Origin: Anaerolinea thermophila
GTDB taxonomy: Bacteria; Chloroflexota; Anaerolineae; Anaerolineales; UBA4823
DNA: 36,119 nucleotides
Direction of reading: 5' to 3'
NCBI GenBank assembly: GCA_020724505.1
Contig: DYGV01000006.1
Location: 1 to 36,119, forward strand
Shown here: piece after piece, positions 1 through 36,119 of the stretch
Position numbering within the stretch: the stretch's first letter is position 1
Layout of the letters: the number at the start of each line of letters is the position of its first letter
The notes under the pieces: model-generated
What the model saw: the letters and a program-made list of their open reading frames with translations, nothing else
What the model was told of the DNA's origin: nothing
The model's database searches: none
Translations under genes and position numbers: made by a program

Positions 1-1109
1 AAAGCTGCAGCGGTCATATCCTCCGCCAGGGCTTCGCTGCGCCAGTTGCGCTCCAGTTGAGACAGACTGCGACCCAACGCTTTTTGTACACCGCGTTCGC
101 AGCTCAGTCCGTTGGCATAGGCGGCGACGAGGTCCTGCATACCGCTGACGCCATAAACGCCATGCAGGTAACGGGTGAAGGATGTAGCCTGCGCATAAGC
201 CAACAGCGCATTCGAGGCGTCGCGCGGAAAAGTCTGACACAGCGCAGCCATGGGGATGAGCGCCTTTCTTTCGACCGCATCTTTTAGTAACAGATCGTAA
301 TCCGCGTTAGGATAGAGTTCAGTCAGCGAGGCCAGCCCTTCGCTGAGCCATACAGGAAGGTTATCATAGCCGCTGCCCATGTATTGATAAAGCAAGATAT
401 GCATCAGCTCATGCGGAATGCGCTGCTGGATCAATATCACCTGGTCGGGGCCGGAGGGCAGCGCAGCGACGATCACCCCCAGATCCGGTTCAGCGTGTCC
501 TGCCACCCAATCGCGGCTGCCCGGCTGAAGTGCAGCCTGCAGCGAGTTAGAATCCGGATAGATATAAATCTCCATAAATTGCGGTTTCGGGATGGGCAGC
601 AATGTTTGCGCCTGGAAGAATCCTTTTTCGGCAGCGTCAATGATGCTTTGGGCGTATGGAACGTCACCCTCGAACCAATGCACGCGGAATGGGTTTTCTT
701 CCAAAGAGTTCCATTCATAGCGGTTATCTTCGTAGAAAAACTCATACGCCGGGCTGTTCACCTTTTCGCCATTCGAAATGACGACCTCCCAACGGAAATC
801 CACCTGCGAAAAGGCGCGCAGATGATAATCTGCCAGCAGATGGGTGTAACTGAGCAGATAAAGGCCCTCTTCCTGCGCCTGGATTTGCGCCTCGCCCACC
901 ACGGTGCGTGTATCGGCGTGCGCCTGAAAAAAAACATGCGCTGTATCAATGAAGGCAGACGATCGCACTTTGGCGTAGAAGGTGATCCGTTCACCAAAGC
1001 GATAATCCGCCCAGGATTCGACAAATTGAGCCTGGGCGCGCGCCGGATAAACCGTCCAGATTGCTAGAACAAAGTTGATCAAAAGAGAGAACGTTGCTCG
1101 GCGACGCAT
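1..1109 (-). CDS. Secreted zinc metallopeptidase-like protein (peptidase MA / gluzincin-like), partial: C-terminus runs off the window
   Basis: Reverse-strand reading from ATG at 1109 (MRRRATFSLLINFVLAIWTVYPARAQAQFVES...) stays open to base 1; contains HELMH...LSEGLASL motif (HExxH + downstream E) and a signal peptide. Not in the ORF track because no stop lies in the window. Confidence 0.8.
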   Translation of the reverse strand, partial: MRRRATFSLLINFVLAIWTVYPARAQAQFVESWADYRFGERITFYAKVRSSAFIDTAHVFFQAHADTRTVVGEAQIQAQEEGLYLLSYTHLLADYHLRAFSQVDFRWEVVISNGEKVNSPAYEFFYEDNRYEWNSLEENPFRVHWFEGDVPYAQSIIDAAEKGFFQAQTLLPIPKPQFMEIYIYPDSNSLQAALQPGSRDWVAGHAEPDLGVIVAALPSGPDQVILIQQRIPHELMHILLYQYMGSGYDNLPVWLSEGLASLTELYPNADYDLLLKDAVERKALIPMAALCQTFPRDASNALLAYAQATSFTRYLHGVYGVSGMQDLVAAYANGLSCERGVQKALGRSLSQLERNWRSEALAEDMTAAA

Positions 1110-1110
1110 A

Positions 1111-2022
1111 TCAAGCGCCTAAATAAGCCAGCAAAGGAGTGAGAGTGAGAGGCGTCAAAATCGTGGTCACAAATACCACCGCAGATACGAACGGCGGCTC
1201 AGCATTATACTCGGTGGCCAGCAGCGTGGTGGACACCGCGGCAGGCATGGCGGCCTCCAGCACAATCGCCTGGCGCGCCACGCCGTTCAAACCAAAGAGC
1301 GGCAGCAGGGCGAGGGTCAGCAACGGCCCTGCTAAGAGGCGCATCCCGCTCGCCAGCGTCATGGGTACAGGGTGGTTCGACCAAGCGGCTGTCTGCAACT
1401 GCAACCCCAGTAAGATCAACATACTCGGAATGGTCGCGTCGGCTAACAGCTTGACAGATCGTTCCAGCGGCGCCGGGATTTGCCAACCCGTGGCAATGAA
1501 AAGCATTGCAAGAATCAAGCCATACAGAGCAGGGACGCGAACCAGGTTCATCGTCGCCCGTAGGAAGCTCTGCGAACCCATCGAAGCGATCACCCCTCCG
1601 AGCGTGTACGTGAGTATGGTAGTGGAGACAAAGTACAGGCTGGCGTAACCCAACGCCAACGAGCCAAAGGCAAAATAAACCACCGGCAGACCGAAATTCC
1701 CTGCGTTCATGAACATGCTGGCCAGCAACACGCCGGAAAGCACATTGCGCTGAATGCGCAAGGCGCGGGCAATGATCCAGGTTAACCCGCCCAGGAGCAG
1801 GGTGGTAACCGCAGCCAGGGAGATGACACGCAATATCTCGCCGCTGCTGACTTGATTTTGAGTGAGCAACGAGAAAAGCAGACAAGGGGTGAAGACGTAG
1901 AACACCACCTGAGAAAATGGGCGCGGCTTTACCCCGCCAAAGCGCCCCAACAAATAGCCAGCGCCGGCTATGAGAAAGACGGGCAGTAGATTATTCAAAA
2001 ACAAAGCGAGCAATTCGCTCAA
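1111..2022 (-). CDS. AEC family (auxin efflux carrier-like) transporter
   Basis: 303 aa, about ten hydrophobic segments, N-terminus LPVFLIAGAGYLLGRFGGVKPRPFSQVVFYVFTPCLLFSLL typical of AEC permeases. Confidence 0.85.
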   Translation of the reverse strand: MSELLALFLNNLLPVFLIAGAGYLLGRFGGVKPRPFSQVVFYVFTPCLLFSLLTQNQVSSGEILRVISLAAVTTLLLGGLTWIIARALRIQRNVLSGVLLASMFMNAGNFGLPVVYFAFGSLALGYASLYFVSTTILTYTLGGVIASMGSQSFLRATMNLVRVPALYGLILAMLFIATGWQIPAPLERSVKLLADATIPSMLILLGLQLQTAAWSNHPVPMTLASGMRLLAGPLLTLALLPLFGLNGVARQAIVLEAAMPAAVSTTLLATEYNAEPPFVSAVVFVTTILTPLTLTPLLAYLGA

Positions 2023-3062
2023 AAGGCCTGATCCTCTTCTTCGTCATCTTCGTCTTCGATCAGGTCGTCCCAATCCTCGTCGAATTCCTCATACCAATTG
2101 CCGTCGCCCTCCGCTTCGGGAAAATCGAACAACGGCATCATCTGGATCCCTTCATTGAATGCCAGGTTGTCCAGAGCCGATTCGAGGAAGGCTGCATCCT
2201 GATCGTTGTCTGCTTCCTCGTACAATTGTTGCAGCACCTCTCGCACCCCTTCCCCGCCGATTTGCGAAAGCGACCAGATGCTCGCCTGGCGTGTGGCTTC
2301 GTCTGGATCGTCCAACAATTCGAACAAGAGAGGCAAAGCCTCGCTGATTTCCAGCTCGCCGGCGGCGCGCGCCGCCTCGCTGCGTAGCAAGGGCAGGTTG
2401 CTTTGCAACATCGCAAGCACCTGAGGCTGCCACTCCTGATTGGCGGAGCGTCCCATTGCCAGCAAGGCGCTGGCTTTCCAGTGTTTATCTTCGGAGGCGA
2501 ACGCATTTCGAATCAGCCCATCCACCTCCGCGCGGCTGGAAAACCCCAGCGACTCCAATGCTGAACGGCGCACCTCCACCACATCGTCGCCCGTGACCGT
2601 TTTCAGGAGGACATCCTCGATCTGTCGCAAGGTCTTTTCGGGGATTTCATCCAGCTCGCCAGCGTAAACAAAACGCCCCAGCGCGCTGGCTGCAGCAGCG
2701 CGCACTTCCTCGTTTTTGTCGCCGGCTAACATTTCCAGAAACAGCGGAATCAGGCTGGTTTCCTCGTAATCCCACAAGGTGCGCAGAGCGACCACGCGCA
2801 CTTTGGGATCCTCGTCTCGCAGCGCAAAGCGGGAGAAGGTTTCGAACGAAAGCAGCATATCTGCCTCATTCAGCTCCTCGATATCTTCCATCAGCGCCAG
2901 CCGACGCCAGGCAGGCACTCTATGCCACACCTTTTCGAGCTGCTCTAATTCAGCCTTCTCCAGGTCGGACAAACGATACAGGTAGCGCGGGTTGAGCGGT
3001 GTTTCGGCGTCCAGCAGCGCATCGAGCAATTGATTGAACGGGATTTCAGCAGGAGATTGCAT
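2019..3062 (-). CDS. HEAT-repeat domain protein with acidic C-terminus
   Basis: Repeated helical units (DPKVRVVALRTLWDYEE, NEEVRAAAASALGRF, DVVEVRRSALESLGF, LRSEAARAAGELE, DEATRQASIWSLSQIGG); 4-bp overlap with downstream gene. Confidence 0.8.
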   Translation of the reverse strand: MQSPAEIPFNQLLDALLDAETPLNPRYLYRLSDLEKAELEQLEKVWHRVPAWRRLALMEDIEELNEADMLLSFETFSRFALRDEDPKVRVVALRTLWDYEETSLIPLFLEMLAGDKNEEVRAAAASALGRFVYAGELDEIPEKTLRQIEDVLLKTVTGDDVVEVRRSALESLGFSSRAEVDGLIRNAFASEDKHWKASALLAMGRSANQEWQPQVLAMLQSNLPLLRSEAARAAGELEISEALPLLFELLDDPDEATRQASIWSLSQIGGEGVREVLQQLYEEADNDQDAAFLESALDNLAFNEGIQMMPLFDFPEAEGDGNWYEEFDEDWDDLIEDEDDEEEDQAF

Positions 3063-3086
3063 GGGAATAACTTTCTAGGAATAAGA

Positions 3087-4103
3087 TTACGGGAGCTGAA
3101 TAGGGTTAACAAAGTCCTGCACGTTGATATAGATCAGCAGCAGGATCAACAAGACAAAGCCCACCATGTGGACGACGTTCTCGAAATTCGCCGGGATGCG
3201 GCGCCGGATCAGAATTTCCGGCAGAGTGAGCAGGATACGTCCGCCGTCTAACGCCGGAATAGGCAGCAGATTAATCACCCCCAGCGATATGGAGATGGCC
3301 ATGAAAAACCACAGCGGGCTTTGAATGCGCTGGTAGATATCGAACATGCCCTTATAGCCTACCAGCCGCCCCTCTTGAGGCGACGCCTCGCCGCGCAGCA
3401 AACGCACCGGCAACAACAGAATGCTGCGTGCGTTTTCGTACACTGCCCCCACGCCGCGTTGAACGGCTGTCCCCAGCCCGATGGGGCGGGTGGGGTTATC
3501 CAGGGCAACACCCAGCGGCCCCTGGCCCTCAGGGGGATTGGCGCGTGGGGTGAGGCGCAGGGTGAGCGTTTGCTCGCCGCGCTGAACGAGCAGGGTCACC
3601 GGCGTTCCCAGATTTTCGGCAACAATCTTCTGTAAGGCAGGGATGCTGGTGATAGGCTGGTCGTTGACCTGCAACACCAGGTCGCCCACCCGCAGGCCGG
3701 CCACCGCCGCTGGCGATTCCGGGGCGATGGAAGCGATCAGCACCTTCTCCGGCACCCGTTCTCCAATCGAGTAGAACAGGAGGACGCCCAGGATGACGCC
3801 GACGATCAGGTTCATCAGCGGACCGGCGAATAACACGCCCAGCCGCACCCAGGGGCTGGCGGCTGCCAAACCACCCTCGATCGAGGGGTCGTTTTCACCC
3901 TTGGGACGCACAAAGCCGCCCAATGGAATCGCGTTCAACGAATAGATAGTGCCGTTGCGCTCAAACAGCTTAACCAGCCGGGGCGGAAAACCGATGCCAA
4001 ATTCTTCCACTTCCACCTTCAGCAAACGTGCTGCCAGGAAATGTCCCAGCTCGTGCACAAAGATCAGCACGGCGATACCCAGGATAAATGTCAACAAATC
4101 CAT
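3087..4103 (-). CDS. rseP: Site-2 protease family (M50) intramembrane metalloprotease with PDZ domain
   Basis: HELGHF zinc motif near N-terminus, PDZ segment (SPAAVAGLRVGDLVLQVNDQPI), C-terminal NLLPIPALDGGRI motif. Confidence 0.9.
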   Translation of the reverse strand: MDLLTFILGIAVLIFVHELGHFLAARLLKVEVEEFGIGFPPRLVKLFERNGTIYSLNAIPLGGFVRPKGENDPSIEGGLAAASPWVRLGVLFAGPLMNLIVGVILGVLLFYSIGERVPEKVLIASIAPESPAAVAGLRVGDLVLQVNDQPITSIPALQKIVAENLGTPVTLLVQRGEQTLTLRLTPRANPPEGQGPLGVALDNPTRPIGLGTAVQRGVGAVYENARSILLLPVRLLRGEASPQEGRLVGYKGMFDIYQRIQSPLWFFMAISISLGVINLLPIPALDGGRILLTLPEILIRRRIPANFENVVHMVGFVLLILLLIYINVQDFVNPIQLP

Positions 4104-4388
4104 CGCTTCTTTCTCAATCTCTCTTGCCTGCGGGAAGAGCTACCTTAATATGTGAATTCTCACTCATCATGAGTAATCGCGCAAAGCCTCTACATCCGGC
4201 TGTTGCGCAAATGAAAATTATAATGCCGTCCTTTCAATTCGGGTAGAAGCGCGGCGAATTTGCTGCGCGTTTCTAACACTGCTTTAACAACGTGGGGAGT
4301 AACTCCTGGCACGGAAATGGGCTGCATAAGATGAAGCCCTGGCGCGCTTTGGCAAGTGCAGCGCGCCGCTCAGGGCAGATCCAGACGC

Positions 4389-5363
4389 TCAATCGTTGAT
4401 CCGGCGCGCCGCGCCGCCAGGGCGAGCGGTAAGCACAGTTTGAACGCCTGGAAGTTCTTGCAATTGGCGGGCGACCTGCGCGGCGTAGGCCTGTTCGCAG
4501 ATCACATGCACATTGGGTCCCGCGTCTATGGTGTAACAGACCGGCATGCCCTGAGCGCGCCAGGCGACGACGGCGTGCATTACCGTCAGCGTGGCCGGCT
4601 GCCAATACAGAAGAGGCGGTGAGGAGGTCATCATCACGGCGTGCATCAGGTTGCTATCCAGCTCCGTGACCTGCGCCAGGGCTTCGAAATCGCGCTGCAA
4701 GATTGCCTGGCGACAGACAGCCAATCGTTGCGCGGCGGAGGCCACGCGGGCGGCCTGCAGCGGACTGGTCTGCGCCAGGCGATGTCCCTCCTGCGAGGTG
4801 GTGGGTTTGTGCGTCTGGCTGAGCACCGCGATGCAGTCCGCCAAATCCCAATGCTCCGGCGGGGCGATGGCGAATGCGAAGGAGGTTTGATCATCTTCGC
4901 CGGCCTGCCATTCGACGAACCCGCCAGGGATGGAACGGCACGCCGAGCCAGAGGCGGTGCGCGCCAGGCGGGAGAGCTGGCGTTCGTCCAGCTCCAGCCC
5001 TGCGGCGCAGGCGGCGGCCACGGCCAGGGCGGCGAAACCCGAAGCCGAGGAGGCGATCCCCGCGCCGGTGGGGAAGTTGTTTTCGCTGCGCGCTTCGGCG
5101 CGCCAGCTCAGCCCGGCCATGCGGCGCACCCGATCCAGCAGAGCCGTCACACGTTGCAAGCCTGCTCCGCTCACTTCCTGCCCATTCAAAGTCAGGCGGT
5201 CGGCGGGCAACTGGGGGTCGAAGCTTACCGTGGTGCGGGTGGTCAATCCATCCAGGTTCATGGAGAGCGAACTGTTGACGGGTAGACGCAATACGGGATC
5301 GCGGTTGCCCCAATACTTGATGAAGGCGATGTTGGGATGAGCGATGGCAGCGGCGTTCTTCAT
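4389..5363 (-). CDS. mvaD: Diphosphomevalonate decarboxylase
   Basis: [15 protein letters not shown]...[22 protein letters not shown] and [22 protein letters not shown]-kinase-superfamily motifs. Confidence 0.9.
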
Positions 5364-6319
5364 AAGAGCTCATCCAGCGGGCTATGCACGGCCAAACCGC
5401 CCCGTTGCAGGACGTGGGTGTAGATCATGGTGGTCCTCACGTCCTTGTGACCCAGTAATTCCTGGACGGTGCGGATGTCGTAGCCGTTCTGCAGGAGATG
5501 GGTGGCGAAGGAATGGCGGAAGGTGTGGCAGGTGACACGCTTGGTCAGGCCGGCTTGTTGGGCGGCCTGGCGGACGGCGCGTTGCAGGCCGGAGGGGTCT
5601 ATGTGGTGGCGGCGTTCTCTGCCGGCACGGGGATCGAGAGAGCGCCGTACAGCAGGGAAGAGGTATTGCCAGCCGAGTTCGCGGGCGGCGTTGGGGTATT
5701 TTTCGGCCAGGGCGTAGGGGAGATAGACTTCGCCATCGCCGGCGGCCAGGTCTTCCTCGTGCAGGAGGCGGACACGTTCGATCTGGCGGCGCAGGTCAGA
5801 GACGACGGAATCGGGCAAGGGGACAAGGCGGTCTTTTTCGCCTTTGCCATCGCGGACGGTGATGGTTTTGTACTCGAAGTCGAGGTCTTTGACCCGCAGA
5901 CGGACGCATTCCATCAGACGCAGGCCAGAGCCATAGAGCAGTTGGGCCATGAGTTTCCAGACTCCGTCGAGGCGGTCGAGGACGAGGCGGACTTCCTGAG
6001 GGGTGAGAACGGTGGGGATGTGTTCGGGGCGTTTGGCGGTGGAAAGGAGGATGGGGTCGAGGTCTATGTGCAGGACTTCACGGTAGAGGAAGAGGATAGC
6101 ACTGAGGGCTTGATTCTGGGTGGAGGCAGAGACACGTTTTTCGCCAGCAAGATGGGCGAGGAATTCCCGAATTTCGGGAGCGCCCATTTCGGCAGGGTGG
6201 CGTTTGCCGTGGAAGAGGATGTAGCGTTTAGCCCAATCGAGGTAAGCCTGCTCGGTGCGGTAGGAGTAGTGTTTGATGCGCAGGGCGTCGCGCATCTGGT
6301 CGAGGAGTTTTGGGGCCAT
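5360..6319 (-). CDS. intI: Integron integrase (IntI-type tyrosine recombinase)
   Basis: Tyrosine recombinase catalytic motifs ([54 protein letters not shown]) plus the IntI-specific insertion ([38 protein letters not shown]). Divergent from an adjacent attC array. Confidence 0.96.
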
Positions 6320-6324
6320 AGGTG

Positions 6325-6353
6325 TTGACGCTTGAAAATGGTTGTTATATACT
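6325..6353 (+). promoter_or_regulatory. Candidate cassette promoter Pc (TTGACG-N17-TATACT)
   Basis: TTGACG at 6325-6330, 17-bp spacer, TATACT at 6348-6353; + strand, between intI start and first cassette, reading into the array. Confidence 0.7.
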
Positions 6354-6424
6354 GATGTGGACGGTGGACGATGGGTAAGACAATATTAACACAAAATCAG
6401 AGTTTGGACTATATTTTTGCGTAT

Positions 6425-6516
6425 TAGGCGGAAAGTGTCTTTTTTTCTACAAAAACATGGAATTTGCCGACTATAGGCGGTTAGGTGGAAGGTTTCCACA
6501 TAAACCATAGTTAGGT
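6425..6516 (+). other. Putative attI region
   Basis: Two direct TAGGCGG repeats (6425-6431, 6474-6480) and two GTTAGGT core-like sites (6480-6486, 6510-6516) between intI and the first cassette ORF. Confidence 0.6.
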
Positions 6517-6582
6517 TGCGAATAAAGAATCTGATATGTGTCGACTTGCACACTCTCAAAAAATAGTCAGGAGAAGCGCAAA

Positions 6583-6957
6583 ATGAGAACCAAAACAATA
6601 AAAATGGCATTATTACTCCTGCTTGCAATCGCAGGATTTGCTCTTGTATTTTGGGTAGCCAAAAATATGCCAACTAAGCAAGAAATTCGAGCTAAACAAA
6701 TCATCCAATCTTTTATGGATTCGAAAGGAATGGATATAGAACCTGGTACAGAGGAATACAAAACTTTCATGCGGGGTATCGTATGGGGTGAATATCCTGA
6801 GTTAACAGGAAATGACTCGGATTTCGTCAAGAACCAGGAAGAGTTAGATTATGTGTTCGATTATGCCTGGAAGTATTCGGGGTACAAAGACCTATATGGA
6901 GACTATAACGAACCAGATACAGAAGAAGCAGTACCAACAACTGAATCTAAGAAATGA
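6583..6957 (+). CDS. Small membrane-anchored protein of unknown function sharing a domain with the downstream amidase-like protein (cassette 1, gene a)
   Basis: ATG at 6583 preceded by an AGGAG-like RBS; N-terminal hydrophobic helix then QIIQSFMDSKGMDIEPGTEEYKTFMRGIVWGEYPEL... nearly identical to a segment of the next ORF. Confidence 0.7.
   Translation: MRTKTIKMALLLLLAIAGFALVFWVAKNMPTKQEIRAKQIIQSFMDSKGMDIEPGTEEYKTFMRGIVWGEYPELTGNDSDFVKNQEELDYVFDYAWKYSGYKDLYGDYNEPDTEEAVPTTESKK
6695..6932 (+). repeat. Direct repeat copy 1 (about 238 bp)
   Basis: Near-identical by eye to 7103-7340 (offset 408 bp, only a handful of mismatches). Confidence 0.93.
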
Positions 6958-7005
6958 CTGCAAGCAACAACTAACGTAAACATAAAAAAGCAAAGGAACT
7001 TCACA

Positions 7006-8100
7006 ATGAACGCAACCAAAGTTATCTTACTTCTGTTAGCTGTTTTGGGAATTGCTATCAATCCATTATTGGAGATTAATGGGCAAACGGAAACACAGAC
7101 GGAACAAATCATCCAATCTTTCATGGATTCGAAAGGAATGGATATAGAACCTGGTACAGAGGAATACAAAACTTTCATGCGGGGTATCGTATGGGGTGAA
7201 TATCCTGAGTTAACAGGAAATGACTCGGATTTCGTCAAGAACCAGGAAGAGTTAGATTATGTGTTCGATTATGCCTGGAAGTATTCGGGGTACAAAGACC
7301 TATATGGAGACTATAACGAACTAGATACAGGGGAAGCAGTCTCGCCGGATATATTTGGAGAGCAGAGATTGGCAGTAATCAACCTTTCAACATCACAGGG
7401 GCGTTCAAATGCAATTGCCTATGCTTATCAGTGGAGTACATCCGGGGGCACAAGTCGAAACCCAGCCTACCCTGACTTTGGAGTTGATGACTGTACGAAC
7501 TTTGTGAGTCAAGCGATGAAAGCGGGCGGATTTATTGAGAAGGGAAGTGGTGATGGATGCAAACATGAGAATACAAGTACAGAATGGTACGTCGAATCAA
7601 ATCCATCCCCTCCGTGGTGGTGTACTGGTGACTTCCGCAATTGGGAATGGTCAACGAGTTGGAGCGTTCCATGGCCATTTCGGGATTATTTTGCATATCA
7701 GAATGATTATGCTATTTCTCACGGATGGACAACAAGTGTATCTACTGCCAAATATTATCTTTCTCCAGGAGATGTGATACAGCTTCAGTATGAAGATAAC
7801 GGGGATTGGATAACCTTTCATACAATGATGGTTACCGATGAGGATGAAAATGATCTCTACGTTACTTATCATTCTAACGCGGGTGGATTTGATGAGGTTG
7901 ATAAACCTCTCAGCACAATAGATTTAGGGTCAAACAAGCGCTTCGTATTAGTTGAAATCAAATTCCCTGCTCTAATATTTTTGCCAATGATACTTAATGG
8001 CGAAGGAACAACCGGGAATCCGTTGAATTCCCAAAACCCCTATCCAGCACCAATGGAATACAAGGAGCCACAACCACTCGGGCCTTATCCAGCACCATAA
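7006..8100 (+). CDS. Secreted amidase_6-domain-like protein (cassette 1, gene b)
   Basis: Signal-like N-terminus; ...RSNAIAYAYQWSTSGGTSRNPAYPDFGVDDCTNFVSQAMKAGGF matches the putative amidase (amidase_6) signature with D-C-TNFVSQ; C-terminal PYPAP-type tail. Confidence 0.8.
   Translation: MNATKVILLLLAVLGIAINPLLEINGQTETQTEQIIQSFMDSKGMDIEPGTEEYKTFMRGIVWGEYPELTGNDSDFVKNQEELDYVFDYAWKYSGYKDLYGDYNELDTGEAVSPDIFGEQRLAVINLSTSQGRSNAIAYAYQWSTSGGTSRNPAYPDFGVDDCTNFVSQAMKAGGFIEKGSGDGCKHENTSTEWYVESNPSPPWWCTGDFRNWEWSTSWSVPWPFRDYFAYQNDYAISHGWTTSVSTAKYYLSPGDVIQLQYEDNGDWITFHTMMVTDEDENDLYVTYHSNAGGFDEVDKPLSTIDLGSNKRFVLVEIKFPALIFLPMILNGEGTTGNPLNSQNPYPAPMEYKEPQPLGPYPAP
7103..7340 (+). repeat. Direct repeat copy 2 (about 238 bp)
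   Basis: Near-identical to 6695-6932. Confidence 0.93.
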
Positions 8101-8134
8101 TAAACATGGCAAATATATTTTCCTGTTTAGCGCA

Positions 8135-8263
8135 ACCTAACAACCAGGTGGAGCGGACGGGCGGGGATTTCCCCGCCCGAGGGTAAGCGTGCGCCTGAAA
8201 GTACTCTGACCTCGAAGGGTGTCCCGTTGAAGTCCCGCCCGCCGCTCACCTGGGACGTTGGGC
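8135..8263 (+). other. attC site 1
   Basis: R'' ACCTAAC (8135-8141) and R' GTTGGGC (8257-8263); arms CCAGGTGgAGCGGaCGGGCGGG / CCCGCCCGCCGCTCACCTGG pair with two unpaired (extrahelical-like) bases. Confidence 0.9.
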
Positions 8264-8304
8264 CATTTCTACAACTCATAGACCTGTGTGTTTATATTGG
8301 AAGC

Positions 8305-8333
8305 TTGACTTTTTCCTTACTATGCCTTATAAT
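8305..8333 (+). promoter_or_regulatory. Cassette-internal promoter (TTGACT-N17-TATAAT) with overlapping inverted repeats
   Basis: TTGACT 8305-8310, TATAAT 8328-8333; nested inverted repeats TAATCA...TGATTA (8330-8354) and ATCAG-N6-CTGAT (8332-8347). Confidence 0.75.
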
Positions 8334-8365
8334 CAGCGTGTACTGATATGATTATGTGAGGACGT

Positions 8366-8698
8366 ATGATTATAACAGCTCAACCTAAAGTGGTCGATTT
8401 ACAAGCCAAGCTGTTTCGCGGCTTTTCCGACTCTTCTCGGCTCGTCATTCTCAGCGCATTACGTGATGGCGCGAGAACAGTCAGCGAATTAGTGCAAGTC
8501 ACCGGCCTTACGCAATCGAATGTCTCAAATCATCTCGCTTGTTTGCGCAACTGTGGGTTAGTGATTGCTGAACAACACGGGCGTTTCGTGCAGTACCAAC
8601 TGAGTGACGAACGAGTTGCACAGCTTCTTCGGCTTGCTGACGAACTCTTAGCCGATGTTGTTAAAGGTGTGTACGAATGTACGCGCTATAACCAATAA
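8366..8698 (+). CDS. ArsR/SmtB-family metalloregulator, CmtR-like (cassette 2, gene a)
   Basis: winged-HTH TVSELVQVTGLTQSNVSNHLACLRNCGLV; cysteines at 59, 63 and 105 resemble the C57/C61/C102 arrangement of mycobacterial CmtR. Confidence 0.85.
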   Translation: MIITAQPKVVDLQAKLFRGFSDSSRLVILSALRDGARTVSELVQVTGLTQSNVSNHLACLRNCGLVIAEQHGRFVQYQLSDERVAQLLRLADELLADVVKGVYECTRYNQ

Positions 8699-8725
8699 TA
8701 CGCTTGTGATAGGGGTTAAACGCAC

Positions 8726-9532
8726 ATGGAAGAGAGTATGTTTCGTACAACATTGCGCGTCCCACAGATGGATTGTGCCGCCGAAGAACAGATGATTAGA
8801 ATGAAGTTGGCTCAGGATACGACGATCAAGCGTCTTGACGTTGATCTTCCAAGCAGACAGCTTGTAGTTATCCATGCAGGGAATGATGCCGACATCGAAC
8901 GAGCGATACGCGAATTACGCCTTGATGTTGAAGTGATAGCGCACGAAGCCGCCGATGACGTGCTGGAAGATGCTGATGAAACAAGCCAGCGCACCCTTCT
9001 CATCACCGTGTTACTCATAAACCTCGGCCTGTTTTTTGTTGGGAGTATCACTGGCTTTATTGCTCATTCAATGGGCTTAGTGGCTGATGCGTTGGATATG
9101 TTAGCCGACGCGCTTGTGTATGGGTTGAGCTTGTATGCTGTGGGCAAAGCAGTAGCACGGAAGAAGCGGGTAGCCGCTATCAGTGGCTACTTTCAATTAT
9201 TCCTTGCCATTTTGGGGGTGGTCGAAGTGCTGAGACGGTTTTTCGGAAACGGTGAAGAACCTACATTTCAACTGATGATTACGATTTCCATAATCTCACT
9301 TATTGGAAATACCGTCTCGCTCATTTTGTTACAACGGTCAAAAAATCAGGAGGTTCATATGCAGGCGAGTAAGATTTTTACCTCCAATGATGTGATTATC
9401 AACTTGAGCGTGATTGTTGCAGGTATCTTGGTGTACATGACGGGTACGAATATACCAGACTTGGTTGTTGGTGGAGGTGTCTTTCTTATCGTTGCGTCAG
9501 GTGCGTTTCGGATATTGAGTTTATCAAAATAG
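8726..9532 (+). CDS. Cation transporter: N-terminal HMA-like domain + CDF-like membrane domain (cassette 2, gene b)
   Basis: N-terminal VPQMDCAAEEQMIRMKL; membrane region with GLVADALDMLADALVYGLSLYAVGKAVARKKR typical of CDF-like transporters. Confidence 0.8.
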   Translation: MEESMFRTTLRVPQMDCAAEEQMIRMKLAQDTTIKRLDVDLPSRQLVVIHAGNDADIERAIRELRLDVEVIAHEAADDVLEDADETSQRTLLITVLLINLGLFFVGSITGFIAHSMGLVADALDMLADALVYGLSLYAVGKAVARKKRVAAISGYFQLFLAILGVVEVLRRFFGNGEEPTFQLMITISIISLIGNTVSLILLQRSKNQEVHMQASKIFTSNDVIINLSVIVAGILVYMTGTNIPDLVVGGGVFLIVASGAFRILSLSK

Positions 9533-9553
9533 ACCTCGGCAAACGAAATAATG

Positions 9554-9679
9554 GCCCAACAAGGCGCTGCAACGGACGCGGCCTACGTCGGCAAAATTCG
9601 TACAGCTAGCTCTGTTCAGTTCTGCACGAAAATTCGTACAGCTAGCTTTGGGCCGCGCCGCTGAGCTTAGCCGTTGGGC
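9554..9679 (+). other. attC site 2 (with an internal 19-bp direct repeat)
   Basis: R'' GCCCAAC (9554-9560), R' GTTGGGC (9673-9679); inside, AAAATTCGTACAGCTAGCT occurs at 9593-9611 and 9629-9647. Confidence 0.88.
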
Positions 9680-9687
9680 GTTTTCTG

Positions 9688-10245
9688 ATGAACACGTGGG
9701 ATAAGCTTGGAACTACTGGTGGACAGATTGAAATCGTTCCTTACTCCGCCGAATGGCCGGAGTTATTTGAATTGGAAGCCCATCGCATAAAGTCTGTTTG
9801 TGGAGACATAATCACTGTCGTTGAGCATATCGGGAGCACTGCCATTCCTGGCATGCCTGCCAAACCAATCCTCGATATCATGCCCGGACTGGATTCTCAT
9901 CAAGACGGCTTGAAGACAATCGCACCTTTACAGCAACTGGGCTATGAGTATTTCGGAGAAAATGGTATTCCTGGGCGATTCTATTTTGGGCTCCGGTCGG
10001 AGCAGCGGTCGGTCGTACATGTTCACATTTTCGAGATCGGCACCGAAAATTGGTTTCGTCATTTGATCTTCCGTGATTACTTGCGTAGCAATCCGGCAGT
10101 CGCCGCACAATATGCAGAACTGAAAAGGGAACTGGCGGTTCGTTTTCGCAATGATCGAGAAGCGTATACAAACGGGAAGAGTGAGTTCATAAACTCGGTT
10201 GTTCAAGAAGCCCGCATGAACTATTGGAGAGAAATAAACGCCTAA
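9688..10245 (+). CDS. GrpB/UPF0157 family protein (nucleotidyltransferase-like) (cassette 3)
   Basis: IEIVPYSAEWPELFELEAHRIKS...VVEHIGSTAIPGMPAKPILDIMPGL is the GrpB signature; stop TAA embedded in attC R''. Confidence 0.9.
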   Translation: MNTWDKLGTTGGQIEIVPYSAEWPELFELEAHRIKSVCGDIITVVEHIGSTAIPGMPAKPILDIMPGLDSHQDGLKTIAPLQQLGYEYFGENGIPGRFYFGLRSEQRSVVHVHIFEIGTENWFRHLIFRDYLRSNPAVAAQYAELKRELAVRFRNDREAYTNGKSEFINSVVQEARMNYWREINA

Positions 10246-10364
10246 CACCAGCTCCAGGCGACAGCGGCTGCGCCGCTGAGGGCATGCGCCCCGCTAGAAG
10301 TGGCGCGATAATCAGAGTCGAGTCTTGCCAGCACCGCCGCTGCGCCTGAGCCATGCCGTTAGGC
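10240..10364 (+). other. attC site 3
   Basis: R'' GCCTAAC (10240-10246), R' GTTAGGC (10358-10364), GC-rich imperfect palindrome between. Confidence 0.88.
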
Positions 10365-10402
10365 GGGTTGCTTGCGCCATACAGTCATCAAGGAGGTAAC
10401 AA

Positions 10403-11266
10403 ATGAAAGGTATAGCGACTGTCAATTTCAAAGGCGGCGTTGGCAAGACAACTGTGACTTGGCTTCTTGCCAAATATGCAGCAGAAAAAGGCAAGAAAGT
10501 ATTGGTTGTGGACACAGATGCCCAAATGAGCCTCACGCTCGCTGTACAATTGCAGGAAAGTGGTGCTATGTACGGGGAGTTTGAGAATTGGTATGAAAAC
10601 CAGCACAGGAAAAGGAATAAGACTATTCTGAATGCTCTCGAGCAGTATGACAGAATGGAAGGCGGGCATTTTGACTTTCCAATTGATGTATCTTTTATCT
10701 ATCGAATGAGTGAGAACCTTCATTTCATACCGTCTGTCGTTGACCTATACTGGCTTGAACTTGAGGTTTTTGACAGAGAGAAAGTCAAGCACTTTATCAG
10801 GGCGTTACTTGGTAAGATCGAGCACTCAAGAGGATTCAACTACGACTACGTTTTCTTTGATTGTCCACCAAACTTTACTGCACTTTCCTATTCAGTACTA
10901 AGTTGTTCGAGTCTTATTCTGATTCCTGTTAACCCTGATGTTTTTGCCTCTCGTGGTATTGGTTTGATGATCGATGGTCTTCGCTATAGGATACAACCGT
11001 GGCCCGACCCCAAAATCGCAGTTTTTATGAACAAGGCCAAGTTATACAGAGGCAATCTTACACGAGAAACCGAAAGATACTGGACGGAATCCAAAGTAGT
11101 TTGTGATGACAAGCGAAGAGAAGGCGTATCCATAGAGACTTGGGACTCGTTCATTCCTGAAAGGGTTGATATCAAGCGTGCGATACCAGGGCGGGTCTTC
11201 CCCTATGAATTTGAAGAGCACTTTGCAGGATTGTGGCGAAACGTTGAAAGGGTTCTTAATCAATGA
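10403..11266 (+). CDS. ParA/MinD-like (AAA_31) ATPase (cassette 4, gene a)
   Basis: Deviant Walker A FKGGVGKTT, VLVVDTDAQ, YDYVFFDCPPNF. Confidence 0.88.
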   Translation: MKGIATVNFKGGVGKTTVTWLLAKYAAEKGKKVLVVDTDAQMSLTLAVQLQESGAMYGEFENWYENQHRKRNKTILNALEQYDRMEGGHFDFPIDVSFIYRMSENLHFIPSVVDLYWLELEVFDREKVKHFIRALLGKIEHSRGFNYDYVFFDCPPNFTALSYSVLSCSSLILIPVNPDVFASRGIGLMIDGLRYRIQPWPDPKIAVFMNKAKLYRGNLTRETERYWTESKVVCDDKRREGVSIETWDSFIPERVDIKRAIPGRVFPYEFEEHFAGLWRNVERVLNQ

Positions 11267-11634
11267 ATAGACTTGATGCCATCAAAAAGAAAATATTACA
11301 AGTAGAAGAACTTCTCGCCGAGATAAAAGGGGAATTAGAAGCCTTAAGCAAAGAAAACGAATTGAGACAGACGAAATCGCGGCAACCAGAGGAAGTCTTG
11401 CCATCTGACGAAGAACTTCGCTCAGAATATGACAGGCTATATCAACAATTCATCTCCTCGAATCAAGGAGCCGTAGAAGAGTTTATAAAAGGCAGGAGCA
11501 AAGCTTATCTCAAGGTTTTTTGTAGAGCCAACAATTTGCCTGTAGATATAACAAAGGTATCTAAGGCCAAAATCGTGGATGTAGTCCTGCAGTGGTTGGC
11601 TCAGCGTAAAGCCATAACTCAGAAAACAACGTAA
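11263..11634 (+). CDS. Small protein: N-terminal coiled coil, C-terminal helical domain; unknown function (cassette 4, gene b)
   Basis: ATGA overlap with the ParA-like gene; heptad-like N-terminus RLDAIKKKILQVEELLAEIKGELEAL. Confidence 0.7.
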   Translation: MNRLDAIKKKILQVEELLAEIKGELEALSKENELRQTKSRQPEEVLPSDEELRSEYDRLYQQFISSNQGAVEEFIKGRSKAYLKVFCRANNLPVDITKVSKAKIVDVVLQWLAQRKAITQKTT

Positions 11635-11638
11635 TGCC

Positions 11639-11704
11639 GCCTAACATGCGCTTGCAGCCGACGCCTCGCTCCGCTCGGCGCGGCTGAAGCGCGTGCCGTT
11701 GGGC
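11639..11704 (+). other. attC site 4 (short type)
   Basis: R'' GCCTAAC (11639-11645), R' GTTGGGC (11698-11704); GCAGCCGACGCC...GGCGCGGCTGAAGCGC palindromic arms. Confidence 0.92.
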
Positions 11705-11718
11705 AGTCAACTCAAATA

Positions 11719-12642
11719 GTGAGACAACTCATGATGATTAAGAAATGGTGGAACAAACAGGGAATAACCATTAGAGCCGCCCTCATTACTGGAACGATTG
11801 GGTTGGTGGCAACGTGTTGCAGTGTGGTTGGTGCTTTTGGAGGAAATTTGATTCTTCAATATTTATCAGATATGAGGGGCAACGAAGAATTATATTCAGA
11901 TGTGATTCCTACCGCTGGCGCACAGATTGACTTCTCTCCAATTATGGAAATAAATCCATCAACTATTGTGGACGATCTTGAACTTAAACCTAGCCGCTAC
12001 AATGGCATATTCTTGTCGGCATTGAAAGTTGATAGAGGTACAGCGGAAAGTTGGAAGGCTCACTACAGGAATGGTGAAGTGCGTATTGCCGAGTCAGATA
12101 TTTGCCTGAGCAATGTACATCCAGAAGCGGGTCCATTAGGTGGTCCACTCAATGTAAAAGTTAGCAAAGTCGCTTTGGATATAACAATTTACACTGATTA
12201 TAGATACAAATATAAAATCAATAGTATTGAGGTTACTGTTTCCTCCTTTGTTCCCCAACAACCAGACTTGGAAATCGAGTACGTAACACCGTCTATGCCA
12301 GGCGCAGGTGGATGGGGTGGTCCGTTTCAAATAGTTCAAACAAAAAGAGTCTTCATAGAAGGCGATAATCGGAAAACTCAAAAAGTTGATTTTCAAGATT
12401 TTACTTTGGAGCCCAATAATGGCGTTAGAATCTTCATCCCTGTGACCTTCGTCTCCGCAGGAGATTACAATATTTTCGTAAAGATTTTTGGTAATGCAAC
12501 ACCAATATATGACGATGAAAAAGGGGATTTATCTTTAACTACTGATTCAAAATCTTTTCAATGGACAAAACTTGGCGATCCCCGCGATTACGAGATTAAG
12601 GCAGATACTACTTATCCACTGGATTTGATACAATGCCCATGA
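11719..12642 (+). CDS. Membrane-anchored protein of unknown function (cassette 5)
   Basis: Long ORF with one N-terminal TM helix (GLVATCCSVVGAFGGNLILQYL) and a large extracytoplasmic region; no family recognised. Start may be GTG 11719 or a nearby ATG. Confidence 0.7.
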   Translation: MRQLMMIKKWWNKQGITIRAALITGTIGLVATCCSVVGAFGGNLILQYLSDMRGNEELYSDVIPTAGAQIDFSPIMEINPSTIVDDLELKPSRYNGIFLSALKVDRGTAESWKAHYRNGEVRIAESDICLSNVHPEAGPLGGPLNVKVSKVALDITIYTDYRYKYKINSIEVTVSSFVPQQPDLEIEYVTPSMPGAGGWGGPFQIVQTKRVFIEGDNRKTQKVDFQDFTLEPNNGVRIFIPVTFVSAGDYNIFVKIFGNATPIYDDEKGDLSLTTDSKSFQWTKLGDPRDYEIKADTTYPLDLIQCP

Positions 12643-12661
12643 AATACACCTTGATAAAACT

Positions 12662-12791
12662 GCCCAACAATGCGTGCAGCCGACGTGTGGGAGTCGCCGC
12701 GTTTTTCAAGCCTTTTTCTGGCTTCGAGTTTTTTCCGCTCCCAATCCTTGTCCACCCTCCGCCCCGCCGCAGGTAACGCAAACCGTTAGGC
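12662..12791 (+). other. attC site 5
   Basis: R'' GCCCAAC (12662-12668), R' GTTAGGC (12785-12791). Confidence 0.87.
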
Positions 12792-12814
12792 GCTTGAAAA
12801 AAGGAGACGATCTG

Positions 12815-13201
12815 ATGAGAATCGAACTGACTAGTGTCTTTGTGGACGATCAAGAATCGGCCTTGAAATTCTACACAGAAGTTCTGGGCTTTGAAAAGAA
12901 ACAGGACTTTCCGGTGGGGCAGTTCAAGTGGTTGACTGTGGTGTCACCCGAAGAACCCGATGGTCCCGAATTGCTTCTTGAGCCGAGCGACAACCCAGCT
13001 GCCAGATTATACAAGGATTCGATATACGAACAGGGGATCGCCGCCGCCGCATTTGCTGTCAATGACGTTCAGACAGAGTATGAGAGATTGAAGCAGCTTG
13101 GGGTTTACTTCAAAATTGAACCCACGGACGTGGGAATGGCAAAGATCGCTGTGTTTGACGATACTTGCGGGAACCTGATACAAATCTATCAGGCTGTGTA
13201 A
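12815..13201 (+). CDS. VOC/glyoxalase superfamily protein (cassette 6)
   Basis: MRIELTSVFVDDQESALKFYTEVLGFEKKQDFPVG...ELLLEPSDNPAAR...FDDTCGNLIQIYQAV; ATG 12815 preceded by AGGAGA. Confidence 0.9.
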   Translation: MRIELTSVFVDDQESALKFYTEVLGFEKKQDFPVGQFKWLTVVSPEEPDGPELLLEPSDNPAARLYKDSIYEQGIAAAAFAVNDVQTEYERLKQLGVYFKIEPTDVGMAKIAVFDDTCGNLIQIYQAV

Positions 13202-13206
13202 TGACT

Positions 13207-13260
13207 GCCTAACAAATCGCTCCAGCCGACCCCTCGCGCCTCCGGCGCTCGGGGCGGCTG
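13207..13260 (+). other. Degenerate attC site 6 (R' core missing)
   Basis: GCCTAAC at 13207-13213 followed by CCAGCCGACCCCTCGCGCC...GGCGCTCGGGGCGGCTG arms, but no GTTRRRY where R' is expected. Confidence 0.8.
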
Positions 13261-13301
13261 AACAATAGATAATCATTTGAATCGGTATAGGAAAGCAAAC
13301 C

Positions 13302-13898
13302 GTGTTCGATACGCACAATGGAAAGATCAATACCGCCGGAGCCTATGTTTGTATCAATGGGCGGTACTTATTCGCGATTGGAATCAAACTCCATAATGGA
13401 CACATTCCTGTTGTGCGAATTGGTGGTCATCAAGAAGGTAATGAAACGGGCTGGCAATGCGCTTTTCGAGAGGTTTTCGAAGAAACCAGTTTACAGATCG
13501 AACCGCGTTTTCCACATTCTACTTACTTGTACGATTGGGATCATCTTGAAGCAGAACCATCTAGAATTCACTGGCAACCGGAGAGCAAACACGAGCCTGC
13601 TCCTTTTCTGGTGGTGACTTATCATCGTGATGCACGAACGACTTTATCCCTCATGTATTTTGCTGACGCAGAAGGAATTCCTGTTCCATCGTCTGAGGTC
13701 AAAGGATTGTTACTACTTACAGAGACAGAAATCCATCGTCTTTGCCAGGAACCACTCACGTTGCAAGAATTTCTAAGGAATGATGGTAAAGCGATGTTGA
13801 ACGGTAATTTCGATAAGAGTCTTGTTTTGGAACCATTTGCTCAACTTCGGTTATTATCAAGCATACTGAGAAGTCAGCCCAAGAGAAACGCCGCCTAA
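13302..13898 (+). CDS. Nudix hydrolase family protein (cassette 7)
   Basis: Nudix box G-x5-E-x7-REVFEETS (GGHQEGNETGWQCAFREVFEETSL); stop TAA embedded in attC R''. Confidence 0.85.
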   Translation: MFDTHNGKINTAGAYVCINGRYLFAIGIKLHNGHIPVVRIGGHQEGNETGWQCAFREVFEETSLQIEPRFPHSTYLYDWDHLEAEPSRIHWQPESKHEPAPFLVVTYHRDARTTLSLMYFADAEGIPVPSSEVKGLLLLTETEIHRLCQEPLTLQEFLRNDGKAMLNGNFDKSLVLEPFAQLRLLSSILRSQPKRNAA

Positions 13899-14022
13899 CA
13901 ATGCGTGCAGCCGACGATGGGTGGGCCGCGCATTTTTTAGCTTTTTTCGCAGCTTCGAGTCTGTTTCGTCTCGACAGGGAATCCAAGCTCCAACCCATCG
14001 CAGCTATCGCTTACCGTTGGGC
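13893..14022 (+). other. attC site 7
   Basis: R'' GCCTAAC (13893-13899), R' GTTGGGC (14016-14022). Confidence 0.88.
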
Positions 14023-14066
14023 CGCTCGGTAAACCGAACATTTTTGGCAACCGAGGAGGAAGTGAT

Positions 14067-14414
14067 ATGAACGGGAGAGTATATGTCGCCTTGTTAGCAC
14101 CGCTTGCCCTCGTTATGGCAACCCTGGCCTGTGGAGAATCTACGCCAGAGGTAAGGGTGCCAAAGGCTACACAGCAGCCGAGTGAGGCTCAACCAACAGC
14201 ACCACCGGCAGCAACTGCGACGGAACGTCCAGTGCCTACCTCGACCACTGCACCGTTGGGTTCGTCTCGTAGCAATCCCGCGCCGATAGGAGCAGAAGTC
14301 ACAATCAATGATATGACGCTCAAGGTCATGGAATTGACTCGTCTCATGGATTGCAATGGGTCAACAGAATTTCGGGCGCGATCATCACAGGGTTTGGTTT
14401 TTTTGCTCTTCTAA
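14067..14414 (+). CDS. Lipoprotein, possibly truncated DUF4352-like (cassette 8)
   Basis: Lipobox ATLAC, Pro/Thr-rich linker, GAEVTINDMTLKVMEL; in-frame reading continues after TAA 14412-14414 (VRYDGSTIPRAKGAG*) to a second stop inside attC8. Confidence 0.55.
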   Translation: MNGRVYVALLAPLALVMATLACGESTPEVRVPKATQQPSEAQPTAPPAATATERPVPTSTTAPLGSSRSNPAPIGAEVTINDMTLKVMELTRLMDCNGSTEFRARSSQGLVFLLF

Positions 14415-14456
14415 GTGCGCTATGATGGCAGCACGATACCCAGGGCAAAGGGCGCG

Positions 14457-14528
14457 GGCTAACACCAGGTTGCAGCCGACTCGCGTTCCGCTTCGCTTCA
14501 AGCGAGCGACTGAACCCGACCGTTGGGT
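14457..14528 (+). other. attC site 8 (short type, imperfect R'')
   Basis: GGCTAAC (14457-14463; one mismatch to RYYYAAC), R' GTTGGGT (14522-14528); central TTCCGCTTCGC-type arms. Confidence 0.82.
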
Positions 14529-14575
14529 GAGCTAAGACAACCATGCTAGTGATATAGGGAGATGCATTCAATTCT

Positions 14576-15025
14576 ATGTCTTCGACAAATGATAGATACA
14601 TTGAAGGAGCTGTGAACTGGGCCAAGAGCAAGCTCGGCTCGACAGAGTACGCATACAGATGCTATGCATTCTGTGAGGATGCCTACGAACTAGGGAATGG
14701 CATAATCTTGGACGGGCAGGGATGTACAGCCAAAGAAGCCGCAGACGCCTACGATGCCCAAGGTCATAAGGGGGATCCGCCCGCAGGGAGTTACGTCTGC
14801 TATGATTGCACAGGGGTAATTGATGGCGAAATCCGCAATTGGGGGCACATTGGCTTGTCTATCGGCGACAATCAGGTCATTCACGCCTGGAAAGAGATTC
14901 GTATTGACCACTACGAAGATATTCAACAGTTAGAGGCGCCAGGATGGACCAGACCAAGGTATATTGGGTGGGTTCCGGTAGCAGAGATATTACGGGGCAT
15001 GACAGTCGTCGGCAACCCGCAATAG
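14576..15025 (+). CDS. NlpC/P60- or CHAP-like cysteine peptidase/amidase domain protein (cassette 9)
   Basis: [26 protein letters not shown] ... [16 protein letters not shown] ... YIGWVPV layout resembles papain-like cell-wall hydrolases. Confidence 0.6.
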
Positions 15026-15119
15026 ACACTATCGGCAATACGTCTTCTAATCGGCGACTAATGCACTACCATTTGGTCTAATATTTTCATAGGCCATAAA
15101 TAAAAATACTCCTGTGTGA

Positions 15120-15183
15120 GCCTAACGGCGAAGCTCAGCCGATGCCTCGCTTCGCTCGGCGCGGCTGATGCGCCCCGTTGGGC
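15120..15183 (+). other. attC site 9 (short type)
   Basis: R'' GCCTAAC (15120-15126), R' GTTGGGC (15177-15183). Confidence 0.92.
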
Positions 15184-15265
15184 GGTGTCGTCCGTTACAA
15201 TACTTATGGTTATTTTTGATATGGCGACCGACGCGATCGAGTATGGAGATATTTGATGAAAGAGA

Positions 15266-15719
15266 ATGCTTCATTATACTCCAAATCCTTTCCTCAAACA
15301 CCTTGATTTATTGGTTGGTGATTGGAATATGGAATTGTCAAATGCATATTTTCTTCCCAGTTCATCAGATACCGTAAAGGGCCGTGTCTCAATTGAGTGG
15401 TTGGTGGACGGCGCGTTCCTCACTATATATAGGCAACAAACCACCAGGCACACCCGATGCGATGTGGTTAATCAGTCGAGATGAATCTACATCAAACTAC
15501 ACCGTGCTCTATTATGACGCTCGAAAAGTATCAAGAGTGTATGAGATGAGCTTCTCGGATCGTACCTGGAAAATCTGGAGAAATTCCCCTGACTTTTCGC
15601 AACGATTTGAAGGGAAATTGAGTGATGATGGCAAAATCATCACAGCCTCCTGGGAGAAGTCCAGTGATGGCTCGACATGGGAACATGACTTTGATGTAAC
15701 CTATACGAGGGTCAAGTAG
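15266..15719 (+). pseudogene. DUF1579-like protein, frameshifted (cassette 10)
   Basis: ORF 15266-15484 (HLDLLVGDWNMELSNA...WLVDGAFLTIY) continues in another frame in ORF 15384-15719 (GNKPPGTPDAMWLISRDESTSNYTVLYYDARKVSRVYEMSF...); switch near the TATATATA tract at about 15424-15431. Confidence 0.75.
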
Positions 15720-15792
15720 TGATGGAAGAAAACTGTCAATTTGTGTAAGGTATTTTCTACACGTGTTGGTAGCTTTGCGTTCACAAAACACC

Positions 15793-15966
15793 GCCCAACC
15801 CGCGTCCTGGGAAACAGCTCTTTTCAATTTCCCGCTGGATGAACGATGACCGCGCCATCGGGGGTGTTGCAGCGGACGCTGGGGATTCTGCGGCTTTTTG
15901 GGGCTTTTTCCTACGCCCAAACCGAATCTCCACCTGCCCCCATGCAGATAACATGCACCGTTGGGC
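15793..15966 (+). other. attC site 10 (long, imperfect)
   Basis: R'' GCCCAAC (15793-15799), R' GTTGGGC (15960-15966); longer than the others, with an internal segment resembling another attC left arm. Confidence 0.65.
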
Positions 15967-16221
15967 ATCCCCTTGACGCTGGAACGATGACAATGGCATT
16001 GGAATCCTGGGATTCGGGCTGGTGAAGGCTATTCAATTGCGCTAACATTAGAATATTAACATACAACGGTTCTCATTGCGAAAGGCAGCGAATAGCGGAA
16101 TGATCTATCACTCATTTATCCACGCACACAGCTCGCCCATCAAGCAATGTCGAGCTGACAGGAGTGATACCCCCTTGGTCTAATTTTGAGCGGAAGCCGC
16201 CTCAAATGACCAGAGGATGGG

Positions 16222-16737
16222 CTATTTCATAAGGTGATCCTGAAAATATTCGATCCAGGGTCCGCAACCAGAGAGAAATGGTTGCATGAGGGCGCGCTCG
16301 GCCTGAATGGTATGGTTCAAATCGTGGGCTGCCCACTCGTGGATCATCTGATCGAGGATGACATGCCCAAGTAAAGAGTGGCGGGCAGTGAGTTGCAAAT
16401 CTGCCTCTGTCAGCTTCCCTAGTAATCTCAGACTAGCCGAGCGACGGCTCGCAAACTCATTCGCAAGCTCAAGGGGTCTTACTCTTGGATTGAGCTGGTT
16501 TTCCGGGGCGTCTGGATTGTAAGCGGGAAATGACGGCGTCCCTGATAAAAATGCTTCCAGGCGATAGAGGGTCACATTTTCCGCCGCGGCTAGGTGATGC
16601 AAGCACTCCATTGCTGACCATTCGCCCGCCGCAGGGGGACGCCTTATTAGCTCGTCAGGAAGATTCAATGTCAGGCGCATCCAACGCTCGGGGGTGGTTT
16701 CAATGATTGAAATCACCCAGGGGAGAATCGTGCTCAT
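16222..16737 (-). CDS. DinB family protein
   Basis: PPAAGEWSAMECLHHLAAAENVTLYRLEAFL...HEWAAHDLNHTIQAERAL, DinB-like four-helix bundle with conserved His. Confidence 0.82.
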   Translation of the reverse strand: MSTILPWVISIIETTPERWMRLTLNLPDELIRRPPAAGEWSAMECLHHLAAAENVTLYRLEAFLSGTPSFPAYNPDAPENQLNPRVRPLELANEFASRRSASLRLLGKLTEADLQLTARHSLLGHVILDQMIHEWAAHDLNHTIQAERALMQPFLSGCGPWIEYFQDHLMK

Positions 16738-17027
16738 CTTGCCTCCAGTTCAGATAATTCACCGTTTCGTCCTAGAAGGCGGTAAATAGATTCGGTGAGC
16801 GCCTCAACGACAACCAATCCCTCACGCTTTGCGATGAAAATATCGCCTCTCTGAAGAAAATAGTCCTCGATGTCGTCTTCTTGGGTCACCCATAAGATGC
16901 CGCATGTACAGAGCAGTGCATCGCCAACCCCCATGCAGGGCAAACGCTCAACCGAGTGGGTTGCCAGACTGTGTTCATCCGAAACCAGGGTTATATCATC
17001 CTCGGAACGATCAACTCGGATTATCAT
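16734..17027 (-). CDS. DUF2917-like protein
   Basis: MIIRVDRSEDDITL...GDALLCTCGILWVTQEDDIEDYFLQRGDIFIAKREGLVVVEAL; 4-bp overlap with the DinB gene. Internal start assumed; ORF track starts at 17063. Confidence 0.7.
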   Translation of the reverse strand: MIIRVDRSEDDITLVSDEHSLATHSVERLPCMGVGDALLCTCGILWVTQEDDIEDYFLQRGDIFIAKREGLVVVEALTESIYRLLGRNGELSELEAR

Positions 17028-17233
17028 CTCACACCTCCACAGATCAGGTAAATCACGCAACAATACTCCCTCAAATACTGAAATCGGATATATCTGACAA
17101 TGATTATGCAGATGCTGGCGATAAATACCACCCGATTCTTGCTAAATTCTTGCCTCGCCTCTCTAAACGAATTCGCGCACCTCTGCCGGCAACCAACTTT
17201 ACGATTTCGGGTAAATAATGTACACTTCCTGAC

Positions 17234-19744
17234 ATGCAGATTGACCTCGAGCTTTATCGCCAGCCTGTGCGCGTTTCCATTCAGCCAGCCTTGCGCCTAT
17301 CGGTCATTGACATCGCACCCGATCACGCTCAGCGCACGATAGTGTTTCTGCACGGTTTTGGCGGTCGAGCGCTGCAATGGCAATATCAACTATGGAAATT
17401 TTCGGACGAAAATCGGGTCATCGCGCCGGATCTGCGGGGGCATGGCCGCTCCGATAAACCCGCTGCCGGGTACACCATGCCCCGACTTCAGGAAGATCTA
17501 GCCGCGCTGCTGGATCGTTTGGGGGTCACTGCGCCGATCGTACTCGTCGGTCACTCTTTTGGCGGCGCCATCGCGGCGGAATACGCCGGCGCCAACCCCA
17601 GGCGCGTCAGCCATCTGATCTTGATTGCCACTGCCGGCGAATATCAGCTCAATGCCCTGTACCGCTTGCTGCTCCGCCTGCCCCAATCGGCCCTGAAAGT
17701 CTTCACGCCTTTCACCCGGCAATGGTTGGGCGCTCCGCCGCACGTACTAAAAGCCATGTACGAGGATAATTTGTGCTGTTGGAATGGATGGAATCTTTTC
17801 CGCAGCCTGTCTGTACCTGCGCTGGTGGTTCGCGGTCACATGGACGCGGTCTTTGAAAAACCCTACTTTGAAGAGGTTGCCCGCGCTATTCCCGGCGCTG
17901 AAGAGGTGGACGTAGGGGCTTCCGGTCACATGGTCATGCTGGAACGGCGCGATGCGGTGGATCGCGCCATCCAGCGTTTTATTGACCGCAGCCCGCCAGT
18001 CTTGCCGCATCTTTCCACAGCCTCGCCGGAGCGTTTACGCGCTCAACTTATCGAGGAACGCCCCTGGCTGCGTTATTACGAGGAAAAAGTACCCTACACA
18101 ATCGCCGTGCCGCGCACACCCGTGCACAGCCTGCTGGATTCGGCGGCGCGCCGCTTTCGCCGAAAAACCGCTCTAATATTCGAAGGTCGCCGCATCAGCT
18201 ACCAAAAATTGAACCAGGACACCGCGCGCTTCGCCAACTTCCTCCGAAAACTGGGGGTGAACAAAGGTGAGCGGGTGATGTTGTTGCTGCCCAATTCGCC
18301 TCAGATGGTGATTGCTTTCTTTGGAACATTGAAGGCTGGCGCTACGGCTGTATTCACCCTGCCTACAACTGAAGCTCAAGAGCTAACGCGCCAGATTCGC
18401 GATTCGGGAACTGGCGTGCTGGTCACGCTTTCTCAATTCAAAGAGCTTGTGCGCCAAATCAAGGAACAATTAGAGGTGGAGGGCGCTTCGCCGCTTCAAC
18501 ATGTCATCTTCACCCACATTGCAGACTTTCTCCCGCCTATCAGCCGCCTGGCTTTGCGCCTCTCTCGCGAAGATCGCTTACACCACCGCCTGGATATGCC
18601 TCTAGATGCCAACTTTCACCTTCTTTCCAAAGCATTACGAGAGCAGAGCGCGGAGATCTCGGAAGTCGAAACCACCCCTGGCGATCTTGCTGTGATCCAA
18701 TATACCGGTGGAACAACTGCTCAACCTAAAGGGGTGATGTTATCCCATTACAACCTGGTCGCCAACGCCTTGCAAACCAGGCATTGGATCCCCGAAGCGC
18801 TGGAGGGGCAGGAGCGATTTTTGTGCGTGTTGCCTTTTGCCCATAGTTACGGGCTGACCGCCGCTCTGAACGTGGCAATTGCGCTGGGGGCGACATTGAT
18901 CCTCAAAGCGCGCTTCGAAGCAGCAGATGCGCTGAAAACCATCCGCAAATACCGGCCGACGATCTTTCCCGGCGTCCCGGCGATGTATGTGGCGATCAAG
19001 GATTTCCCCGGCGTGCGCAGATATGGCGTTTCCTCGATCAAAGCTTGCATCAGCGGATCGGCGCCCTTGCCTGTTGAAGTGCAAGAAGCCTTTGAAAAAC
19101 TCACTCGCGGCAGGTTGGTGGAGGGATATGGGCTGACGGAGGCCTCGCCAGTGACGCACGCCAATCCGTTGCGGGGCTTGCGCAAAGTAGGCAGTATTGG
19201 CATCCCCTTGCCCTCGACGCAAGCGCGCGTGGTTGACCTGAACAAGAGCGACGCGCCCGTACCCATCGGCCAGATCGGCGAGCTGGCGGTGCGCGGCCCC
19301 CAGGTGATGTTCGGCTATTGGGGGGACGAAGCAGCAACACGCCGCGTCCTATCCCCGGATGGCTGGCTGCTCACCGGCGATGTAGCCCAAATGGACAATG
19401 ACGGTTATTTCCGCATCATTGCTCGCAAAGCCGACATGTGGTATCCTAGCAAACCGGGCAACCCGGCCTTTCCGCGGGACGTTGAAGAAGTATTATTCGA
19501 GGTTCCTCAGGTGAAAGAGGCTGCAGTCGTGGCAATCGCCGGGCAACCGATCGCTTTTGTGATTGCCGGGAAAGATCGCCCCTCAGCCGAATCGCTGATT
19601 GCCTATTGCAAGCGACGATTGCCGCCCGAATTGACGCCGCGCCTGGTCATCTTTGTGGATGATTTTCCGCGCACCTTCATTGGAAAAGTATTACGGCGCG
19701 AGCTGGCGCGCATCTTTCAAGAGCATGAAAGCGAGATTCTCTAA
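17234..19744 (+). CDS. Fusion protein: N-terminal alpha/beta hydrolase + C-terminal AMP-dependent synthetase/ligase (FadD-like)
   Basis: HGFGGRALQWQ...DLRGHGRSDKP...GHSFGG then YTGGTTAQPKGVMLSHYNLVANA...EGYGLTEASPVTHANP...WLLTGDVAQMDNDGYFRI...FIGKVLRREL in one ORF. Confidence 0.93.
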   Translation: MQIDLELYRQPVRVSIQPALRLSVIDIAPDHAQRTIVFLHGFGGRALQWQYQLWKFSDENRVIAPDLRGHGRSDKPAAGYTMPRLQEDLAALLDRLGVTAPIVLVGHSFGGAIAAEYAGANPRRVSHLILIATAGEYQLNALYRLLLRLPQSALKVFTPFTRQWLGAPPHVLKAMYEDNLCCWNGWNLFRSLSVPALVVRGHMDAVFEKPYFEEVARAIPGAEEVDVGASGHMVMLERRDAVDRAIQRFIDRSPPVLPHLSTASPERLRAQLIEERPWLRYYEEKVPYTIAVPRTPVHSLLDSAARRFRRKTALIFEGRRISYQKLNQDTARFANFLRKLGVNKGERVMLLLPNSPQMVIAFFGTLKAGATAVFTLPTTEAQELTRQIRDSGTGVLVTLSQFKELVRQIKEQLEVEGASPLQHVIFTHIADFLPPISRLALRLSREDRLHHRLDMPLDANFHLLSKALREQSAEISEVETTPGDLAVIQYTGGTTAQPKGVMLSHYNLVANALQTRHWIPEALEGQERFLCVLPFAHSYGLTAALNVAIALGATLILKARFEAADALKTIRKYRPTIFPGVPAMYVAIKDFPGVRRYGVSSIKACISGSAPLPVEVQEAFEKLTRGRLVEGYGLTEASPVTHANPLRGLRKVGSIGIPLPSTQARVVDLNKSDAPVPIGQIGELAVRGPQVMFGYWGDEAATRRVLSPDGWLLTGDVAQMDNDGYFRIIARKADMWYPSKPGNPAFPRDVEEVLFEVPQVKEAAVVAIAGQPIAFVIAGKDRPSAESLIAYCKRRLPPELTPRLVIFVDDFPRTFIGKVLRRELARIFQEHESEIL

Positions 19745-20617
19745 TTGCTAAACTACACTGAAATCGGCAACGGCGATCCCGTGATTTTGATCCACGGCAT
19801 GGCTGCCTCGCTCTACGATTGGCAAACGTTAGCGCCTGCGCTAGCGCAGGCGGGTTATCGTGTGTTTGCCGTGGATTTGCTGGGACACGGCGCAAGCCCG
19901 AAACCCAAAAAACCGGATCTGTATTCGGTTCGATCCGTTTATGCAGTATTAGAAGACTGGATCTGCGGTCTGGGATTGGAAACGCCCATCCATCTGGTCG
20001 GTCACTCCCTGGGCGGCTATCTGAGCCTCCGCTACGCTCTGATGCGTCCCCAATCTGTAAGCTCGCTGACGTTAATCAATCCGCTATACACGCTCAATCA
20101 GATTTCACCCGTTTTACGGCTGTTTCACCAGCGGCCTGGGGTAGGCATCCAGGTGCTGCGCCTGGCGCCGTTGAGTGTAATCGAATGGGCGCTGAGCTGG
20201 AATTCAGCCAACCAGGAAAAAATCGGGTTTCAAGCCCGTCGGCAAATTGCCATAGATTACAAGCGCGCTTCGCCGCACATCCTGAACATCACCCGCCACC
20301 TGCCAGATCTGACGCCCGACCTGGGGCGCATTCAATCGCCGACTTTGCTGATCTGGGGCGAGCGCGACCCAACCCTGGCGCCGAAATCCTATCCCTTGCT
20401 GGCAGACCATCTGCCCCACTGCATCCAAAGCAGCATACCAGATGGGGGGCACCAGCCGCATATCGCCAAAGCCGAATTTGTCAACCGCGAAATTTTGCGC
20501 TTTTTGGACGATCAGTCACGCCGTTCGCGCTCTTTGGCAGAAACGCGCCTTGCAGGACATCCACCGGACACGGTTGAAAAGTCGCCCAAATCGGCTACCA
20601 TCACACCAGCCTATTAA
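19745..20617 (+). CDS. Alpha/beta hydrolase (TTG start)
   Basis: LIHGMAASLYDWQTLAPAL...VDLLGHGASPKP...HLVGHSLGGYLSLRYA...WGERDPTL...GGHQPHIAKAE; directly follows the previous stop. Confidence 0.88.
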   Translation: MLNYTEIGNGDPVILIHGMAASLYDWQTLAPALAQAGYRVFAVDLLGHGASPKPKKPDLYSVRSVYAVLEDWICGLGLETPIHLVGHSLGGYLSLRYALMRPQSVSSLTLINPLYTLNQISPVLRLFHQRPGVGIQVLRLAPLSVIEWALSWNSANQEKIGFQARRQIAIDYKRASPHILNITRHLPDLTPDLGRIQSPTLLIWGERDPTLAPKSYPLLADHLPHCIQSSIPDGGHQPHIAKAEFVNREILRFLDDQSRRSRSLAETRLAGHPPDTVEKSPKSATITPAY

Positions 20618-20764
20618 TACACAATGAAATATGTGTATCTCGTCGGCGCAAAACGCGCCGCGGGTTCCGCATTAAAAGCCTTATGGGGAGTATACTGTCT
20701 CACCCTCTCCACGTGGGGATGTTTGCACCGATGAATTTATGGGTAATCACTCAAGTTGGATGAC

Positions 20765-20792
20765 TTGACACAAACTTACCTATACGTATAAT
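20765..20792 (+). promoter_or_regulatory. Sigma70-type promoter (TTGACA-N16-TATAAT) for the ABC operon
   Basis: TTGACA 20765-20770, TATAAT 20787-20792, upstream of the solute-binding protein gene. Confidence 0.75.
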
Positions 20793-20940
20793 GAGTAATC
20801 ATCCTTAGACCCACTGCGGTTTCGTAACAGAATCGTAAAGGTTTTGAAAGGAGGCGACGCGCCAAAAGTAGATATTGAAGCTTGCCCAGTCTTATGACAA
20901 AACTGACGATTATATTTTTTCCTTTCTAAGGAGGAGGACG

Positions 20941-22719
20941 ATGAAACGAAATTTGCTTTACACCCTTACTGCAGCAGTGGTTTTGCTGAGTATGGTCTTG
21001 GGCGCATGCGCTCAGCCGCCCGCGGCGACTGAAGCGCCGGCGATGACCGAAGCCCCTGCGGCGACTGAAGCGCCAGCGGCGACCGAAGCGCCGGCGATGA
21101 CCGAAGCCCCCGCTGCCACAGAAGCTCCAGTGGAGACTGAAGCCCCCATGGCTTTCGAACCCCTGTCGTTGAGCGCGCCAGATTGTGAATACGGCGGTCT
21201 CTTCAAATCCATCGAAGCGGTGGATGAGTTCACCGTCAAATTCACTATGTGCTCTCCCGACCCGGCGTTCCTAGCTAAGATCGCCTTCTCTTCTTTCGCC
21301 ATTCAACCGAAGGAATGGCTGGAAGAGACCGGTGGCGGCGGCGCGGGCAGCCAGTTGCTCGAAAGGCCGATTGGCACCGGACCGTACATGATCAAGGAAT
21401 GGCGACGCGGCGACCAGTTGATTCTGGAAAAATTCCCCGATTACTGGGGCGAGCCAGCCAAGAACCAGACCGTGGTCTTCAAGTGGAGCTCGGAGGCTGC
21501 GCAGCGGTTGCTCGAGCTGCAGGCTGGCACTGTGGACGGCATTGACAACCCAGGGCCCGATGACTTCGCCACCATCGAGGCAGACGCCAACCTCCAATTG
21601 ATCCCTCGCCCGGCGTTGAACGTCTTCTATATCGGCATGAATAACACCTACCCGCCCTTTGACAACGAGAAGGTGCGTCAGGCGATTGCCATGGGTATTG
21701 ACCGCAAGCGTATTGTGGACAACTTCTACCCGCCTGGTTCGGAAGTCGCCACACACTTCACCCCTTGCGCCATCCCCAATGGCTGTGCTGGCGAACCGTG
21801 GTATGAGTTCGACCCCGAAGCGGCGCGTGCCCTGCTGGCTGAAGCCGGCTATCCAGATGGCTTTGAAACCGAAATCGCCTACCGCGATGTGGTGCGCGGT
21901 TACCTGCCGCAACCCGGCGTGGTGGCTCAAGACATCCAGGCGCAGCTTAAAGAAAACCTCAACATTGACGCCAAGATCAATGTGATGGAATCCGGCGCAT
22001 TCCTGGACGCAGCCGACTCAGGGCAGCTTTCTGGCCTGCATCTGTTGGGCTGGGGCGCTGACTTCCCGGACATTGTCAACTTCCTGGATTACCACTTCGG
22101 CGCCGGCGCCTCCAAGCAGTTCGGCAACAAGTTCGATGACATTATCGAACAGCTCAAACAAGGCGCTGCGTTAGCCGATAATGATGCGCGCACCCCGTTC
22201 TACACCGCCGCCAACAACCTGATCAAGCAGCACGTGCCTATGGTGCCTGTTGCTCACGGCGGTTCGGCTACTGCCTACAAGGCAACGGTCGAAGGCGCTC
22301 ACTCCAGCCCGCTGGGCAACGAGAACTTCGCCGTGATGGGCATCCCCGGACAGGACACCTTCGTCTGGATGCAAAACGCGGAGCCGATTTCCCTCTACTG
22401 CGCGGATGAAACCGACGGCGAATCGTTGCGCGCTTGCGAGCAGGTGACCGAATCGCTCTACGGCTATGAAATCGGCGGAACGGAAGCGGAACCCCGCCTG
22501 GCCGAGGTCTGCGAACCGAACGCCGACCTGACCGAGTGGACCTGCAAACTGCGCCAGGGCGTCAAATTCCACGACGGCTCAACGTTGGACGCCAATGATG
22601 TGGTCATGTCCCTGATTATCCAGTGGGACGCCTCGAACCCGCTGCACAAGGGCAACACCGGCGCATTCACATACTGGAATGGTCTGTGGGGTGCGTTCCT
22701 GAACGCGCCGCAACAGTAA
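20941..22719 (+). CDS. Peptide/nickel-type ABC transporter substrate-binding lipoprotein with circularly permuted motif order
   Basis: Lipobox LSMVLGAC, TEAPA repeat linker, then SBP_bac_5 motifs (IGTGPYMIKEWRRGDQLILEKFPDYWG; NEKVRQAIAMGIDRKRIV; DPEAARALLAEAGYPDGF), with the usual N-terminal motifs (EPRLAEV...WTCKLRQGVKFHDGSTLDANDVVMSL) at the C-terminus. Confidence 0.9.
   Translation: MKRNLLYTLTAAVVLLSMVLGACAQPPAATEAPAMTEAPAATEAPAATEAPAMTEAPAATEAPVETEAPMAFEPLSLSAPDCEYGGLFKSIEAVDEFTVKFTMCSPDPAFLAKIAFSSFAIQPKEWLEETGGGGAGSQLLERPIGTGPYMIKEWRRGDQLILEKFPDYWGEPAKNQTVVFKWSSEAAQRLLELQAGTVDGIDNPGPDDFATIEADANLQLIPRPALNVFYIGMNNTYPPFDNEKVRQAIAMGIDRKRIVDNFYPPGSEVATHFTPCAIPNGCAGEPWYEFDPEAARALLAEAGYPDGFETEIAYRDVVRGYLPQPGVVAQDIQAQLKENLNIDAKINVMESGAFLDAADSGQLSGLHLLGWGADFPDIVNFLDYHFGAGASKQFGNKFDDIIEQLKQGAALADNDARTPFYTAANNLIKQHVPMVPVAHGGSATAYKATVEGAHSSPLGNENFAVMGIPGQDTFVWMQNAEPISLYCADETDGESLRACEQVTESLYGYEIGGTEAEPRLAEVCEPNADLTEWTCKLRQGVKFHDGSTLDANDVVMSLIIQWDASNPLHKGNTGAFTYWNGLWGAFLNAPQQ
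21021..21150 (+). repeat. Low-complexity coding repeat (A-T/M-T-E-A-P units)
   Basis: Tandem gcgactgaagcgcc / gcgatgaccgaagccc units encoding (A)(A/M)TEAP linker. Confidence 0.85.
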
Positions 22720-22750
22720 TGGACGTTCTCTCATAAGATGATGTAATTTC

Positions 22751-22817
22751 CCCGGCGAGGGGGGCGCAATACAGCCGAGCATCCAATGGCTTATTGCGCC
22801 TTGTACCCCTCGCCGGG
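22751..22817. other. Long intergenic inverted repeat (hairpin) between SBP and permease genes
   Basis: CCCGGCGAGGGG-gg-GCGCAATA ... TATTGCGC-c-ttgta-CCCCTCGCCGGG; no T tract follows. Confidence 0.85.
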
Positions 22818-22832
22818 ACACATATCTCTCCC

Positions 22833-23912
22833 ATGACCACCTATATCCTTCGCCGCTTACTAGCCAGCATTCCCGTTCTTCTGGGCATCTTGTTTGTAAC
22901 CTTTGCCCTGGCGCGTCTGATTCCCGGCGATCCCTGCCGGGCGATCCTGGGCGAAAAAGCAACCGATGTCATCTGCGATGAATTTATTCGCCGCCACGGT
23001 TTGGATAAACCCATCCCGACTCAATTCGTCATCTATGTCAGCGAGATCCTGCGCGGCGATCTGGGTACTTCGATTCGCTTGGGCAAACCGGTCACCGAGC
23101 TGCTGGTCGAGCGTCTGCCCACCACGCTGGAACTTAGCCTGGCCGCGATGACCTTCAGCATTGTGGTTGGCATCCCGCTTGGCATCATCTCTGCTGTGCG
23201 GCACAATTCCGCGATAGATGTGGGGACGATGGTGCTGGCCAACGTGGGCGTCTCGATGCCCGTCTTCTGGCTGGGGTTGATGCTGGCGTATGTCTTTGCA
23301 TTAGTTTTAAAAGGGACGCCTCTGCAACTTCCACCATCGGGCCGGCTGTCGCCTGGGCTGACGATCCCACCATTTTATGATGTGTGGGGCTGGCAACTGG
23401 GCAAAGAAGGCTTTCTTAGATCGTTACTCGTCTTCATCAGTCAGATGAATGTTCTAAATTCGCTCTTGATCTGGCGAATGGATTTACTGTGGGACGCCCT
23501 CAAACACCTGATCCTGCCCGCCGTCGCGGTGGGCACAATTCCATTGGCAATCATCGCCCGCATGACGCGCTCCAGCATGTTGGATGTTTTAGGGCAGGAC
23601 TACATCCGCGCCGCGCGGGCAAAGGGCTTGCCGCGTGGTATGGTGGTGATCAAACATGCCCTGCGTAACGCTCTGTTGCCCCTGGTCACGATCATTGGCC
23701 TGTCATTCGGCGCGTTCTTAGGTGGCGCAGTGCTGACGGAAACCATTTTTGGCCTTTCGGGCGTTGGCAGGATTATGTATGACTCGATCACAGCGCGAGA
23801 TTACGGAGTGGTGCAATCCTTCACCGTGGTAATCGCCGTGTTCTTTGTCATCCTCAACCTGATTGTGGACATCTCCTATACTTTCCTGGACCCGCGCGTC
23901 CGTCTGGACTGA
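22833..23912 (+). CDS. ABC transporter permease (DppB/OppB family)
   Basis: MTTYILRRLLASIPVLLGILFVTFALARLIPGDP...DYIRAARAKGLPRGMVVIKHALRNALLPLVTIIGLSFG (EAA loop). Confidence 0.93.
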   Translation: MTTYILRRLLASIPVLLGILFVTFALARLIPGDPCRAILGEKATDVICDEFIRRHGLDKPIPTQFVIYVSEILRGDLGTSIRLGKPVTELLVERLPTTLELSLAAMTFSIVVGIPLGIISAVRHNSAIDVGTMVLANVGVSMPVFWLGLMLAYVFALVLKGTPLQLPPSGRLSPGLTIPPFYDVWGWQLGKEGFLRSLLVFISQMNVLNSLLIWRMDLLWDALKHLILPAVAVGTIPLAIIARMTRSSMLDVLGQDYIRAARAKGLPRGMVVIKHALRNALLPLVTIIGLSFGAFLGGAVLTETIFGLSGVGRIMYDSITARDYGVVQSFTVVIAVFFVILNLIVDISYTFLDPRVRLD

Positions 23913-23920
23913 GTGAGCAA

Positions 23921-24898
23921 ATGGCTGCACTAAAAGAAGAAAGCATTGAAAAACGACCCAAAGTGGCGCGCCTGGAGGCGGAGGGTCTGCGCACGACCGA
24001 AAGCATCTCCTTCTGGGGGACAGTTTGGAGGCGCTTATTTCGCCGTAAATCCGCCGTGGTGGGGTTATGGATTCTGGCGTTTTTGGTGCTCATTGCCATC
24101 ACCGCGGATTGGATCGCCCCCTACGATCCGGTGCAAGTGTTGATTGGTGTCGAGCCGGTGAAGATGCGCCAGAAACCCTGCATCCACTTGCTCGGTTGCC
24201 CGGAGGATCAACCTCAGCATATCATGGGTATTGACGGCAATGTGCGCGATCAATTCAGCCGCATTTTATACGGAGCGCGCTTGAGCCTGCTGGTGGGTCT
24301 AAGCACCGTCACTTTTGCCATCATCATTGGCACATTTTTGGGCGCCATCGCAGGTTATCTGGGGGGTGTGGTAGATAACGTCATCATGCGCTTTATGGAT
24401 GTGTTGCTGGCGTTTCCCTCGCTGCTGCTGGCGATCGCCATTGTCACCATCTTGGGGCCGGGTCTGATCAACGCTCTGCTGGCAATTGCCATTGTGTCTA
24501 TCCCGACCTATGCGCGAGTGACGCGCGCCACGGTGCTTTCGGTGCGAGAGATGGATTTTGTGGAGGCGTCTCGCGCCATGGGCGGAGGATGGGGGTATAT
24601 CTTGTTCGGACGCATCTTGCCCAACTCTTTGACACCACTCATCGTAACCGGCACATTGGGAATCGCCACTGCCATCCTGGATGCGGCTGCGCTTTCCTTC
24701 CTGGGCTTGGGCGCTCAACCGCCAACCCCCGAATGGGGTACCATGCTCGGCGCAGAGCGCAACCAGGTCTTCACCGCGCCGCATTTGGTATTCTTCCCAG
24801 GCTTTGCCATCATGTTGACCGTGCTGGCCTTCAACCTGTTAGGAGATGGGTTGCGCGACGCCCTAGACCCGCGCCTGGCGCAACGCGGCGAAGAATAA
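23921..24898 (+). CDS. ABC transporter permease (DppC/OppC family)
   Basis: RRLFRRKSAVVGLWILAFLVLIAITADWIAPYDP...DFVEASRAMGGGWGYILFGRILPNSLTPLIV...LSFLGLGAQPPTPEWGTML. Confidence 0.93.
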   Translation: MAALKEESIEKRPKVARLEAEGLRTTESISFWGTVWRRLFRRKSAVVGLWILAFLVLIAITADWIAPYDPVQVLIGVEPVKMRQKPCIHLLGCPEDQPQHIMGIDGNVRDQFSRILYGARLSLLVGLSTVTFAIIIGTFLGAIAGYLGGVVDNVIMRFMDVLLAFPSLLLAIAIVTILGPGLINALLAIAIVSIPTYARVTRATVLSVREMDFVEASRAMGGGWGYILFGRILPNSLTPLIVTGTLGIATAILDAAALSFLGLGAQPPTPEWGTMLGAERNQVFTAPHLVFFPGFAIMLTVLAFNLLGDGLRDALDPRLAQRGEE

Positions 24899-24914
24899 TC
24901 CGGAGCGACCATTC

Positions 24915-24940
24915 GCCCCTGAACAACAGGGGCTTTTTTT
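24915..24940 (+). terminator. Rho-independent terminator
   Basis: GCCCCTG-AACAA-CAGGGGC followed by TTTTTTT. Confidence 0.92.
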
Positions 24941-24961
24941 ATCCATACTATTCCCCTACCT

Positions 24962-24990
24962 TTGACATTCTGGGCAGGGCGGAATACAAT
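24962..24990 (+). promoter_or_regulatory. Sigma70-type promoter (TTGACA-N17-TACAAT)
   Basis: TTGACA 24962-24967 and TACAAT 24985-24990, 17-bp spacer, upstream of coaE. Confidence 0.7.
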
Positions 24991-25031
24991 GGGAACGCAG
25001 TAACCCTGACACGCCGTAGCTTGGAGGACAA

Positions 25032-26165
25032 ATGGGAGCCTGGCCAGGCAAATATATTATTGGACTGACCGGGAACATCGGCACCGGGAAAAGCGTTGTC
25101 CGTAAAATGTTGGAACACCTGGGAGCTTACGGCATAGACGCGGATGCGTTAGCCAATCGGGCAATTGCCAAAGGCGCCCCTGGTTATCAGCCGGTGGTTG
25201 ACACCTTCGGTCGGTGGATCCTGGGAGCGGATGGGCAGATTGATCGCGCCCGCCTGGGACGGCTGGTTTTCGCGGATGCAGAAGCGCTGCAACAACTGGA
25301 AGAAATTGTGCATCCGCTGGTTTTTCAGGCGATTGACATCCTCATACGCCGCTCGAGTCAAAACGTCATTGTTATCGAGGCGATCAAACTGCTCGAATCG
25401 GGGCTGGCGGAGCGCTGCGATTCGATCTGGGTAACATATGCGCCGCAAGAACTACAAGTATCACGACTGGTACAAAAGCGCAAGATGGATGAGGCAGCAG
25501 CCCTACAGCGCATTCGCGCTCAGCCTCCACAAGAAAAAAAGGTCAGCGCTGCCCACATTGTCATCCGCAACGATGGTCCTTTCGAGAATACCTGGATGCA
25601 AGTGGTCAGTTCCTGGAACAAACTGTTCCCGACGGTGGAGGTCGAGGCGCCTGAGACGGTTGCTGCGGCGCCTGGGGAAATCCAGGTGCAACGCGCTCGG
25701 CCAAGAGATGCGGATGAAATCGCCATCCTCATCACCCACCTCAGTAAGGGAAAACGCCGCATGAGCCGCGATGAGGTGATGGCGGCCTTTGGCGAGAAAG
25801 CCTTCTTGCTGCTGCGCGTGGCTGGCCGACCCATGGGCGTAGCTGGATGGAAAGTGGAAAACCTGGTGGCGCGCACCGATGATGTATATATTGATAACGG
25901 ATTGACATTCGTTGACGCCCTGCGCGCGCTATTGACGGAAGTGGAACGAGTGTCGCGAGAGCTGCAATGCGAAATATCACTGCTTTTTTTGCCCGAAAGC
26001 TATGCAGAGCAGGAAACGCTCTTCCAATCACTGGGTTATCAGTTACGAACCATTCAAAGCCTGGGAGTGCGTGCGTGGGAAGAAGCCGCAGAAGAGTCAA
26101 TGCCGCCGGGTTCGATCATGCTGTTCAAACAGCTTCGTCAGGATCGTGTGCTTCGACCTGTATAA
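25032..26165 (+). CDS. coaE: Dephospho-CoA kinase fused to a GNAT-like acetyltransferase domain
   Basis: IIGLTGNIGTGKSVVRKMLEHLGAYGIDADALANRAI (CoaE P-loop) plus about 170 aa C-terminal region (IQVQRARPRDADEIAILITHLSKG...LLRVAGRPMGVAGWKVENLVARTDDVYI...LGYQ). Confidence 0.85.
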   Translation: MGAWPGKYIIGLTGNIGTGKSVVRKMLEHLGAYGIDADALANRAIAKGAPGYQPVVDTFGRWILGADGQIDRARLGRLVFADAEALQQLEEIVHPLVFQAIDILIRRSSQNVIVIEAIKLLESGLAERCDSIWVTYAPQELQVSRLVQKRKMDEAAALQRIRAQPPQEKKVSAAHIVIRNDGPFENTWMQVVSSWNKLFPTVEVEAPETVAAAPGEIQVQRARPRDADEIAILITHLSKGKRRMSRDEVMAAFGEKAFLLLRVAGRPMGVAGWKVENLVARTDDVYIDNGLTFVDALRALLTEVERVSRELQCEISLLFLPESYAEQETLFQSLGYQLRTIQSLGVRAWEEAAEESMPPGSIMLFKQLRQDRVLRPV

Positions 26166-26186
26166 TTCAAAGACATAGAAAAAACC

Positions 26187-27068
26187 GTGCTTGAATTTCT
26201 CAGCAATCTAATTGCCAACCTGACTTTTATCTTCGAACGCCTGAACTGGCTCAGCCTGATTGATATTCTGCTGGTTGCGTCGGTCTTTTTTGTCATTTTG
26301 CAATTCATCCGTGGCTCTCAGGCGGTGGTGCTGCTGCGCGGCGTGTTGTTATTGATCGCCCTGGTGGGAGTGTTGACGAGCCTGGAAGTGCTGCCGGCGC
26401 TGACCTGGTTGGTGCGAACGACGTTGCCGGCGCTGCTGTTCTCCATTCCGGTAATTTTTGCGCCCGAAATCCGCCACGCCCTAGAGCGCCTGGGGCGGGC
26501 AGGAGTCAGCCAGCCGGATGTGCAGATGGCGGCGCAAATGCAAGACACGATCGGCAGCGTTGTCTCTGCGGCGGCGCGCCTTTCGGAACGCCAACACGGA
26601 GCTTTGATCGTGTTGGCGCGCCGGGATAGCCTAGATGAATATGTACATACAGGCGTGCGCATGGATGCACGCGTCACGGCAGAATTGTTGTTGCAAATCT
26701 TCTATCCAAACACGCCGCTGCACGATGGCGCAGTGGTCATCTCCGGTCAGCGATTGATCGCCGCAGCCTGTGTTATGCCCTTATCCGCCAGCGGCGTCTT
26801 GACGCCCACCCCCGACCGGCAAATGGGGTTGAGACATCGGGCGGCGCTGGGCATTTCCGAAGCCAGCGACGCGGTGGCAGTGGTTGTTTCGGAGGAAACT
26901 GGCGCCATCTCTGTTTTTCATTCTGGGCGAATGATCCGTCGGCTGGAGCCAGAGCGCCTGGAGAATATTCTGCGAGCTTTCTTCAAGCCCGCCCCGCGGC
27001 GTGGTTTATTCGAGGCATTGAGCCGTTTTCTTTCCGATATTCAATCCAAAGATCAGGAGGGGTTTTGA
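26187..27068 (+). CDS. cdaA: Diadenylate cyclase (CdaA type), GTG start
   Basis: Three N-terminal TM helices, PLHDGAVVISGQRLIAAACVMPLS...GLRHRAALGISEASDAVAVVVSEETGAISV. Confidence 0.93.
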   Translation: MLEFLSNLIANLTFIFERLNWLSLIDILLVASVFFVILQFIRGSQAVVLLRGVLLLIALVGVLTSLEVLPALTWLVRTTLPALLFSIPVIFAPEIRHALERLGRAGVSQPDVQMAAQMQDTIGSVVSAAARLSERQHGALIVLARRDSLDEYVHTGVRMDARVTAELLLQIFYPNTPLHDGAVVISGQRLIAAACVMPLSASGVLTPTPDRQMGLRHRAALGISEASDAVAVVVSEETGAISVFHSGRMIRRLEPERLENILRAFFKPAPRRGLFEALSRFLSDIQSKDQEGF

Positions 27069-28360
27069 TGCGCGCTTTGTTTGGCTGGCTGGCGCGTAAC
27101 CTGGGCACGTTGCTTCTCTCACTGTTGCTGGCTCTGGTCGTGTGGGTTTCCGCTGTGATCACGGCGGATCCCAATCGCCAGCAAACCACACGCCCGGTTG
27201 AAATCCAGGTGATTGGGCAGGATCCCAATTTGCTTCAGGTTGGCTCTGTGCCGCGCCAGGCTGTTCTAACCCTGCAAGCGCCTCAATCTATTTGGGATCA
27301 ATTGAATAATAACCCCGGGTTAATCAGCGCCTGGATTGACCTATCCGGTCTTGGAGCGGGGAAACATCAGGTGGAGGTGAAAGCTCGGGTGGACATCAGC
27401 CCTGTGCGTTTGATCCGAGTTGAGCCGGAAGAAGTAAGCGTCGTTTTAGAACCGTTGCTGCGGAAAACCTTTCCTGTAGAACTGACACTGCGCGGCTCTT
27501 TGCCCCTGGGGTATCAAAAATCCGATCCGACCATTGTCCCGAAAGAAATCACCGTTACAGGAGCAGAGTCGGTGGTGAATCAGGTCGCACGCATCCAAAC
27601 CACATTGGATATTTCTGGGGCGACACAGAATATCCAACAAATTGCCCCCGTTGAGGCGGTTGATGGAAACGGCCTTCCGGTGGTTGGAGTTTCTCTCTCG
27701 CCGCGCGAGGTGAATATAGAAATGTCGGTGAACTTGTTGGGAGGCTTTAAGAATGCGGCGGTCAAGGTGGTTACGAAGGGACAGGTGGCGAACGGATATC
27801 GTTTGACCAATATTATTGTCTCTCCGCCCACTGTGACGCTCTTCTCAGATAATCCGAAACTGATTGAACAAATCCCCGGTTTTGTCGAGACGATGCCGGT
27901 AGATTTAACGAATTTAACGGATGACCTTGAAATCGCGGTTGACTTGAACTTGCCTAGCGGCGTTACCCTGGTGCGCGAGCCAAATGTGCTGGTGCAGGTC
28001 AGTGTGGCAGCCATCGAAGGGACGATGACCCTGTCCGTGCCGGTGGAAATTGTCGGGCTGGCGCCTGAATTGCGCGCCATCATTTCCCCGGAGACTGTGG
28101 ATGTGATCGTCTCAGGTCCCATTAACCTCCTTGAAACGCTGACACCGGCAAATTTCCGGGTCATCCTGGATCTCACCGGATTGCCAGCCGGCGTCTATCA
28201 ACGTTCTGTTGAAGTTGATTTATCGCCGAAAGAGGTGCGCGTGCAGACGACGCTGCCAGAAAGCGTTGAAGTGACGATAGAGTTAGCGCCCACTCCATTC
28301 GGGGGCCAAACGCCAACGTTGACACCGACGTTCACGCCGCCTCCCGCAATTACACCTTGA
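27065..28360 (+). CDS. cdaR: YbbR-domain protein (CdaR-like)
   Basis: One N-terminal TM then repeated YbbR-like beta modules (PVEIQVIGQ..., PVELTLRGSLPLGY...); 4-bp overlap with cdaA. Confidence 0.85.
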   Translation: MMRALFGWLARNLGTLLLSLLLALVVWVSAVITADPNRQQTTRPVEIQVIGQDPNLLQVGSVPRQAVLTLQAPQSIWDQLNNNPGLISAWIDLSGLGAGKHQVEVKARVDISPVRLIRVEPEEVSVVLEPLLRKTFPVELTLRGSLPLGYQKSDPTIVPKEITVTGAESVVNQVARIQTTLDISGATQNIQQIAPVEAVDGNGLPVVGVSLSPREVNIEMSVNLLGGFKNAAVKVVTKGQVANGYRLTNIIVSPPTVTLFSDNPKLIEQIPGFVETMPVDLTNLTDDLEIAVDLNLPSGVTLVREPNVLVQVSVAAIEGTMTLSVPVEIVGLAPELRAIISPETVDVIVSGPINLLETLTPANFRVILDLTGLPAGVYQRSVEVDLSPKEVRVQTTLPESVEVTIELAPTPFGGQTPTLTPTFTPPPAITP

Positions 28361-28372
28361 GGTTTTGATTGA

Positions 28373-29749
28373 ATGCGTATTCCCATTGTAGCGCTGGTTG
28401 GCCGACCGAATGTCGGTAAAAGCACTTTGTTCAACCGTTTGGCGGGAGAACGCCTGGCGGTGGTGGATGACACGCCAGGCACCACACGCGATCGGCTGGT
28501 GGCTGAAGCGGAGTGGAGCGGCGTGAACTTTATGGTTGTGGACACAGGTGGTATAGACCCAACGCAGTATAGCGCTGGCCGCCAGCCGCTTTCGGTAGGC
28601 TCCGCCGAGTATATCGCGCAGATCCGCTATCAGGCAGAGATCGCCATTCGGGAAGCGGATGTGGTATTGTTTATGGTTGACGCAGCGAGCGGAATCACGC
28701 CCGCCGATCATGAGGTGGCTCAGATCTTACGCGAACATCAAGTTGAAAGGGAGGGAAAATGGGTGCCGCCTGTTCTGTTGGCGGTGAATAAAGCCGATAG
28801 CGCAGCGCGACGCGAGCAGGCGCTGCAATTCTACGAACTGGGCATGGGCGAGCCTTACCCCATTTCTGCATTGCACGGAACCGGTACAGGGGATTTGCTA
28901 GATGCGTTGGTGGCACAATTGCCAAAACCCAGCGCACAGGAAGAAACAGGCGAAGAAGAGCGAGTCAAGATCGCCATTGTGGGCAAGCCTAACGCAGGCA
29001 AATCCAGCCTGCTCAACCGGCTGCTTGGACAGGAGCGCGCCATTGTCAGCCCCATCCCGGGTACAACGCGGGATGCAGTGGATACGCCCATGGAATACAA
29101 CGGCGTGCCAATCACCCTGATAGATACTGCTGGCATTCGACGACGGGGGAAGATCGAACCGGGAGTGGAGAAATATAGTGTTCTCCGCGCCTTGAATGCC
29201 ATTCAACGCGCGGATGTGGTTCTATTGGTGGTTGACGCCGTCAGCGGCATCACTGCGCAAGATACCCATATTGCCGGCTTCATCCTGGATGCCTGGAAAA
29301 GCGCCGTCTTGTTGATCAACAAATGGGATGCAGTTGAGAAAGACGCGTTCACGATGGAAGAGTACACTCGCCACATCCGCCAGCAATTGAACTTTATGGA
29401 TTATACGCCGGTGCTTTTTATTTCCGCCAAAACGGGGCAGCGCGTTGACCAAGTCTTGCCTCTGGCTTTGCAGGTGCAGGAAGAGCGGTTGGTTCGCCTG
29501 TCCACTTCGAAGCTCAACGAATTGTTTCAAAAAGCTCAGGATCAGCACTCTCCGCCCACCCATGCCGGACGCCAGTTGAAAATCTACTATGTCACCCAGG
29601 TGCGCAGCGATCCGCCGACGTTCCTGCTGTATGTGAACGATCCGAAGCTGGCACATTTCAGTTACCTGCGTTATTTAGAAAACCGTCTGCGGGAAGCCTA
29701 TCCATTCTTGGGAACGCCGGTGCGCTTGGTGCTGCGCCCCCGGCGGTGA
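28373..29749 (+). CDS. der: Ribosome biogenesis GTPase Der
   Basis: Two GTPase domains: GRPNVGKSTLFNRL and GKPNAGKSSLLNRLLGQERAIVSPIPGTTRDAVDT, KH-like C-terminus. Confidence 0.97.
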   Translation: MRIPIVALVGRPNVGKSTLFNRLAGERLAVVDDTPGTTRDRLVAEAEWSGVNFMVVDTGGIDPTQYSAGRQPLSVGSAEYIAQIRYQAEIAIREADVVLFMVDAASGITPADHEVAQILREHQVEREGKWVPPVLLAVNKADSAARREQALQFYELGMGEPYPISALHGTGTGDLLDALVAQLPKPSAQEETGEEERVKIAIVGKPNAGKSSLLNRLLGQERAIVSPIPGTTRDAVDTPMEYNGVPITLIDTAGIRRRGKIEPGVEKYSVLRALNAIQRADVVLLVVDAVSGITAQDTHIAGFILDAWKSAVLLINKWDAVEKDAFTMEEYTRHIRQQLNFMDYTPVLFISAKTGQRVDQVLPLALQVQEERLVRLSTSKLNELFQKAQDQHSPPTHAGRQLKIYYVTQVRSDPPTFLLYVNDPKLAHFSYLRYLENRLREAYPFLGTPVRLVLRPRR

Positions 29750-29824
29750 ACGCTTTTGGATGAATGCACTCTAATATTCTGAACCTTGCCCATGCATGGA
29801 AGCGGCTTTATAATCCGCGACAGA

Positions 29825-30442
29825 ATGAATAACCAACCTTTTGATGATCTGTTAAAACCCACTTCTGAACACCCCGCTCAACCAGGCGAAGTAGAACCGC
29901 GCAACAGCGGCGGAGCGCTGCGCTTCTTTCTGGATATGTTAGAAACGGTGGTGCTGGCGGCCATCCTGTTTGCGGGCATTAACATGATTTCGGCGCGCAT
30001 TCGCGTGGATGGCTACAGCATGGAGCCTACGCTGCACGACGGCGAATTTGTAATCGTCAACAAGCTGGCATATCGCTTTGGCTCTCCTCAGCGCGGGGAT
30101 GTGATTGTCTTTCGATACCCTCGCGACCCAGAACAGGAGTACATCAAGCGGGTAATCGGATTACCCGGAGATCGCATCCGCATTGTGAATGGTCATGTTT
30201 ATGTGAACGATCAATTGATTGACGAGCCTTATGTCGCCTCGGCGCCGCGCTATCAAAGCGAGTGGAGCGTGCCGGAAGATTCGGTGTTTGTGCTTGGCGA
30301 TAACCGGAATAACTCCTCCGACTCGCATAATTGGGGGCCTGTGCCGTTGGAAAATGTCATCGGACGGGCATTGTTTGTTTACTGGCCGCCTCGCTCCTGG
30401 GGCGCCATCGAGCAGCCGCTAACAGCGAGCGCAGCGCATTAG
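29825..30442 (+). CDS. lepB: Signal peptidase I
   Basis: VDGYSMEPTLHDGEFVIVNKLAYR, RGDVIVFRYP, YIKRVIGLPGDRI, VFVLGDNRNNSSDSHNWG. Confidence 0.96.
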   Translation: MNNQPFDDLLKPTSEHPAQPGEVEPRNSGGALRFFLDMLETVVLAAILFAGINMISARIRVDGYSMEPTLHDGEFVIVNKLAYRFGSPQRGDVIVFRYPRDPEQEYIKRVIGLPGDRIRIVNGHVYVNDQLIDEPYVASAPRYQSEWSVPEDSVFVLGDNRNNSSDSHNWGPVPLENVIGRALFVYWPPRSWGAIEQPLTASAAH

Positions 30443-30499
30443 ATATTATATTAATGGTTGAGGATGGATCGGTGAGCTGCCAATCAGGGAGCCAATAAA

Positions 30500-30784
30500 A
30501 TGGATGAGGACAAGATCGTCTCACAACCCCCGAATTCAGGGCTGTGCTCGGAATGTCAGACCGGCGTACTGCGCCTGAAATCTGTGACTTATTTCACCTG
30601 GCTGGATGATGAACTGGTGACCGTGCAAAATTTTCCCGCCTGGGTGTGTGATGTATGTGGACGGCGCGAATACGACGCGCGCGCCATTGCGCGCTTGAAT
30701 ACGCTGCTGAGCCACGATGTGGGCCGTCGCGCCCATTACCGTCGCCGCTCTGGCGCTTCACGCGCCGACCAGGCGCGAACTTAG
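30500..30784 (+). CDS. YgiT-type zinc-finger domain protein
   Basis: CSECQTGVLRLKSVTYFTWLDDELVTVQNFPAWVCDVCGRREYD (two CxxC pairs). Confidence 0.8.
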   Translation: MDEDKIVSQPPNSGLCSECQTGVLRLKSVTYFTWLDDELVTVQNFPAWVCDVCGRREYDARAIARLNTLLSHDVGRRAHYRRRSGASRADQART

Positions 30785-30789
30785 GTGGT

Positions 30790-31332
30790 CTAAGCCCATC
30801 CCATTTTCTGCAGATGAGGACGCGCCCAAAAGAGCGCCACCAACGATTTCGAGTCCTGTAAATCGCCCTGCTCAGCCAGACGAAGCGCACGTCTGGCTTC
30901 AATTTTTTCCACCCGCAAGATTTCGGTCTCGTCGCCCGGCAACGGCGCCCGGTTCAAGCCGGTCGCCAGGAACACGTGCATATATTCCGTCGAATAACCG
31001 GGGGCGAGGAAGAATCCGCCGATCTTCTCCAACCGATCCGCAGCCATGCCTGTTTCTTCACGCAATTCTCGCTGGGCGCAGATTTCCGGAGCTTCGCCCT
31101 GCTCTGCTACGCCAGCCGGCAACTCGAGCAATTCCCGCCCCGCAGCATGGCGATACTGGCGGATAAACCAGATCCAGCCGTCTGCATCCACCGGCAAGAT
31201 GGTAACCGCGTCGCGGTGAGCGACAATATCTAATAAGATCTGCCGCCCATCTGGCAAGAGTAAACGATCCTGGCGCACATCGAACACTCTGCCTTGAAAA
31301 ACGGTGTTGGAATTCAACAATTGTATGCTCAC
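30790..31332 (-). CDS. Nudix hydrolase (ADP-ribose pyrophosphatase-like)
   Basis: LELPAGVAEQGEAPEICAQRELREETGMAADRLEKIGGFFLAPGYSTE. Confidence 0.92.
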   Translation of the reverse strand: MSIQLLNSNTVFQGRVFDVRQDRLLLPDGRQILLDIVAHRDAVTILPVDADGWIWFIRQYRHAAGRELLELPAGVAEQGEAPEICAQRELREETGMAADRLEKIGGFFLAPGYSTEYMHVFLATGLNRAPLPGDETEILRVEKIEARRALRLAEQGDLQDSKSLVALFWARPHLQKMGWA

Positions 31333-31461
31333 AAGCTCACCTCCGCTCTGAAAACAGATTGTTGCATAGATGACACGGTTACTTTTGGGAAGGGGGTGGT
31401 TTTATGGCGTCCTTCCGTGGAGCCGGTTAATGAACTTATGCAACGGATTTATGCAATCAAA

Positions 31462-31492
31462 GGAGCAGCCAGGAGACAGATCTGGCTGCTCC
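31462..31492 (-). terminator. Hairpin, possible terminator of the LysM lipoprotein gene
   Basis: GGAGCAGCCAG-N9-CTGGCTGCTCC perfect 11-bp stem downstream of the minus-strand gene; weak T tract. Confidence 0.6.
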
Positions 31493-31546
31493 CAGAGAGC
31501 AGAAAATCTCAGAGGCAGGTCCGGGATAAATTGCCCCTGAAAGCAA

Positions 31547-32230
31547 TTATGGGATTTGCAACACCTGGCCTGGAGTCAGACGATACGGCGGCTGCAAATT
31601 GTTGACCACGGCAATGGCGTTCGGGTCCACGTCGCCGAAGGCGCAGGCAATGGTATGGATGGTGTCGCCGGCGCGAACAGTATAGCTGGTGGGATGGGGC
31701 AACAAGGCGCGCCCGCCGGGGAAACCGCGCCCGGTTTGAGGAATACGCAACACCATTCCGGCGTAATAGACCGAATAGCTGCTCAAACCGTTCAGGCGCA
31801 ACAGTTCGCCGGGGTCCAGGTTAAATCGCCGCGCGATGCAGAAGGGAAATTCGCCTTTTTGCAATGTATAAGTCGTTGGCACCACCAGCGGCGGAGCAGT
31901 TGCTAACGCCACTGGCTCAACCACCTGCGCCGGTTGGGTTGGAGTGGCAGCCACGACAGGTTCGGTCGCTGGAGCGGCAGGCGTTACTTCAGGCGCAGCC
32001 GGAGTTTCCTGCCCTATCGGAGCAGCGGGAGTGATCAATCCTTGAGTTGCCAGCGCAGTCTGGGTGGCAAAAATATAAATCTGGCTTAAGACATCGGTGG
32101 CGTCTGTAGGCAGCGCTTCTGCTGTACCTTCAGGCGCTTTAGTTCCGCCCGCGATGGAGCGGGTACAGGCAGACATGCCGATCAACAATAAGCCGACGAT
32201 TACAAACAGATACGCGCGCTTGGTCTTCAT
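31547..32230 (-). CDS. LysM-domain lipoprotein
   Basis: Lipobox LIGMSAC, two LysM modules (TYTLQKGEFPFCIARRFNLDPGELLRLNGL; SYTVRAGDTIHTIACAFGDVDPNAIAVVNNL). Confidence 0.9.
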   Translation of the reverse strand: MKTKRAYLFVIVGLLLIGMSACTRSIAGGTKAPEGTAEALPTDATDVLSQIYIFATQTALATQGLITPAAPIGQETPAAPEVTPAAPATEPVVAATPTQPAQVVEPVALATAPPLVVPTTYTLQKGEFPFCIARRFNLDPGELLRLNGLSSYSVYYAGMVLRIPQTGRGFPGGRALLPHPTSYTVRAGDTIHTIACAFGDVDPNAIAVVNNLQPPYRLTPGQVLQIP

Positions 32231-32333
32231 CTCTGTCTCCTTGAGTTATCAGATGACCCGTCTGGCCTGGCTAGGTTTTGCGCAAGATAGTTCTACCCGT
32301 GAACGGCGGGATTTATTCTCAATCTTTGCAATG

Positions 32334-32362
32334 ATACTAGCACAAACCCTTTTGTGCGTCAA
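32334..32362 (-). promoter_or_regulatory. Minus-strand promoter (TTGACG-N17-TAGTAT) with inverted repeat in the spacer
   Basis: Reverse strand TTGACG-CACAAAAGGGTTTGTGC-TAGTAT; spacer contains GCACAAA-AGGG-TTTGTGC. Confidence 0.6.
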
Positions 32363-32405
32363 GTTATTTGCACATTTTATTATGGTTGCAAAGATCGTAC
32401 CAGGG

Positions 32406-32433
32406 TTGACAGTTCGAACGCCTAAGGTATAAT
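32406..32433 (+). promoter_or_regulatory. Plus-strand promoter (TTGACA-N16-TATAAT) for the kinase gene
   Basis: TTGACA 32406-32411, TATAAT 32428-32433; palindrome GTTCGAAC in the spacer. Confidence 0.72.
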
Positions 32434-32484
32434 GATTACATTGATAGTCCGTTTTGTCTTGTTTTTGCGCGTCGGGAGCATGGG

Positions 32485-34263
32485 ATGATCCAAGACCGTT
32501 GGTTGGGACAAACCCTGGGGGGTAGATACAGGATAGAGGAATTGCTTGGCCAAGGGGGGATGTCATCGGTGTATCGCGCAATTGACCCCAACCTGCGCCG
32601 CGTGGTGGCGATCAAGATGATCCATCCCCATCTTTCCAGCAATGAAGAGTTTGTGCGCCGTTTCGAGGAAGAAGCCTCTGCCGTAGCCCAACTCCGCCAC
32701 CCAAACATAATCCAGGTCTATGACTTCAACAATGATCAGGGTCTCTACTACATGGTCATGGAGTTTGTGCTTGGCGAGACGCTGCAACAGCGCATGAAAC
32801 GCCTGAGCGCCGATCAGCGCCGTTTGCCTTACACTGAGATCGTCCGTTACCTGATTGATGTTTGTGAGGCGGTTGACTATGCCCATAAACGGCAGATGAT
32901 CCATCGAGATATTAAGCCGGCCAACATCATGCTGGATGTCAACGGCCATGCCATCTTAATGGATTTTGGGATCGCCAAGATCATCGGGGGGCACAAACAT
33001 ACGGCAACTGGCGCCGTGATCGGCACAGCCATGTACATGTCGCCAGAGCAGGTGCGCGGCGACCGCTTCGATCATCGCACAGATATTTATTCGATTGGGA
33101 TTACACTGTTCGAAATGGTACATGGCCGACCGCCGTTTGAGGCGGAATCGACCATGACTTTGATGATGAAGCACCTCAATGAGCCGGTGCCAGATTTAAG
33201 AAAACTGCAGCCGGACGCGCCTGAGGATCTGATCCAGATCATCGAGAAAGCTCTGGCAAAGAACCCTGCTGAGCGCTTTCAAAGCGCTGCGGAAATGTCA
33301 GCCGCTTTGCGCAAGGTGAACGCTAACCTTCAGGCGCAGGCGGTGGTTGGCGGCGCCTCGGCGGGAATGGTGCAGATTTACGCTTCCACTGCCCCGCAGC
33401 CGGCGGCGGTTGAATCTTCGGTTCGCCCACTCGTCTCCGGTGGCAACGGCCCACCAGCTTCTTTCTCAATAGAAGGCAGCGCTGTTCAGAGCGGCGTATT
33501 TACTGGCGCCAAAGCGCCGGACGTCGGCGCTCCGGCTGATCCATCCAGGCGGCGTAACTTGATGATGGCTGGCGGCTGCGCTCTAATCCTGGCGGCTTTA
33601 GTTTGTTTGACCGGCGGCGCGGCGTATTTGTTCAATCAGTTCTTCCCCGGCGTCAATGCCCAGGCGACCGAAATTGCTTCGATCTCCACCCAAACCGCAG
33701 TAGCTCAAACACGCAGCGCCCTATCTACAGCAGCGATTACCAGCAGAGCCTCCCCAACGCCAGCCTTCACGGCTACGGAGCAGGCGCAACACATATCGCC
33801 GATGCCAACCTCAGCGCCGACTCAAAGCCCAACCCTGGACGCGAATAAACCCACCCCCTTGCCGCCCGGCTTTCCATTCGTGCAAATCATCTCCGTGAAA
33901 CAAGAGGGCGAATTCTATCAAGTCGAATACGAAACGATTGGTTTTATCGAGTCTTCGACCGGACGGCACATCCACTTCTTTTTCAACAACATCAACCCCA
34001 ACGATGCCGGCTTTCCGGGCCCTGGGCCATGGTTTATGCATACTGGACCGCGGCCATTTATAGCAGCCACCCCTGCCGACCGACCGCCGGAGGCAACGCA
34101 AATTTGCGCTCTCGTTGCTGAAATGAACCATGAAGTCATCCCAAACAGCGGCAACTGCATGGACTTGCCGCCCGTCATTCTTTCGGACGTCCTCACTCCA
34201 ACGCCGGGCGCCATACAACCCACATCCAAACCAACCAAAGAACGCCGCGAACCCGGCTATTGA
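32485..34263 (+). CDS. Serine/threonine protein kinase (PknB-like) with TM helix and extracytoplasmic C-terminal domain
   Basis: YRIEELLGQGGMSSVYRAID, VAIKMI, MIHRDIKPANIMLD, DFGIAK, GTAMYMSPEQ; TM (LMMAGGCALILAALVCLTGGAAYLF). Confidence 0.95.
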   Translation: MIQDRWLGQTLGGRYRIEELLGQGGMSSVYRAIDPNLRRVVAIKMIHPHLSSNEEFVRRFEEEASAVAQLRHPNIIQVYDFNNDQGLYYMVMEFVLGETLQQRMKRLSADQRRLPYTEIVRYLIDVCEAVDYAHKRQMIHRDIKPANIMLDVNGHAILMDFGIAKIIGGHKHTATGAVIGTAMYMSPEQVRGDRFDHRTDIYSIGITLFEMVHGRPPFEAESTMTLMMKHLNEPVPDLRKLQPDAPEDLIQIIEKALAKNPAERFQSAAEMSAALRKVNANLQAQAVVGGASAGMVQIYASTAPQPAAVESSVRPLVSGGNGPPASFSIEGSAVQSGVFTGAKAPDVGAPADPSRRRNLMMAGGCALILAALVCLTGGAAYLFNQFFPGVNAQATEIASISTQTAVAQTRSALSTAAITSRASPTPAFTATEQAQHISPMPTSAPTQSPTLDANKPTPLPPGFPFVQIISVKQEGEFYQVEYETIGFIESSTGRHIHFFFNNINPNDAGFPGPGPWFMHTGPRPFIAATPADRPPEATQICALVAEMNHEVIPNSGNCMDLPPVILSDVLTPTPGAIQPTSKPTKERREPGY

Positions 34264-35456
34264 TCATCGGCGCAAGGTTTGAGATGGTTTTGCAGCGCCT
34301 CGCTCATTCGCTCCAGAGCCTGCTGAAGCAATGGGCGCGGGCAGGCGAAGTTCAAACGCACAAACCCCTCTCCGCCGGGACCAAATTTGTCGCCGTCGTT
34401 CAGCGCCACACGGGCTTTCTCCAAGAAAAAGCGATATGGGGTGGTTGGCAGGTTTGCCTTCCTGCAATCCAGCCAGGCCAGATAGGTGCCTTGTGGGCGA
34501 CCTATATGAACGCCGGGTAGATGTTGGTGGGCGAAATCTAGCAAATAATCCCGATTGGCTTTCAGATAAAGTAACAACTCTTGCAACCATTCCTCACCCT
34601 CTTGATAGGCGACCTGGGCGGCCAGAAGACCGAAGATGTTCACCCAGGGTATGAGAGCCCGTCCGGCAAACGTATAGCGCTTGCGCAATTCCCGGTTGGG
34701 GATAATGGCGAACGAGCACTGCAGCCCAGCCAGGTTATAGGTTTTACTGGGCGACATTAACGTGATGGTGTTTTGAGCGACCTCGGCATCCATTGCGGCG
34801 ATGGGCGTATGGTGACCTTCAGGATAGATCAAATCGCAATGCACTTCGTCGGCGACGATGGTCACGCGATGGCGGAGGCAGATTTCCGCCAGACGAGCCA
34901 GTTCATCTGGTTGGAACACCTTGCCCACCGGGTTATGCGGGTTGCACAGGATGAACAGGCGAGTTTCCGGCGTGATGCTGGCTTCCAAAGCATCCCAATC
35001 CACCGAATACGAGCCGTCCGTGTTGCGGCTGAGCTTCGTTGTCTGACCCTGGATGCCGGTCTCGTGGGCGGCGACCAGAATGGGCGGATAGACCGGCGTC
35101 TGCACCAGGACTGCCTCATGCGGTTGCGCCAGAGCCAGGCATGCCAGATGGAACCCCACCACCACGCTAGGCGCAAAGACGATATCTTCTGGATTGACCT
35201 GCCATTGATAACGCTGCGCCAGGTGCTCCACGATGATCTGGCGAAGTTTGGTAAGTTGACCTGACGTGTCATAAATACTGTCCGGATAACCATAAACGCC
35301 ATGTTGCGCGCGGGCGGTAAGCGCCCGAACCACCGGTTCAGGAGATGGAAAATCCATATCGGCGATCCATAAGGGAATTACATCCAGGTCGTAAGCAGTC
35401 CATTTCACGCTATCGCTGGCGCGTCGATCAATGATCTGGTCAAAGTTATATTTCAT
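34257..35456 (-). CDS. patB: MalY/PatB family PLP-dependent aminotransferase / cystathionine beta-lyase
   Basis: MKYNFDQIIDRRASDSVKWTAYD...PLWIADMDFPSPEPVVRAL, CNPHNPVGKVF, SPSKTYNLAGLQCSFAII. Confidence 0.92.
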   Translation of the reverse strand: MKYNFDQIIDRRASDSVKWTAYDLDVIPLWIADMDFPSPEPVVRALTARAQHGVYGYPDSIYDTSGQLTKLRQIIVEHLAQRYQWQVNPEDIVFAPSVVVGFHLACLALAQPHEAVLVQTPVYPPILVAAHETGIQGQTTKLSRNTDGSYSVDWDALEASITPETRLFILCNPHNPVGKVFQPDELARLAEICLRHRVTIVADEVHCDLIYPEGHHTPIAAMDAEVAQNTITLMSPSKTYNLAGLQCSFAIIPNRELRKRYTFAGRALIPWVNIFGLLAAQVAYQEGEEWLQELLLYLKANRDYLLDFAHQHLPGVHIGRPQGTYLAWLDCRKANLPTTPYRFFLEKARVALNDGDKFGPGGEGFVRLNFACPRPLLQQALERMSEALQNHLKPCADDQ

Positions 35457-35605
35457 AGATCAGATTTCCTGGGGGTGTAATGGGATGTGTTTTAGGTAGG
35501 ACGATTATAGGGTTAAAGTGGCGATATGATCAAGATCAAGAAGCCGTCGCTACCACGGTTGAGGGGAGAATGCCGAACCGTGACCCGTGGAAGTATAATC
35601 AGGCC

Positions 35606-36119
35606 ATGTTGACTTCATCGGAAACGATGGCAGATTTAGCACAGGCGCGGCAGCGACGCCTTCAAGCCGACCTGATCTTGTTAACCGTGGCGTTGATTTG
35701 GGGCGGCGCGTTTGTTGTACAACGTCTGGCGGCGGCGCAAGTAGGCGTGTACACTTTCAACGGAGTACGCTTCTTATTGGCGGCGCTGGCGCTGACGCCG
35801 CTGGCGCGCCTTCGCTTGTTCCACCTCCCAGGCGCGGCAAGTTTCCATCGACGCTCCCTACCGGGGGTGATCCTGGCCGGCTGTATCCTGACGGCGGGAG
35901 CCGGCTTTCAACAGGCGGGCTTGAAAATGACCACCGCCGGCAATGCCGGTTTTATCACCGGGTTATACGTGGTGTGGATTCCTCTCTTTATGTCTGTGTT
36001 TTGGCGCCAAAGAATTCGCCCGACGATCTGGATCGCCGCGCTCATGTCGGCTGGCGGGCTGTATTTACTAAGTGCCAGCGGGCCGTTGCACCTGAACCGC
36101 GGGGATGCTCTGGAACTGA
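35606..36119 (+). CDS. EamA/DMT family transporter, partial (runs off window end)
   Basis: ADLILLTVALIWGGAFVVQRLAAAQVGVYTFNGVRFLLAALALTPLA...; open to window end, hence absent from the ORF track. Confidence 0.85.
   Translation, partial: MLTSSETMADLAQARQRRLQADLILLTVALIWGGAFVVQRLAAAQVGVYTFNGVRFLLAALALTPLARLRLFHLPGAASFHRRSLPGVILAGCILTAGAGFQQAGLKMTTAGNAGFITGLYVVWIPLFMSVFWRQRIRPTIWIAALMSAGGLYLLSASGPLHLNRGDALEL

Follow-up and report, generated by a model that had tools for sequence, protein, structure and literature searches.

The window, i.e., the whole stretch of 36,119 nucleotides of Anaerolinea thermophila DNA analyzed here, contains an ORF of 592 aa at positions 20941..22719 of the forward strand (ATG at 20941, stop codon 22717-22719), just as the first-pass annotation had delimited it. 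Judged by sequence, the product starts with a lipoprotein signal peptide with the lipobox VLGA-C (20941..21009; Cys23), followed by a low-complexity (A/M)TEAP-repeat linker (residues 24-72; 21010..21156). A conserved C-[DE]-Y-G-G stretch comes after this linker. The mature N-terminus had originally been placed at SIEAVDEF, which could not be upheld, since all three of these elements precede it. Using a loose pattern, we found a lipobox-like motif in 74 of 83 distinct relatives; at least two of the nine relatives without it are truncated upstream. The SBP module itself comprises two blocks. Block A (residues 82-466; 21184..22338), assigned by Pfam, phmmer, and alignment, corresponds to residues 123-504 of mature DppA from E. 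coli and, as aligned to DppA, holds the remainder of the N-lobe, the entire C-lobe, and the C-terminal strand. Block B (residues 472-585; 22354..22695), assigned by phmmer, alignment, and a rotation test, corresponds to residues 1-118 of mature DppA and has moved to the C-terminus. According to the alignment, the former C-terminus meets the former N-terminus at the joint GIPGQ (22339..22353), i.e., Block B with its approximately 115 residues is connected to Block A by about five residues. Both permease genes are adjacent, as had been noted before, and follow downstream on the same strand: a DppB-type permease (BPD_transp_1; 22833..23912) with the scoop-loop motif GEK at the position of E41-R42 in E. 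coli DppB, and a DppC-type permease (BPD_transp_1, OppC_N; 23921..24898). Elsewhere in the window, an 836-aa ORF (17234-19744) appears to fuse an alpha/beta hydrolase to an AMP-forming acyl-CoA ligase, directly followed by a hydrolase-like ORF (19745-20617); both were assessed by eye only.

The swapped order of the two blocks was supported by several sequence comparisons. Pfam assigned the protein to PF00496 (SBP_bac_5) with 277 bits against a cut-off of 32.4, split into two stretches, the longer of which aligns residues 86-391 of the protein to positions 58-366 of the profile. A phmmer search against solved structures matched residues 505-582 to residues 35-118 and residues 87-466 to residues 123-504 of E. 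coli DppA (1dpe); both stretches were significant and in swapped order, with E-values for the best chain down to 1e-67. The full alignment carries Block B further back to the first strand of DppA, at about residue 472. We additionally put the C-terminal block first and compared the local alignment score to those obtained with 200 shuffles of the moved block. Rotation raised the score from 440 to 547 for DppA (shuffle maximum 460) and from 480 to 691 for L157, a canonical protein from Chloroflexota (shuffle maximum 496). A gain on rotation was seen for DppA and three canonical relatives from Chloroflexota, and the highest-scoring rotations begin at residues 453-505. As the gain exceeds that of the shuffled blocks, the shift is real and not a chance similarity. 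The comparisons confirm that the ORF encodes a lipoprotein of the DppA/HbpA-type within SBP_bac_5, whose usual first fifth is now located at the end of the chain. The canonical N-to-C order of the SBP_bac_5 fold is absent, and we therefore classify the protein as a permuted variant rather than an ordinary member of SBP_bac_5.

A swap seen in a single metagenome contig could also be caused by misassembly or a frameshift, and two features of the source genome would be compatible with such an artefact: it is fragmented (232 contigs), and TEAP-like repeat linkers are common to several of its genes. We rejected misassembly in view of the conservation of the block order among independent genomes. 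Scanning one genome per species yielded 65 loci, about half of which are full-length collinear relatives with identities of 49-96%, including one from the isolate Chloroflexales ZM16-3. Among 60 genomes related to that of the window, 37 carry the permuted gene (E ≤ 1e-60), as do 56 of 399 sampled Chloroflexota genomes (E ≤ 1e-100), including an isolate and single-contig genomes. In the class of the L036 genome, recorded as Acidimicrobiia, 19 of 198 sampled genomes gave a match; 18 of these are full-length and collinear, and the nineteenth (L231) is canonical. An identical order, at 47-96% identity, in dozens of independent genomes from one group and in 18 genomes from a second leaves virtually no room for an artefact. 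The survey of homologs proposed in the first-pass annotation thus returned the same order in both groups, and misassembly, one of its two refuting conditions, was not borne out. Rather than a sequencing error, the rearranged form represents an old family that is widely conserved across Chloroflexota and Acidimicrobiia. Outside these groups, the permuted order was not found in 249 Bacillota genomes, of which 35 gave a match restricted to the core part (positions ~11-396) and three inspected matches were all canonical, and none of 249 Pseudomonadota genomes matched at the threshold used. Both negatives are limited by the threshold of the scan and by the fact that, as long as no positive control accompanies it, an empty result has no evidential value. 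Regarding individual copies, the genome of L025 holds a decayed extra permuted gene with several stop codons (L212) alongside intact copies. Furthermore, two related genomes carry a fast-evolving permuted SBP whose neighbor is a canonical, oppositely oriented SBP_bac_5 gene (L190 and L191).

We complemented the sequence data by an AlphaFold model of the 520-residue mature protein, built on 55 relatives (mean pLDDT 95.1, pTM 0.91). The prediction argues for one closed, two-lobed fold with a rigid arrangement, as known from Cluster C, and against two separate incomplete modules, the outcome that would have refuted the permutation. Compared to the canonical protein L156, the predicted secondary-structure elements are cyclically shifted: the model starts at the strand at residue 132 of L156 and ends with the first eight elements of L156, with E6-11, H26-35, E40-42, E49-51, E54-59, E65-70, H84-95, and H109-115 of L156 corresponding to E401-406, H421-427, E435-437, E444-446, E449-454, E460-465, H479-490, and H505-511 of the permuted model. 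DppA, HbpA, and OppA were the top matches in Foldseek. Against DppA (1dpp_A), the permuted model aligned over 389 columns (TM 0.70, rmsd 2.2), whereas an unpermuted canonical control aligned over 518 columns to the same chain. Foldseek keeps the sequence order, and the contrast between 389 and 518 columns serves as a substitute for a permutation-aware superposition.

Restoring the blocks to a common order, we obtained a tree in which all permuted proteins form one clade with a support of 100/100. This outgroup-rooted tree nests the clade inside canonical proteins of the DppA type from Chloroflexota, Actinomycetota, and Bacillota, and the sister group remains unsure (support 88/76). The single clade is most simply explained if the permutation arose once and was later transferred between Chloroflexota and Acidimicrobiia. 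It is known that tandem duplication, in-frame fusion, and trimming constitute the textbook route to a circular permutation. Applied to this family, the ancestral gene would first have formed a tandem duplicate; in-frame fusion of the two copies and subsequent trimming would then leave the old C-terminus joined to the old N-terminus by about five residues, with the new termini in an N-lobe loop that is variable. In the alignment, the new termini indeed lie in the loop between residues 118 and 123 of DppA, whose length varies in the closest canonical proteins, and tandem pairs of permuted SBP genes (L037, L198, L199, and L192) fit the route. No two-ended intermediates with Block B at both ends of the ORF were found among the classified ORFs, and the duplication–fusion step is for this reason only inferred.

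Alternatively, the C-terminal block might have been acquired from another SBP gene in a fusion event, i.e., by a domain swap, instead of being the protein's own former N-terminus. The moved block is short (~115 residues), and a similar doubt has been raised for MglB-2 of T. pallidum (PMC4990184). However, the same closest canonical proteins (L155-L157 from Chloroflexota and L235-L237 from Bacillota) give good scores with both blocks, and either block on its own places the permuted set in one group (support 98 for the N-block and 100 for the core). We consequently regard a swap as improbable, with the restriction that self-permutation and a swap involving very close paralogues are indistinguishable. 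With both blocks homologous, their order swapped, and the arrangement conserved across genomes, the family qualifies as a natural permutant.

Regarding function, the residues that hold the peptide ends in DppA are retained. Arg319 and Tyr321 (21895..21903) align with Arg355 and Tyr357 of mature DppA and are invariant in 55 relatives, and Asp374 (22060..22062), which aligns with Asp408, is present in 54 of these 55. In E. coli DppA, the dipeptide is held at its carboxyl end by R383 and at its amino end by D436 (both in precursor numbering); the double mutant loses binding, and both residues are contacted by E41-R42 of DppB (PMC12136057). At this scoop position, all 88 DppB partners in our set, duplicate loci counted, carry either E-K (76) or E-R (12). 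By inference, the permuted protein would still act as a Venus flytrap, with Arg319 and Asp374 holding the peptide ends, and would dock on DppBC like DppA. Other positions differ. Trp386 of DppA is replaced by Ser in the permuted family; the ligand may therefore be something other than a dipeptide, and the preference for side chains may differ from that of DppA. Co-occurring cysteine pairs were found at 276/282, 487/499, and 524/535, and a further pair at 82/104 in 52 of 55 relatives; being next to the new N-terminus, the latter might staple it, which is an inference. As the main consequence of the permutation, we would expect the lipid-anchored linker to be attached at a surface loop of the N-lobe and not at the first strand of the fold.

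The genomic context largely points to an importer. DppB and DppC are encoded downstream of the permuted gene in most relatives with enough flanking sequence, and DppD/DppF-like ATPases are adjacent in several relatives (L033, L034, L036, L038, and L042). The copy in the window has no ATPase gene beside it; ten oligo_HPY ATPase matches elsewhere in the same genome make it plausible that the ATPase is shared in trans. Several copies without adjacent ATPases, together with one relative (L192) whose chain also includes a Ser/Thr kinase and a probable membrane helix, could also indicate that the family now serves mainly as a sensor or chaperone-like lipoprotein instead of an importer subunit. We consider this unlikely given the permease genes in most relatives, the retained scoop motif, and the ATPases adjacent in the five relatives named above. 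The protein is thus, in our assessment, very probably a naturally permuted lipoprotein of Cluster C (DppA-type), most likely the peptide receptor of a Dpp-type importer with adjacent DppB and DppC, although data on binding or transport do not exist.

In comparison with DppA and HbpA (GbpA) of Cluster C (PF00496), the permuted family shares the homology of both blocks, the predicted fold, the peptide-terminus residues, and the DppB/DppC partners, and differs by the cyclic shift of about 118 residues, the Trp386 replacement, and its own cysteine pairs. A natural permutation of a binding protein has been described for Tp0684 (MglB-2) of T. pallidum, a circularly permuted glucose-binding lipoprotein of Cluster B for which "Cluster Bc" was proposed, and tethering was named by the authors as a possible reason for the permutation (PMC4990184). 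Both cases concern lipid-tethered binding proteins of ABC importers, in which the N-lobe is re-cut and the first strands are moved to the C-terminus (PMC4990184). Unlike the sugar-binding MglB-2, the protein described here belongs to SBP_bac_5 and Cluster C according to Pfam and Foldseek, and lacks the Type I sugar-binding fold; membership in Cluster Bc was rejected. Moreover, the moved block of MglB-2 is only 13% identical to its counterpart, whereas in the present family the sequence alone clearly shows the moved block to be homologous. In the open-access literature, we found no description of a permuted Cluster C or SBP_bac_5 protein, only MglB-2 and engineered or unrelated cases; subscription literature was excluded, and a permutation-survey preprint does not mention SBPs in its main text. 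We provisionally regard a permuted Cluster C binding protein as new, while natural permutation of an SBP was already known from MglB-2.

In several relatives, another domain takes the place of the N-terminal linker within the same ORF. The first group comprises fusions of a Peripla_BP_6 (LivK-type) domain before the permuted SBP_bac_5 module (L018:2636-5515 and L021:1-2328), with dppB and dppC still downstream; separate assemblies (L018; L021 and L112) share this fusion. The second group is formed by SBP_bac_3 before the permuted module (L025:2924-5515, L051:3128-5524, and L186:589-3042 on the minus strand), found at three separate positions in the tree, of which one placement is only moderately supported. 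Two further fusions are known from one genome each. One carries a sugar-type SBP_bac_1 domain before the module (L193:1162-4050, minus strand; the same gene as L154). The other is a 942-aa ORF (L192:1290-4115, plus strand) that combines a Ser/Thr protein kinase, a probable membrane helix, a Pro/Thr linker, and the permuted SBP_bac_5 module, with a second permuted SBP just downstream. Chains with more than one binding domain resemble GlnPQ-type importers with their tandem substrate-binding domains (PMC8025302). The GlnPQ-type domains are linked to the transmembrane subunit, whereas the fused relatives combine different SBP families in one lipoprotein chain, and the copy in the window, unlike the GlnPQ-type, has no extra binding domain.

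These fusions could hint at a further consequence, namely that the permutation produced a portable peptide-sensing module that can be attached N-terminally, in which relocation of the tether to the outer N-lobe loop made the N-terminus a tolerant fusion point, to which lineages repeatedly added binding domains or a cytoplasmic kinase with a membrane segment. We put this forward as a tentative idea that is rather unlikely on present evidence; the causal link between fusions and permutation stays a hypothesis because the frequency of fusions in canonical SBP_bac_5 proteins was not measured. If true, the family would include receptors of dual specificity and a receptor kinase that senses peptides.

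Cluster C binding proteins are very common. Annotation pipelines relying on PF00496 alone take the protein for an ordinary SBP and overlook the shift. For biosensor design, the permuted family marks a natural insertion point in DppA/OppA-type proteins. As an old, single-clade family that has kept its ligand residues and permease partners intact, it also provides a natural experiment to ask if docking and ligand exchange depend on where the termini and the lipid tether are located.
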